Source: Oxalobacter formigenes (GTDB lineage Bacteria > Pseudomonadota > Gammaproteobacteria > Burkholderiales > Burkholderiaceae_D). From it: a stretch of 64,000 nucleotides of DNA. The notes under the pieces were generated by a model. That model saw nothing but the letters and a program-made list of their open reading frames with translations. It made no database searches and was not told where the DNA came from. Positions 1 to 64,000 of the stretch are shown here, one piece after another (within the stretch, counting starts at the first letter, position 1; each line of letters starts with the position of its first letter). A program made the translations under genes and the position numbers. The stretch is from contig JAMPAN010000001.1 in assembly GCA_023667225.1 (NCBI GenBank), positions 650,733-714,732 of the forward strand. Direction: 5' to 3'.

Positions 1-115
1 CCTGGCTCCACATAGGTTATCCAATAGGTTGTAATGAATGCAGGCAGGTTAGGCCAGCACAGATAACAGCAGAACCTGTGCCTGGCCCCTCCGCTGTTCG
101 TATGTTTTTCGGTAC
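1..115. other. Intergenic sequence downstream of asd
   Basis: No coding region is supported here. An imperfect inverted repeat (GGCCAGCACAG at 52-62 against CTGTGCCTGGCC at 76-87) lies just past the asd stop. It lacks a T-run in the direction of asd transcription, so it is at best a weak or Rho-assisted transcript end. In many Burkholderiales fimV follows asd on the same strand, but its start is not visible in this stretch. Confidence 0.4.
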
Positions 116-1246
116 TTACACACCAGCCTCTACCAGCAGGCGCAGCATACGCCTTATCGGCTCGGCGGCCCCCCACAGGAGCTGGTCGCCAACCGTAAAG
201 GCAGAAAGGTAAGTTTCCCCCATCTCCATCTTGCGCAGCCGCCCCACCGGAATAATCAGCTGCCCGGCAACCGCTGCCGGCGTCAGTTCGCGCATAGAAG
301 CCTCCCGGTTATTGGGCACTACCTTCACCCAGGGATTATAACCGGCCAAAATATCATGAATCTCATCCAAGGAAACTGCTTTTTTCAGCTTGATTGTCAA
401 CGCCTGGGAATGGCAGCGCATCGCGCCAACCCGAACACAAAGCCCATCCACAGGAATCATGTCTGCCGCCGTCTTGCGTCCTAAAATTTTGTTCGTTTCA
501 GCCTTGCCCTTCCATTCTTCACGCGACATGCCATTACCCAGATCCACATCAATCCACGGTATCAGGTTGCCTGCCAGCGGCACGCCGCCAAACTGGCGGG
601 TTTCCTCTGCCGTCATACTGTGCTGCCGGGCCAGCACTTTCCGGTCAATTTCAAGAATAGCCGATGCCGGATCACTCAAAAGAGAAGCCACTTCGCCATG
701 AATCAGGCCAAACTGGGCCAGCAATTCCCGCATATGCTGTGCGCCGCCGCCGGAAGCTGCCTGATAAGTCATGCTGGACATCCACTCCACCAGATCCTGC
801 TCAAACAACCCGCCCAGCCCCATCAGCATACAGGAAACCGTACAATTGCCGCCGATAAAATTCCGAATACCGGCAGCAATGCCGTCCCTGATAAGCTGAG
901 CATTTACCGGATCCAGCACAATCAGGGCATCTTCGCTCATGCGAAGCTTTGAGGCAGCGTCAATCCAGTAGCCATCCCATCCGGCTTTCCTGAGTTTCGG
1001 GTAAACCTCGCCGGTATAATCTCCTCCCTGGCAAGTCACAATAATCGGGCATTTTTTCAGCGCGTCAATATTAAAAGCATCCTTTAGCCGCGTTTCATTT
1101 TTTGCCTGGCCTGGCGCCTCCCCGCCCACATTGGATGTGGTGAAAAAGACCGGCTCAATATCCGAGAAATCATGCTCTTCCTGCATCCGCTGCATCAGGA
1201 CAGAACCCACCATCCCGCGCCACCCGACAAAACCGACCAGTTTCAT
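116..1246 (-). CDS. asd: [21 protein letters not shown] dehydrogenase
   Basis: Cytosolic enzyme that reduces aspartyl-4-phosphate to aspartate semialdehyde with NADPH, the branch point to lysine/diaminopimelate, threonine and methionine. The 376-residue protein is full length. It opens with the Rossmann motif [11 protein letters not shown] (residues 5-15) and carries the catalytic cysteine C135 in GGNCTVS. A GGGAQHM segment near residue 166 matches the substrate-binding loop of the proteobacterial Asd subgroup. It is the last gene of the aroC-leuCDB-asd run, 31 bases after leuB, so co-transcription is likely. dapA, which uses its product, lies elsewhere in the window at 27099-27986. Confidence 0.97.
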
Positions 1247-1277
1247 GCCGTTTACCCGATTCCCAAAAGTTACCCCG

Positions 1278-2345
1278 TCAGAGTGCGCTGATCACAGCGT
1301 CGCCCATTTCCTTCGTGCCAACCTGCTTCATGCCCGGTTCATAAATATCGCCCGTGCGCAATCCCTTCGCCAGTACTGATTGCACGGCAGCCTCAATCCT
1401 GTCAGCCTGTTCGGCCCGGTTCAGCGAATAGCGCAGCATCATGGCCGCAGACAAAATCATGGCCAGCGGATTGGCAATCCCCTTCCCGGCAATATCCGGT
1501 GCCGAACCGTGCGAAGGCTCATACAATCCCTTGTTATTGCTGTCCAGCGAAGCCGAAGGCAGCATCCCGATAGACCCGGTCAGCATGGCGGCAGCATCGG
1601 AAAGAATATCGCCAAACATATTGCCGGTTACCACCACATCAAGATTTTTTGGCGCACGAACCAGCTGCATGGCCGCATTGTCCACATACATGTGGTCAAG
1701 CGCCACTTCCGGATAATCCTTGTGGACATCCATCATGATTTCCCGCCAGAACTGGGAAGTTTCCAGCACATTGGCCTTGTCCACACTGGTCAGCCGCCTG
1801 CCGCGCTTCATGGCCGTTTTAAAAGCCACATGAGCGATACGCCGGATCTCACTTTCTGCATAGCGCATCGTATCAAACCCTTCCCGCTCGCCTTTGAAAG
1901 CCCCGTCCGGTGCTGTGCGCATTCCGCGCGGCTGCCCGAAATAAATATCGCCCGTCAGTTCGCGCACAATCATGAGATCAAGTCCTGAAACCACCTCCGG
2001 CTTCAATGTAGAAGCCCCGGCCAGCTGCGGGTACAGAATAGCAGGACGCAAATTGGCAAAAAGGCCAAGATTGCGCCGCAACCCCAAAATAGCCTGTTCC
2101 GGCCGCAGCGCGCGCTCCAGATTGTCATACTTGAAATCGCCCACCGCGCCAAACAGCACGGCATCCGCTTCTTTCGCCAGTTTCAGCGTCCCTTCCGGCA
2201 GCGGGTGGCCGTGGGCAGCATAACCTGCGCCGCCCGCTTCTGCCCGTTCCATTTCAAACGTTTCATCAAGCGCCTTCAGTACCCGAACCGCCTGATCCAT
2301 AATTTCCGGACCGATACCGTCACCCGGCAAAATTGCAATCTTCAC
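1278..2345 (-). CDS. leuB: 3-isopropylmalate dehydrogenase
   Basis: Third step of leucine synthesis: NAD-dependent oxidative decarboxylation of 3-isopropylmalate. The protein begins [16 protein letters not shown], the family's invariant N-terminus, and later carries the metal and substrate motifs TVDKANVLE-like (here [10 protein letters not shown]) and [15 protein letters not shown] place the start at a GTG at 2345 because GAGG sits a few bases upstream and homology begins exactly there, giving 355 residues. An upstream ATG at 2387 would add 14 unrelated residues. It lies 42 bases after leuD and 31 before asd, in a tight operon. Confidence 0.96.
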
Positions 2346-2387
2346 GTTTTCCTCACCTTCTGTTCGCCCGGACACCACGCCCGGCAA

Positions 2388-3035
2388 TTAAATCGTATTG
2401 GCCAGCCATGGCTGAGCCTGTATGCGGCGCTCTTCAAAATCGCGTATTTCACCGGCATGGCGCAGGGTCAGCCCGATATCGTCCAGCCCGTTTAACAGGC
2501 AATACCGCCTGAAAGGATCAATCGTAAACGGATAGCGCACCCTGCCGCTCTCATCCGTCACCACCTGATTTTCCAAATCCACCGTCAGCCGATAACCCGG
2601 CGCTGCCCCAACCGCCGCAAAAAGCGCGGAAACCTGTTCTTTATCCAACGTCACCGGCAACAGGCCGTTCTTGAAACAGTTATTAAAAAAAATATCCGCA
2701 AAGCTGGGCGCAATAATGGCCCTGAAACCATACTGCTGCAACGCCCAGGGAGCATGTTCGCGTGACGAACCGCAGCCGAAATTCTCGCGTGCCAGGAGGA
2801 TAGTCCCTCCCTGGTAACGCGGCTGGTTCAACACAAAATCCGGGTTCAGCGGACGTTTTGTGCAATCCATGCCCGGCTCGCCATGATCCAGATAGCGCCA
2901 CTCATCAAACAGATTCGGGCCAAAACCCGTCCGCTGGATGGATTTCAGAAACTGCTTGGGAATAATGGCATCTGTATCCACATTCACCCGGTCAAGCGGA
3001 ACAACCAGTCCCTGATGTTTTGTAAATTTTTCCAT
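2388..3035 (-). CDS. leuD: 3-isopropylmalate dehydratase small subunit
   Basis: Small (swivel-domain) subunit of isopropylmalate isomerase. It partners with LeuC to interconvert 2- and 3-isopropylmalate. The 215-residue length is normal. The N-terminus contains [13 protein letters not shown] (about residues 18-30), and the central [14 protein letters not shown] motif is the diagnostic LeuD substrate-binding loop. It follows leuC by 87 bases and precedes leuB, as in other beta-proteobacteria. A purine-rich GGGAG sits about 14 bases upstream of the start, so translation initiation may be modest. Confidence 0.96.
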
Positions 3036-3122
3036 AAATTCCCAAACTCCCGGCTTCTCTCTGGCTGCCTGTATCAGCAGGCAGCCCCTTGCGCACTCCG
3101 CCTCGTTACCAGTCCCTTTCCG

Positions 3123-4529
3123 TTACTTTGACCAGTCCCGAATATCCACAAAATGCCCTGCAATACCGGCAGCGGCAGCCATAGCAGGCGAAACCAGATG
3201 CGTCCTGCCGTTTGGCCCCTGCCGTCCCTCAAAATTACGGTTGGAAGTCGAAGCACACCGCTCGCCGGGAGAGAGGCGGTCATCATTCATGGCCAGGCAC
3301 ATGGAACACCCCGGCTCCCGCCATTCAAACCCGGCTTCCACAAAAACCTTGTCCAGACCCTCTGCCTCTGCCTGCTTCTTGACCAGTCCCGAACCCGGCA
3401 CCACCAGCGCCTGCCTGACATTGGCCGCCCGCTTCCTGCCGCGTACAACGGCTGCCGCCTCGCGCAAATCCTCAATACGGGAATTCGTGCAGGAACCGAT
3501 AAAAACCTTGTCGATGGCAATCCCGGTAATCGGCTGGTTGGGTTGCAGCCCCATATATGCCAGTGCCTTTTCCATTGCGCCGCGGCGTACCGCATCTGCC
3601 TCCCGTGCCGGATCAGGTACTGTGCCTGTCACAGCCGTCACCATTTCCGGCGAAGTCCCCCAGGTCACCTGCGGCTGAATCTGCGCCGCATCCAGGTTAA
3701 CCACCTTGTCAAACTGCGCCCCGGCATCAGAATGCAGCTGCCGCCACAAGGCAACCGCCTTGTCCCATTCAGCGCCCTTCGGGGAAAGCGGCCTGTCCTT
3801 CACATACTCAAGCGTTGTCTCATCCACGGCCACCATGCCGGAGCGGGCCCCGGCTTCAATCGCCATATTGCAAACCGTCATGCGGCCTTCCATGGAAAGG
3901 CTGCGAATCGTGGAACCGGCAAATTCAATCGCATAGCCTGTACCGCCAGCCGTGCCGATTTTTCCGATAACCGCCAGCACAATATCCTTGGCTGTCACAC
4001 CCGGCTGCAATACCCCGTTCACCTCAACCAGCATGGCACGGGATTTTTTCGCCAGAAGCGTCTGCGTTGCCAGCACATGCTCCACTTCCGAGGTGCCAAT
4101 CCCGAAAGCCAGGCAGGCGAAAGCCCCGTGCGTTGCCGTATGCGAATCCCCGCACACCACCGTCATGCCCGGCAGGGTTGCTCCCTGCTCCGGCCCGATA
4201 ACATGCACAATCCCCTGGCGCACATCATTCATGTCAAAATAAGTCAGGCCATGCTCGCCCGCATTGGCGCCCAGCGTCTGCACCTGAAGCCGGGAAATCG
4301 GATCCTTGATCGTCCCGGCCCTGTCCGTTGTCGAAACATTATGGTCGGCAACCAGCAAATTGGCCGAACGCCGCCAGGGCGTGCGCCCTGCAAGCCGCAG
4401 CCCTTCAAACGCCTGCGGGCTGGTTACCTCATGCAGCAGGTGACGGTCAATATAAAGCACGGCCGTACCGTCTTCCTCGGTACGGACAATATGCGATTCC
4501 CAGAGTTTGTCGTAAAGTGTCTTTGGCAT
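3123..4529 (-). CDS. leuC: 3-isopropylmalate dehydratase large subunit
   Basis: Aconitase-family catalytic subunit of isopropylmalate isomerase (leucine synthesis). The three [4Fe-4S] cysteines are visible as C347 (GSCTNS), C408 and C411 (CSMCLAMN). The N-terminus [15 protein letters not shown] is the conserved LeuC start, so I take the ATG at 4529 (468 residues). The frame stays open 36 codons further upstream, but those codons show no family similarity. It lies 114 bases after aroC and 87 before leuD on the same strand. Confidence 0.96.
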
Positions 4530-4643
4530 AATCCAAATAACGTCTATCGGTGGCAAGGCAGCTATTATGCCATACCCGCCGCCATTCTTTCCTGCAAAAT
4601 GCAGCAGGATTACCGGCAGACACGCTATATCCGGCAACGCTGC

Positions 4644-5759
4644 CTAACAACCAGGTTCACCAAAACAGCCGATATCCGGTGTTGCCGTCTGCACATCACC
4701 GCATTGCGCCCGGTTGAGCAATGCGGCGTCCATCAAAACCAGTTTCAGCATTGCCTCGGCAACCGGCACAGCACGAATCCCCACACAGGGATCATGCCTG
4801 CCGTTGGTTTCCAGCATAACCGGCTTGCCATCCAGATCAATGGAACGCCGTGAAAGGCGGATAGACGGCGTCGGCTTGATAGCAAGCGAAACCGTAATAT
4901 CCTGCCCGGTTGAAATGCCTCCCAGGATACCGCCGGCCTGGTTACCGGCAAAACCATCCGGCGTCAGCTCGTCATTATGAACCGAACCGCGCTGTGAAAC
5001 GGCGGCAAAACCCGCGCCAATCTCCACGCCCTTCACAGCATTGATGCCCATCATGGCAAAGGCGATCATCGCATCCAGCTTGCCATACAGGGGATTGCCC
5101 AGGCCCACCGGCACATGCCGCGCCACCACATCCACCTGTGCGCCAATGGAATCCCCGTCCTTTCGCAAGGCATCCAGCGCCGTTTCCATCTGCATCAGAA
5201 CAGCCGCATCATCTGTGGGCGCAAAAAACGGGTTCATGCCCGTATGCGCAAAAGAAGCAAACGGAACCGCGATTTCCCCCATCCTGCTCAAACAGGCTTC
5301 CACCACCACGCCATATTTTTCCCTCAGCCACTTTCCGGCCACCGCGCCTGCCGCAACCGTCATTGCCGTCAACCGTGCTGAAGAGCGGCCGCCTCCGCGC
5401 GGATCGCGGATGCCATACTTCTGCCAGTACGTATAATCGGCATGCCCTGGCCGAAAAACCTCGCCCAGGCTGCCATAATCCCGGCTGCGCTGATCCTTGT
5501 TTTCAATCAGCAGCGCAATCGGTGTGCCGGTTGTCCTCCCCTCATACAGGCCGGAAAGGATTTTCACCGTATCAGGCTCGTTGCGCTGCGTCACATGGCG
5601 GGAAGTCCCCGGCCGCCTGCGATCCAGCTCCGGCTGGATATCCGCCTCGGAAAGCGCCATCCCCGGCGGGCAGCCGTCAATCACGCAGCCTATCGCCTTC
5701 CCGTGCGATTCACCAAAAGAAGTTACCGTAAACAAAGTGCCAAAAGTATTGCCTGACAT
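4644..5759 (-). CDS. aroC: Chorismate synthase
   Basis: Last step of the shikimate pathway: FMN-dependent elimination of phosphate from EPSP to give chorismate for aromatic amino acids, folate and quinones. The 371-residue protein opens with [19 protein letters not shown], and has [14 protein letters not shown] and [11 protein letters not shown], the flavin- and substrate-binding signatures. It starts 45 bases after the nuoN stop and is followed by leuC, so it sits between the respiratory operon and the leucine operon in one codirectional run. The C-terminal dozen residues look variable, as is usual. Confidence 0.97.
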
Positions 5760-5804
5760 AAGCGTAAAAAATGAAAAAGAAATTTTATCAAGTAGCCAAA
5801 CCGT

Positions 5805-7283
5805 TTACAGCGGCAAAACAGCCGCCATGCTGCCATGGCACAGCCCGATCAACCATCCCGGCAGCAGCCCCGGCAATACCACCGCCGCTGCATTACAGGC
5901 CAAAACAACAATCTCAAAATGGGATACCGCCGTCTTCCCTTCCACTGCCGGCGCATCAAAATACATCAGTTTGACAATGCGCAGATAATAAAAAGCGCCA
6001 ATCACCGACAGCACAATCGCCACAATCGCCAGCCAGACCTGGCCTGAAGCCACCAGCGCTTCCAGCACAGACAATTTGGCATAAAAACCGGCAACCGGCG
6101 GTATCCCGGCCAAAGACAGCATAAAAACCATCATGAAAAAAGCCAGCCAGGGATGCGTCCGGCCCAGTCCGCGGAAATCATCCCGCATCTGCGCTTCATA
6201 CCCGGTGCGTGACAATACCATCAGCACGCCAAACGCCCCCACAAAAGCCAGCACATAAATAAAAGTATAAAAAAGCGCCGATCCGTAAGCATCTGCTGCA
6301 AAAACAGAAAATGCCCCGCCATTTGCCCCGGAAAGCAGCCCCAACAGCATAAAACCCATCTGCCCGATAGTGGAATAAGCCAGCATCCGCCGGATATTGG
6401 CCTGAACCAGCGCCGTCAAATTGCCAACCGTCATGGAAAGCAAAGCCAGCACCGCCAGCATCTGCTGCCAGTCATCCGCCAGCGGAACCAGCCCTTCAGC
6501 CAGAATACGAAAACCCAGCGCAAACGCCGCCAGCTTGGGCACCCCGCCAATCAAAAGCGTCACGGAAGCCGGCGCCCCCTCGTAAACATCCGGTATCCAC
6601 ATATGGAAAGGTGCCGCCCCCAGCTTGAACCCGATGCCTGACACCGCAAAAACCACGCCAAAAACCAGAACCGTATGGTTCACCTGGCCCGACGCGCACG
6701 CCTGGCACATCTCCCGCAAATCCAGCGTCCCTGTCGCGCCATACAGCATGGAAATGCCATACAGCAAAAAACCGGAACCCAGCGCGCCCAAAACAAAAAA
6801 CTTGACAGCCGCTTCGGGAACCCTCTCCGTATTTCGCCGCATCGCCGCCAGCGCATACAACGGCAGCGACACCAGTTCAATCCCCAGATACAGCACCAGA
6901 AAATGCACACCGGAAATCACCACCAGCTGGCCCAGCAGGCAAAAAAGCGCCAGCACATAATATTCCCCGCCAATCACGCCCCCCATCATGCCATGCTCAT
7001 CAACATAGCGCCGCGCATAAAGAAGCGTGATAAAAAACAGCAGACAGGAAAACAGTTTCAAAAGCAACGATACCGCATCCGAAACAAACATGCCGCCAAA
7101 AGCATAAACAGCGCTTTGCCAAGGACAAAAATACAGGACAGCCCCGGCGCAAATGGCCGTCGCCGCCAGAGCAAACAGCCAGGTCATCCCCTGCTTTTTC
7201 CGGGGTAAAAACAGGTCAGCCGCCAGGATACCCAGCGTCAGCAGCAACAAAATTACCTCAGGATAAGCCAGCGACAGATTCAT
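5805..7283 (-). CDS. nuoN: NADH-quinone oxidoreductase subunit N
   Basis: Membrane proton-pumping subunit of complex I, homologous to Mrp antiporters. The 492-residue hydrophobic protein has many predicted membrane segments. NuoN-type motifs include AVKFFVLGALGSG, PFHMWIPDVYEGAP (quinone oxidoreductase domain), AYSTIGQMGFML and GIPPVAGFYAKL. The Shine-Dalgarno AGGAAG lies 3 bases before the ATG. Its sequence is that of NuoN, not NuoL or NuoM: it lacks the long amphipathic C-terminal helix of NuoL and has normal NuoN length. It begins only 19 bases after the nuoK stop, where nuoL and nuoM would be expected. Confidence 0.96.
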   Translation of the reverse strand: MNLSLAYPEVILLLLTLGILAADLFLPRKKQGMTWLFALAATAICAGAVLYFCPWQSAVYAFGGMFVSDAVSLLLKLFSCLLFFITLLYARRYVDEHGMMGGVIGGEYYVLALFCLLGQLVVISGVHFLVLYLGIELVSLPLYALAAMRRNTERVPEAAVKFFVLGALGSGFLLYGISMLYGATGTLDLREMCQACASGQVNHTVLVFGVVFAVSGIGFKLGAAPFHMWIPDVYEGAPASVTLLIGGVPKLAAFALGFRILAEGLVPLADDWQQMLAVLALLSMTVGNLTALVQANIRRMLAYSTIGQMGFMLLGLLSGANGGAFSVFAADAYGSALFYTFIYVLAFVGAFGVLMVLSRTGYEAQMRDDFRGLGRTHPWLAFFMMVFMLSLAGIPPVAGFYAKLSVLEALVASGQVWLAIVAIVLSVIGAFYYLRIVKLMYFDAPAVEGKTAVSHFEIVVLACNAAAVVLPGLLPGWLIGLCHGSMAAVLPL

Positions 7284-7302
7284 ATTCTTCCTATAGCCCG
7301 TC

Positions 7303-7611
7303 TTACCCCTTCAGGCTGTCAAGATCCCTGACATCAACCGAACGCAGGTTGCGAAACAACACCACCAGAATCGCCAGGCCAATCGCCGTTTCTGCTGCGG
7401 CAACAGTCAGGATAAAGAAAACAAAAATCTGGCCGACTGCATCTCCCAGATAACGGGAAAAAGCAACAAAATTCAGGTTTGCCGACAACAGCATCAGCTC
7501 AACCGACATCAGTAAAACCAGCAGATTGCGGCGATTGGCAAAAATACCGGCAACCGAAATGGCAAAAATAAGCGCGCCAGGAATCAGGTAATGCACCAGA
7601 GAAAGCGTCAT
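7303..7611 (-). CDS. nuoK: NADH-quinone oxidoreductase subunit K
   Basis: Small three-helix membrane subunit of complex I (MnhC-like), part of the E-channel and proton pathway. The 102 residues are typical. Conserved acidic residues appear in [18 protein letters not shown] (the helix-2 glutamate) and in the helix near [12 protein letters not shown]. Its ATG overlaps the nuoJ TGA (ATGA), indicating translational coupling. The gene after it is nuoN rather than nuoL. Confidence 0.97.
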
Positions 7612-8255
7612 ACCTGCGGCTCCTCTGTTTTTGCCTTGCTGCCCTCAGCCTGGCAGCAATAGGCCGTATCCGCCTCCATCTCCACCAGGCGCAGCCGCTT
7701 TCTGCTGTCTGCCGCCGCAGCCCTGGCTGCCGAAGTATAAATTGCCCCTTTGCGGCGGCGCAGCGTGAGCGCAACTGCCGCCACCATGGCAACCATGAGG
7801 ATGGCAGCGGCAATCTCAAAAGCATACAGATAATCCGTATAAAGCACCTTCCCCAGACTGCGGGTCAACCCGACTGTCCCCGAAGCCGAAGGCATTGCCG
7901 TCTCTTCCGTCCAGAAACCTTTTACCAGCACGGCTGCCATCTCGAAAACCATCGCCAGCCCTGCCAGAACGGCAACAGCCCTGTTTCGCCGAAGCCCTTC
8001 CCGGATCACCGCCAGATCAATATCCAGCATCATCACCACAAAAAGGAAAAGCACCATCACTGCGCCCACGTACACCAGCACCAGAATCAGGGCCAGAAAT
8101 TCCGCTTCCAGCAAAATCCAGATGGCTGCTGCCGAAAAAAACGACAGCACAAGATACAGGGCGGCATGAACGGGGTTGCGCGCTGTCACCACCCTAACCG
8201 CCGCCAGAACCAGGATAGCCGCAAACAGATAAAACAGGATCGTCTGAAACGCCAT
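7608..8255 (-). CDS. nuoJ: NADH-quinone oxidoreductase subunit J
   Basis: Membrane subunit of complex I with about five helices. The 215-residue protein has the conserved third-helix segment [19 protein letters not shown] (about residues 57-75), the pi-bulge helix that gates the E-channel. The C-terminus is a polar, basic/acidic tail after residue 165, like other beta-proteobacterial NuoJ. It lies 2 bases after nuoI and overlaps nuoK by 4 bases. Confidence 0.96.
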
Positions 8256-8257
8256 AC

Positions 8258-8767
8258 TCAGCTTACCTTCCTATTATGGCTGGCAGGCCTATCTGCCTGC
8301 CGCGCCCCTACAATCTCTGCCTCATACCGATCCCCCACTGCCAGCAATTCCGGCTTGGTAAAATACAGGGCGCTTCGGTCTTCCGCCGCATATTCAAACA
8401 ACTGTGTCTGCACAATGGCCTCAACCGGGCAGGCCTCCTGGCACAATCCGCAAAAAATACACTTCGTCTGGTCAATATCATAGCGCAAAGCCCGGCGCGT
8501 CCCGTCCGGGCCCATGCCGGATTCAATCGTAATCGCCATAGCCGGGCAAACAGCCTCGCATAATTTACAGGCAATGCACCGTTCGCTCCCGTCAGAATAG
8601 CGCCTCAAGGCATGCATTCCCCGGAAACGAGGAGAAACCGGCGTTTTTTCCTCCGGGTACTGCACCGTCACCTTGCGGGAAAAAAGATAGCGCAATGTAA
8701 CCCATAGCCCCTTCAATATTTCGAAAAGGAAAAAACTGCCTGCATATCTGCCTATCTTCTTCATCAT
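8258..8767 (-). CDS. nuoI: NADH-quinone oxidoreductase subunit I
   Basis: Peripheral-arm ferredoxin-like subunit that carries clusters N6a and N6b to the quinone site. Two complete CX2CX2CX3CP motifs are present: [12 protein letters not shown] and [13 protein letters not shown] choose the ATG at 8767 (169 residues) because the following [20 protein letters not shown] matches the N-terminal helix of beta-proteobacterial NuoI. The frame is open to 8863 but would then overlap nuoH by 85 bases. A second in-frame ATG at 8764 is equally possible. The ribosome-binding site is weak. Confidence 0.94.
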
Positions 8768-8778
8768 GTCCGGCCCGC

Positions 8779-9855
8779 TCAATCCCATATATTCAGGGGC
8801 GTCTGTATCCAGCAGGCAACCAGCACCAGATACGCCATCGTAACAGGGAGAAAAACTTTCCACCCTAAACGCATAGTATGGTCATACCGGTAGCGGGGCA
8901 GCGTTGCCCTCACCCAGATAAAGAAAAAAACCACCAGGGAAGCTTTCGCCCCCAGCCAGACCCAGCCCGGTATCCAGGACAACACCGCCCAGTCCACCGG
9001 CGGCAGCCATCCGCCCAGGAACAAGAGCGCCGTCATGGCAGAAAACAGGATCATATTGGCATATTCCGCCATGAAAAACATGCCGAAAGCAATACCGGAA
9101 TATTCCACCATGTGGCCGCCTACAATCTCCGATTCACCTTCCAGCGCATCAAAAGGATGCCGCGCCGTCTCCGCCAGGGCCGACACCATAAAAATCACAA
9201 AAAGCGGAAAAAGCGGCAGCCAGTTCCACGAGAAAACACTCCATCCGTGAACAGCAAAAAAGCCCCTCCCCTGGGCCAGCACCACATCAGACAAATTCAG
9301 GCTGCCGGAAACCATCAGCACCGTCACCATCACAAACCCCATCGGTATGCCGAAAGCAATCATCTGTGCAGCCGCGCGCATTGCCCCCAAAAAAGCATAT
9401 TGGGAATTGGTTGCCCATCCGGCAATAATCACGCCATACACCCCAATTGATGTTATGGCAAGAAAAAACAGCATCCCCGCATCCAGGTCAGCCAGCGCCA
9501 TCTCCGGGCCAAACGGTATCACCGCCCAGGCAGCCAGCGCCGGCGTCATGGTCAGAACCGGAGCCAGATAAAACAACTTCCTGTCTGCCCTCTCCGGAAC
9601 AACAATTTCCTTCATCAGCAGCTTGATACCGTCGGCAACCGGCTGCAACAACCCCAGCGGCCCGGTCCGGTTGGGGCCAATGCGCACATGCATCCAGCCG
9701 ACAACCTTCCTTTCCCACCAGGTCAGATACGCCACCATGAAAAGCACCGGTGCCAACACACAGCCCAGCTTGACCATCGTCCAGACAAAAAACCAGCCCT
9801 CGCCGAACCAGTCGCGGCCATAGCCATGAATCAGGGCAAGCACGTCAGCCATCAT
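8779..9855 (-). CDS. nuoH: NADH-quinone oxidoreductase subunit H
   Basis: Membrane subunit that forms the quinone chamber with NuoB and NuoD. The 358-residue polytopic protein shows [18 protein letters not shown] (about residues 46-63), the conserved first cytoplasmic loop, and [15 protein letters not shown] with an EYSG after it, the acidic loop at the quinone site. Canonical members have ETNRxPFD; the asparagine is alanine here. It overlaps the end of nuoG by 11 bases, with GAGG as its Shine-Dalgarno inside nuoG. Confidence 0.96.
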
Positions 9856-12178
9856 ATGCCTCTACCTGAAGTGTCCCGAATGCCGGGCCAAGCCCCGCTG
9901 CCGCCGGATTACTGCCGGAAAGCCGCGCCACCTGGTCAGACAGCGCCCCGTCCGGCACAGCAGACAATACCGCTTTTTCCTGGCCCTGCCGCACTATTAC
10001 CTTCCCGCCGGCGGCCACCCCCAGCCTGTGGCACAACGCAACAGGCAAATAAATACAGCCGGACTCGTGTTCCTGCCTTTTCAGCAAAGCCGCCGCCCGC
10101 CGCGCAACCGGATCTGCCAGGCCGTCTGTCAGACGTTCCAGCACAACAGGCTCAACCCGCGTCAATACAGGCGGACAGCCGGCAAAATTATTCAGCCTGC
10201 CAGAAATATCCCCGCCGGCTTCCTGAAGAAAATCATTGCGCACTGCCTCAATGCTTTCATATGCAAAACCGTCCAGCGCCAGCAAACTGCCCAGCGCCCG
10301 CAGCACCTTCCATGCCGGACGCGTCTGCCCTAAAGGCCGGACAGCCCCCTGAAAACACTGCATCCGCCCCTCGCAGCTGATATAGGCTCCCGCCGTCTCG
10401 GTAAAAGGTGAAACCGGCAGCATCACATCCGCATAATCCTCACTGTGGCGATAAGGCGACATCACCACCACCATCTTGGCCTGGGCCAGGTTTTTCAGCA
10501 CCAGCGGCGGATTTGCCGCATCCTGCCCTGGCTCCACATGCAGCAGCAACCAGGCAGCATGGCGGCGATCCAGCAAATTCCCCATCCGGGAAACACCGGG
10601 TTGCAACGCATTTACCAAAGCACCGCCCGCCCCGTTGGCCCCCTCTGTCAGATACCCCAGCTGCGCACCGGTCTTTTCAGCCAGCCATTCAGCCATCGTA
10701 TGCAGCTCGGACAATTTCGGGTGTCCCGCCGCTGCATTCCCCAGGAAAATCGCATGATTGCCCTGCGAAAGCAACACAGCGGCAATCCCCCGCGCGGCCT
10801 CCGCTGGCACAATCCCATCCATCCCGTCCGGTATCGCAACCGCCTTTGCCTGCGCCACGGCAACCAGCACCTCCGCCAGCCGGGCAGGCCATTGCGAAGG
10901 AGCCGCAACCATCCTGTGCCGGACCGGCATCAGCCAGTCATCATCCATCCCGTGCAGGCTGCTGATAACCGCCCCCCTTCCGGCTGCCCGCCGGAAACGG
11001 ACAGCCATAACAGGCTGCTCCTGCCTGAGGAAAGCGCCAATCACAAAAGCGCTATCCAGGGTATCAATATCCGTTACCTGCATCCCCAGCCAGGGCGTCA
11101 CCTTCCCGTCAAGAAAAAAATCCGCCTGGCGGGGCCGGAAATCCACATTTGGCGAACCCAATCCATTCATCAGCTTCCTCAGCAGCCACATCTCCTCTAA
11201 AGTTGCCTGGGGAGAAGCCATTGCCGCCAGTGCAGTTTTTCCGTCATCGGCAGAAATATCCCGAAGCCCGCGCACAATATAGTCCAGCGCCGCTGCCCAG
11301 CCTGTCTCTATCCACCGGTTCCCCTGCTTGACCATAGGCGTATGCAGCCTTTCTTCGCTGTTTAACCCCTCATAGGAAAAACGGTCACGGTCGGAAAGCC
11401 AGCATTCGTTAACCGCCTCGTTTTCCTTTGGCAGCACCCGCATCACCTTGTCCTGCCATGTCTGGACAACCAGATTGGAACCCAGGCTGTCATGGGGGCT
11501 GACAGAAAAACGGGAAACCAGCTCCCAGCTCCGCGCTCTGAAACGGAAGGGAAGAGAAGTCAGCGCACCTACCGGACACAAATCAATCATATTGCCGGAC
11601 AATTCGGATACCATCGCCTTTTCAACCGCCGGGGCAATTTCTGCCCGCCCGGAACGGCAGAACATACCCAATTCCCGTATCCCGGCAACCTCCTCGCCAA
11701 AACGCAGGCAACGCGTACAATGAATGCAGCGGCTCATCTCCTGCATGGAAACAAGCGGCCCCGCATCCCTTTTCAGCACAACCCGCTTCTCTTCCTGATA
11801 GCGAGAAACCCCGCTGCCATACCGGAAAGACACATCCTGCAACAGGCACTCCCCCGCCTGGTCGCACACCGGGCAATCCAGCGGATGATTCGCCAGCAAA
11901 AACTCCAGTACCGCCTTTTGCGCCTCAATCACTTTGGCAGTTGCCGTATGCACTGCCATACCGTCTGCCGCCTGCAAAGCGCAGGCAGGTTGCAGACGGG
12001 CAGAACCCGCCACCTCCACCAGACACATGCGGCAGCTGGCCGTAACAGACAGCTTCTTGTGGTAACAGAAATGCGGCACCGGCACCCCCGCGTCCAGCGC
12101 GGCCTGAAGCACGCTGGAACCCGGCGCAACCGCCAGCCGCTTCCCGTCAATCTCGATTTCTGCCTGCTTCTCCGCCAT
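9845..12178 (-). CDS. nuoG: NADH-quinone oxidoreductase subunit G
   Basis: Large iron-sulfur subunit of the NADH-dehydrogenase arm (777 residues). The N-terminal 2Fe-2S ferredoxin domain has cysteines in PHFCYH, ASCRMC and QPACA. It is followed by the His/Cys-ligated cluster motif HPLDCPVCDQAGEC, a CIHCTRC...CPVGAL 4Fe-4S site, and a molybdopterin-oxidoreductase-like C-terminal half that is catalytically silent in the family. I place the start at 12178 (MAEKQAEIEIDG) because the frame above it overlaps nuoF and shows no similarity. Confidence 0.95.
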   Translation of the reverse strand: MAEKQAEIEIDGKRLAVAPGSSVLQAALDAGVPVPHFCYHKKLSVTASCRMCLVEVAGSARLQPACALQAADGMAVHTATAKVIEAQKAVLEFLLANHPLDCPVCDQAGECLLQDVSFRYGSGVSRYQEEKRVVLKRDAGPLVSMQEMSRCIHCTRCLRFGEEVAGIRELGMFCRSGRAEIAPAVEKAMVSELSGNMIDLCPVGALTSLPFRFRARSWELVSRFSVSPHDSLGSNLVVQTWQDKVMRVLPKENEAVNECWLSDRDRFSYEGLNSEERLHTPMVKQGNRWIETGWAAALDYIVRGLRDISADDGKTALAAMASPQATLEEMWLLRKLMNGLGSPNVDFRPRQADFFLDGKVTPWLGMQVTDIDTLDSAFVIGAFLRQEQPVMAVRFRRAAGRGAVISSLHGMDDDWLMPVRHRMVAAPSQWPARLAEVLVAVAQAKAVAIPDGMDGIVPAEAARGIAAVLLSQGNHAIFLGNAAAGHPKLSELHTMAEWLAEKTGAQLGYLTEGANGAGGALVNALQPGVSRMGNLLDRRHAAWLLLHVEPGQDAANPPLVLKNLAQAKMVVVMSPYRHSEDYADVMLPVSPFTETAGAYISCEGRMQCFQGAVRPLGQTRPAWKVLRALGSLLALDGFAYESIEAVRNDFLQEAGGDISGRLNNFAGCPPVLTRVEPVVLERLTDGLADPVARRAAALLKRQEHESGCIYLPVALCHRLGVAAGGKVIVRQGQEKAVLSAVPDGALSDQVARLSGSNPAAAGLGPAFGTLQVEAYDG

Positions 12179-12185
12179 TTTCCGC

Positions 12186-13472
12186 TCAGTTGCAAACCGG
12201 GCAGCGCCTGCCCCTGATATGGTTCTCAAATTCTTCCCTGAAATGCTGAAGGAAAGACCTTACCGGCATCGCCGCCGCATCACCCAGTGCGCAAATCGTC
12301 CTCCCCTGGATATTGCCCGCCACCGCATCCAGCAGCGCCAGGTCATCCGGTTTTCCCTGCCCCTTCGCTATCCGGTGGATAATACGATACATCCAGCCTG
12401 TTCCTTCCCTGCAGGGGGTGCACTGGCCGCAGGATTCCTCATGAAAAAACCGGGCCAGACTCAAAAGCGCCGACACCATACAGCGCGAACCATCCAGCAC
12501 AATCACCCCGCCCGACCCCAGCATGGAACCCGCCTGCGCCACACCGTCATAATCCATTGCTGCGCGCATCATCGCCGCTCCTGGCACCACCGGCGAAGAT
12601 GCCCCGCCGGGAATAACCGCCTTCAGTTCCCGGCCTTCGCGCACACCGCCCGCCTTTTCCAGCAAAACCGGAAACGGCGTTCCCATTGGAACCTCGTAAT
12701 TTCCCGGATACCGGACATCGCCCGACACCGAAAAAATTTTCATGCCGCCGCCACCTGCTTTTCCTCTCGCGGCAAAAGCAGCGCCGCCGCCAGCCAGAAT
12801 AAAAGGCACATAGGCCAGCGTCTCCACATTATTGACCAACGTCGGCTGCCCGTATAACCCGTGCGTTGCAGGGAAAGGCGGCCTGAAACGGGGCTGCCCC
12901 CGTTTGCCCTCCATGGATTCCAGAAGCGCCGTTTCTTCCCCGCAGACATACGCGCCGAAGCCATGAAAAGGATGCAAATCAAAACAAAAACCGCTTTCAT
13001 GCGGCTGCCCGATCAATCCGGCCTGGCGCGCTTCGGCAACCGCTTCCGTGAACCGCTCATATTCGGCCCATATTTCGCCGTGGATATAAACATACCCGGC
13101 AGATGCGCCTGTCGCATACGCGGCAATCAGCATTCCTTCAATCACGGCATGCGGGTTATAGCGCAGAATATCCCTGTCCTTGAATGTGCCCGGCTCGCTT
13201 TCGTCGGCATTGCACACCAGGTAAACCGGCCCGGCATGATCCCGCGGCATGAACCCCCACTTGGTTCCCGTCGGGAAAGCCGCGCCGCCCCTGCCGCGCA
13301 AAGTGGAAGCCGTCACTTCCGCAATCACCTTCTCCGGCGAAATCCCCTCCTGGAAAATACGCCGGAAAGCCGCATACCCGCCCCGCGACACATAGTCCTC
13401 AAGCCGCCAATTCCTGCCGTTTAGCCCGGCAAACAGGAGGGGAGCAATATGGCGGTCATGCAGGCACGTCAT
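12186..13472 (-). CDS. nuoF: NADH-quinone oxidoreductase subunit F
   Basis: NADH- and FMN-binding subunit of complex I, the entry point for electrons. The 428-residue protein has the glycine-rich NADH/FMN loops [14 protein letters not shown] and [17 protein letters not shown], and the N3 cluster ligands [12 protein letters not shown] with the distal cysteine in GRTICALGD. Its ATG overlaps the nuoE stop (ATGA). Because NuoE, F and G are all present, this enzyme should accept NADH directly, unlike the 11-subunit forms that use other donors. Confidence 0.97.
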
Positions 13473-13948
13473 TTTCCCAGCTCCTCCAGCAGCCGGTCAA
13501 TCCGGTCAGGCGTCATGCGCACATACATCTGCCGGTTATTCACCAGCAAAACCGGCCCTTCGCCGCAAGCGCCCATACACTCGCCCCTGGCAAGAGTAAA
13601 CCGGCCGTCCGGCGTTGTCTCGCCAAAGCCGATGCCCAGCCTGCTCTGGAGATGCTGCGCCGCCTGGCCGCTTCCGGCCAGATCACAAGGCAGGCTGCCG
13701 CAAACCGTAATCTTGTAACGGCCTACCGGCCTTATATCAAACATGCTGTAAAAACTGGCGATTTCCGCAATAACCACAAACGGCACCCCCAGATAATCCG
13801 CAATCTCCTGCATACTTTCCGAGGAAAGCCAGCGGGTCTCTTCCTGCACGATTGCCATCACCGCCACCGCAGCCGAGCGCTTTTCCCCTGGGGGAAACTT
13901 GGCAACCTCATGCGCCATTTTCTCGTAGGTTTCCTGACTGAATGCCAT
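13469..13948 (-). CDS. nuoE: NADH-quinone oxidoreductase subunit E
   Basis: Thioredoxin-like [2Fe-2S] subunit (N1a cluster) of the dehydrogenase arm. Ligands are visible in CGSLPC and CMGAC. I take the ATG at 13948 (159 residues, [11 protein letters not shown]), which matches where family members begin. The frame extends upstream only to a TTG at 13960. The gene lies 26 bases after nuoD and overlaps nuoF by 4 bases. Confidence 0.96.
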
Positions 13949-13974
13949 CCCTGCCGCCAATCCTTTTTCCGCCC

Positions 13975-15228
13975 TTAACGGTCAATTTCCCCGAAAACAA
14001 TATCAATATTGCCGATAACCGAAACCACATCGGCAATCAGATGTCCTTTGACCATATTGCCAAGATTTTGCAGATGCGCAAAACCCGGCGCACGGATTTT
14101 CATACGATACGGCTTGTTTGCGCCGTCAGAAAGCAGATAGACACCAAATTCACCCTTCGGCGCTTCAACCGCCGCATAAACCTCCCCCGGCGGCGCCTGA
14201 ATCCCCTCGGAAAACAGCTTGAAATGATGAATCATCTCTTCCATTCCGTCTTTCAGACTGGCCTTTTCAGGCGGCGCCACCTTGCGGTCTGCCGTCATCA
14301 CCGGCCCCGGATGCTGCCTCAGCCATTCCACGCACTGCCGGATAATCCGGTTTGACTGGCGCATCTCCTCCATCCGCACAAGGTAGCGGTCATAGCAATC
14401 CCCCTCCTTGCCTACCGGTATGGCAAAATCCAGCTGGTCATAAACGGCATAAGGCTGTTTTTTGCGCAAATCCCACTCCACGCCCGATCCGCGCAGCATG
14501 GGGCCGGTAAACCCGGCTGCTTTGGCAGCCTCCGGTGAAACCACGCCAACCCCCACAAGGCGCTGCTTCCAGATACGGTTATCCGTCAGGAGCGTTTCAT
14601 ATTCATCCACATATCCCGGAAAACGCCCGGTAAAATCGGCAATAAAATCCAGGAGCGAACCCTGCCTTGCCGCATTTCTTGCCTGCATACGCTTGGCCTT
14701 GCTCAAATGGGTCTGACGATACTGCGGCATCGTTTCCGGCAAATCCCGGCTGACCCCGCCCGGCCGGTAATAAGCCGCATGCATACGTGCGCCGCTGACC
14801 GCTTCATAACAGTCGAAAAGATCCTCACGCTCCCGGAAAGTATATAAAAAAACCGCCATGGCCCCGATATCCAGCGCCTGCGCCCCCAAAAACAGCAAAT
14901 GGTTCAACAGCCGGGTAATTTCATCAAACATCACGCGGATATACCGGGCGCGAATTGGCACCTCAATCCCCAGCAGCTTTTCCACCCCCAGCACATAGGC
15001 ATGCTCATTGGCCATCATGGAAACATAGTCCAGCCGGTCCATATAAGGCAGCGCCTGCAACCAGGTTTTTTGTTCTGCCAGCTTTTCTGTGCCCCGGTGC
15101 AGCATCCCGATATGCGGATCAGCAGACTGCACCACCTCGCCGTCCAGCTCAAGAATCAGCCGCAGCACACCGTGGGTTGCAGGATGCTGCGGCCCAAAAT
15201 TCACCGTGTAATTCCTGATCTCCGTCAT
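13975..15228 (-). CDS. nuoD: NADH-quinone oxidoreductase subunit D
   Basis: 49-kDa-type peripheral subunit, related to the [NiFe]-hydrogenase large subunit, which helps form the quinone-binding cavity. The 417-residue protein has [15 protein letters not shown] (residues 10-24) including the quinone-site histidine, [13 protein letters not shown], and a normal C-terminus ending DIVFGEIDR. Its ATG overlaps the nuoC stop as TAATG. Confidence 0.97.
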
Positions 15229-15824
15229 TATTTCCTGCCGCCATCTGCTTGCCGGAAAATCCTGGGTGGCGGCTCGCGCCGCTCAATTGTCACCGGCTGA
15301 TACACCACCTGCCGCTTTTGCTCGTCATACCGCACTTCCACCAGGCCATGCACAGGAAAATCCTTCCTCAAGGGATGACCGATAAATCCATAATCCGTCA
15401 GAATACGCCGCAAATCAGGATGCCCCTCAAACAGGATACCCAGCAGGTCAAACGCCTCCCGCTCATACCAGTTTGCCGCTGGCCAGACAGGCGTCACACT
15501 GGGCAGCAACGGCAAGGCATCATCCGGCGCAAACACCCTCACCCGCAGCCGCCGGTTATATTTCAGGGAAAGCAGGTGAGCCACCACCGCATACCGGGGG
15601 CCGTCATGGGACTGGCCCCCGTATTCGGCATAATCCACGCCGCACAAATCAATCAATTCCTCAAAGGCAAAATCCGGGTTATCCCTGAGCTGCTGCATGG
15701 CATCCCGGTAACCGGCAGCATCCACCTCCAGCGTTACCTCCCCCAAAGCGCAGACACAGGAACGGATATGCCTGCCCAAATGTTCCTGCAATTTTTCCTG
15801 GAGCTGCGCCAGCCTGGTCGTCAT
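15228..15824 (-). CDS. nuoC: NADH-quinone oxidoreductase subunit C
   Basis: 30-kDa-type peripheral subunit that packs against NuoD (198 residues). The signature [22 protein letters not shown]-like block is present: [12 protein letters not shown] followed by [13 protein letters not shown] and HPLRKDFP. The start at 15824 ([11 protein letters not shown]) has AGGTGG close upstream. The longer open frame to 15923 would overlap nuoB by 85 bases and is not supported. Confidence 0.95.
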
Positions 15825-15838
15825 ATCCACCTGCCCCG

Positions 15839-16315
15839 CTATCGTGCAATAGTATGGGTTCGCCTGATCCGGCTCTTCAACTGGATAAACGCATACATCA
15901 GCGCCTCTGCCGTAGGCGGGCATCCCGGCACATACACATCTACCGGCACAATCCGGTCACAGCCGCGCACCACCGAATAGGAATCATGGTAATAGCCGCC
16001 CCCGTTGGCACAGGAACCCATGGAAATCACCCAGCGCGGCTCGGCCATCTGGTCATACACCTTCCTTAGCGCAGGCGCCATTTTGTTGCACAGCGTCCCC
16101 GCCACAATCATGACATCAGACTGCCGTGGCGTCGGCCGGTAAAAAGTGCCATAGCGATCCAGGTCATAACGGGAAGCGCTGGCATGCATCATCTCAATCG
16201 CACAACAGGCCAGCCCAAACGAAACAGGCCAAAGCGAACCCGTCCGTCCCCAGTTAATGACCATGTCCAGCGAAGTTGTGATAAAACCCTTTGAAAACAG
16301 CCCTTCCAGTGCCAT
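15839..16315 (-). CDS. nuoB: NADH-quinone oxidoreductase subunit B
   Basis: Carries the terminal cluster N2 that reduces quinone (158 residues). All four ligands are visible: the tandem cysteines in [10 protein letters not shown], then GSCANGG and PGCPPTAE. The N-terminal helix [20 protein letters not shown] is typical. It follows nuoA by 3 bases and precedes nuoC by 14. Confidence 0.97.
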
Positions 16316-16318
16316 CCG

Positions 16319-16678
16319 TCACTCCCAGTCCAGCGCCCCTCTTTTCCAGACATACCAAAGCCCGACAGCCAGCTCGGCAATAAAAACCAGCATCGCTGCC
16401 ACCCCCTGCCAGCCAATATCCTTTAAAGCGGCCGCACATGGAAACAGAAAGGCCGTTTCCAGATCAAACAGGATAAAAAGAATGGCAACCAGATAATAAC
16501 GCACATCAAACTTCACCCGTGCATTATCAAAAGCGGGAAAACCGCATTCATAAGGCGAATTCTTTTCGGGATCAGGCCGGTGCGGCGCTGCCAGCCGCCC
16601 CGCCAGAAGAGAAAAAACACTGAAAAGCCCGCCAACCAGGATAAACAGAAGAACCGGGAAATAAGTTTCCGCTATCAC
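16319..16678 (-). CDS. nuoA: NADH-quinone oxidoreductase subunit A
   Basis: First gene of the complex I operon: a 119-residue, three-helix membrane subunit. It has the conserved loop [20 protein letters not shown] with the redox-exposed cysteine, and the helix [17 protein letters not shown] with the buried acidic residues. A candidate sigma-70 promoter lies about 150 bases upstream (16832-16860). In related genomes nuoA follows tRNA-Leu closely. Here it is separated from it by more than 5 kb of inserted genes. Confidence 0.97.
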
Positions 16679-16831
16679 GTCCGGCTACCCCTGCCTGAGA
16701 GCACAAGGCATACAGAACAGGATGCAGCCTTCCCTCCTCCATCGGAAACAGCAACAGCCTTGCCCGAAGAAAAAGGATATCCTGAAAAACCTGAAAAGAA
16801 AGAGAAAACCCACATACCCATACCGGGTAAT

Positions 16832-16860
16832 ATAATACACCTGAACCGCCGTTCCCCAAA
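16832..16860 (-). promoter_or_regulatory. Candidate sigma-70 promoter for the nuo operon
   Basis: On the minus strand a TTTGGG hexamer (16855-16860) is followed after 17 bases by TATTAT (16832-16837). The site lies about 155 bases before the nuoA start and downstream of the preceding gene's terminator. The -10 is good but the -35 is poor, so this is a candidate only. Confidence 0.35.
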
Positions 16861-16970
16861 GAGAACTGCACCATTCCGAAACGGGCCAGATAAACCCTGC
16901 GCCCGGCGATACCTTAAACCGGCTTCCGCAACAAACGCCAACCTGCGCCCGCCGGATTAACAACCAAAAA

Positions 16971-17006
16971 GAAAGCGGGCCATCATAACCTGGCCCGCCT
17001 TCTTTC
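16971..17006 (-). terminator. Intrinsic terminator after the glycine-zipper lipoprotein
   Basis: Stem GCGGGCCA (16975-16982) / TGGCCCGC (16991-16998) with an 8-base loop. On the minus strand it is followed by a T-rich run (TTTCTTTTT). It separates the exported-protein pair from the nuo operon. Confidence 0.75.
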
Positions 17007-17019
17007 GGCTCAAAGCAGA

Positions 17020-17241
17020 CTACTTGTTCTTGCCATAAATACCGCCGGCAACCCCGCCCAGCGCACCGCCAATCAAAGCGCCCGTACCGGCATGGCCGCC
17101 AGTCAACGCGCCAATACCTGCTCCCGCACCCGCGCCAATCGCCGCGCCGGAAAGCGCCCCCTGCTGGCCGCTGCTCATATTGGTACACCCCACCATCGTG
17201 GCAAAACAAGCCACAGCTGCCGCTACTGTCAGTCTGTTCAT
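17020..17241 (-). CDS. Small glycine-zipper lipoprotein
   Basis: A 73-residue protein with a signal peptide ending in a lipobox-like MVGC (C19), so probably a lipoprotein. The mature part is a glycine/alanine-rich segment with GxxxG spacing (GAAIGAGAGAGIGALTGG and GALIGGALGGVAGG), typical of glycine-zipper outer-membrane lipoproteins. These may form membrane-inserting helical hairpins. The precise role is unknown. GGGGGA lies about 7 bases upstream of the ATG. The gene starts one base after the stop of the exported protein at 17243-17758, so the two form an operon. Confidence 0.8.
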   Translation of the reverse strand: MNRLTVAAAVACFATMVGCTNMSSGQQGALSGAAIGAGAGAGIGALTGGHAGTGALIGGALGGVAGGIYGKNK

Positions 17242-17242
17242 C

Positions 17243-17758
17243 TTACCGTCCCCCTTTCATGACAGGTTGAATCCTGTTTGCCCATTTGCTCTGCATCTGG
17301 CCTTCCAGTTTTTTACCGCTGACTTTTTCATTCACCTGCGGCTGCGCATAGGCATACCAGAGATACTCCACCAGCGGCACATCAGAATTATTCGGGTTGG
17401 CCGCAATATAGGCATTGATATTGTCGCCAATCTCCTTGAGCGTCACATGGTCAAACCCCCTGGCCCAGGTCTGGGTCAGGCTCTCCTCAAGCGGAAGCGG
17501 TTTCTTGCCCTGCCACTCCTTTTCCATTTCAATGGCAGAAGTAAACCCAATCAGAAAACCATAACGGAACGCGTCCGTTCCCGCCGTCCAGTGCTTGAGC
17601 GTCACCACCGGAAAATCCAGCGCATCCGTCTGCCTCACTGCTGTGCGCACCGCTTCCTGCGTTGCGCTTTTTTCCGCTGCCGCCCATGGCGAAGCCAGTG
17701 CCAGCGTCGCCGCAAACGGAACTGTCAACAACCAACCTGCTGCCTTCCTCATGCCCAT
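17243..17758 (-). CDS. Exported protein, weak resemblance to Rap1a/Tai-type proteins
   Basis: A 171-residue protein with an N-terminal signal peptide (hydrophobic stretch, then likely cleavage after SPWAAA). The mature part is mostly helical, with a YGFLIGF segment and a later INAYIAANPNN ... LVEYLWYAYAQP block. That layout recalls small Rap1a/Tai-family periplasmic proteins, but the similarity is weak and I do not assign a function. AAAGGAT directly precedes the ATG at 17758; a second ATG at 17752 is possible. It is the first gene of a two-gene operon with the glycine-zipper lipoprotein. Confidence 0.7.
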   Translation of the reverse strand: MGMRKAAGWLLTVPFAATLALASPWAAAEKSATQEAVRTAVRQTDALDFPVVTLKHWTAGTDAFRYGFLIGFTSAIEMEKEWQGKKPLPLEESLTQTWARGFDHVTLKEIGDNINAYIAANPNNSDVPLVEYLWYAYAQPQVNEKVSGKKLEGQMQSKWANRIQPVMKGGR

Positions 17759-17783
17759 ATCCTTTCTCCTTTCCAAAACAAAA

Positions 17784-17813
17784 CTGGCCAGGGCAACATG
17801 CCGCCCTGGCCAG
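17784..17813 (-). terminator. Intrinsic terminator after the flavin-reductase-like gene
   Basis: Perfect 11-base stem CTGGCCAGGGC (17784-17794) / GCCCTGGCCAG (17803-17813) with an 8-base loop. It is followed on the minus strand by TTTTGTTTTGG. Confidence 0.85.
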
Positions 17814-17895
17814 CCCGTTTTCCTATGCTAGCGGCAACCTGCCCGCCAGGTACTGATACAGCACAAACACAGGTAAAAAGAAAAAGGAAGCAGCC

Positions 17896-18483
17896 TTATT
17901 CCGGCATCCCTTCCGCCGTATCCAGCGGCTCGCCCGTCAGGTAAAAGCGGCCGCCTGCCACATAATGCAGACTGCGCCATGCCGGATCGGCCTCCTCAAA
18001 CCGCCACCGGCCATCAGAAAACACGCGCGTATCGGCCCATGCGCCCACTACCTCTGCCATAAACAGGTCATACACTTCCTGATTGCGCGCTTCCGGCAGC
18101 ACACGGCACGCCATCCAGGCCGCACACCCTTCAACAAACGGCAAATCATACCCCGGCATATCAAAAAGCCTGATACCGCAATGCGCCAGCTTTTCCGGGT
18201 CTTCAGCCAGGCTCGTACGTCCGGCCCGGTATGTCATCTCAACCTGCGCCGCCGTCGGTACCTGAATCACAAAACTGCCGCTTTTCTCAATCAGTTCCCG
18301 CGTTTTTGCCCCCCTGCCCAGTACAACCATCACCTTCGGCGGTGCAAAATCCAAAAGACACGACCAGGCCACCGTCATCACATTATCCACCCCGCCATGA
18401 CGGGCCGAAACCAGCGTTACCGGCCCATGATTCAGCAAGCGGGAAACCCTGTCCTGCGAAACAGCCTCCATATATGCTTTCAT
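17896..18483 (-). CDS. Flavin reductase-like domain protein
   Basis: A 195-residue protein of the flavin reductase-like / DIM6-NTAB family, small FMN-binding proteins that often reduce flavin or act as flavin-dependent oxidoreductases. Visible family features are PVTLVSARHGGVDNVMTVAW near the N-terminus, FVIQVPT in the middle, and VVGAWAD with HYVAGGRFY toward the C-terminus. AAGGAG lies 6 bases before the start. It is flanked by the MmeI-like gene upstream and its own terminator downstream. The substrate is unknown. Confidence 0.8.
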   Translation of the reverse strand: MKAYMEAVSQDRVSRLLNHGPVTLVSARHGGVDNVMTVAWSCLLDFAPPKVMVVLGRGAKTRELIEKSGSFVIQVPTAAQVEMTYRAGRTSLAEDPEKLAHCGIRLFDMPGYDLPFVEGCAAWMACRVLPEARNQEVYDLFMAEVVGAWADTRVFSDGRWRFEEADPAWRSLHYVAGGRFYLTGEPLDTAEGMPE

Positions 18484-18618
18484 CTCTTAACTCCTTTCTG
18501 GTTAGCCTGCTGCATTATGGCACCATTCGGCCCACCCGCCTTGCGCCAATACCTTCGTTGTGCCCGCGCGGGCATCCCTCTTCTCACATCTGCCCAAAAT
18601 GGCTGGCGTGCCCGCCGC

Positions 18619-21456
18619 TCACGCTGTTCTGTTGGCCTGCTTCCTGCCCTTCCCTTTCGCGGAACTTTCGTCTGCGCCTTCACCCTTTTCCGTTGCGGTC
18701 AGAACCTGGTACATCCGCATCAATTCTGCCACACAGCTTGCCTCGGTCGTATTTTTCACATCAAAGCCATACGCCTGCATCACCGCACGGTCATTTGCCT
18801 GATGGGCACAGCGCAACTCCGGCGGCATGGTAAGTTCATCATAAAGGTCAGCCAGGCTGTCATCCGGGTAAAGCGCCCGTGCATCAAGAATGGCCTGTGC
18901 CGTTTCTTCAATTTTCTGCTTTTGTGCTTCAGTGGGAGCCGGCCACGGGAAATTGTTATAAACAATAGTATTGGAATATCGATAACGCATTTCCAATCTG
19001 CCCGCTACTGTCCGCATCCAGGCATTATGGACATTGGAAGTCAGGATACCGAAGTGGTAAAGCGTCGCGTCGGGGATAATTTTTACAAGATTGCTGCAAA
19101 GGACATCGGGAGACATAAATCCCATAGGAACATAACGCCGTCGCTCCGATGAGACTTCAGGCACAACGATATAAGTTCCTGTAGATATATTTGTAAATGC
19201 AAATTCTCGCGGCATATCCGCTAATTTTTGCGTTACTGCCCTGGAGCTGGCTAGGCGTGATTGCCTTACCGCTTCGATACGCTTACAACATTCTGGCATT
19301 TTACGAAGTTCGGTAGGGCTACATTCGCGCAAATAAAGGAAATAGCACGGTATTTTATTGATAAATTCTTTTGCGCCCACCCACGGACGAAAATATTTTT
19401 CCGATGCTGGTTCTTTTTTAATAAATTCATCCTTTTCGGCTTCTGTAAAAGAATAAAATCCTCCATCAATCGGTTGATTTCCCAAACTCATGGGAGGAAC
19501 GTTGCAAAGAGGCTTACTGCGGCTTTCTACAAATATGTCGTCCGCATTGAGTAAATAGCCGTTGATATTATTCGCTTCTTGATAGCGATCGTCCGTGTAT
19601 ATGCGTTTTTTCGCGGCATTCGGTGCGGTACTGAATCCAACGATAACGCAATGGACATGCGCTTTTAGCTTCGTTTCGCTATCCCATCGAAAGGTACGAT
19701 GCGCGAAGTCGATATGCACACCTGCTTCAAAGAGCGGTTTCCAAAGATCGGCAACGGACTCTCCTTGCGTGACAGAGTTTGTCGAAACAAGCGCCGCGCG
19801 AATTATCGTGTTTTGCATGAAATCGGCAGCTTTTTTGTACCAGCAGGAAACATAATCGAGGTTCCCCGCGTTTTTCCAGCCGGTAAAAATGGCATTCAGG
19901 TCGCCTTTTTGTTCCGCGTTCATCATACGCGCGCCCACAAACGGCGGATTGCCCATAATGTAATGAAGCCTGTCTTTCGGCACAACGCTTTCCCAATCCA
20001 TGCGCAAGGCATTGCCCTCGCAGATATTGGCATAAGATTTCAGCGGCAAAAAATCCAGGTCATGCTGGACAATGCTTTCAGTTTCCCGCATCATCTGGCT
20101 TTCGGCAATCCAGAGCGCCGTCCTGGCAACCGTAACAGCAAAGTCGTTAATCTCAATGCCGTAAAATTGCCCAATCGTAACCTTGATCGGGCTGGCAAAA
20201 TCCATAACCTTTTGTCCCCCGCAAAGCAGGCCAATCACTTCATTTTCCAGCCGCCGGATGGAAAGGTAAGTTTCCGTCAGAAAATTGCCCGAACCGCAGG
20301 CAGGGTCTAAAAAAGTGAGTCCCGCCAACTTTTCCTGGAAGGCTTCCAGCCGCCTTTTTCTTGTATTGAAAACACCGGCCGCCTTGATGTCGGCCAGTTC
20401 GGCCCGCAAATCATCCAGGAAAAGCGGGTCTGTCACCTTGTGGATATTTTCAATACTGGTATAGTGCATCCCGCCGGATCGCCGCGTTTGCGGGTTCAGG
20501 GTAGATTCAAACACAGCGCCAAAGATAGTAGGGGATATGCCTGACCAGTCAAAATCCTCACTGGCACGGCTAAGCAGCAAATCTTTTATTGCGTCGGTAA
20601 AGGGCGGGATAGTGAAATCCTCCCCGGCAAAAAGCCCGCCATTCACATAAGGAAAAGCGGCCAGAAGCGGGTTATCGTCTGCAAGATAAGGGTCCCTGTT
20701 TGCCGGCTCGGTATTCAGCACCTTGAATAAATCCGCCAATGCCCGTCGGATGCCGCTGGCCGGAATGGATTGCAGATAATCATGAAACATGAGACGCCTG
20801 CCAAATATGCCGGCATCCTCGGCATACAGGCAAAACACCAGCCGCACGCATAAAGCGTTCAGACTCTTTAACGTATCTTCCGATTCCGGGTCTTTATATT
20901 GCTTCAAAAGCGCGTCATAAAGCACACCGGCAATCTCGCCCGCCTGCAAGGAAATTTCCATTTCCTTTTTGAGGTTTTCATTGCCGGTATCCACAAGAAA
21001 TTTCAGCCGGTAATATTCCTTTTCCAGATCTTTCAACAAAATCACTTCCGGATCGCCGCCGGGACGTTCCATGTCATAGACATGAAATTCCGCAAAATTG
21101 CATATCACAATCCAGCGCGGGCGTTGGGAATAAGGCAGCTCGCTGGCATAGCGCTTGGCTTGCTGAAAAGGGGAAAGCAAAGAACCGTCAGACTGCCTGA
21201 TACCCGCTTTCAGGTTCTTGCCCAGGCTCTTTTGCTCAATCAACACATGCGTGGCAGGAATCATGCCGTCAATAAAACTGGTATGGTCAAGTTTCACCTG
21301 CTCTTCAAAAGTAATGAAGTTGCCCGCATCTTCCACACCCAGCACATCGGAAAGCAAAGTCAGCCAAAAAGTCTGGCTCTGCCCTTTTTCATAGCCCTTG
21401 TCTGCCCAGTCTGCCGCAAATTTTCTGGCGGCAAGACGCTGCTTTGCATCGTTCAT
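18619..21456 (-). CDS. MmeI-type single-chain restriction-modification enzyme (Type IIL/IIG)
   Basis: A 945-residue fused endonuclease, methyltransferase and specificity protein. The N-terminal domain has a PD-(D/E)xK-like site (D63, then E74-Q-K76). A helical spacer follows. The methyltransferase carries motif I DPACGSGNF (about residues 375-383) and motif IV NPPF (about residue 503), which identify N6-adenine gamma-class chemistry. After it come the target-recognition region and the family C-terminal block FPWPAPT...ILDARALYPDDSLADLYD. All parts are open, so it is probably active. Bases 18955-19850, covering the end of the methyltransferase and the recognition region, are markedly AT-rich compared with the rest. 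GAGGG precedes the ATG. No separate restriction or methylase partner is nearby, as expected for this family. Confidence 0.9.
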   Translation of the reverse strand: MNDAKQRLAARKFAADWADKGYEKGQSQTFWLTLLSDVLGVEDAGNFITFEEQVKLDHTSFIDGMIPATHVLIEQKSLGKNLKAGIRQSDGSLLSPFQQAKRYASELPYSQRPRWIVICNFAEFHVYDMERPGGDPEVILLKDLEKEYYRLKFLVDTGNENLKKEMEISLQAGEIAGVLYDALLKQYKDPESEDTLKSLNALCVRLVFCLYAEDAGIFGRRLMFHDYLQSIPASGIRRALADLFKVLNTEPANRDPYLADDNPLLAAFPYVNGGLFAGEDFTIPPFTDAIKDLLLSRASEDFDWSGISPTIFGAVFESTLNPQTRRSGGMHYTSIENIHKVTDPLFLDDLRAELADIKAAGVFNTRKRRLEAFQEKLAGLTFLDPACGSGNFLTETYLSIRRLENEVIGLLCGGQKVMDFASPIKVTIGQFYGIEINDFAVTVARTALWIAESQMMRETESIVQHDLDFLPLKSYANICEGNALRMDWESVVPKDRLHYIMGNPPFVGARMMNAEQKGDLNAIFTGWKNAGNLDYVSCWYKKAADFMQNTIIRAALVSTNSVTQGESVADLWKPLFEAGVHIDFAHRTFRWDSETKLKAHVHCVIVGFSTAPNAAKKRIYTDDRYQEANNINGYLLNADDIFVESRSKPLCNVPPMSLGNQPIDGGFYSFTEAEKDEFIKKEPASEKYFRPWVGAKEFINKIPCYFLYLRECSPTELRKMPECCKRIEAVRQSRLASSRAVTQKLADMPREFAFTNISTGTYIVVPEVSSERRRYVPMGFMSPDVLCSNLVKIIPDATLYHFGILTSNVHNAWMRTVAGRLEMRYRYSNTIVYNNFPWPAPTEAQKQKIEETAQAILDARALYPDDSLADLYDELTMPPELRCAHQANDRAVMQAYGFDVKNTTEASCVAELMRMYQVLTATEKGEGADESSAKGKGRKQANRTA

Positions 21457-21746
21457 CTATCCCTCTTTCATGCCTGAAACAGGCACTACCTTAACACAGC
21501 GCACCCTTGTTGGAACCAGGATACCCTCTGCTGAAAAAAATCATATTCACAGCATATCCTGGAATGCTCCGGACAAAATGGCAAAACAGTCCTTACGGAT
21601 TAAATGCGCCTGCAACCCTGTCCGTGGCAACCATATAAAGACCGCACGGCAGCAACAATTACAATTTCTTCCGGTAAATCAGAAAACAATGGGAATGCTA
21701 TCCTGTCTCCTGTCATGGATTGTCCGGGCTTTCCCCTGCCCAATAT

Positions 21747-21770
21747 GGCCGCCGTCAATATCCGGCATAC
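21747..21770. repeat. 24-base duplicate of tpiA sequence
   Basis: The 24 bases at 21747-21770 are identical to 22721-22744 inside tpiA, in the same orientation. Similarity extends a further 7 bases to the left with two mismatches. An identical 24-mer 1 kb away is unlikely by chance, which suggests a fragment left by an old duplication or rearrangement. Confidence 0.7.
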
Positions 21771-21972
21771 CGGCTGATTCATTCATGAAACAATCAGTAC
21801 CGCTGGCACTTTTGGCACCTGGCATCATCAAGGCTTTTCAGTTACAGGATAAGCGGCCTTTCCCGGCCTTCCTGCCAGGCTGCCAAACAGTCCTTTGCAA
21901 TCAATTCCGTAAAAATGCCGTAATTTTTCCGTGACAGGACAGCGAAAAGGCGGGATTGCAGCGGTTTAATGA

Positions 21973-21997
21973 AGAAAAGGGGGCTGGCTGCCCCCCT
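21973..21997 (-). terminator. Intrinsic terminator after tRNA-Leu
   Basis: On the minus strand, a GGGGG / CCCCC stem with a short loop is followed by TTTTCTTC. It lies about 60 bases past the tRNA 3' end. Confidence 0.75.
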
Positions 21998-22056
21998 GTT
22001 TTCTCTATGAAAAGTGAGAAAAGATGAAAAAAGATACTATTCGCAGAAATGTTCGG

Positions 22057-22141
22057 TGGTGCCGACGGCGAGAATCGAACTCGCACAACTTTCGTTACTA
22101 CCCCCTCAAGATAGCGTGTCTACCAGTTCCACCACGTCGGC
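22057..22141 (-). tRNA. tRNA-Leu (anticodon GAG)
   Basis: A class II (long variable arm) tRNA. The 7-base acceptor stem pairs GCCGACG with CGTCGGC. The anticodon stem CTATC/GGTAG encloses loop TTGAGGG, with GAG at positions 34-36, reading CUU/CUC codons. The T-arm contains GTTCGATTC, and the CCA is encoded (22057-22059). In related genomes this tRNA sits between secG and nuoA; here the nuo side is interrupted by inserted genes. Confidence 0.97.
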
Positions 22142-22151
22142 AAGGATACGA

Positions 22152-22180
22152 ATTATCTCAATATCCGGCTGTTTCTTCAA
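22152..22180 (-). promoter_or_regulatory. Promoter of tRNA-Leu
   Basis: On the minus strand TTGAAG (22175-22180), a 17-base spacer and GATAAT (22152-22157) place the start of transcription about 4 bases before the mature tRNA. It lies in the gap after secG, so the tRNA can be transcribed independently. Confidence 0.6.
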
Positions 22181-22209
22181 GCGCATTTCATAAAAATGAT
22201 CGGCTTCAC

Positions 22210-22590
22210 CTATTTTTTTCCGGCATCATCAGGTACAGAACCAACAGCCCCCGGCACGGCAGCCATCCCGGCTGCCGCCGGTTTCTCCTGTTGTTGTACC
22301 TGAGCCGGCGCAACCGTCATTGTCTCCAGCTGGTCTGTCACCGTGGCTTTCGGCGCAGGGCGATGCCCCAGATAAGCCATCGCCAGCGTTGCCAGAAAAA
22401 AGATCACCGCTGCAACAGCCGTCGAGCGGGAAAGAAAATTGGAAGACCCCGTAGCGCCAAAAAGGCTGCCCGATGCACCTGCGCCAAAAGCAGCGCCCAT
22501 ATCGGCGCCTTTGCCATGCTGCATCAATACAAGACCGATAATAGCCAGCGCAGAAAGAACCTGAACAGCAATAATAATTTTAAACAACAT
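22210..22590 (-). CDS. secG: Protein translocase subunit SecG
   Basis: Auxiliary membrane subunit of the SecYEG channel. The 126-residue protein begins with helix 1 (IIIAVQVLSALAIIGLVLMQ), then the conserved loop GKGADMGAAFGAGASGSLFG, then helix 2. The C-terminal 45 residues are Ala/Pro/Gln-rich, as in other beta-proteobacterial SecG. It is 68 bases downstream of tpiA in the usual order. Confidence 0.96.
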   Translation of the reverse strand: MLFKIIIAVQVLSALAIIGLVLMQHGKGADMGAAFGAGASGSLFGATGSSNFLSRSTAVAAVIFFLATLAMAYLGHRPAPKATVTDQLETMTVAPAQVQQQEKPAAAGMAAVPGAVGSVPDDAGKK

Positions 22591-22658
22591 AATACGTTTC
22601 TTCTTTCCTCTTCAATTCCCGCCGCCCGGCAAAGGAGCACAATTATAAAAAGGAGTAA

Positions 22659-23408
22659 TTATAATACAGCTTTGGCAATTGCCAGAAAATCAGCAGCTTT
22701 CAGGGCTGCCCCGCCAATCAGGCCGCCGTCAATATCCGGCATACTGAGCAATTCGCGCGCATTGGAAGGCCGCATACTGCCGCCATACAAAATCCGTACC
22801 CGGTCGCCGGCTTCCTCGCTTTTTTTGATCAGAATCTTCCTTAGCATGGCATGAACCTCCTGCGCCATTTCCGGCGTAGCAGTCCGGCCCGTACCCACCG
22901 CCCATATCGGTTCATACGCAATAATCAGATCATTGGCTTCTTCCGGCTCCAGCACAGACAAAAAAGCGCCCATCTGCATCTCAATCACATCCCGCGTATG
23001 CCCGGCCTCACGCTCTGCCAATGTTTCCCCGACACAAACAATCGGCGTCAGGCCGGCAGCCATGGCACGCTGCGCCTTGTGCGCAATTTCCTCATCTGTC
23101 TCGCCATGATATTCCCGTCTTTCCGAGTGGCCGACAATAACATACCGGCAGCCAAAATCCTGCAGCATCCTGGCCGACACCTCGCCGGTATAAGCGCCAA
23201 TTGTATGGGAAGAAACATCCTGGGCACCCAGTGCGATGCCGGACTGAATCAGGATTTCGGCACACTGCGCCAGATAACAGGCCGGCACACAAACCGCCAG
23301 ATCACCTTTCGCTTCCATAGCGCCAGCCTTGATGCCGCGCAGCAAACTGCCGTTTGCCACCAGGCTGCCATTCATTTTCCAGTTACCGACAAACAGTTTT
23401 CGACGCAT
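22659..23408 (-). CDS. tpiA: Triosephosphate isomerase
   Basis: Interconverts dihydroxyacetone phosphate and glyceraldehyde 3-phosphate. The 249-residue barrel has the catalytic lysine K11 (NWKMNG), the electrophilic histidine H94 (VGHSERR) and the base E166 ([11 protein letters not shown]), and the phosphate-binding GGSMRPSN and GGLIGGAAL loops near the end. It is followed by secG. Its 3' part has a 24-base twin at 21747-21770. Confidence 0.98.
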
Positions 23409-23485
23409 ACGCTTCCCAGAAATCGCCAGCCGGTTATTTTAGCTTGGCGTGCAAAAAACGGTCAATGACCATTTTTCCCGTCAAA

Positions 23486-24025
23486 TCAATGAACAATGAT
23501 ACTGCGATACTGTCCATCCTCTTCCCCGTCACTATCGCCGTCAAAATCCGGCCCGTGTGCATGCTGGTGCGCCACCTCTTCCGGCGTGGCAGCCCGCACA
23601 GCCACCACATCCAGCGCAAAACGCAAAGCAATACCGGCAAGAGGATGATTGCCATCCAAAATGACCTTGCCGTCCGCAATATCGGTCACAACAAAAATAA
23701 CTGCCTCTTCCTCCTCATCCTCTCCGCTTTCTTCCGGAATCCCTTCAAACTGCATGCCGACTTCCAGGGGAGTCGGAAATTTGTCCCGATCTTCAACCCT
23801 GACAAGAGAAGGATCATATTCGCCAAACGCTTCCCCCGGCTCTACCTGAATCATGGTGGTATAACCGGCCTCCTTGCCGTCTAACGCCCTTTCAATAGCC
23901 GGCAGCGTATTCTCATACCCGCCATGCAAATAAACGATAGGCTCCTGCCCCTCCTCAAGCAGATTGTTTTGCGCATCCGACAATGTATAACGCACAGTAA
24001 CAACCGTATCCTTGGTAATTTTCAT
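23486..24025 (-). CDS. FKBP-type peptidyl-prolyl cis-trans isomerase, SlyD type
   Basis: A 179-residue cytosolic SlyD-like chaperone/isomerase. It has the SlyD N-terminus (TVVTVRYTLSDAQN), the flap LHGGYENTLPAIERALDGKEAG and EPGEAFGEYD, an acidic insert-in-flap region (ESGEDEEEE), then NHPLAGIALRFALDVVAV. The tail is His/Asp-rich (HQHAHGPDFDGDSDGEED), consistent with metal binding but less so than E. coli SlyD. Start at 24025 is set by GGGGAGA just upstream and by homology; an upstream start would add 11 unrelated residues. It lies 77 bases upstream of tpiA. Confidence 0.9.
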   Translation of the reverse strand: MKITKDTVVTVRYTLSDAQNNLLEEGQEPIVYLHGGYENTLPAIERALDGKEAGYTTMIQVEPGEAFGEYDPSLVRVEDRDKFPTPLEVGMQFEGIPEESGEDEEEEAVIFVVTDIADGKVILDGNHPLAGIALRFALDVVAVRAATPEEVAHQHAHGPDFDGDSDGEEDGQYRSIIVH

Positions 24026-24363
24026 GCTGTCTCCCCGGAAAACCCCTTGTTGGCCCATGCCGGGATTATACCTTTTTCACACAATGCCAATATCTTCTCT
24101 TGCCCAGACAGGATTTTACTTTAAACGAATCAAAGAACATCCGCCCTGGATAATTGTCTCTTTTTTGCCATTATTCCCAGGCCTCTTCTCCGCTCTATTC
24201 CCTTTTTTGTTGTAATGTCTCACTTTTTAAACCACAGGTATTAAAAACCGTGAAATCTTGATATACACTTTCCTTGCATAGCAGAAAATTTCACCTGTAC
24301 CAGCCCGTAACATGCCGCAGGTGAACCGGATGCCGGCCTCTAAAGCGAAACATCCGGCTTATC

Positions 24364-24392
24364 TGTTACAAGCGCTAAAAAATAGCTATAAT
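24364..24392 (+). promoter_or_regulatory. Candidate promoter of the LEA-like lipoprotein gene
   Basis: TGTTAC (24364-24369), 17-base spacer, then a perfect TATAAT (24387-24392). Transcription would begin near 24399 and give a leader of about 115 bases. The -10 overlaps an inverted repeat AATAGCT (24381-24387) / AGCTATT (24396-24402), a possible operator. Confidence 0.5.
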
Positions 24393-24398
24393 CACAGC

Positions 24399-24513
24399 TA
24401 TTAGGGTACGTTCGAAAGCACCGGCATAACGGCTGCAGGGGTTCTTCGAAACATCCCTAAGTGGAAGTACTTATTACCGGTAATTTGATTGTTATATCTT
24501 TGAAGGGAAAAAA
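24399..24513 (+). promoter_or_regulatory. Structured 5' leader of the LEA-like lipoprotein gene
   Basis: From the predicted transcript start the RNA can fold as one long hairpin: TTAGGG (24401-24406) with CCCTAA (24455-24460), a symmetric 4-by-4 internal loop, TTCGAA (24411-24416) with TTCGAA (24445-24450), and an inner GCACCG / CGG-C-TGC stem (24418-24436). It is followed by the palindrome at 24473-24484 and AAGGG before the start codon. It resembles no riboswitch class I recognise. The fold is inferred from pairing by eye only. Confidence 0.4.
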
Positions 24514-24963
24514 ATGAAAAAATCGCTCTTGATCGCTGCCCTGGTGGCTGTTGGCGCATTATCTGCTTGCAAATACGGCGAACCGCCGAAACAAGACCAA
24601 ATGCGCAGGGAAGCCCTGAAACTGGAAAAAGAAGGCAAGCTGGAAGAAGCAGCCGCCCTGAAGAAACAAGCTGCTGAAATTGACTCTGCCGAAGCTGCCG
24701 CCAAAGCTGCCGGCGAAGCTGCCAAGAAAAATGAAGCTGAAGCTGCCAAAGCCGCTGCTGATGCAAAAGGCGATGCTGCCAAAGCTGCTGATGCTGCCAA
24801 AGCTGAAGTAAAAGACGCCGCTGCTGATGCCAAAGCTGAAGCAAAAGACGCTGCCGCTGATGCAAAAGCTGAAGTAAAAGACGCAGCAAAAGAAGTCAAA
24901 GCTGACGCAAAAGAAGCTGTTGCCGACGCCAAAGCTGAAGTAAAAGACGCTGCCAAGAAGTAA
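24514..24963 (+). CDS. Lipoprotein with LEA-like 11-residue Ala/Lys/Glu repeats
   Basis: A 149-residue protein with a lipoprotein signal peptide (lipobox LSAC, C19). Residues 20-60 form a charged helix. From about residue 60 to the end it is Ala/Lys/Glu/Asp only. Residues 95-149 are five contiguous 11-residue repeats of the form AKAEVKDAAAD. The 11-residue period with small, charged residues matches group 3 LEA (late embryogenesis abundant) proteins, which protect other macromolecules in dry or osmotic stress. A periplasmic protective or envelope-spacer role is inference. AAGGG lies just upstream and a strong terminator follows. The single gene has its own promoter. Confidence 0.85.
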   Translation: MKKSLLIAALVAVGALSACKYGEPPKQDQMRREALKLEKEGKLEEAAALKKQAAEIDSAEAAAKAAGEAAKKNEAEAAKAAADAKGDAAKAADAAKAEVKDAAADAKAEAKDAAADAKAEVKDAAKEVKADAKEAVADAKAEVKDAAKK

Positions 24964-24983
24964 TACAGCAATAACAGGTAGTG

Positions 24984-25015
24984 CAAAAAAAGCCGGCCAA
25001 AGCGCCGGCTTTTTT
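24984..25015. terminator. Bidirectional intrinsic terminator
   Basis: GCCGGC (24992-24997) / GCCGGC (25004-25009) with a 6-base loop, flanked by A7 on the left and T6 on the right. It can end the lipoprotein transcript on the plus strand and the dapA-bamC-MBL transcript on the minus strand. Confidence 0.9.
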
Positions 25016-25044
25016 GTATTTCAGGAAAACAGATAACAAAAATA

Positions 25045-25851
25045 TCAGGCAATCTCCAGCCAGCCAAACCCTTCATCCTGGCTGGCGACAATCACTTCCG
25101 CACCGCTTTTTTCAGCAGCCTTCTCAAGCCGGTTTTTAACCAAAACCGGACAATTATTCTGCTGGCTCAAATGGGCACCAATAATTTTCTTTAACCGTCC
25201 CTTGCCCAGCCCCTCAATAAAACAGGCAGCCTCCTCATTGGACAAATGTCCATACACGCTGCTTATCCGCTTTTTCAGAAAAGGCGGATAAGGCGAAGCC
25301 TCCAGCATCCCGGCATCATGGTTGCACTCTATCATCAGGGCATCGCAGCCATTAAGCGACATCTCCAGATAAGACGTCACCTGCCCGGCATCCGTCAAAA
25401 CCCCCAGGCGGGCATTGCCATCCGTTACATGAAACTGCAAAGGTTCACGCGCATCATGCGGCACAGTAAACGCTGTAAACTCCAGATCCCCGATAGCCAG
25501 CCTGTCGCCATCCTGGCAGAAACAGATATCCACATCGACATTCTTCCGGCCAAGCGCATAAAACGTACCGTAGCTCATCCACACAGGCAAATGATGCCGC
25601 AAGGCAAACTGGAAAACACTGCCAGAGTGATCATGGTGCTCATGGGTAATAACAATGGCTGAAAGCGCGGAAGGCGCCATTTCTGCACGCGCCATCCGGC
25701 GCTCTATTTCCCGCACGCCGAAGCCGCAATCCAGCATCACATTGGTTGCCGTCACGCCGTCAGAAGCAGAAACAAGCAAGGCATTTCCCTTGCTGCCGCT
25801 GCCCAGACTGGCAACTTTCAGGCGCTTGCCCGGAACACGAACAGACATCAC
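25045..25851 (-). CDS. MBL-fold metal-dependent hydrolase (YycJ/VicX-like)
   Basis: A 268-residue metallo-beta-lactamase-fold protein. The metal site HEHHDH is at residues 70-75, with additional ligands in HDAREP, DAGQ and a late GAHLSQQNN histidine. Overall it resembles the YycJ/VicX branch of single-domain hydrolases, some of which are nucleases; the substrate here is unknown. It follows bamC by 14 bases and ends the dapA-bamC-MBL operon, an arrangement common in Burkholderiales. Confidence 0.88.
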   Translation of the reverse strand: MMSVRVPGKRLKVASLGSGSKGNALLVSASDGVTATNVMLDCGFGVREIERRMARAEMAPSALSAIVITHEHHDHSGSVFQFALRHHLPVWMSYGTFYALGRKNVDVDICFCQDGDRLAIGDLEFTAFTVPHDAREPLQFHVTDGNARLGVLTDAGQVTSYLEMSLNGCDALMIECNHDAGMLEASPYPPFLKKRISSVYGHLSNEEAACFIEGLGKGRLKKIIGAHLSQQNNCPVLVKNRLEKAAEKSGAEVIVASQDEGFGWLEIA

Positions 25852-25865
25852 TCCGTCTTTACAGG

Positions 25866-27056
25866 TTATTTCAGCTGCCCATACAGCAAAGACAGAATTT
25901 TCTCGCCTGCTGATGAACTTTCCGGATTGCCTTCATTATCCTGAACCGATACCTGCGTCATGCCGCCTGTTGCCTCCCTGACAGAAACACGGTAACGCAT
26001 AGCCTTTTTATCCTTGTCTCCATCCGAAGAAAACAGCCTGGAGAAAAAGCCCCTTTCCTGGGCAGACTGGCTCTTGGCCTCCTCATCCTGGTCAACATAG
26101 CGTACAAAATACAGCCCTTGGGAACGATCCCGATCCTCGACCGTAAAACCAACACGATCCAGCGCCAGGCCAACCCGCCGCCACAGCCTGTCAAACCCTT
26201 CTTCGACAACAATAACAGACTGCCCGTCATGTTTGACCAAATTCGCCCGCAGCTGCTGTGGAGCCTCTGCGACTTCTTTCTTCGCTACCGCAATCTCTTT
26301 TTCCCTGTTATCTGTCAGGCGAACCAAAAGCCTCGAAAGAAACTCTGCCTCCAGCTCCGGATCAGACGGACGGGAAGTCCACATTGTCGTATCCTTGTTG
26401 GAACCGACAAGCTCTTCCTGCGCGCCGCGATGACTCAGGAAAATATCAGTGGAACCATCGTCATTGCGCTCCAGGCGGGTACGAAACTTGTCGCGCTCGC
26501 CAGTCGAATACAACGAATCAATCACCTTCCCCAATGTCCGGCGAATGAAATCCTGCGGCAGTTTGGCACGGTTTTCTGCCCAGTCCGTTTCCATAATGCC
26601 CGTAGAAGGCGATTCCACATTAATCATAAACCCGTTGTCCTGCCAGAATTCCTTGATCTCCTGCCAAAGCTCTTCCGGCGAACGGTTCACTACCAGCCAC
26701 CGCTGGCTGCCATCCCGCTCAATATGGGCATCTGTCGCTTCCCTGGGCGCGACGACCACACCGGAACCCGGCGTCACCACCACAGCCTTTGTTCCCGTCT
26801 GCGAAGCCAGTTTTTCCTGATAATCCGAAGCCGTAATCGTACCTGAAGCCGCATCGGGAACCGCATAGCGGTTATCCCGCTGCAACTGGGTCAAATCAGG
26901 CGGTATCTCAAGCCGCTGAGTCGGATTTTTGGCATTTTCACTCTTATAATCAATCCTGTCCGCTTCCCACATGTCATCCCATGAGGAACAACCGGCAAGC
27001 AACATACACAGACAAGCGCTCAGCGCCATCAGGCTGTTTTTTCGGGTTTGTCTCAT
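25866..27056 (-). CDS. bamC: Outer membrane assembly lipoprotein BamC
   Basis: Lipoprotein partner of the BamA beta-barrel insertion machine (396 residues from the ATG at 27056). The signal peptide ends in LLAGC (C23). The unstructured lasso segment follows, with RLEIPPDLTQLQRDNRYAVP (about residues 48-67), the BamD-binding hallmark. Two helix-grip domains follow, marked by RWLVVNRSPEELWQEI and GFDRLWRRVGLALDRVGFTVEDRDR. The frame extends to a GTG at 27092, but the ATG gives a cleaner signal peptide. It sits between dapA and the MBL gene, as in many proteobacteria. Confidence 0.92.
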   Translation of the reverse strand: MRQTRKNSLMALSACLCMLLAGCSSWDDMWEADRIDYKSENAKNPTQRLEIPPDLTQLQRDNRYAVPDAASGTITASDYQEKLASQTGTKAVVVTPGSGVVVAPREATDAHIERDGSQRWLVVNRSPEELWQEIKEFWQDNGFMINVESPSTGIMETDWAENRAKLPQDFIRRTLGKVIDSLYSTGERDKFRTRLERNDDGSTDIFLSHRGAQEELVGSNKDTTMWTSRPSDPELEAEFLSRLLVRLTDNREKEIAVAKKEVAEAPQQLRANLVKHDGQSVIVVEEGFDRLWRRVGLALDRVGFTVEDRDRSQGLYFVRYVDQDEEAKSQSAQERGFFSRLFSSDGDKDKKAMRYRVSVREATGGMTQVSVQDNEGNPESSSAGEKILSLLYGQLK

Positions 27057-27098
27057 TTTTCCCGGCAAATTCCAGTTTGGCAGCAATCTCACAGCAGC

Positions 27099-27986
27099 CT
27101 ATTTAAAACTCATCTCAACGCTGCTCTCCTGCCAGGCCCGGCGAACCGTATCGTGGCAGGCATCGCCAAGAGGAGCCAGCGGCAGCCGTATTCCCGGCGG
27201 AATCATGCCAAGCTCATACATCAGCCACTTCACAGGAACCGGATTGGGCTCCACAAACAGCTGGGTATAAAGCGGGAAAAGCCGGTCGTTGATCCGGCGG
27301 GCAGCCACCGTATCCCCCTTAAGCGCCGCCGCACACATCAGGTGCATATCCTTTGGCGCCACATTGGCCACAACAGAAATATTGCCCTTTGCGCCGCATA
27401 ACATGAGCGCCATGGCAGTGGCATCGTCGCCGGAATACACACTGAACCCCGCCGGCACCTGGCGCAGCAGGCCAATCCCTCTTGCCAGATTGCCTGTCGC
27501 ATCCTTCACCCCTGCAATGCCGGGCACCTGGGCAAGCTTAAGAATCGTATCGTTGGACATGTCGGCAACCGTCCGGCCCGGCACGTTATACAAAATAACC
27601 GGTAAATCAACCGTCTCGGCAATCTTGCGGAAATGCCGGTACATCCCTTCCTGGGTTGGCCGGTTATAGTAGGGCACAACCTGTAAAGAAGCGTTTGCCC
27701 CCGCCTTTTTGGCATGTTCAGTCAGCTCGATTGCCTCGGTCGTGGAATTGCCCCCTGTTCCGGCAATCACAGGAATCCTCCCGTTGGCCTGTTTAACCGC
27801 CACTTCAACCAGCTTGCAATGCTCCTCAAAAGAAACCGTGGGAGATTCGCCTGTCGTTCCCACAATAACAAGGGCATCTGTCCCTTCGGCAACATGCCAG
27901 TCAATCAACCTGCGCAAGCCATCCATATCCAGACTGCCGTCCGGATTCATAGGCGTGACAATTGCAACAATGCTCCCCTGAATCAT
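27099..27986 (-). CDS. dapA: 4-hydroxy-tetrahydrodipicolinate synthase
   Basis: Condenses aspartate semialdehyde with pyruvate in lysine and peptidoglycan precursor synthesis. The 295-residue barrel has GTTGESPT (about residues 42-49), YNVPGRT with the catalytic tyrosine (about 133) and GVKDATGNL with the Schiff-base lysine (about 161). I prefer the ATG at 27986 ([13 protein letters not shown]), where homologs start, over one five codons upstream; neither has a strong ribosome site. First gene of the dapA-bamC-MBL operon. Confidence 0.96.
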
Positions 27987-28125
27987 GACATTATCATCCA
28001 TGTATATTGGAAAAACCTGATTGTAGCGGATACCACGCTGAAATGGCGCAAATCGGCAAAAACTTACTGTAACATGATGTGTCAGCCTTGCGCCCGATCA
28101 ACAGAGAAAGCGGATACCGCTCCCC

Positions 28126-29592
28126 TCATCCCAGCGAAGCGGCCTCTCCCATCAGGTAACGGTCAACAGCACGGGCGCACTCCCTGCCTTCCTTCACTGC
28201 CCAGACCACCAGCGACTGCCCCCTCCGCATATCCCCGGCAGCAAACACCTTCTCCACCGAAGTCCGGTATGGTTGTTCTCCCTTTTCATCCTCTGCCAGC
28301 ACATTGCCCCGCCTGTCCTTTTCCACACCAAAATCCGCCAAAACCTGCGGCACCGGCCCGGCAAAACCTGCCGCAAACAACACCATATCCGCAGGAATAG
28401 CAAACCCGGAATCCGGCCGTTCAACAAAACGTCCCCCAACAAAATCCACCCGGCAGGCAACCAGCCCGGTTACCCGGCCCCGCTTCCCTTCAATCCGCTT
28501 GGTCAACACCTGCCAATCCCGGTCACACCCCTCCTCATGAGAAGAAGAAACGCGGAGTTTCTTCGGCCAGTAAGGCCACTCCAATAGCTTGTTCTCCTTT
28601 TCCGGCGGCCTGGGCATCCGGTCCAGCTGCAAAATACTGGCCGCACCCTGCCGGTTGGCAACGCCCACGCAATCCGATCCCGTATCCCCGCCGCCGATAA
28701 TCACAACCCGCTTGCCTGCCGCCGAAAGACGGCCTGCCGTTTTTTTCCGCACAACAGCCCGGTTTTGCTCCACCAGGAACTCCATTGCGTAATACACCCC
28801 GTGCAAATCGCTGCCCGGCAAGCCAGGATCCCGCGGCTGCTCCGCACCGCCAGCAAGAATAACCGCGTCAAAATCCCGAATCAACGCCTCTGGTTCTATT
28901 TTTTCTTTGGCATAGTTGGCAATACGTTCAGGAAACGCTTTTCCCACCAGAACGCCTGTACGGAATACCACTCCCTCTTCCTGCATCTGCTTAATCCGCC
29001 GGTCAATAAACTGCTTTTCCAGCTTGAAATCCGGTATCCCGTACCGCAACAATCCCCCTGGCTCGCTGTTTTTCTCAAAAACCACCACATCATGTCCTGC
29101 CCTTGCCAGCTGCTGGGCGGCAGCCAGCCCTGCCGGGCCTGAACCGACAACGGCAACTTTTCTGCCGGTTCGGAAAGCGGCCGGTTCCGGCCTGATCCAC
29201 CCCTTCTCCCAGCCCGTTTCCACAATAAACCGCTCAATAGACCGGACGCCCACTGCCTCGGTTGCCAGCCCGGCAACACAAGCCGCCTCACACAGCGCAG
29301 GACATACCCTGCCGGTAATTTCCGGAAAATTATTAGTCAGATGCAGCCGGTCAAGCGCTTCGCGAAAACGGCCCTGATATACCATATCATTCCAGTCCGG
29401 AATCATATTGTGAACCGGACAGGCATGATGGCAAAAGGGTACGCCGCAATCCATACAGCGTGCGCCTTGCTGCAACGCCTGCTCCGGCGTCAGATTCAAC
29501 GTAAATTCCCGATAGTGCTTCACCCGTTCGGCAGGCGGAAGATGGGGCTCCTCAATGCGAGCCAGCTCCATGAACCCGGTTATTTTTCCCAT
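28126..29592 (-). CDS. gltD: Glutamate synthase (NADPH) small subunit
   Basis: Beta subunit of GOGAT that oxidises NADPH and passes electrons to GltB. The 488-residue protein has N-terminal 4Fe-4S cysteines ([19 protein letters not shown] and [12 protein letters not shown]), an FAD-binding [18 protein letters not shown] motif, the GGGDTGSDC nucleotide motif and a C-terminal [18 protein letters not shown] block. It follows gltB by 42 bases. Confidence 0.97.
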
Positions 29593-29634
29593 GGCAATAT
29601 TCCCTTCATTTTTTCTTTCATAACCCGCAGGCGC

Positions 29635-32600
29635 CTACCGTGCCTGATTCGCCGTTTTTCCTGCATTCAGCTCCATCAAAGCGCGACGGTATTCCATCGG
29701 AAATACCTTGACAAACCGGCTGCGCGCCCTTTCCCAGTCATCCATCATCTGCCGTGCAACAAGGCTGCCGGTATGAATGAAATGCCGCTCAATCAGGCGC
29801 TTTAAAATCACCTCATCCGGTTCCTGCCCGTCATGGCGCGTCATGTTGTGCCAGACAGCATGATCAGTATGCTGTTCCTGCTCAGCCTGCGGCAAAACCG
29901 GCTCCAGCGAAACCATAGACAAATTGCAGCGGTTTTCGAATATGCAATCCGGGTCATAAACATAAGCAATTCCGCCCGACATACCTGCCGCAAAATTCCG
30001 GCCAGTCTGCCCAAGCACCACCACCGTACCGCCCGTCATATACTCGCAGCCATGGTCGCCAACCCCTTCAACAACAGCTGCCGCGCCGGAATTCCTGACA
30101 GCGAAACGTTCCCCCGTCATACCGTGGAAAAAAGCCTCTCCCGCAATTGCGCCATACAAAACCGTATTCCCGGCAATCATATTTTGCTCCGGCTGCCCCC
30201 GGAACTGGGCATGGGGCCGAAGAATCAGCCGCCCGCCGGACAACCCCTTGCCGACATAATCATTGGCCTCCCCCACCAGATCAAGCGTGATGCCATGCGC
30301 AAGGAAAGCGCCGGCTGATTGCCCTGCCGTTCCCTGCAACTGGATATGAATCGTGTCATCCGGCAGCCCGATATGACCGTAACGCCGGGCAATTTCACCG
30401 GAAAGCATTGCGCCCACCGTACGGTTGCTGTTTTTGACAGGCGAAATAAACGACACCTTCTCTCCCTTTTCCAGGGCAGGCATTGCCTGGGCAATCAAAC
30501 GGTGATCCAGCGCCTCCTGCAATCCATGATCCTGCTGCTCTTCATGCTTTCTCGGAACCGCATTCGCCATATCCGGCTGATAGAACAAACGGCTGAAATC
30601 CAGACCCTTTTCCTTCCAGTAAAGAACAGCCTTGGACTGGTCAAGCAAATCAACCCGCCCGATTAACTCCTCATAACGCCGGATACCCAGCTGCGCCATA
30701 ATCTGGCGCAGCTCTTCCGCCACAAAGAAAAGATAATTGACGACATACTCTGGCTTGCCGCTGAATTTGGCCCTAAGCGCCGGATCCTGTGTCGCCACTC
30801 CCACAGGACAGGTATTGAGATGGCACTTGCGCATCATAATGCAGCCTTGCGTCACCAGCGGAGCCGTCGCAAACCCGACTTCATCTGCCCCCAGCATAGC
30901 GGCAATCGCCACATCACGCCCGGTCTTCATCTGCCCGTCTGCCTGGATACGCACCCTTCCGCGAAGATTGTTCAACACCAAAGTCTGCTGCGCCTCGGCC
31001 AGGCCAATCTCCCAGGGAGAACCGGTATGTTTAACAGAAGAAAGCGGAGACGCCCCTGTACCGCCGTCATGCCCGGCAATCACAATATGGTCAGCCTTGG
31101 CTTTCGCCACACCAGCTGCAATCGTTCCCACGCCAACTTCCGACACCAGTTTGACCGAAATGGAAGCCGCCGGATTCACATTTTTCAGATCATGAATCAA
31201 CTGCGCCAAATCTTCAATAGAATAAATATCATGGTGCGGAGGCGGCGAAATCAGGCCGACGCCAGGCACAGAATAACGCATACTGGCAATATAATCCGAC
31301 ACCTTGTCTCCCGGCAGCTGGCCGCCCTCTCCCGGCTTGGCCCCCTGAGCCATCTTGATCTGGATTTCGTCTGCCGTATTTAAGTATTCAGCCGTCACCC
31401 CGAAACGGCCTGATGCCACCTGCTTGATACGCGACCGAAGCGAATCTCCCGCCTGAAGCGGAATATCCGCCACAATCCGGTCTTTGCCCAAAATGGAAGC
31501 CAGCGTTTCCCCCTGCTTAATCGGCACACCGGCCCGCTCATTCTCATAGCGCCGCGGATCCTCGCCGCCTTCGCCCGTATTGGATTTGCCGCCAATGCGG
31601 TTCATCGCCACCGCAAGCGAAGCATGCGCTTCCGCACTAATCGACCCCAGCGACATAGCCCCTGTCGCAAACCGCTTCACAATCTCTTTTGCTGGCTCCA
31701 CCTCATCCACAGAAATAGCCTTCACCGGATCAATTTTGAACTCAAACAACCCCCGTAGCGTCATCTGGCGCCGGGACTGGTCATTGACAATCTGCGCAAA
31801 TTCCTTGTAAGTGCTGTAACTGTTGGAACGAGAGGCATGCTGAAGAGCAGCAATCGCCTCCGGCGTAAACATATGTTCTTCCCCCTGGCTCCGGAAAGCA
31901 TATTCCCCTCCTGCATCCAGCGTCTTTCTATACTGCTGCCCCGGCCCGAACGCCATCTTGTGCAGACGGAGCGATTCTTCGGCAAGGTCAAAAATATCCA
32001 TCCCTTCCACACTGGAGACCGTTCCCCGGAAATACTTCTCCACCAGCGCGCCGGACAAGCCGATCGCCTCGAATATCTGCGCCCCGCAATAAGAACGGTA
32101 AGTGGAAATACCCATCTTGGACATCACCTTGAGCATCCCCTTGTTAATCGCCTTGACAAAATTGGCCTGCGCCGCCTCAGGTGTGAGGTCAGGAGAAAGC
32201 GACGGCGCCATGTCAGCCAGCGTCTCAAGCGCCAGATACGGATGCACCGCTTCCGCCCCATAACCGGCAAGCAGCGCAAAATGGTGAGTTTCCCTCGCCG
32301 AACCGGTTTCCACCACCAGGCCTGTCAAGGCACGCAAGCCGCGGGCAATCAGATGCTGGTGCACTGCCGAAACCGCCAAAAGCGCAGGCACTGCCACCAT
32401 ACCGGCACTAATGGCACGATCGGAAACAATCAGGATATTGTGCCCGGATCTGACGGCATCAACAGCCTCCGAACACAGCGATGCCACATGTGCCTCAATC
32501 CCTTCTTTTCCCCAGGAAAGCGGATAACAGATATTCAGCTCATAAGAGCGGAACTTGCCATTGGTATAGGCATCAATACTGTGGATTGCCTCCATTTCGG

Positions 32601-34311
32601 CAAACCCCAGTACCGGCTGGAGAATTTCCAGCCGCATGGGCGGATTCACATTATTGGTATCCAGCAAATTCGGTTTGGGGCCCAGATAGGAAATCAGGGA
32701 CATCACCATCTCTTCCCTGATCGGATCAATAGGCGGATTCGTTACCTGCGCAAACAACTGCTTGAAATAATGGTAAAGCAGCCTGGGCCGGTGCGACAGC
32801 ACCGCCAGCGGTGCATCATTGCCCATGGAACCAATCGCCTCCTCGCCTGATACTGCCATTGGCGGCAAAATCACACGAAGATCTTCCCGGGTATAACCGA
32901 ACGCCTGCTGCCTTTCCAAAAGCGCGACAGGAGAAACAGGGATATGGGTTACCCGTTCCTTCAAATCATGCAAATTAATGCAGACCGAGCGGATCCAGGC
33001 ACGGTACGGCCGGGCATTGGCATAAATACTTTTGATCTCGCTGTCGTCAACAATCCGCCCCGCTTCCATATCCACCAGAAACATCTTGCCCGGTTCCAGA
33101 CGCCACTTCCTGACAATACGGGACTCCGGGATAGGCAAAACGCCGGTTTCCGACGCCATTACCACCAGATCATCATCCGTCACAATATACCGGGCCGGAC
33201 GCAGCCCGTTGCGATCCAGCATCCCGCCAATCTGCCGTCCATCCGTAAACGCCATGGCGGCAGGCCCGTCCCACGGTTCCATCATGGCAGCGTGATACTC
33301 ATAAAAAGCGCGCCGGTTCGGCTCCATCCCGATATAGTTTTCCCAGGCCTCTGGAATCATCATCATAACTGCATGCGCCAGGGGATACCCCGACATCACC
33401 AAAAGTTCCAGCGCATTGTCAAAACAGGCCGTATCGGATTGTCCCTCGTAAGTAATGGGATACAGCTTGCCGAGATCTTCCTCCAGCACAGCCGATTTCA
33501 TCATTCCTTCCCGCGCCCGCAGCCAGTTGAAATTGCCCTTGACCGTATTGATCTCGCCATTATGCGCTACCAGCCGGTAAGGATGCGCCAGCGGCCACTC
33601 CGGAAAAGTATTGGTAGAAAAACGCTGATGCACCATCGCCAGCGCCGAAACACAGCGTGGGTCCTGCAAATCCTTGTAATACGCCTCTACCTGGTCAGCC
33701 AGGAGCAGCCCCTTGTACACAATCGTGCGCGCCGACATGGAAGGAACAAAAAACTCCCTGCAATGCGCCAGATTCAAATCCTGGATGGCATGGCCCGCCG
33801 CCTTTCGGATAACAAAAAGCTTGCGTTCCAGCACATCCGTCACCATCACATCCGGGCCGCGCCCGATAAAAATCTGGCGTATGACCGGCTCCTTTTCCCT
33901 GACAACCGGCGACATGGGCATTTCGCCGTCCACCGGCACATCCCGCCAGCCCAGCACAACCTGTCCCTCGGCGCGGACAGTCCGCTCAATCTCGCGCTCG
34001 CAGGCCAGCCTTGACCCCTGCTCCTTCGGCAAAAAAATCATGCCGACGCCATACTCCCCTGGAGGCGGCAGCGTCACCCCCTGCAAAGCCATCTCCTCCC
34101 GGAAATACTGGTCAGGTATCTGAATAAGCATACCCGCGCCGTCTCCCATCAGCTTGTCTGCCCCCACAGCCCCCCGATGCGTCAGATTTTTCAGGATCAG
34201 AATACCCTGTTCAATAATTTCGTGGCTCTTCTCCCCCTTGATATGGGCGACAAACCCGACACCGCAAGCATCATGCTCATAAGCCGGATGATATAACCCC
34301 TGTGGACGCAT
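29635..34311 (-). CDS. gltB: Glutamate synthase (NADPH) large subunit
   Basis: Alpha subunit of GOGAT, which makes two glutamates from glutamine and 2-oxoglutarate (1558 residues). After a short propeptide the class II amidotransferase cysteine appears in [10 protein letters not shown] (C16). The central and FMN domains include [15 protein letters not shown] and [12 protein letters not shown]. The 3Fe-4S cysteines are in [22 protein letters not shown]-terminal beta-helix domain (GxxxG-rich, residues 1290-1480) ends the protein. It is transcribed with gltD. Confidence 0.98.
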
Positions 34312-34423
34312 ACCTTGTTCTCCGTTTTGCCTCGTTTATTTTTCATCCCGTCTTGCCGCACACCTTGCCGCAAAAACGTTTCCACTGAAAATTATTATGG
34401 ATAAAACTGGCAGCCGCAAAAAA

Positions 34424-35243
34424 ATAAAAGGGGTCAGAGTGATTTTATTTCACGATAAATAACAAAAAAATCATAAAAGGGACAGAATAAATGTTTTTGC
34501 AAAAAAATATCGTCACTCGCCCCGTTCCCTGGGCGGGCGCCCTCTTTTCCCCATCCGGATTTTTTTGGCTGTCCGCCGCTCCAGCTCAAGCCGGAAACCC
34601 TCTGTTCCTACCGGCCAGCCATACTCAAAAGCCAGCTCCATCTTTCTGCCTGCCTCAACAGAAAAAGGCACTGCCATCAACCTGCTGTAAGCCGCCTCAC
34701 GCGCAAAAGGCGTATTGCCCAAATCCCAATAAAGCTGGTGATCCTGAATCAGGGGATCCTGCCTGATCCCGGCATGATGCGCATAACTGGACCAGCGCCA
34801 ATCCGGCAGCTGGCGAACCAGTCCGCTTGTCACTGGCAGCCATTCAATAAAACAGCAGCACGCCAGAAAACTGGCCGAAGCCTCTATCGGTGAAGTCCGG
34901 TAACGCCCCTCCCACAATGTTCCGCTCCTGCCATATTTTCTATTGAAATACGGCACATAATAACGTCCCGCCCGCTGAATCATGCGCGATAATCCCATCG
35001 CATCTTTTGGCGTGGCAAGCAAGTGGAACCGCGATTCCATCAGCAAATAGGCATGCACAGCCACCTCATATTGCACAGCTGCCTCGCGAAGCTGCCTGAG
35101 GAAAAATAGGTAATCCTCCTCTTCACAAAAAATCTGCGACCGGTTATTTCCCTTTTGGAGAATATGATGAGGCTGATACGGAAGAATCAGGCGGGCTGAT
35201 CTGGCCACAGTACACTCCACATAATGACTCTGACCCCATTATT
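34424..35243 (-). mobile_element. RAYT/Y1-transposase unit between short inverted repeats
   Basis: The transposase gene at 34513-35220 is bounded by GGGGTCAGAGT (34430-34440) and its inverse ACTCTGACCCC (35227-35237). The match continues imperfectly into the adjoining TAAAA / TTTT-rich bases. The left arm is also partly self-complementary, like the REP-type palindromes these proteins recognise. No target-site duplication is obvious. Only one unit is present in the window. Confidence 0.65.
34513..35220 (-). CDS. REP-associated tyrosine transposase (RAYT) with degenerate HUH motif
   Basis: A 235-residue Y1/IS200-like transposase of the RAYT kind: PYQPHHILQKGNNR near the N-terminus, then VHAYLLMESRFHLLATP, a tyrosine-containing QRAGRYYVPYFNRKYG, GRSGTLWEGRYR and a C-terminal PDWRWSSYAHHAG. 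Family members usually read NHVHLL where this one has SRFHLL, so the first histidine of the metal-binding HUH pair is arginine. The usual ELNPVRAGLV reads EWLPVTSGLV. The catalytic ability is therefore doubtful. It may be an inactive, ageing or domesticated copy. It lies between gltB and hsp20. Confidence 0.8.
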   Translation of the reverse strand: MECTVARSARLILPYQPHHILQKGNNRSQIFCEEEDYLFFLRQLREAAVQYEVAVHAYLLMESRFHLLATPKDAMGLSRMIQRAGRYYVPYFNRKYGRSGTLWEGRYRTSPIEASASFLACCCFIEWLPVTSGLVRQLPDWRWSSYAHHAGIRQDPLIQDHQLYWDLGNTPFAREAAYSRLMAVPFSVEAGRKMELAFEYGWPVGTEGFRLELERRTAKKIRMGKRGRPPRERGE

Positions 35244-35412
35244 TTACCCTGTATTGCATAACAGGCAAAAAACTCCCCAAAAAACAGGGCCACGATTCTG
35301 TTTTCTTGAGATGCCTCATCACGCATTGCCGGGGAAAGAATAATCTTCCTGCAAGCCCAGAAGAAGCTGTCTGCGCTGAAAATACATTTCTTGACGACTA
35401 CATTGGGAGAAA

Positions 35413-35868
35413 ATGATGGCCAATGCCTTAAGACACATTGCCCCTTTTGGGGAACTGAGCCGTTTTGAGCCTTTTCGCAACCTGGATGAAATCTTCAACA
35501 ATTTCCGCCTCATGCCCTCCATCAGCAACATGGAAATGATGGAGCCGCGCATCAAAATTGACGTCACCGAAACAGACAGCGCCTACCTTGTCAAAGCAGA
35601 TGCGCCCGGTGTTTCCAAAGAAGAAATCCAGGTCGGCATAGAAGGCAACCAGATCACCATTGAATTTGAAGTCAAAAAAGAAACACAGGAAAAAGAAGAA
35701 GGCAAAGTTATCCGCAGCGAACGCTACATCGGACGCCAGTCCCGCAGTTTTTCCCTGGCCCAGGAGGTAGATGAATCCCGCGCAGAAGCTTGCTATACCA
35801 ACGGCGTGCTGCAGCTGACCCTGCCGAAGAAACCCGGTTCTTCAAAAAAAATGCTGCCTGTTTCCTGA
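35413..35868 (+). CDS. Small heat shock protein (Hsp20 / alpha-crystallin family)
   Basis: ATP-independent holdase that binds unfolding proteins. The 151-residue protein has a Phe-rich N-terminal arm, then the alpha-crystallin domain from about residue 46 (IKIDVTETDSAYLVKADAPGV). The conserved GVLQLTLPKK signature is near residue 131, followed by a short C-terminal extension without a clear IxI motif. The ribosome site GGGAG lies 6 bases before the first of two adjacent ATGs. I saw no convincing sigma-32 promoter, CIRCE element or RNA thermometer upstream. A terminator follows. Confidence 0.95.
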   Translation: MMANALRHIAPFGELSRFEPFRNLDEIFNNFRLMPSISNMEMMEPRIKIDVTETDSAYLVKADAPGVSKEEIQVGIEGNQITIEFEVKKETQEKEEGKVIRSERYIGRQSRSFSLAQEVDESRAEACYTNGVLQLTLPKKPGSSKKMLPVS

Positions 35869-35887
35869 TTCCAGGCAAACCCCTGTC

Positions 35888-35915
35888 ACCGGCACAGCCT
35901 TTCTGTGCCGGTTTT
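35888..35915 (+). terminator. Intrinsic terminator after hsp20
   Basis: Stem ACCGGCACAG (35888-35897) / CTGTGCCGGT (35903-35912), 5-base loop, then TTTT. Confidence 0.85.
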
Positions 35916-36107
35916 GATGCCATTGATATCCAGACAACTTTTCCTCCGGCTTTCCGGCTCGCTGCCACTATCTTTTCTTCGCTGCAACCAACTGCGCCGC
36001 TTTTCTTGCATACTCCTTCCATGACGGCCGGTTATCCCTGTATGATGGTAAATATTGGCGGCAGAACACATCCTGCTGCCTTCCCGGAAACAGCGGAAGG
36101 ATAAACC

Positions 36108-38201
36108 ATGAAAGCGGCGTCTCAACTTTCCACAGTTAATGCTGATTCAGGCCTTTACCTGGACCGTGATATCTCCCTGCTTGCGTTCAATGCCCGTGTG
36201 CTGGCACAGGCCGAAAATACGACCCTCCCCCTCATGGAGCGTCTTCGGTATCTTTGTATCGCAGGCAGCAACCTGGATGAATTTTTTGAAGTACGCGTTG
36301 CCAGCCTCCACGCCCGGCGCTATTCCAACGCCAATAAAACCGCCTCGGAAATTGACGCCCTCCTGCAAGATATCAGCAAAACATGCCATGCCCTGGTTGA
36401 AAAACAATACCAGATACTAAACAGGGAAGTTCTGCCGCTTCTGGCAGAAAACGGCATTCACCTTCTGGGTAAAAAAGAGCGGAATGAAGCGCAACAGGCA
36501 TGGGTCGCCTCCTTTTTTAACGAACACATCCGGCCGCTTCTGACCCCCATTGTGCTGGATCCGGCCCACCCTTTCCCCAGAGTCGTCAATAAAGGGCTGC
36601 ATTTTATTATTTCCCTCTCCGGCAAGGATGCCTTTGGCCGCGGCAGTGATATTGCCATTCTCAAAGCCCCCCGCATCCTTCCCCGCGTCATTCGCCTGCC
36701 GGAGGCACTTTCGGAAAACAGCCTTTCCTTTTCCCTGTTGTCTTCCATTATCCAGGCCAACATCGCTTCCCTTTTCCCGCAAAGGAAAATTCTTGCCTAT
36801 TCCCAGTTCCGCATCACGCGTGACAGCGACCTGTGGGTCGATGAAGAAGAAGTCAAAAACTTGCGCGAAGCGCTCCAAAGCAGCCTCCACAGCCGGCACT
36901 ATGGCAACGCCGTCCGCCTGGAAGTCGCGCGAGACTGTCCTGTCAGGCTTTCCGACTTTCTCCTGCACCAGTTCAACCTGGAACAAAAAGACCTTTACTA
37001 TGCCCAGGGGCCGGTCAACATTGTCCGGTTAAACGAACTTTTTGATCACGTCAAAAAACCGGAGCTGTATTTTCCTTCCTATACCCCTTCGGTTCTTCAG
37101 GGACATTACGCAGGGCATTCCCTTTTTGACGCCCTCAAAAAGCAGGATATCCTGCTCCACCATCCTTTCCAGTCATTCCAGACCGTTATCGACTTCATTC
37201 GCACAGCGGCAACCGATCCTGCCGTCGTCGTCATCAAACAAACCATCTACCGGGCAGGCATGACATCGGAATTAATGGAATCGCTCATTTCCGCAGCCCT
37301 GCAAGGCAAGGAAGTCATTGCCGTTGTCGAGCTCAAAGCCCGTTTTGACGAAAAACAGAATATTGACTGGGCCAAACGCCTGGAAGAAGCCGGCGCACAG
37401 GTTGTCTATGGCGTCATGGGGTTAAAAACCCATGCCAAACTGGCGCTGGCTATCCGCCGGGAAGGCGAGCAGCTTTGCTGCTACGCCCATCTTGGCACAG
37501 GCAACTACAACCCGAACACCACGCGATCCTACACGGATTTTGGCCTGATTACAGCCGACCGTGAAATCGGCAGGGAAGTCAATGAAATCTTCATCCAGCT
37601 GACAAGCCTTGCCAAACCGGCAAAACTGGAGCGGCTCTGGCTGGCCCCGTTCGACCTGCACAAAAACCTCATCCGCGCCATTGCCAATGAGGCCAGACTG
37701 GCCCGCCTCGGCAAAAAAGGCCGCATCATTGCAAAAATGAATGCCTTAATTGACGAATCCGTCATCCGCGCCCTGTACGCCGCCTCTTCTGCCGGTGTCA
37801 AAATCGACCTTATCGTACGCGGCGCATGCGCCTTAAGGCCCGGCGTACCCGGCCTGTCGGAAAATATCCGCGTCCGTTCCATCATTGGGCGCTTCCTGGA
37901 GCATACACGCATCTATTACTTCCGTAACGACTTAAAACACGACCTCTACCTTTCCAGCGCCGACTGGATGGCAAGAAACCTCTTCAGGCGGGTAGAAGTT
38001 GCCTTCCCGGTTATGGATAAAGCACTGAAAAAGCGGGTCATGGAAGAAGGGCTCCTGTCTTACCTGAAAGACAACCAGAATGCGTGGGAGTTACGTCCCG
38101 ACGGTATCTACCGCCAGAAAAAACCGCGGAAAAAACTGGAAAAATACAGCGCGCAGCAGCACCTCATGCAGCTCTACGGCGCATCCCCGACACAGGGATA
38201 A
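36108..38201 (+). CDS. ppk: Polyphosphate kinase 1
   Basis: Membrane-associated enzyme that reversibly polymerises the gamma-phosphate of ATP into polyphosphate. The 697-residue protein is full length. It has the N-terminal SNLDEFFEVRVASL helix, a catalytic histidine in GVMGLKTHAKLAL (about residue 443), GTGNYNPNTTRSYTDFG, and the second conserved histidine in GRFLEHTRIYYF (about residue 600). GGAAGGA precedes the ATG. It is followed by sixA at 12 bases and a SulP transporter, while ppx, the opposing phosphatase, lies just beyond in the opposite direction. Confidence 0.97.
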   Translation: MKAASQLSTVNADSGLYLDRDISLLAFNARVLAQAENTTLPLMERLRYLCIAGSNLDEFFEVRVASLHARRYSNANKTASEIDALLQDISKTCHALVEKQYQILNREVLPLLAENGIHLLGKKERNEAQQAWVASFFNEHIRPLLTPIVLDPAHPFPRVVNKGLHFIISLSGKDAFGRGSDIAILKAPRILPRVIRLPEALSENSLSFSLLSSIIQANIASLFPQRKILAYSQFRITRDSDLWVDEEEVKNLREALQSSLHSRHYGNAVRLEVARDCPVRLSDFLLHQFNLEQKDLYYAQGPVNIVRLNELFDHVKKPELYFPSYTPSVLQGHYAGHSLFDALKKQDILLHHPFQSFQTVIDFIRTAATDPAVVVIKQTIYRAGMTSELMESLISAALQGKEVIAVVELKARFDEKQNIDWAKRLEEAGAQVVYGVMGLKTHAKLALAIRREGEQLCCYAHLGTGNYNPNTTRSYTDFGLITADREIGREVNEIFIQLTSLAKPAKLERLWLAPFDLHKNLIRAIANEARLARLGKKGRIIAKMNALIDESVIRALYAASSAGVKIDLIVRGACALRPGVPGLSENIRVRSIIGRFLEHTRIYYFRNDLKHDLYLSSADWMARNLFRRVEVAFPVMDKALKKRVMEEGLLSYLKDNQNAWELRPDGIYRQKKPRKKLEKYSAQQHLMQLYGASPTQG

Positions 38202-38213
38202 CGGAGGAAAGCC

Positions 38214-38678
38214 ATGCACCTGATCTTGTGGCGGCATGCCGATGCCATGGAAAGCTCGCCGGATACAGAAAGGCGTTTATCCGGGAAAGGATTAAAACAG
38301 GCTGCCCTGGCAGCAGACTGGCTCAACCCGCGTTTGCCGGAAAACACCACCATCCTGGTCAGCCCGGCGCTTCGTGCCCGCCAGACCGCCAACACCTTGG
38401 GGCGGCAGTACAGTATCAACAACAACCTTGCCCTCAGTTCAACAGCTGAAAACATGCTGGATGCCGCCCGTTCTTCCTCAAACAGCCAGACCGTCCTTTT
38501 GGTCAGCCACCAGCCCCTGCTGGGCCACCTGGCCTCTCTTCTCCTGTGCGGGCAAAAACAGCCGTGGCACATTGCAAAAAGCCAGGTATGGTGGTTCGAA
38601 ATACAGGAAAACGACTCCCGGGAAACTGTCCTCAAAGCTGTCATGGACCCTTCCCTGACTTCCTCCCTGGTACGGTAA
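38214..38678 (+). CDS. sixA: Phosphohistidine phosphatase SixA
   Basis: Histidine-phosphatase (phosphoglycerate mutase superfamily) protein of 154 residues. The catalytic LWRHADA (R7-H8) is at the N-terminus, SPALRARQTAN follows, and the second histidine lies in LVSHQPLLGHL (about residue 101). E. coli SixA removes phosphate from histidine-phosphotransfer domains. Substrates here are unknown. A good GGAGGA ribosome site is present. It is sandwiched between ppk and the SulP gene with only 3-12 base gaps, so all three are probably one operon. Confidence 0.9.
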   Translation: MHLILWRHADAMESSPDTERRLSGKGLKQAALAADWLNPRLPENTTILVSPALRARQTANTLGRQYSINNNLALSSTAENMLDAARSSSNSQTVLLVSHQPLLGHLASLLLCGQKQPWHIAKSQVWWFEIQENDSRETVLKAVMDPSLTSSLVR

Positions 38679-38681
38679 ACC

Positions 38682-40367
38682 ATGACCTGGCCGTCGTTTT
38701 CCTCCCTTCCGTCGCGCTTTCCCTTTTTGCAGCCGGCGAAAAACGTACCGGATCTGCTTGCCGGCATTTCCGCCGCCGGCCTGTTGCTGCCGCAGGCATT
38801 GGCCTATTCCAGCATTGGCAACCTGCCTGCCCAGGCCGGCATCATTGCCCTTTTTGCAGGCCTTTTATGCTACGGCCTGCTGGGTTCCAGCCGTTTTGCC
38901 CTGGTCTCGCCAACTTCATCTTCTGCTGTCGTCCTGGCTGCGGCCACCGCATCCATCGCAGCAGGTAACCCGGCACGGCAAATGGCTCTGGCCGGCGGGC
39001 TGGTCATCGCAGGCGGCATCATCTTCCTTGTGGCAGCCCTTGTACGCATGGGCAGCATAACCGATTTTATCGCCCGTCCGGTTCTTCGGGGCTTTACCTT
39101 CGGGCTGGCTATCCTCATTATTATCAAGCAGATGGCTATCGTTGTCGGCGTCCATTCCGGATACGACAACCTGTTTTATTTCATAATGGATCTGGCCTAC
39201 CAGTTCCACCGCTGGAACAGCGCCTGCATCACCATTGCTGCCATTACTCTCGTCTGTCTCTTTATCCTGGGGAAAATCCGTTATCTGCCCGGCGGCATCA
39301 TCGTCATTGCTGCCGGCATTTTCGTCAGCATGGTGACAGACCTGACTGGCATGGGTGTGCCGCTTATCGGCAGCATTCACCTCGGCATCACGCAAATCAA
39401 ACCGCCTTCTTTATCCCTAAGCGAATGGATGGCGCTTTTCGAGCTTGCCTTTGCCATGGTCTTTATCCTCTATGCCGAATCCTATGGCTCCATTCGCAGC
39501 ACCGCCATGAAGCATAACGATCCCATCTCGCCCAATCGCGATCTTTTTGCTCTTGGCATCGCCAACCTGGTTTCCGGACTTTTCCAGTGCATGCCTGTCG
39601 GCGCCGGCTATTCCGCAACAGCCGCCAATGAAGCCTGCGGTGCAAAAACCCGGCTGGCCGGTATCTTTGCCATGCTCATTACACTGGCAGTTCTGGCAAC
39701 GGCCCTGCCTTATATCGAGCTGATTCCACACCCGGTTCTGGCTGGAATCGTCATCTATACCATGCTGATTACCTTAAAACCATCCGATTTTGCAATCTAT
39801 TTTGCCTGGAAAAACGACAGGCTGATTGCTGTTGCCTCTGTGCTTGCTGTTCTTTTTCTGGGTGCGCTGCACGGGCTTTTGGCTGCTGTAGCCATCAGCC
39901 TGGTTATCATGCTCCGTCAAATTTCCGCTTCCACCCTCTCAACACTGGGCAGGCTGGGGCAAAGTCATGATTTTGTCAGCCTGGCAGCCTTTCCCGAAGC
40001 CAATCCCGTTCCCGGCATCCTGATTCTTCGTCCCGAAGAAGGCATTTTTTTCGCCAATGCCGAACGTGTCATGCAGCAGGCAAGGCAACTCCTGGCATTG
40101 GAAAATAAACCGGTTCATACCGTCATCCTGAGCCTGGAATTAACCGATGACCTGGATACCACCAGCCTTGAAGCCCTGCGCGATTTTTTCCTTTTTATTG
40201 AAACCCGGCAGAAAAAACTGATTCTCGCCCGCCTTAAAGATCCGGTACACGAGATGCTCATGCTTTCGCTGGCAGCGGACTTTCCGAACATTCCAATGAG
40301 CCAGCTCAGCGTTGAGCGGGCTGTTCGCCTGGCGCAAGGCCAAACCATGCCGGAAAAAAAGGAATAA
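38682..40367 (+). CDS. SulP-family anion transporter with STAS domain
   Basis: A 561-residue inner-membrane transporter (SLC26/SulP family: sulfate, bicarbonate or dicarboxylates). It has the N-terminal LLAGISAAGLLLPQALAYSSIGNLPAQ-type helix, shown by LPQALAYSSIGNLPAQAG (about residues 37-54), the GSSRFALVSPTSSSAVV substrate-site segment, and about 12 membrane helices. A C-terminal STAS domain (about residues 445-545) is marked by GIFFANAERV and LELTDDLDTTSLEAL. It ends 5 bases before the convergent ppx gene. The substrate cannot be told from sequence by eye. Confidence 0.9.
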   Translation: MTWPSFSSLPSRFPFLQPAKNVPDLLAGISAAGLLLPQALAYSSIGNLPAQAGIIALFAGLLCYGLLGSSRFALVSPTSSSAVVLAAATASIAAGNPARQMALAGGLVIAGGIIFLVAALVRMGSITDFIARPVLRGFTFGLAILIIIKQMAIVVGVHSGYDNLFYFIMDLAYQFHRWNSACITIAAITLVCLFILGKIRYLPGGIIVIAAGIFVSMVTDLTGMGVPLIGSIHLGITQIKPPSLSLSEWMALFELAFAMVFILYAESYGSIRSTAMKHNDPISPNRDLFALGIANLVSGLFQCMPVGAGYSATAANEACGAKTRLAGIFAMLITLAVLATALPYIELIPHPVLAGIVIYTMLITLKPSDFAIYFAWKNDRLIAVASVLAVLFLGALHGLLAAVAISLVIMLRQISASTLSTLGRLGQSHDFVSLAAFPEANPVPGILILRPEEGIFFANAERVMQQARQLLALENKPVHTVILSLELTDDLDTTSLEALRDFFLFIETRQKKLILARLKDPVHEMLMLSLAADFPNIPMSQLSVERAVRLAQGQTMPEKKE

Positions 40368-40372
40368 ACCGC

Positions 40373-41827
40373 CTAGCTCTCCAAAATCATGAGCGTAATT
40401 CCCCTCTCCGCCCACCAGGCCCGTTCCCTGCCCAGCCGGTAAGCCAGCGTCTGGTGTTTTTCAGACCACACGCCCGGCAGTGTCATCTCAATGCGCTTTC
40501 TCACCCGGAAAACCATCTTGTCTGTCACTGCCTCCACACGGCCAGACGTCAATATCACCGCCAGGCGAATCGCCAGAACCGCCTTGAGAATATCCGGTGT
40601 ATCCAGCAAATTATCCAGTTTCCGCAAGTTACCCTTCTGGGCCAGCACCAACCTTCCCATCTGCTTCTGCTCGCGGGCAGTAAACCCGGCCAGATCGGCA
40701 TTTTCCACCAGATAGGCGCCATGCTTGTGGTAATCCGTCGGCGAAACAAACATACCGGCTTCATGCATAAGCGCACTCCAGTAAAGCGTTTTTTTGAGCG
40801 CCTCCGATTCCGGCGCCATCTTTTCAAAAAGCGCAAGGGCACAATCCGCTGTCCTGACAGCCCGCCTCCTGTCAACTTTATACCGCTGCATAAAACGGAT
40901 CACAGATTGCCCGCGCCGGTCCTGTTCGGTTGCCTGCATACGGATATCCCACATAATCCCCGCACGCAAACCGGATTCCACCGGCGTCATCACCGGCATT
41001 TTCAATTCCTGCATCAACGAAATCAGGATAGAAAGCCCGCCTACCACTGACGCAGCCCGTTCCCGGCGAAGCCCCTGCAAATCAAGCCTGCCGATTTTTC
41101 CCGCCCTGACCATCTTCCTGCGCAGCAAATCCAGATTTGCCGCACTGAACCGGCCATCCCCGATACCGTTAGCCGCAATAATCTCGGCAATTGCCCTCAT
41201 CGTGCCGGAAGACCCATAGGCCACATCCCAGTAACGCCGGTGATAATGGGTTTTGATCCCCTCAAAAACACTGCGGGCAGAAAGCACTGCCGAACGGAAC
41301 CCTTCCTCCGTAATCACACCATCCGGGAAAAAGCTCCGGCTTTGCCTGACAGTTCCCACGCTGAAAGACTCCACCTTTTCTATCGTTTCCCCTTTCCCGC
41401 GCACCACCTCGGTTGAACCGCCGCCGATATCCACAACAAGACGCCGCTCCTTCGGGCATAACAGCAAATTATCCACCCCCAGATAAATCAGACGGCCCTC
41501 CTCTTCACCGGAAATCACTTCAATCGGATAACCCAGCGCCGCCTCCCCGCCCGAAAGAAAAACCGGCGCATTTTTTGCAACCCGCAAGGTATGGGTCGCC
41601 ACAGCGCGCACCCGCCTGACCGGATACAAATCAAGAATATGCCGAAGATTTTGCAACGCCTCCAGGCCCGCTGCCACAGCCGCGTCCGTCAGGCAATTAT
41701 CTTTATCCAGCCCTGCGGCAAGCCGGTTGGGTTCCCGTGCTGTCCTGACAACACGAATCACCCCGTTTACATATTCGCCAATCTGCAAGCGAAAACTGTT
41801 GGAACCCAGGTCAATAGCAGCAAGCAT
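40373..41827 (-). CDS. ppx: Exopolyphosphatase (Ppx/GppA family)
   Basis: Hydrolyses terminal phosphates of polyphosphate and, in GppA, pppGpp. The 484-residue ASKHA-fold protein starts LAAIDLGSNSFRLQIGE, contains VDIGGGSTEVVRG (about residues 145-157) and GTVRQSRSFF, then the HD-like helical C-terminal domain with LMHEAGMFVSPTDYHKHGAYLVENAD. Its position convergent to the ppk-sixA-sulP operon argues for Ppx rather than GppA, but the two are hard to separate by eye. Confidence 0.93.
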   Translation of the reverse strand: MLAAIDLGSNSFRLQIGEYVNGVIRVVRTAREPNRLAAGLDKDNCLTDAAVAAGLEALQNLRHILDLYPVRRVRAVATHTLRVAKNAPVFLSGGEAALGYPIEVISGEEEGRLIYLGVDNLLLCPKERRLVVDIGGGSTEVVRGKGETIEKVESFSVGTVRQSRSFFPDGVITEEGFRSAVLSARSVFEGIKTHYHRRYWDVAYGSSGTMRAIAEIIAANGIGDGRFSAANLDLLRRKMVRAGKIGRLDLQGLRRERAASVVGGLSILISLMQELKMPVMTPVESGLRAGIMWDIRMQATEQDRRGQSVIRFMQRYKVDRRRAVRTADCALALFEKMAPESEALKKTLYWSALMHEAGMFVSPTDYHKHGAYLVENADLAGFTAREQKQMGRLVLAQKGNLRKLDNLLDTPDILKAVLAIRLAVILTSGRVEAVTDKMVFRVRKRIEMTLPGVWSEKHQTLAYRLGRERAWWAERGITLMILES

Positions 41828-41853
41828 ATCTGTTTTTTCCCTTACCCGGCCGG

Positions 41854-42822
41854 CTAGCCCAGCATCGTATCCAGAACCATCATGAGCGCAAATCCGGCAA
41901 GCAGCCCAATCGTTGCCGGCGTCTGGTGCCCGTTGCGGTGTGTTTCGGGAATCACCTCATGCGAAACAATAAAAATCATGGCGCCTCCCGCCAGGCCCAG
42001 CCCAAGCGGATAGGAGGCAGCAAAACCGCTTGTCAGACCAACGCCCAACAGTGCGCCAAACGGTTCCAGCAATCCCGTTGCCGCTGCCAGCAACACCGCG
42101 CGAAGGCGCGACATCCCTGCACTTCTCAGCGCAAGGGCCACAGCCAGCCCCTCCGGAATATCCTGAAGCACAATCGCCATCGTCAAAGGCAATCCCACAT
42201 TCATGTCCCCGCGGGAAAAGCTCACGCCAATCGCCATGCCTTCAGGCAAATTATGCAGAGAAATGGCAAAAACAAAAAGCCATACCCGGTTAAACCGCTC
42301 GTGCCCAGGGCCAAATGTACCGGCAGCCTCGTGGCGGTGCGGCGTAAACTGATCCAGGCTCAGCATCAGCAAAACACCCAGCGCCATGCCTGCCGTAACA
42401 ATACCGGCGCTCGCCATTTTGCTTCCTGTCATCTCCACACCTGCCTTCAGGCCAGGAAGCAAAAGGGAAAAAGCGCTGGCAGCCAGCATCATCCCGGCGG
42501 CAAAACCAAGCATCGTATCCTCTGCCTGCTGGGGAATCTTCCGAAGCAGCAATGCGGGAAGCGCCCCTGCCGCCGTCATGGCGCCGCCTGCCAGCCCGCC
42601 GGCAAGCGCCAGCCGCAAAGCATAATCAAAACCGGGCTGCCCTATTTTCATCAGGCTTTGGAAAAGCATGATAAACACTGCCAATACGGAAACCGCCATG
42701 CAAAAAGCCAGTACCCAATGGCAGCGGAAATGATGCAGCAACACCTCTCGCCAGCCCCCTTTCAGCGGGCTGGCAGATGTTAATTCCTGTGGTACTGCTG
42801 TATAGTCTTTTCCGGGCAACAT
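41854..42822 (-). CDS. ZIP-family divalent metal transporter
   Basis: A 322-residue membrane protein of the ZIP family (zinc, iron or manganese uptake). It has about eight helices. The metal-site helices are HNLPEGMAIGVSFSRGD and LQDIPEGLAVALALRSAG, followed by EPFGALLG and SHEVIPETHRNGHQT. The cytosolic loop TPHRHEAAGTFGPGH is only modestly His-rich. I start at the ATG at 42822, just after a purine-rich GGAAG. An in-frame ATG 16 codons upstream would add a basic, unrelated leader. It is close to ppx (26 bases) on the same strand. Confidence 0.88.
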   Translation of the reverse strand: MLPGKDYTAVPQELTSASPLKGGWREVLLHHFRCHWVLAFCMAVSVLAVFIMLFQSLMKIGQPGFDYALRLALAGGLAGGAMTAAGALPALLLRKIPQQAEDTMLGFAAGMMLAASAFSLLLPGLKAGVEMTGSKMASAGIVTAGMALGVLLMLSLDQFTPHRHEAAGTFGPGHERFNRVWLFVFAISLHNLPEGMAIGVSFSRGDMNVGLPLTMAIVLQDIPEGLAVALALRSAGMSRLRAVLLAAATGLLEPFGALLGVGLTSGFAASYPLGLGLAGGAMIFIVSHEVIPETHRNGHQTPATIGLLAGFALMMVLDTMLG

Positions 42823-43035
42823 CTTCCGGTTTTTTCTTCCTGCCGGCAAATCACACCCCTTCCGCCTCATCTTTCCCTGACAATGCTTTTTCAGCTGTCT
42901 TGCGGGATACTGCTGATTTTACTCTTTAGGCAAATCGGTTAATATGCAAGTCTTAGCTCAGGCGCCTGCCATGGTAATACACCATCTTCTGCCTGTTTGT
43001 CTTGTCCTGCATCATTGGCTTTGAAAGGAAAAAAA

Positions 43036-43968
43036 ATGAAAATTCTGGTTACCGGCGGTTGCGGCAACATGGGCGTGCATGTTGTGAAATCCCTGGCAAA
43101 AAAGGGCCATCAGATTCGCGTGCTGGACAAAGATGAAGACGGCCTGAAAAAACTTGCCTCACCGGTCATAGAAACCCTCTGCGGCGACCTTGCGGATAAA
43201 GAAACCGTGCGCCGCGCCGTCAACGGAGTCAACGCCATCCTGCACCTGGCGTGGAGCTTTTCGGAAACCTTTACCGACTTGCTGGATATCGATGTCAAGG
43301 CATATCAGTACCTCCTGGATGCTGCGGTGGAATACGGCGTCAAAGACATTATCAACGCCACTACCGCCGTTTCCTATGGCAAACCTGTCGTCACACCTGT
43401 TGACGAAAACCATCCCCGCCTTGTCTCGCTTTCCCGCAGCCCGGCTTACGCGCTTGCCAAACTGGTTACCGAAGAAATGAGCCGGATTTACGCAGTGCAG
43501 CACGACATGGCGGCCAACAATGTCATGATCTGGTACGCCTATGGGGAAACCATCGGCGGACGCAACATCCGCGCCATGGCCCGCGATGCCATGGAAAAAG
43601 GCGTCATCGAAGTCCCTGCCGGCAGCGGCGGCAACTTCCTGCAGCTGGATGATTTTGTTTCCGCCGTCCTGGCCATCTTTGAAAAACGCCCCAAAGGCGA
43701 ACTCTTCAACCTGGGCAGCATTTACCTGACATGGGAAGATCTGGCCAAACTCATTGTCGCGCATGCCAACCCCAAAGCCGTGGTTCGCGCCATTCCCAAA
43801 AACGAATGGCAGGGCAGCGCCTTCCTGACAGACGATTGGCCGCTTAGCACCCAAAAAGCCGATGACATGCTGCATTACAAAACCGGCATGTCGCGGGAAA
43901 AAGCCATTGAAGGTCTTTCCGGCGCACTGAAACTCTCCGTGGATCGCGTCAAGGCACAGATGGGATAA
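43036..43968 (+). CDS. NAD(P)-dependent epimerase/dehydratase (extended SDR)
   Basis: A 310-residue Rossmann-fold protein. The cofactor loop GGCGNMG (about residues 7-13) is an extended-SDR GxxGxxG variant. HLAWSFSETF follows, and the usual YxxxK is YALAK (near residue 151: SPAYALAKLVTEE). The product and substrate are unknown. AAAGGA sits 7 bases before the ATG at 43036. An in-frame ATG 13 codons upstream is not needed. It is followed by a radical SAM gene after 6 bases, which suggests a shared pathway. Confidence 0.88.
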   Translation: MKILVTGGCGNMGVHVVKSLAKKGHQIRVLDKDEDGLKKLASPVIETLCGDLADKETVRRAVNGVNAILHLAWSFSETFTDLLDIDVKAYQYLLDAAVEYGVKDIINATTAVSYGKPVVTPVDENHPRLVSLSRSPAYALAKLVTEEMSRIYAVQHDMAANNVMIWYAYGETIGGRNIRAMARDAMEKGVIEVPAGSGGNFLQLDDFVSAVLAIFEKRPKGELFNLGSIYLTWEDLAKLIVAHANPKAVVRAIPKNEWQGSAFLTDDWPLSTQKADDMLHYKTGMSREKAIEGLSGALKLSVDRVKAQMG

Positions 43969-43974
43969 CCGGCC

Positions 43975-44874
43975 ATGACGCCCGCTGTGCCCATTGCCTA
44001 CATTGATCCGCTTTTTCGCCCGCCAAGCGAAGCGCGCTCCCTTATCCTGCAAATTACCAACGGATGCAGCTGGAGCCGGTGTTCCTACTGCGACATGTAC
44101 ACACAGCCCCAGAAAAAATTCGGCGTCAAGCCGGAAGAAGCCGTATTGCAGGAAATTGAATGGGCAGGAAAAAACCTGCCCTATGTACGCCGGGTCTTCC
44201 TGGCAGACGGCGATGCTATGGTACTGTCGGCCAGGCGGTTGCTGAACATTCTTAACGCCGTCAAAACGCACCTGCCCGCTGTCAGCCGGGTCGCCTCCTA
44301 CTGCCTGCCGCGCAATGTGGCCGCAAAATCCGATGAAGAACTCCGGCAGCTCCACGCCGCCGGCCTCGGTCTGGTTTATGTCGGCGCGGAATCCGGCAAC
44401 GATTTTGTACTCAAAAGCATCAACAAGGGAGAAACTCAGCAAAGCACCGTCTGCGCACTCAACCGGCTGGCCGATGCCGGCATCAAACGTTCTGTCATGA
44501 TCATCAACGGACTGGCAGGCAAAAAATTCAGCGAACAACACGCGCTTCATTCTGCTGGTCTGGCCAACAAGACCCAGCCGGAATTCCTGGCATCGCTGGT
44601 CATCAACCTCCCCCACGGGGAAGCGCGTCACCAGAAAGCCTTCGGCGGACAATTTGAAGCCATGCCACAGCCTGCCCTCTTTCGCGAGCTGCGGCAATTT
44701 ATAGGTGCGCTTGAGCTGAAATCCACCGTCTTCAGGAGCGACCACGCCTCCAACCAGCTTGTTTTAAAAGGTGTACTGGGAAAAGACAAACCTCGCCTGC
44801 TGGAACAGATCGACCAGGCTATTACCGCCCCCGAAAAAGCCAATCTGCGCCCTGTCTGGATCAGGCCATTTTAA
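43975..44874 (+). CDS. Radical SAM protein with CX4CX2C cluster motif
   Basis: A 299-residue protein with a radical SAM core. The iron-sulfur cysteines are C31, C36 and C39 (CSWSRCSYC), i.e. CX4CX2C rather than the canonical CX3CX2C. The preceding PPSEARSLILQITNG and following DMYTQPQKKF match a group of radical SAM proteins known from anaerobes that share this spacing. YVGAESGND near residue 137 is the usual SAM-binding strand. No B12 or SPASM domain is visible. The reaction is unknown. It is the second gene of a pair with an SDR epimerase and is convergent with ssb. Confidence 0.88.
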   Translation: MTPAVPIAYIDPLFRPPSEARSLILQITNGCSWSRCSYCDMYTQPQKKFGVKPEEAVLQEIEWAGKNLPYVRRVFLADGDAMVLSARRLLNILNAVKTHLPAVSRVASYCLPRNVAAKSDEELRQLHAAGLGLVYVGAESGNDFVLKSINKGETQQSTVCALNRLADAGIKRSVMIINGLAGKKFSEQHALHSAGLANKTQPEFLASLVINLPHGEARHQKAFGGQFEAMPQPALFRELRQFIGALELKSTVFRSDHASNQLVLKGVLGKDKPRLLEQIDQAITAPEKANLRPVWIRPF

Positions 44875-44897
44875 ACTTCCCCAACACGGCAAACTGC

Positions 44898-45359
44898 TCA
44901 AAACGGGATATCGTCATCCATATCGGAAAGGCTGGGCGCACGGCTCGGCGCCTGGCGCGGCGCACTGCCGGAAGCGGGCTGCCTCGGTGCGCTGCTGCGG
45001 TCTTCCACAGGTTCACCGGTGCCGGGACGGCTCCCCAGCATTTGCATGGTATCCGCAATAATTTCTGTCGTATACCGCTCAATCCCTTCCCTGTCCGTAT
45101 ATTTTCTCGTCCGTAACCGCCCCTCAACATAAACCTGGGAACCTTTCTTCAGGTATTGTCCGGCAATCTCGGCCAATTTGCCGAAAAAAGACACCCGGTG
45201 CCATTCCGTTGCCTCCCTTTGCTCGCCGCTCGCCTTGTCGCGCCAGCGGTCCGTCGTCGCAACGGCAATACTGGTTACCTGCTCACCACTGGGCATATAA
45301 CGGCTTTCCGGATCCCGTCCCAGATTGCCCACAATGATGACTTTGTTAATTGATGCCAT
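44898..45359 (-). CDS. ssb: Single-stranded DNA-binding protein
   Basis: Tetrameric OB-fold protein that coats single-stranded DNA. The 153 residues start [20 protein letters not shown], contain [31 protein letters not shown], and end in the acidic partner-binding tip MDDDIPF after a Pro/Arg/Ser linker. It is divergent from uvrA, as in E. coli, with 186 bases between them. Confidence 0.97.
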
Positions 45360-45545
45360 GATATCTCTCCTGATATTGATGTTTTCCCGGTTTTAACAGA
45401 CCTGGCGTCAAACGGGAACCCATTATGCCAGAAGTTTGCCCGCCTGCACGCTGTTTGTCCCTGCTCCCTGTAAAAGAGAAACAAATGCGTTATAGTAAGC
45501 GGCTTGCGTTACAAAAAGCCTTTCCGGAAAACGGCACATTGCACT
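45360..45545. other. Divergent ssb-uvrA intergenic region
   Basis: A 186-base gap expected to contain the promoters of ssb and uvrA. A TTATAGT about 50 bases before uvrA could be part of its -10. I searched for CTG-N10-CAG SOS boxes (LexA sites) on both strands and found none, although uvrA and ssb are SOS-linked in E. coli. Confidence 0.45.
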
Positions 45546-48431
<2,886 letters not shown>

Positions 48432-48440
48432 CCCTGCCGG

Positions 48441-50423
48441 TTACTTCAAAAGACGTTCCTCAAGCGCGGCAACGCCTTCTGCCGTGCCGCGCAAAACCAG
48501 CACATCTTCCCCCTCAATGGTCAGGTCGGCCACCACCTCCCGTTTTTCCTTTCCCCTGCGGACAGAAACCACCTCCACACGGGAAGACGGAAGGCCCAGC
48601 TGGCGAAGCGTCTGCCCGGCCGAACCGGAACCGGCCGGAATACGCACAGCATGGAGACGCTGGTAAGTTTCCTCATCTGCGGCACGCACATCCGAGTCGC
48701 CATGAAAATATTCCCTGAGCGAGGCATAGCGTTCTACCCGCGTTGCGTGGGCACGCTTCACCACCCGCCGAACAGGAATACCGGCAGCCAAAAGCGCATG
48801 GGAAGCCAGCACCAGGCTGCTTTCTATGGCCTCCGGCACAATCTCGTCAGCGCCGCCATCCTTAAGCTGGTCAAAATCGGTATCGTCATAACTCCTCACA
48901 ATCACCGGCAGTGAAGGCGCCAGCTCCTTGGCGTAATGCAAAATAGTCAGGGCCGCATGGGTATTGGTAAACGTAATCACCAGCGAAGAAGCACGGTGAA
49001 GACCTGCCGCAATCAGGCTTTCCCTCCGTGTGGCATCCGCATAGGAAACCGATTCGCCAGCCGCCTCCGCCTGCCGGATTCTTTCCAGGTCAAGATCAAG
49101 CGCATAATAGGAAATCTTCTCCTCGCTCAACAGGCGCGCCACACTCTGTCCGGTGCGGCCAAAACCGGCAATAACCACATGCTCCTTCATACCGATGGTG
49201 CTGCTGGCCAGCTGGGTCAGCGCCAAAGACTGCAACATCCACTCATTGGGCGAAAACCGCATCACAATCCAGTCTGATCTGGCAATAATAAACGGAGCAG
49301 ACAACATAGAAAGCACCATGGAAGCCAAAAGCACCTGAATCAGCCAGGACTCCAGCATATGGAGCCCGCCCAGCTGGTTCAAGAGAACAAAACCAAATTC
49401 ACCCGCCTGCGCCAGTGCCAGCCCCGTCCGGATACTGACGCCCCTTGATGCGCCAAACACCTTGGATAACCAGAAAATCAGGAAAAACTTGACGGCAAAA
49501 AGCAGAATAATCAGCAAAAACACCGCCCACCAGTGCGTAATCACCAGCCGGATATTCAGCAGCATCCCTATCGTAATAAAATACAGCCCCAGCAGCACAT
49601 CCCGAAACGATTTGATATCCGCCTCAACCTCGTGCTTGTACCGGGTCTCGGCAATCAGCATCCCTGCCATGAAAGCGCCCAGTTCCATGGAAAGCCCGAA
49701 ATGCTCGGTAATCCAGGCTGCGCCCAGCGTCACCAGCAGCAGATTCAGCATGAACAGCTCCTGCGACTTGCGCCGTGCAACCAGACTAAACCATTTGCTT
49801 AACAGCTTCTTTCCAAAGAAAAGCAGCGTTGCCATCACCAGAATCGCCTTGCCCAGCGCCAGGCCAATCACCTTCCAGATATTGTCCGGATTATTGGCCA
49901 GCGTCGGCACCAGTATCAGCAAAACCACCACACTCAGATCCTGGAAAAGCAAAATACCGATCGTACGCCGCCCATGCTCCGTCTCCAGCTCCAGCTTTTC
50001 AGCCAGCATCTTGGAAACAATCGCAGTAGAAGACATGGCAATCGCGCCCCCCAGCGCCAGGGCCGCCTGCCAGTTGATATTAATGGCCGTAAAAAATGCC
50101 GCGCAGGCAAGACCGATCACCATCGTAATAACAATCGTCATCAGCACCTGCGCCAGCCCCAGTCCAAACACCATCCGGCGCATTGCATAAAGCTGTGACA
50201 ACGAAAATTCCAGTCCCACCGAAAACATCAGGAACACCACGCCATACTCGGCAAGGCCATTCAACGCTTCCACATCGCTGACCAACCCTGTTGAATGCGG
50301 GCCAATAATAATGCCGACCGTCAGATAACCCAGTATCGGCGGAAGTTGAAGCACACGGAAAATAACCACGCCCAGCACGGCAGCGCCAAGCATTAGGATG
50401 ACAAACGAAAGCGAAGATTGCAT
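48441..50423 (-). CDS. Monovalent cation:proton antiporter (CPA2 family, KefB/KefC/YbaL-like)
   Basis: A 660-residue inner-membrane K+(Na+)/H+ antiporter. About 12 helices occupy residues 1-385 (LPPILGYLTVGIIIGPHSTGL, FSVGLEFSL). A cytosolic TrkA-N domain starts with VVIAGFGRTGQSVARLL (about residues 416-432). A C-terminal TrkA-C domain (about 575-660) follows, with VRRGKEKREVVADLTIEGED. That RCK layout is like YbaL and other KefB-type proteins. Gating ligand unknown. It is convergent with uvrA (9-base gap) and divergent from kdsD. Confidence 0.9.
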   Translation of the reverse strand: MQSSLSFVILMLGAAVLGVVIFRVLQLPPILGYLTVGIIIGPHSTGLVSDVEALNGLAEYGVVFLMFSVGLEFSLSQLYAMRRMVFGLGLAQVLMTIVITMVIGLACAAFFTAININWQAALALGGAIAMSSTAIVSKMLAEKLELETEHGRRTIGILLFQDLSVVVLLILVPTLANNPDNIWKVIGLALGKAILVMATLLFFGKKLLSKWFSLVARRKSQELFMLNLLLVTLGAAWITEHFGLSMELGAFMAGMLIAETRYKHEVEADIKSFRDVLLGLYFITIGMLLNIRLVITHWWAVFLLIILLFAVKFFLIFWLSKVFGASRGVSIRTGLALAQAGEFGFVLLNQLGGLHMLESWLIQVLLASMVLSMLSAPFIIARSDWIVMRFSPNEWMLQSLALTQLASSTIGMKEHVVIAGFGRTGQSVARLLSEEKISYYALDLDLERIRQAEAAGESVSYADATRRESLIAAGLHRASSLVITFTNTHAALTILHYAKELAPSLPVIVRSYDDTDFDQLKDGGADEIVPEAIESSLVLASHALLAAGIPVRRVVKRAHATRVERYASLREYFHGDSDVRAADEETYQRLHAVRIPAGSGSAGQTLRQLGLPSSRVEVVSVRRGKEKREVVADLTIEGEDVLVLRGTAEGVAALEERLLK

Positions 50424-50659
50424 AAAAAGTCTGTCAAAAAGAATTTGCGTTGCGGTTTATTTTTTGCATCTTGTCTGTTAACGGCATATCCCGATTGTAC
50501 AAAGAAAAAAACCTGTTTTTCTATCCTGAACGCAACTTCCCTGTGCTTTCCCGTCACAAAACCATCAGACAAATACCCTGCTCTGGCAAAAAAGGCATTT
50601 CTGTATCCTTTTGTTAATTCCCGTCTCCCTCTCTTATGAATTCGTTTATACTTTCCTGC

Positions 50660-51673
50660 ATGTCTTTTCCTGTAAAAAATACGCCTGCGTTCGATACCGA
50701 ACGCGCCATGCAGCTTGCTGCCGAAACCCTTCAAACCGAAACTGCCGCCCTCTGCCGCCTGCAAGAACGCCTGGCAAATGAAGAAGCCAAACACTTCAAG
50801 ACAGCAGCCGCCATGCTGTTGGGCTGCACCGGCCGCATAGTGCTTTCCGGTATTGGAAAATCCGGTCATGTCGCCCGCAAAATTGCCGCTACCTTTGCCT
50901 CTACCGGCTCCCCTGCCATGTTTGTCCATCCGGCAGAAGCCCTGCACGGCGATTTGGGCATGATCACCCCGGACGACGTATTCATTGCCATCTCCTATTC
51001 CGGCGAAGCAGCAGAACTGCTTTCCATCTGCCCCATTATCAAGCGAATGGGAGCAAAAATAATTGCCCTGACCGGAAAAACCCGCTCCGGGCTGGCAAAA
51101 CTGTCCGATGTCCACCTAAGCATCCAGGTTGAGAAAGAAGCCTGCCCGCTCAACCTGGCGCCCACCGCCAGCACCACCGTTACTATGGCGCTGGGCGATG
51201 CGCTGGCAGTAGCCGTCCTGGATGCCCGCGGCTTCAGGGAAACCGACTTCGCCCGATCCCATCCCGGCGGCGCACTGGGCCGAAAACTGCTGACACTGGT
51301 CAGCGACGTCATGCGAAGCGGGGGAGCCGTTCCGGTTGTCAGGGCTGATACACCGCTTCGGGACGCCCTCTTTGAAATCACCAAAAAAGGCATCGCCATG
51401 ACAGCAGTCGTCGATGACAACTACCGTGCCATCGGCGTTTTTACAGACGGAGACCTGCGCCGTCTCCTGGAAAAAACAGAAGACTTTTCCCGTATTCCCA
51501 TCTCCGAAGTCATGTCGCGCAATCCCCGCACAATCGGCCCGGAAAAACTGGCAGCAGAAGCCGTCAACCTCATGGAACAACACCGTATCAACCAGCTGCT
51601 CGTCGCAGACAGCCAGGGTAAACTGATTGGAGCCGTACATATCCATGACCTGACGCAGGCAAAGGTCATCTGA
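50660..51673 (+). CDS. kdsD: D-arabinose 5-phosphate isomerase
   Basis: Converts ribulose 5-phosphate to arabinose 5-phosphate, the first step of Kdo synthesis for lipopolysaccharide. The 337-residue protein has an SIS domain (VLSGIGKSGHVARKIAATFASTG, HGDLGMI, AISYSGEAAELL) and two CBS domains (about residues 215-270 and 280-335). I place the start at 50660 (MSFPVKNT); an ATG at 50636 is in frame and neither has a good Shine-Dalgarno. Its TGA overlaps the kdsC ATG. Confidence 0.93.
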   Translation: MSFPVKNTPAFDTERAMQLAAETLQTETAALCRLQERLANEEAKHFKTAAAMLLGCTGRIVLSGIGKSGHVARKIAATFASTGSPAMFVHPAEALHGDLGMITPDDVFIAISYSGEAAELLSICPIIKRMGAKIIALTGKTRSGLAKLSDVHLSIQVEKEACPLNLAPTASTTVTMALGDALAVAVLDARGFRETDFARSHPGGALGRKLLTLVSDVMRSGGAVPVVRADTPLRDALFEITKKGIAMTAVVDDNYRAIGVFTDGDLRRLLEKTEDFSRIPISEVMSRNPRTIGPEKLAAEAVNLMEQHRINQLLVADSQGKLIGAVHIHDLTQAKVI

Positions 51674-52200
51674 TGCAAGACCGCCTGTTAAACAAAGCGC
51701 GCCGTGTCCGGCTGATGATATTCGATATTGACGGCGTCATGACAGACGGCAAACTGCATTTCGGACCGGAAGGGGAAACCCTCAAAGTCTTTCATGTCCT
51801 GGACGGCCACGGCATCCGGCTCCTGCAACAATCCGGCATCCCTGCAGCCATTATCAGCGCACGCCAGTCCCCCATGGTTCTCAAGCGTGCGCAAGATCTG
51901 GAAATCAGCCATGTCCAGCTTGGCATCCGGAACAAGCTGGACGCTTTCACCGCCCTTCTGGACAAAACCGGCCTGGCAGCTTCCGACTGCGGCTACATGG
52001 GCGATGATGTCATCGACCTGCCGGTTCTCCTCCGGGCCGGTTTTTCGGCCAGCGTACCCAACGGGCATCAGGAAGTCCGCTCAAGGGTAGATTACGTCAC
52101 ACAGGCGCCGGGCGGCAACGGCGCCGTCCGGGAAATATGCGACCTGATCCTGAAAGCACAAGGCAGCTACCTGCCGCTTCTGGAGTCATACCTGAAATGA
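51673..52200 (+). CDS. kdsC: 3-deoxy-D-manno-octulosonate 8-phosphate phosphatase
   Basis: Dephosphorylates Kdo 8-phosphate to Kdo. The 175-residue HAD phosphatase has no cap domain, and has the nucleophile motif FDIDGVMTDG (about residues 16-25), the serine of IISARQS, and the acidic GDDVIDLPVL near residue 116. It overlaps kdsD by one base (TGATG) and lptC by 4 (ATGA). Confidence 0.97.
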   Translation: MQDRLLNKARRVRLMIFDIDGVMTDGKLHFGPEGETLKVFHVLDGHGIRLLQQSGIPAAIISARQSPMVLKRAQDLEISHVQLGIRNKLDAFTALLDKTGLAASDCGYMGDDVIDLPVLLRAGFSASVPNGHQEVRSRVDYVTQAPGGNGAVREICDLILKAQGSYLPLLESYLK

Positions 52201-52793
52201 GAGAGCGCCATGCCCGCCGCTTCCGGCTGACCGTCGTTTTCATCCTTGCCTTTATGCTGGCGGCCGGCGGCTTCTGGCTGAACATGGTGCTCAAAAAAAA
52301 TGCCTCCAGTGAGACCGCCGGGCTGCCGAAAACCGATCCGGACTACTACATGGACAACTTCCGCCATTTCAAACTCAAACTCACCGGCGAGGCAGACTAC
52401 GAACTGACCGGGAAAAAACTGACCCATTATCCGGACAACCACTCCTACCTGGTCAACTTCCCTGTCATGGAATCCATAGACGACAAAAAACGCCTGCAAG
52501 TCACCTACTCGGACTGGGCCTATGCCGAAGACGAAAACAGCAAAATACACATGCACGAAAATGTCGTTCTCATCCGTCCCCCAACGCCTGATACCGAAGC
52601 TTTCCGCCTGACAACAGACTACCTGCTCTTTTTGCCGGATGAAAGCATCATGCGGACCGACCGGGAAGTCTTTGCCTACCAGGGCAATGCCACCATGAAT
52701 GGCACAGGGATGGAATCCAATAACGCCACACGGGAACTCTTCCTGTTAAGCCGGGCCAAAGTGGTGTATCCTCCCCGGAAACCGGCCAAATAA
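52197..52793 (+). CDS. lptC: LPS export system protein LptC
   Basis: Inner-membrane-anchored periplasmic protein that passes lipopolysaccharide from LptBFG to LptA. The 198-residue protein has one N-terminal helix (VVFILAFMLAAGGFWLNMVL) and a beta-jellyroll LptC domain with PDYYMDNFRHFKL and TADYLLFLPDE-like strands (TDYLLFLPDE). The start is set by the ATGA overlap with kdsC. Confidence 0.9.
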   Translation: MRERHARRFRLTVVFILAFMLAAGGFWLNMVLKKNASSETAGLPKTDPDYYMDNFRHFKLKLTGEADYELTGKKLTHYPDNHSYLVNFPVMESIDDKKRLQVTYSDWAYAEDENSKIHMHENVVLIRPPTPDTEAFRLTTDYLLFLPDESIMRTDREVFAYQGNATMNGTGMESNNATRELFLLSRAKVVYPPRKPAK

Positions 52794-52808
52794 GAGCAAA
52801 TCCCGACC

Positions 52809-53351
52809 ATGCGACTGATTCTCACCTTCCTGATGCTGGCCCTGTGCCTGTCCCTTTCGGCCAGGGCAGAAAAAGCAGACCGCAACAAGCCCACAGAAAT
52901 CGAAGCCGACCAGATGGTTGCCGATGATGTCAAGCAAATCACCGTTTTCACCGGCAATGTCGTCATGACACAGGGTTCCAGAGTAGGCAAGGCAGCCAAG
53001 GTCGTAATGGTTCAGGACCCGGAAGGCTATCAATACACCACGCTTTACGCCACTCCAGGCCACCTGGCATCCGTACGGGAAAAACGCGACGGTGGGCCGG
53101 ACCTGTGGGTTGAAGGATACGGGGAACGGATAGAATATGACAACAAAACAGAAACCATCCGGTTTTTCACCAGCGCCAACCTGAAACAGCTCGAAGGGAA
53201 AAACGTCACCGATGATATCAGGGGAGAATATATCTCCTACGACAGCAAAAGCGAGTTCTACCAGGTACACAACACCCCGGCGGGCAAATCCGCACCGGGT
53301 GCCGGACGGGTAAAAGCCGTCATTGAACCGCGAAACAAAGGAACGCCATGA
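52809..53351 (+). CDS. lptA: LPS transport periplasmic protein LptA
   Basis: Periplasmic bridge protein for lipopolysaccharide transport. The 180 residues begin with a signal peptide (cleavage likely after SARA). The OstA/LptA beta-jellyroll follows, with [21 protein letters not shown]-type opening strands ([13 protein letters not shown]) and [11 protein letters not shown]. It overlaps the lptB start by 4 bases. Confidence 0.92.
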
Positions 53352-54094
53352 CAAAAGAAAACCGGCTTGCCGTCAGGGGACTGCAAAAAACATACGGCAA
53401 GCGCACCGTGGTGCGCGATGTTTCCCTGGATGTCAAAAGCGGCGAAGTTGTCGGCCTGCTTGGTCCGAACGGGGCCGGCAAGACCACCTCCTTTTACATG
53501 ATTGTCGGCCTGGTTCCCTCCGATGCCGGCACCATCGACCTTGACGGCGTGGACATCTTGCATCTGCCCATCCACCGCCGTGCCGCCATGGGGCTGTCTT
53601 ATCTGCCCCAGGAAGCCTCCGTCTTCCGGAAACTGAATGTCGAAGACAATATCCGCGCCGTCCTGGAGCTGCAACACAAAAACGGACAATCTCTGACAAA
53701 AGACCAGATAGAAACCCGGCTTGACAACCTGCTGGCAGAACTCCAGATTGAAAAACTGCGTGAAAACGCCGCATCCTCGCTTTCCGGCGGGGAAAGGCGC
53801 CGCGTGGAAATTGCGCGTGCATTGGCAACCGACCCCCAGTTCATCCTGCTTGACGAACCCTTTGCCGGCATTGACCCCATCGCCGTCATTGAAATCCAGC
53901 GCATTGTCCGCTTCCTGAAAGAACGGGGCATCGGCGTCCTGATTACCGACCACAATGTGCGGGAAACCCTCGGCATCTGCGACCACGCCTACATCATCAA
54001 CCAGGGAGCCGTCCTGGCACAGGGACACCCGGAAGAAATCATCATGAATGAATCCGTCCGGCGCGTCTATCTCGGAGAAAACTTCCAGCTGTAA
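53348..54094 (+). CDS. lptB: LPS export ABC transporter ATP-binding protein LptB
   Basis: Cytoplasmic ATPase that powers lipopolysaccharide extraction with LptF/G (not in this window). The 248-residue protein has Walker [15 protein letters not shown]-loop LPQEASVF, signature [15 protein letters not shown], Walker [14 protein letters not shown] and switch DHNVRE. The order lptC-lptA-lptB-rpoN is the standard proteobacterial cluster. Confidence 0.97.
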
Positions 54095-54106
54095 TCCCGT
54101 CCGGGC

Positions 54107-55549
54107 ATGGAACTGAAACAGACCCCCCGTCTTGTGCAGCGGCTTGCATTGACGCCTGCCCTTAAGCAATCCATCCGCTTTTTACAACTGTCCGCAGCAG
54201 ACCTAAACGCCGAAATCGACCGGATAGTGCAGAATAATCCCCTGCTTGAAAAAATCGATTCACCCCTGGAAAAAGCAGCCTGCCTCATGGGAAACGGCGC
54301 CATTTTTCCCGTCTTGCATGAAACTGCCGCCAGCGCCCCCCAGGGCTTCCCTCACACGGCGCGCCACGAAACCGGCCTGCAAGAACATTTAACAACAGCC
54401 CCTCATGACCTTGCTTTCCCCTTTTCCCCTGCGGATGAGGAAGACAGTTTTTCCCCTCTTCAGGCAGAAACGCCGCCCCTCTCACTGAAAGAATATCTTG
54501 CCGCCCAAATCCGTCCGGCTGCGCTCAGCCAGCGGCAGCTTGCTCTGGCCGGGCTGATCATTGATGCCATAGACGACAACGGCTACCTGATCGAAACACC
54601 GGAACAGATGCTGGCATGGCTGCCGGAAGAACTGCATATCCGCCTTGACGAACTGGAAGACGCCCTGCGCCAGGTACAGGCCCTGGAACCAGCCGGCATC
54701 GCAGCCAGAGACAGTGCGGAAAGCCTGGCACTCCAGTTAAAAAGACTGCCCGGCCTGCCTTACGTCACCCGCAAGCGGGCGCTTGCCATCGTAGAAAACC
54801 ATTTAAACCTGCTGGCCCGGCACGATTTTGCCCGTCTCAGAAAACAACTGGATTGCGATGAAGAAGACCTGAAAGACGCCTGCCAGGCCATCCAGGCCTG
54901 CCAGCCCCACCCCGGCGCGGCATTTTCAGCCGAAAAACCCCGTACAATCGTGCCGGAACTGCTGGCTTTCTGCCAGGACGGGCAATGGCAGGTTGCCTTA
55001 AACCCTGAAGCCATCCCCGCTATCCGCCTAAACCACCTGTATGCCGGAATCGCCCGCAGCAAAACCCATGTCATGGCACAAGAGACGCAGGAAGCCGGCT
55101 GGCTTGTTCAAAACATCCGGCGGCGTTTTGAAACCATCCTGAAAACAGGAAAAGCCATTGTGCAAAAACAGCAGGCTTTTTTCTCCGGGGGTCCCCTCGC
55201 CATGAACCCCCTTGTATTACGCGAAATAGCTGATACACTAGAATTGCACGAGAGTACCGTTTCCCGTGTCACAAACGGAAAATACATGCGTACCCCGCAT
55301 GGGGTGGTTGAACTGAAATACTTCTTTGGAAGCGGCCTTTCAACCCTGTCAGGCCAAACCTTGTCCTCAACTGCCATTCGGGAAAAAATCAGGCAACTTA
55401 TAGGAGAGGAAAACAGGAAAAAACCCTTATCGGACAACAAAATTGCCCAGATCTTGCTGAAGGAAGGGCTGGTCATTGCTCGCCGGACCATTGCGAAATA
55501 CCGTGAAGCCCTGAAAATCCCGCCAGCCTGTCTGCGTAAGTCCCTGTAG
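54107..55549 (+). CDS. rpoN: RNA polymerase sigma-54 factor
   Basis: Alternative sigma factor needing AAA+ activators; reads -24/-12 promoters. The 480-residue protein has the Gln/Leu-rich region I (LTPALKQSIRFLQLS, about residues 16-30), the core-binding region II, and the C-terminal DNA-binding part with HESTVSRVTNGKYM and the RpoN box ARRTIAKYREAL (about residues 461-472). It starts 12 bases after lptB. No sigma-54 targets are identified here. Confidence 0.97.
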   Translation: MELKQTPRLVQRLALTPALKQSIRFLQLSAADLNAEIDRIVQNNPLLEKIDSPLEKAACLMGNGAIFPVLHETAASAPQGFPHTARHETGLQEHLTTAPHDLAFPFSPADEEDSFSPLQAETPPLSLKEYLAAQIRPAALSQRQLALAGLIIDAIDDNGYLIETPEQMLAWLPEELHIRLDELEDALRQVQALEPAGIAARDSAESLALQLKRLPGLPYVTRKRALAIVENHLNLLARHDFARLRKQLDCDEEDLKDACQAIQACQPHPGAAFSAEKPRTIVPELLAFCQDGQWQVALNPEAIPAIRLNHLYAGIARSKTHVMAQETQEAGWLVQNIRRRFETILKTGKAIVQKQQAFFSGGPLAMNPLVLREIADTLELHESTVSRVTNGKYMRTPHGVVELKYFFGSGLSTLSGQTLSSTAIREKIRQLIGEENRKKPLSDNKIAQILLKEGLVIARRTIAKYREALKIPPACLRKSL

Positions 55550-55629
55550 TCTGTTACAGACAAAAAAACCGTCGCCAGCCTGTCCGCCCGTACAAGCGAT
55601 AAGCTGATGACCTAACCGAGGAGAAAGCG

Positions 55630-55974
55630 ATGAACATCACAATCAGTGGACACCACCTTGAAGTTACCCCCGCCATCCGCAGCCATGTGGAAAACAAGCT
55701 GAACCGGATGAAACGGAATCTTGACAATGTGATCGATATTTCCGTTCTCCTGACAGTAGACAACAACTCCGACAAAGATAAAAGGCAGCGCGCTGAAATC
55801 AACCTGAACATGAGCGGCAAAACCATCCATGTGGAAAGCGCAGCACAGGATCTGTATGCCGCCATTGACCTCCTGATGGACAAACTGGATCAACAGGTTG
55901 TCAAACACAAAACCAAATCCAAGGAACATGGTCGCGAATCCGTCAAAAACATGGTCAGCAATATCTCTGCCTGA
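55630..55974 (+). CDS. hpf: Ribosome hibernation promoting factor (short form)
   Basis: Binds the 30S subunit in stationary phase and promotes inactive ribosome dimers. The 114-residue protein is the short Hpf type: MNITISGHHLEVTPAIRSHV, then LDNVIDISVLL, and DLYAAIDLLMDKLDQQVVKHK near residue 80. It lies 80 bases after rpoN, as in many proteobacteria, and is followed by a terminator. The ribosome site is GAGGAG. Confidence 0.95.
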   Translation: MNITISGHHLEVTPAIRSHVENKLNRMKRNLDNVIDISVLLTVDNNSDKDKRQRAEINLNMSGKTIHVESAAQDLYAAIDLLMDKLDQQVVKHKTKSKEHGRESVKNMVSNISA

Positions 55975-55993
55975 TTGTCTTTGGGACGGCCAT

Positions 55994-56023
55994 AAAAAAA
56001 GCGCGCTGCCTGCGCGCTTTTTT
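55994..56023. terminator. Bidirectional terminator between hpf and the CYTH gene
   Basis: AAAAAAAGCGCGC (55994-56006) pairs with GCGCGCTTTTTT (56012-56023) across a 5-base loop, giving a T-run in both directions. Confidence 0.9.
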
Positions 56024-56031
56024 GTTCCTTC

Positions 56032-56508
56032 CTAGCAGAGCTTCTTCCATGTCCGGTAAGGATGCAGCATCAGGTTGGTATTGTAATAACGCGGATCAGC
56101 CGTCACCTCCTCCCCAACCCATCCGGGTTTCACAAACGCCTGGTCAGCCGATTCCAGCTCAACCTCCGCCACCACCAACCCGGCATTCTCCCCGAAAAAC
56201 ACATCCACTTCCCACACCATCCCCTCATAAGGAATCCGGTAACGCGTCTTCTCTATCAGAGGGCGGCAGCAAAGCCTCTCCAGCATATCCTCGGCATCCG
56301 CAAAAGGAATCGGATATTCCCATTCATTCCTGAAAAGCCCGTCCGTGCTGCTTTTAATCGTTATGAACGCCTCCTGGTTCATCGTCCGGATTCGCACAAC
56401 CCGCTCCTGATCCGTGCTGAGATACCCCTGCCTGATCGTATCGCCCCTTGCCTGCCCCTTCCAGCCATCCCCCGACAGCAGAAACTTCCTTTCAATTTCA
56501 ATGCCCAT
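56032..56508 (-). CDS. CYTH-domain protein, probable inorganic triphosphatase
   Basis: A 158-residue CYTH (triphosphate tunnel) protein. It has the N-terminal EIERKF (ExExK) metal/triphosphate motif at residues 4-9, [38 protein letters not shown] and a late VVAEVELES acidic strand. Family members include triphosphatases, thiamine triphosphatase and class IV adenylate cyclase. The short single-domain form favours triphosphatase activity. There is no link in the neighbourhood. It is convergent with hpf. Confidence 0.88.
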
Positions 56509-56573
56509 CTCACCTCCTCAATTACGCCCTTCGCCCTGCCCGCCAGCCTTTCCCTGATCCTTTCATACAAAAA

Positions 56574-56603
56574 TGGAAAAGCCGTGCGAAGTGCTGGTAT
56601 AAT
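56574..56603 (+). promoter_or_regulatory. Promoter of tRNA-Pro
   Basis: A perfect TATAAT (56598-56603) with an extended -10 TGG in front and TGGAAA (56574-56579) 18 bases upstream. Transcription would start about 4 bases before the tRNA. Confidence 0.6.
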
Positions 56604-56613
56604 ACCCCCACTT

Positions 56614-56690
56614 CGGGGCGTAGCGCAGTCTGGTAGCGCACTTGCATGGGGTGCAAGGGGTCGTGTGTTCGAATCACACCGTCCCGACCA
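56614..56690 (+). tRNA. tRNA-Pro (anticodon GGG)
   Basis: 77 bases including encoded CCA. Acceptor CGGGGCG pairs with CGTCCCG. The anticodon stem CTTGC/GCAAG encloses ATGGGGT, with GGG at 34-36 (reads CCC/CCU). The T-arm is GTTCGAATC. It marks the left edge of the AT-rich segment that carries the decayed restriction-modification system. Confidence 0.97.
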
Positions 56691-56701
56691 AAAAATTCAA
56701 C

Positions 56702-56730
56702 AGGCCAGTGAAACCCATCACTGGCCTTTC
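56702..56730 (+). terminator. Intrinsic terminator after tRNA-Pro
   Basis: AGGCCAGTG (56702-56710) / CACTGGCCT (56719-56727) with an 8-base loop, followed by a pyrimidine-rich TTTCCCTTCTTT. Confidence 0.8.
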
Positions 56731-56901
56731 CCTTCTTTGCTGTTTACGCAAATTCAATACGTGCCATCTGCAACAGCAGATCAAAAGAGCGATTGGCAAT
56801 ATCAGCACAGAGGCAACCTTACTATACTCATACCTGCATCCTGAAAAAGCACAACGGCAGCAATACAGAAAATATTATTTAATAACAAACAGACCATAAA
56901 A

Positions 56902-57804
56902 ATGAATGGCAAGACACCTCATATTTTTCAGTATCAGGGTTCAAAGCGGATTTTGGCAGCCCGGATATTAAGGTATATGCCGCATAAATTTGCCAGATTA
57001 ATAGAACCATTTTCAGGAACAGCTGCTATAAGTATCGCAACCGCCTGTGAAAGCAGAACAACACAGTTTATTATAAATGACATCAATATACCGCTAATCA
57101 ATATGCTTCAAGAAGCAGTAGAAACCCCCTCTCGCCTGATTGCAGTGTATCACACTGTATGGAACGAACAATTTCGATACAGTAAAGACCATGTTCAATA
57201 TTTTCATCATATCAGAGAAAAATTCAATAACAGCAATAAAACACCGGCAAATATGCTATATTTTTAGCCAGATGTGTTAAAAGTGCTGTACGATACGGAA
57301 AACCGGAAAATTTAATCAATCGCCAGATAAGCGTAGAAACGAGACAAACCCGCGCACACTCGCACCTAATGTTTATGCGATTTCACGCTTTTAAAAGGAA
57401 AGGCATCATTTCTTGCACTGGATTACCATGCTATTTTAGATATGGCAAAACCTGGGAACCTGGTCTATATGGATCCTCCCTATCAAGGGGCAACAAACAC
57501 CAGAGATAATCGTTACTTTTCCGTGGCACCGATTAATGAATTTGCCCAGGCAATAAGTATCCTGGATAAAAAGGCATAAAACATCTTATTAGTTGCGATG
57601 GGATATGCGGAAAAAAAATATGGTGAAGATTTACCAGAAAATTTACTCTGCAAAAAGATTTTGCTGAACGCTGGCCGCTCCGGCCAGGCCTCCTTGTTAG
57701 GGAGAAGACCTACAACATTTGAAACACTATATATCAGTAAAGCATTTCCTCCTGCTTTTGATATACCGCATCAGCAACTCTCCCTGCTGGAGGCAATAGC
57801 ATGA
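56902..57804 (+). pseudogene. Decayed D12-class DNA adenine N6-methyltransferase
   Basis: A single ancestral gene can be read through five frame breaks. The first 122 codons keep the target-DNA/AdoMet start FQYQGSKR and motif I EPFSGTAAIS. A lost T at 57261-57265 creates a stop; the alternate frame continues LARCVKSAVRYG. Further single-base losses occur near 57306-57311 and 57387-57391, and near 57573-57581. A +1 or -2 change lies in the A-run 57611-57618. Motif IV DPPYQG is at about 57472-57489, and the C-terminus KILLNAGRSGQASLLG to a stop at 57802-57804 matches the family. It is AT-rich versus its surroundings. It was the modification half of a Type II system with the adjacent relic. Confidence 0.85.
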
Positions 57805-58509
57805 TTAATTATCCGAAAGACTTTCTTGCTTTACTGGAAACAATAACAGCAAAACGGCCCGGACAGTAATACAACATCTTCTTAAAAACGGATACATTAC
57901 ACCGCAGGAATTGAAAGATACTTATGGATAAAACCATCCACCAAGAGCAATACGGGACGTTAGGGAATATGGAATACCTGCCGTAACATATCGTGTACAA
58001 GGTATTGATAAAAAAAGTATTGCTGCTTATAAGTTTGGAAATCCAGACGATGCAAAAAATCTCTTGGCAAAATCATCAGGAAGAACTATTCTTTCAAAGG
58101 CGCTCAAACAGGCACTTATTGAGAAATATGGAGCAGTCTGTTTTACTTACCTGAAAAAATGGACGAGACAATTCTCCAAGCCGGCCACCGGATTCCTTAT
58201 GAAATTGGAGGAGATCATGGAGAACAGGACATAGCATATTTCATGCTGCTTAGCCCGTCTGCCAATAGGGCAAAATCGTGGATATGTGAACATTGTGAAA
58301 ACCGGATAAAAAAGGATGCTGGCTTTTGCTTGCAGTGTTTCTGGGCATATCCGGAAAATGATAATCATATAGCTGGCCGTCCTGAAAAAATTATCTCCAT
58401 TATTTTTTCAGGAAATGAAATTGATGACTACAACAAACTCGTTAGCTTGGCCGGAGAAAGAACTGCCCAAGAAACCATAAAAAAGATATTGCATGAAAGC
58501 TTAAAATAA
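57801..58509 (+). pseudogene. Decayed HNH-type Type II restriction endonuclease
   Basis: Overlaps the methylase relic as ATGA. The reconstructed protein begins MINYPKDFLALLETITAKRP, shifts frame (-1) near 57862, runs as VIQHLLKNGYITPQELKDTYG to an in-frame TAA at 57929-57931, continues NHPPRAIRDVREYGIP to a second -1 shift near 58140-58158, then ends in an intact frame. That frame has the HNH-like core LQAGHRIPYEIGG and LSPSANRAKSW, with CEHC and CLQC zinc-type pairs. With two frameshifts and a nonsense codon it cannot make an active enzyme. The target sequence is unknown. Confidence 0.8.
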
Positions 58510-58664
58510 ATTTTCAGAAGCAAGCTTCATTTATTTTATACAGGCGAAACGCCATATCCGGCATTACTTAATGATTCCTTGACACACTATTTTTCCCATT
58601 TTTCAGGAAAACTTAAAGACAGTAAAAGCGTATTATCCCAAAGGGGAAGAGCATATTTGAAAAA
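58510..58664. other. AT-rich intergenic tail of the relic segment
   Basis: About 155 bases of AT-rich sequence with no supported gene, between the restriction-enzyme relic and the tRNA-Val terminator. No direct repeat of either tRNA 3' end was seen. Confidence 0.5.
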
Positions 58665-58698
58665 CAAAAGGGGTATCGCTTTCACGATACCCCTTTTG
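58665..58698 (-). terminator. Intrinsic terminator after tRNA-Val
   Basis: Fourteen-base perfect stem CAAAAGGGGTATCG (58665-58678) / CGATACCCCTTTTG (58685-58698). On the minus strand the stem ends in a CCCCTTTTG T-run. It lies 9 bases past the tRNA. Confidence 0.85.
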
Positions 58699-58707
58699 CC
58701 TGTATTC

Positions 58708-58784
58708 TGGTAGGCACGATTGGACTCGAACCAACGACCCCTACCATGTCAAGGTAGTGCTCTAACCAGCTGAGCTACGCGCCT
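58708..58784 (-). tRNA. tRNA-Val (anticodon GAC)
   Basis: 77 bases with encoded CCA. Acceptor AGGCGCG / CGTGCCT. The anticodon stem CTACC/GGTAG encloses TTGACAT, with GAC at 34-36 (GUC/GUU). The T-arm is GTTCGAGTC. It bounds the right side of the AT-rich relic segment. Confidence 0.97.
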
Positions 58785-58795
58785 AAGGAAGAAGC

Positions 58796-58823
58796 ATTAT
58801 AACAGGGATTAAAAAAAAGGCAA
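58796..58823 (-). promoter_or_regulatory. Promoter of tRNA-Val
   Basis: On the minus strand TTGCCT (58818-58823), 16-base spacer, TATAAT (58796-58801). The start of transcription would be a few bases before the tRNA 5' end at 58784. Confidence 0.6.
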
Positions 58824-58997
58824 TTCCCAACCTGATACCGTCTGCTGCCATATCCCTGTGTTTACCTTTGGCTCCGGATGCCGCCTGGTAAAAAAGACGC
58901 GCCATATTCTGCTATCATCACAAAAAAAGGATGGGCTTGCCGTTACAGCCTGCCACTTCCTCATTAACGCGTTTTTCTTTTTACAGGATAACCCGAC

Positions 58998-60641
58998 ATG
59001 AATGCTCCCCTTCCTGATACCCTCCCGGCCTGGAACAAATTGAAAACCCATGCAGAAACAGCAAAAACCTGGCAGCTGCGCAACCTGTTTGCAGCTGACA
59101 GCAGCCGTTTTTCCCGCTTTTCCCTTTCGGCCTCCGGCCTGTTCCTGGATTATGCAAAAAACCGTATCAGCGATGAAACCATCTCCCTCCTGATGGAACT
59201 GGCGCGGCAAAGCCGGGTAGAAGAAAAACGGGATGCCATGTTTGGCGGCGATATCTTCAACAACACCGAACACCGGGCCGTCCTGCATACCGCCTTGCGC
59301 GCGCCAAAAAGCGCAGCCATCCTCTTTAACGGCAAGAATGTCGTGCCTGAAATCCACGCTGTTTTAGACCAGATGGCCGCTTTTGCCGGACAAATCCACA
59401 GCGGACAATGGACAGGCTATACCGGCAAACGCATTACAGATATTGTCAATATCGGCATCGGCGGTTCCGACCTGGGTCCGAGAATGGTTTGCCATGCCCT
59501 GCGCCCTTATCACAAACCCGGCCTTGCCGTTCATTTTGTCTCCAATGTGGACGGCCATGATCTGGATGCCGTGCTGAACAGGGTTAATCCGGAAACCACC
59601 CTGTTTATCATCGCCTCAAAAACCTTTACCACCTTGGAGACCATGTTAAACGCTCATACAGCGCGCAACTGGTTCTTAAAGAATGCCAAAGAGGAAAATT
59701 TGCCCCGCCATTTCGTTGCCATCTCGACCAATCTCGAAGCCGTCAGCACCTTTGGCATCCATCCGGACAACATGTTCCCCTTCTGGGACTGGGTCGGCGG
59801 CCGCTATTCCGTCTGGTCAGCCATCGGCCTGCCGGTCGTACTTGCCCTCGGCAGCGACCGTTTTGCCGAATTGCTCGCAGGTGCCCATGCCATGGACACC
59901 CATTTCCGGCATGCTGCGCTGGAAAACAACATGCCGGTTATCCTGGGCCTCATCGGCATCTGGAACCGCAACTTCCTGAATTACGCCTCGGTCTCCATTG
60001 CGCCTTACCTCCAGGATCTGGCCCACTTCCCCTCCTACCTCCAGCAGCTTGAAATGGAAAGCAACGGCAAACGTGTCACACGGGAAGGCGCTCCGGCCGC
60101 CTGGCAAACCTGCCCGGTCATCTGGGGCAACGTCGGCACCAACGGGCAGCACGCCTACTTCCAGCTCCTGCACCAGGGAACCGATATCACGCCCATTGAT
60201 TTCATTACCGCCCTCAAACCTTCCCACAGTCTGCCGCGACATCACGCCGCATTGTTGGCCAACTGCTTTGCCCAATCCGAAGCACTCATGCTGGGCAAAA
60301 CCGCAGCAGAAGTGCAAGCCGGCCTGAAAGCATCCGGCATACCGGATGAGGAAATCGCCTTCCAGACTCCGCACCGCACCTTCCCCGGCAACCGTCCGAG
60401 CAACACCATCCTGATGAACAGCCTGCGGCCGGAATCCCTTGGCGCGCTGATTGCCCTGTATGAACACAAAACCTTTGTCCAGGGAGCCATCTGGAACCTC
60501 AACCCCTTTGACCAATGGGGAGTCGAACTGGGTAAAGTGCTGGCAAAAAGCATCCAGGAAGAACTGGAAAACCAGGTCGAACATCCTCACGACAGCTCAA
60601 CAGCCGGTTTAATCAAACTGGCAAAGGCAGCCCTGGCATAA
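58998..60641 (+). CDS. pgi: Glucose-6-phosphate isomerase
   Basis: Interconverts glucose 6-phosphate and fructose 6-phosphate. The 547-residue protein has the SIS folds typical of Pgi: NIGIGGSDLGPRM (about residues 152-164), SKTFTTLETM, GGRYSVWSAIGLP, the catalytic EMESNGK near residue 350, HQGT, and the C-terminal FDQWGVELGK. Terminator follows. Transaldolase lies 2.3 kb further, across a lipoprotein gene; in related genomes tal and pgi are adjacent. Confidence 0.97.
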   Translation: MNAPLPDTLPAWNKLKTHAETAKTWQLRNLFAADSSRFSRFSLSASGLFLDYAKNRISDETISLLMELARQSRVEEKRDAMFGGDIFNNTEHRAVLHTALRAPKSAAILFNGKNVVPEIHAVLDQMAAFAGQIHSGQWTGYTGKRITDIVNIGIGGSDLGPRMVCHALRPYHKPGLAVHFVSNVDGHDLDAVLNRVNPETTLFIIASKTFTTLETMLNAHTARNWFLKNAKEENLPRHFVAISTNLEAVSTFGIHPDNMFPFWDWVGGRYSVWSAIGLPVVLALGSDRFAELLAGAHAMDTHFRHAALENNMPVILGLIGIWNRNFLNYASVSIAPYLQDLAHFPSYLQQLEMESNGKRVTREGAPAAWQTCPVIWGNVGTNGQHAYFQLLHQGTDITPIDFITALKPSHSLPRHHAALLANCFAQSEALMLGKTAAEVQAGLKASGIPDEEIAFQTPHRTFPGNRPSNTILMNSLRPESLGALIALYEHKTFVQGAIWNLNPFDQWGVELGKVLAKSIQEELENQVEHPHDSSTAGLIKLAKAALA

Positions 60642-60672
60642 AACCGGCACTTTTCCCTTTGCGGAAAACATA

Positions 60673-60704
60673 AAAAAGGCGCAGTTGAAACCTGCGCCTT
60701 TTTT
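60673..60704. terminator. Bidirectional terminator between pgi and the DUF1254 gene
   Basis: AAAAAAGGCGCAG (60673-60685) pairs with CTGCGCCTTTTTT (60692-60704), 6-base loop, T-runs in both directions. Confidence 0.9.
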
Positions 60705-60721
60705 GCATCCCCCGGTAAAAT

Positions 60722-62632
60722 TTACCGCCCGGACTGAAGAGAAGCCGGAGCACTGCCGCCAGCGGCGGCCGGCTGTGCTGCTGAAGGCAAAGCGGGCGCT
60801 GCCGGCCGGGCAGCCTGTGCAGGAACAGCAGGAACCTGTGCCGGCACAGGAGCTTGCGCCGGAGAAACAGCCGGCGAAGCCGGTTGTGCTTCCGGGACAG
60901 CGGCAGCAGCAGGCGATGGCGCAACAGGAGCTGGCGCAGCCGTTTCTCCTGCCGGGACTCCCTGCCCTGCACCCGCAGACGTACCGGCAACCGGCTGCGC
61001 TGCCGGATTGGCGCTGTCAGCCGCCGGTTGCGCATCCGGCGCACCGGCAGCCGCTTCTGCGGCAGCTTTGGCAGCCTCTGCCGCTTCCGGCCGCATCACC
61101 ACCGGTTCCTTCCATGTCCCGTTCAATGCGTCTTCTTTCGGCACATAAATCCGCATAACCATATAAAAATCCCCGTCCGGAGCCGGCAGCCAATTCGCTT
61201 CCGGCACCGGTTTTTCTTCCGGCTGTGCCGCTGTCAAAGACGGCTGGCCGCCAGATTGCAGCTGGACGGCATTGGCAGCCGCAGACTGGGCAGCGCGGGC
61301 AGCGGATGAAGCCGCCTTGGCCTCCCCCGCTGGCAGCCCGGCATTCGCCTGGGCATCCTCAACAACCGGCGCACCGGCAGCCGATGGCACTTTCCGGATA
61401 AATACCGTCACACTGCCGTCAGCCGTATCCGTTTCCATCTGAGAAACCATATTGCTGGTAATGTGGTAACGCTTGAGCGGATTATCTGCCAACAGCTGTC
61501 CAGGCAATTCATACAAAGTCAGCGACCAGAAAGCGTCTGTCGGCGGCAGTTTATCCTTTTCAAAACGAAGAAGATAACGGTTGGCGCCATTCAGCGGCTT
61601 GAATTCGGAATCCAGCTTATAGGCAATGGAAAGAATTTCCTGCGGCGAAGCGCCATACAAATCTGTCATCGCGCCGTATGCGCGGTTCAGGTAATGGTTT
61701 TTCAGTTCTGCACGGGTACCATGCATATCCGCGCCTTTTATCAAATCGCCCTTCCTGGCAGCATCCAGATCCGCTATCGCGCCGTCAATTCCCGCCTGAT
61801 AGGCTTTTTTCTCATTCTCGGCCATCTCTTCCGTAACAAACGGTTTTCCTGCGCCAATGGAAATCTTGCCCAAACGGGCCATCAGTGCCGCTTCATCCTG
61901 CGGAACCGAAACAAACTGCATCAGGAAATTCAGACAAGAGAAAAAGGCCGGCGTGCGCATATCCTCTTCACGATAAACAGGAAAATCAACCGGCACTACC
62001 TCTGGCGGTGCCTCAGCGCCCGTATATTGCGAAAGCGGTTGCAGCGCGAATTCCCCCTGGATTTTTTCCACATTGGGCAAATCTTCCGCATTCATCAGCT
62101 GGACACGAACAAGGGCATGGGCCAGCGAAGTATCAGATTGAATCACCCTGTTGATCCCTTCCGGCGTTTCCCCCTTCCATCCGGGGCCCGCAATCAGGAA
62201 ACGCCCGCCCTGGTTACCGGCTGTACGGCTTCCTGCATAATCAAAATTGTAGGAAAAAAGATCAGTAAACTGAACCGAATAATAACGGCCGTCTTCAATG
62301 GCAGGCACAGTCAGCACCAGCGGCTCGCGGCGCAAATCCAGCCATGCGCTGCCATACAGCGTATCATGGGAAGCGGTTTCAGGCTGCCCGCTGCCCGGCA
62401 TATCCGGCTGTGCGGAAAAATACAATTCATTAAACGGCTTCTTGTAATCCGGGTCTTGCTCATCAATAGCCGAGGCATACATTTCCCCGTAAATCCTCAC
62501 CATCGGATAACCATAAATATAGGCTTCCTTGGCAAGGGCTGTAATTTCCGCATCGGGAATCTCCGGTTTCTGGTTGCATGAGACAAGCAACAAGGCCGCG
62601 GCAAGGCCGGCTAGAAATTTCAATAGTTTCAT
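60722..62632 (-). CDS. Lipoprotein with DUF1254 and DUF1214 domains and Ala/Pro-rich insertions
   Basis: A 636-residue protein with a lipoprotein signal (VSC, C19). The N-terminal DUF1254 part is seen in KEAYIYGYPMVRIYGEMY and ASHDTLYGSAWLDLRREPLVLTVP. The DUF1214 part (about residues 300-530) includes FWSLTLYEL and DGDFYMVMRIYVP. An alanine-rich insertion (about residues 417-480) splits DUF1214 between its SVTVFI strand and the NWLPAPDG block. A C-terminal tail (about 535-636) is almost pure Ala/Pro/Gln. Function unknown; family members are often in the outer membrane or periplasm. It is convergent with pgi and divergent from tal. Confidence 0.85.
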   Translation of the reverse strand: MKLLKFLAGLAAALLLVSCNQKPEIPDAEITALAKEAYIYGYPMVRIYGEMYASAIDEQDPDYKKPFNELYFSAQPDMPGSGQPETASHDTLYGSAWLDLRREPLVLTVPAIEDGRYYSVQFTDLFSYNFDYAGSRTAGNQGGRFLIAGPGWKGETPEGINRVIQSDTSLAHALVRVQLMNAEDLPNVEKIQGEFALQPLSQYTGAEAPPEVVPVDFPVYREEDMRTPAFFSCLNFLMQFVSVPQDEAALMARLGKISIGAGKPFVTEEMAENEKKAYQAGIDGAIADLDAARKGDLIKGADMHGTRAELKNHYLNRAYGAMTDLYGASPQEILSIAYKLDSEFKPLNGANRYLLRFEKDKLPPTDAFWSLTLYELPGQLLADNPLKRYHITSNMVSQMETDTADGSVTVFIRKVPSAAGAPVVEDAQANAGLPAGEAKAASSAARAAQSAAANAVQLQSGGQPSLTAAQPEEKPVPEANWLPAPDGDFYMVMRIYVPKEDALNGTWKEPVVMRPEAAEAAKAAAEAAAGAPDAQPAADSANPAAQPVAGTSAGAGQGVPAGETAAPAPVAPSPAAAAVPEAQPASPAVSPAQAPVPAQVPAVPAQAARPAAPALPSAAQPAAAGGSAPASLQSGR

Positions 62633-62960
62633 GGTCTTGGTTCTTTTCCGGTAAAAAATTCAGCTCTGGCGGCACAGTTGGTATCGTGGCCGCAAAAAAC
62701 AGGCGCTGCTGGAAACAGGCAGGAAAACTTGCCCTTAACCGGTAAAGAATAGTACGTCTCTACAGCAAAAGCAAAAATTTTTATGAAAAAGCCCGTTTAA
62801 ATCATCCTTTTGCTGAAATTCGGCACAATTGGCCGCTCTTTATGCCATATCCCTGCCAGAATTGCTAAAATGCCTCTACCGGCATATTGCCGGGGCAACC
62901 GTAAACCAGACACAAGTAACCGCAGCCAGACCGGCCGGCTGATGGGGAAAAGGACAAAAC
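62633..62960. other. 328-base divergent intergenic region before tal
   Basis: No gene supported. It should contain promoters for the DUF1254 lipoprotein gene and tal; TAAAAT near 62866 could be a -10 for tal, with no clear -35. A perfect short inverted repeat CCGGCA-TAT-TGCCGG lies at 62879-62893, about 70 bases before the tal start, and could be an operator or a small hairpin. Confidence 0.4.
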
Positions 62961-63902
62961 ATGAACCAACTTGAACAGCTCAGGCAATACACTACCGTTG
63001 TAGCTGATACCGGCGATTTCCAGTCTATCCGCAGCTACACGCCGCAAGATTCCACCACCAATCCCTCGCTTATCCTGCGCGCGGTACAAAAAGACGCCTA
63101 CCGCTCCCTCCTGGAAAAAGCCGTAAGCGACAACCGGGAAAAACCGGTTGAAGCCATCATAGACCGCCTGCTGGTCTCGTTTGGCTGTGAAATCCTCAAC
63201 ATCGTGCCAGGGCGGGTCTCCACCGAAACCGATGCACGCCTGTCTTTTGACACCGAAGGCAGCATCCGCAAAGGCCGCGAACTCATCGCCCTGTACGAAG
63301 TGGCAGGCATTCCGCGCGAACGGGTACTCATCAAAATCGCCTCCACCTGGGAAGGCATTGAAGCCGCGCGGGTACTGGAAAAAGAAGGCATCCGCTGCAA
63401 CATGACCCTGCTCTTCTCCCTTCCCCAGGCAGCAGCCTGCGCCGAAGCCGGCGTCCAGCTCATTTCCCCCTTTGTCGGCCGCATCTATGACTGGTATAAA
63501 AAATCGACCGGCCAGGAATATGCCGGCGCAGAGGATCCGGGCGTACAGTCAGTTAAACGCATCTACAACTACTACCGCAAATTCGGTTACCGCACAGAAG
63601 TCATGGGCGCCAGCTTCCGCAACACCGCCCAGATCACCGAACTGGCCGGCTGCGACCTTCTGACCATCAGCCCCGACCTGTTACGGCAGCTGTCCGAATC
63701 CGAAGCGCCTGTCACCCGCAGGCTCAGCCTGGAAACCGCCCAGGCCGCTCCGGTAGAAAAAATGCAGGCAGATGAAAAAACCTTCCGTTTCCTGCTCAAT
63801 GAAGACGCCATGGCAACAGAAAAACTGGCCGAAGGCATCCGGCTTTTCTGTGCCGATACCGTCAAGCTGGAGCAAATGATCGCAGGAATGCGCACCAAAT
63901 AA
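62961..63902 (+). CDS. tal: Transaldolase
   Basis: Transfers a dihydroxyacetone unit in the non-oxidative pentose phosphate pathway. The 313-residue protein starts [20 protein letters not shown], has the [10 protein letters not shown] loop (about residues 31-40), the catalytic lysine in [15 protein letters not shown] (about residue 127), and [19 protein letters not shown]. It is of the classical TalA/TalB length. Confidence 0.96.
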
Positions 63903-64000
63903 GCAGCGCCGGACCGCAGCGGACAGTCAGGAGCCTGTCCGCATATGCGGGCTGTTGCGCAGCATAAAAAAAGTCGCGTCAAAAAGCCGCCGGGCTTCCT
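63903..64000. other. Sequence after tal to the window end
   Basis: Contains a GCGGACAG (63919-63926) / CTGTCCGC (63935-63942) hairpin without a T-run, possibly a weak transcript end. No gene is supported before the window ends. Confidence 0.35.

What the first reader, a model, noticed from the sequence alone, without database searches (positions are those of the whole stretch)
7284..7302. Complex I operon lacks nuoL and nuoM between nuoK and nuoN
Seen: nuoA,B,C,D,E,F,G,H,I,J,K are all intact and in canonical order, then nuoN begins 19 bases after nuoK with its own AGGAAG site. No part of nuoL or nuoM is present, and no scar is left. Known: NuoL, NuoM and NuoN are the three antiporter-like pump subunits, and NuoL's lateral helix spans the membrane arm. 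Inference: either the two genes sit elsewhere, or this organism runs a 12-subunit complex with a short membrane arm and a lower proton yield per NADH. The other subunits keep their cofactor ligands, so the complex still looks selected for.
Basis: partly seen in the sequence, partly recalled or inferred. Interest (0 to 1): 0.85.

Follow-up and report, generated by a model that had tools for sequence, protein, structure and literature searches.

The report
Split complex I operon, pumps relocated
Two proton-pump genes missing from this bacterium's respiratory complex I operon are not lost: they sit intact about 500,000 bases away, right in front of the ATP synthase genes, so the organism almost certainly builds an ordinary full-size complex I.

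Summary
The junction is real: nuoK (7303-7611, -) is followed after 19 bp by nuoN (5805-7283, -), with no nuoL or nuoM between them. The short-arm inference is refuted. The same contig (C11, 792 kb) carries one intact nuoL (694 aa) and one intact nuoM (495 aa) about 500 kb away, between gloB and atpI-atpB, directly upstream of the ATP synthase operon. No other antiporter-family gene is found in the genome. NuoL and NuoM keep every tested proton-path residue and are under purifying selection (dN/dS 0.14 and 0.09).

The organism belongs to an oxalate-degrading genus, by inference Oxalobacter. The split is seen, whole or in part, in six of its 13 genomes, including a single-contig one; these form one clade. 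The other seven are canonical as far as their contigs show, and nuoM adjoins nuoN in all 46 genomes checked from other genera. Trees of NuoLM and of the rest of the operon agree, so the native pair moved once and was not replaced by foreign genes. Both flanks are otherwise collinear. A 14-bp element, probably a promoter, is conserved 5' of nuoL, and the old atp promoter is kept.

This is a clade-specific rearrangement of a known kind, of low interest.

The parts
7284..7302 (-). 19-bp nuoK-nuoN spacer with AGGAAG ribosome-binding site; the place where nuoL and nuoM sit in canonical relatives
   Evidence: sequence; junction compared across 11 same-genus genomes
5805..7283 (-). nuoN, 492 aa, intact, proton-path Glu/Lys residues present
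   Evidence: NF004442 613.9 bits over cut-off 523; residues
7303..7611 (-). nuoK, 102 aa, intact
   Evidence: NF004321 159.3 bits over cut-off 91
7608..8255 (-). nuoJ
8258..8863 (-). nuoI
8779..9855 (-). nuoH
9845..12229 (-). nuoG
12186..13472 (-). nuoF
13469..13960 (-). nuoE
13975..15228 (-). nuoD
15228..15923 (-). nuoC (ORF; true start probably inside)
   Evidence: ORF list; homologues in relatives
15839..16315 (-). nuoB
16319..16678 (-). nuoA, 119 aa
   Evidence: ORF and position at the head of the operon
4644..5759 (-). aroC, the gene after nuoN in both split and canonical species; shows that the 3' flank is unrearranged
   Evidence: synteny

Best explanation
This is a normal 14-subunit complex I encoded at two loci. 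In one clade of an oxalate-degrading genus (inferred Oxalobacter), the native nuoL-nuoM pair was moved once, from between nuoK and nuoN to a site between gloB and the promoter of the atpI-atpB ATP synthase operon. The two genes are still expressed, probably from their own promoter with possible read-through into atp, and their products assemble in trans with the other twelve subunits into a full-length membrane arm. Shown: both loci, intact genes, purifying selection, one-clade distribution, NuoLM phylogeny congruent with the rest of the operon. Inferred: expression, assembly, and the route of the move (excision and insertion, or duplication followed by loss of one copy at each site).
For: Own genome (99.98% complete) holds exactly three Proton_antipo_M genes: nuoN in the window, and nuoL and nuoM at C11:151703-154637 on the same contig. 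NuoL is 694 aa and NuoM 495 aa; the best PDB matches are NuoL and NuoM chains of entry 8qby. The proton-path residues equivalent to E. coli NuoL E144, K229, H254, K342, K399 and NuoM E144, K234, K265, E407 are all kept. dN/dS between G000 and G007: nuoL 0.139, nuoM 0.087, against nuoN 0.151 and nuoK 0.173. Synteny: canonical species have gloB-atpI and nuoK-L-M-N-aroC; split species have gloB-nuoL-nuoM-atpI and nuoK-nuoN-aroC. NuoLM and NuoGHIJKN trees both recover the split genomes as one clade with 100% support inside the genus. The atp promoter TTGACT-18-TATAAT is retained downstream of nuoM. AATTTGGTATCATG lies 86 bp 5' of nuoL, is identical in all four split genomes whose gloB-nuoL region is held, and is the only exact occurrence in the three of them searched whole.
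Against: No expression or protein data. nuoL in the split clade has no strong Shine-Dalgarno site before the chosen ATG, so its translation level is unknown. G012 (85% complete) shows K-N but its L and M were not found; G002 (76% complete) shows L-M-atpB but its K and N were not found. Both fit fragmentary assemblies.
Confidence: 0.95

Rival explanations
1. A 12-subunit complex I with a short membrane arm and a lower proton yield.
For: The K-N junction is clean and lacks L and M. E. coli without NuoL still assembles a complex that pumps with about 1 H+/e- (PMC9271201), so such a form is physically possible.
Against: Intact nuoL and nuoM under purifying selection are in the same genome.
Confidence: 0.02
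2. nuoLM at the atp locus is a foreign (horizontally acquired) pair that replaced the native genes.
For: The pair sits at a new place.
Against: The NuoLM tree matches the NuoGHIJKN tree and places the pair inside the genus.
Confidence: 0.02
3. The junction is an assembly artefact.
For: G000 is in 37 contigs.
Against: Five assemblies share the K-N side and five share the relocated L-M side (G000, G007, G001, G006, G002), one of them a single contig; neither junction is at a contig end in G000.
Confidence: 0.005
4. The relocation is adaptive co-regulation: nuoLM were placed under control shared with ATP synthase to balance proton flow.
For: nuoLM lies on the same strand directly 5' of the atp operon in every split genome where the region is held (G000, G007, G001, G002), about 300 bp from atpI, with no convincing terminator seen right after nuoM.
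Against: The atp operon keeps its own conserved promoter between nuoM and atpI, and nuoLM has its own conserved upstream element. A neutral move retained by descent explains the clade equally well.
Confidence: 0.15

Closest known systems
Canonical 14-gene nuo operon of Betaproteobacteria (nuoABCDEFGHIJKLMN)
   Same: All 14 subunits are present; nuoA-K order is unchanged; sequences are betaproteobacterial.
   Different: nuoLM are about 500 kb away at the atp locus instead of between nuoK and nuoN.
Split nuo gene clusters in prokaryotes (survey in PMC12361115)
   Same: Subunit genes lie in more than one cluster; the survey reports a mix of split and single clusters in most complex I clades.
   Different: The survey says the betaproteobacterial part is dominated by single clusters; here the split removes exactly the nuoLM pair and puts it next to the ATP synthase operon.
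E. coli nuo gene-order experiments (Oppermann et al. 2022, seen only as a title in the reference list of PMC12361115)
   Different: Engineered, not natural; the paper itself was not read here.
Mrp antiporters
   Same: Share the Proton_antipo_M family with NuoL, M and N.
   Different: No Mrp genes in this genome; the relocated pair are true NuoL and NuoM by tree and residues.

Membership tests
Complete 14-subunit NADH:quinone oxidoreductase (complex I) | All of NuoA-N encoded in the genome | tested here: met
   NuoB, D-K and N by NCBIfam; NuoA and NuoC by ORF and synteny; NuoL and NuoM on the same contig
Complete 14-subunit NADH:quinone oxidoreductase (complex I) | Proton-path Lys/Glu residues in NuoL, M and N | tested here: met
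   (E. coli residue numbers from own knowledge)
Complete 14-subunit NADH:quinone oxidoreductase (complex I) | The assembled complex contains all subunits | not testable with these tools
   needs protein work
Short-arm complex I lacking NuoL and NuoM | No NuoL or NuoM gene in the genome | tested here: not met
Split nuo operon | nuo genes in two or more separate clusters | tested here: met
Oxalobacter (host genus) | Oxalyl-CoA decarboxylase | tested here: met

The most novel reading that the evidence does not exclude
Because nuoLM now appears to have its own promoter beside the ATP synthase operon, the cell could vary the supply of the distal pump module and switch between 14-subunit and short-arm complex I, setting proton yield in step with ATP synthase level.
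Probability: 0.04. Interest if true: 0.6.

Novelty: new member of a known kind. Interest (0 to 1): 0.22.

Why it matters
It shows that absence of a subunit from an operon does not mean absence from the complex. It is a single-event natural case of nuo operon splitting in a class where the operon is usually whole, and closely related split and unsplit species make it usable for testing whether operon linkage matters for complex I assembly.

Tried and rejected
The short-arm complex was rejected once intact nuoL and nuoM were found. Foreign replacement was rejected by congruent trees. Misassembly was rejected by shared junctions, including a single-contig genome. An inversion breakpoint was rejected because both flanks are collinear with canonical species. 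A search for nuoK, nuoN, nuoL or nuoM remnants in the new intergenic regions gave only chance-level hits, so the route of the move left no visible trace. The first tblastn run used misframed nuoM, atpI and atpB queries; nuoM and atpI were corrected and atpB, and the synteny conclusion is unchanged. A first dN/dS script failed and was rerun. Literature searches found no paper on complex I gene order in Oxalobacter.

Full report
Observation. The window carries nuoA to nuoK in order on the minus strand, then nuoN after a 19-bp spacer (7284-7302) that contains AGGAAG. Nothing of nuoL or nuoM is between them.

Where the genes are. A search of the window's own genome (1.97 Mb, 37 contigs, 99.98% complete) with the Proton_antipo_M family gives exactly three genes: nuoN in the window and two more at C11:151703-154637, on the same 792-kb contig, about 500 kb away. 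The fetched stretch (L004) shows nuoL (694 aa, C11:151280-153364), nuoM (495 aa, C11:153387-154874), then atpI, atpB, atpE, atpA, atpG and atpD, all on the plus strand, with gloB upstream.

Are they functional? The best solved relatives are the NuoL and NuoM chains of entry 8qby. All tested proton-path residues are kept across split and canonical genomes (residue numbers from E. coli are from my own knowledge). Between the two closest split genomes, dN/dS is 0.139 for nuoL and 0.087 for nuoM, in the range of the other nuo genes.

How far does the split go? Twelve other genomes of the same genus are held. G007 and the single-contig G001 show both halves of the arrangement. G006 shows K-N on one contig and gloB-L-M on another. 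G002 shows L-M-atpB, and G012 shows K-N. G003, G004, G005, G010 and G011 have K-L-M-N; G008 has K-L-M with N on another contig; G009 has L-M-N. Putting the L and M positions beside the N positions, nuoM is next to nuoN in all 46 genomes checked from 46 other genera. Nearly all of the 80 loci fetched with NuoN also show K-L-M-N where the contig is long enough; the exceptions L034 and L046 carry a lone nuoN-like gene.

History. Trees of NuoL+NuoM and of NuoG,H,I,J,K,N agree: the split genomes form one clade with 100% support, next to G008, inside the genus. So the native pair moved once. Flanks at both sites are collinear between split and unsplit species, which excludes an inversion breakpoint and points to excision-insertion or to duplication followed by differential loss. 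No remnants were found to tell these apart.

Expression signals. In canonical species the gloB-atpI gap contains a promoter of the form TTGAC...TATAAT. In split species nuoLM lies between gloB and this promoter, which is kept. Upstream of nuoL the 14-mer AATTTGGTATCATG is identical in four split genomes while its surroundings have diverged; shuffled sequences share at most 7-mers. In the three split genomes searched whole it is the only exact match, and the four canonical genomes searched have no exact match. It contains TGGTATCAT, which resembles an extended -10 element; that it is the nuoLM promoter is inference.

Setting. No cytochrome bd oxidase, no heme-copper oxidase, and no succinate dehydrogenase or fumarate reductase above cut-off were found in seven genomes. 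What this complex I works with is therefore an open question, separate from the finding.

Known or new. A 2025 survey reports that split nuo clusters occur in most complex I clades, with the betaproteobacterial part dominated by single clusters (PMC12361115). No paper describing this arrangement was found. It is a new example of a known kind.

Noticed in passing
genus genomes G000, G001, G003, G007, G008, G010, G011: A conserved complex I coexists with no detectable cytochrome bd oxidase, heme-copper oxidase, or SDH/FRD above cut-off. Its electron acceptor, or a reverse (PMF-driven NAD+ reduction) role, is unexplained.
   Followed up: partly
L004:8182-8195 (G000:C11:151181-151194): 14-bp element AATTTGGTATCATG 86 bp 5' of the relocated nuoL, identical in four split genomes and the only exact match in the three searched whole; probable promoter.
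   Followed up: partly
L034:9758-11380 and L046:9992-11461: Lone nuoN-like gene in Burkholderia and Paraburkholderia records with no nuoK, L or M found in the locus; apparently an extra stand-alone copy.
   Followed up: no
G008:C36:12277-18232: Second set of three antiporter-family genes, scoring lower against the family model, in the unsplit sister species; possibly an Mrp- or hydrogenase-type complex.
   Followed up: no
window 12186-13472: nuoF has dS 0.361 between G000 and G007, against 0.10-0.21 for the other nuo genes; possibly local recombination in nuoF.
   Followed up: no
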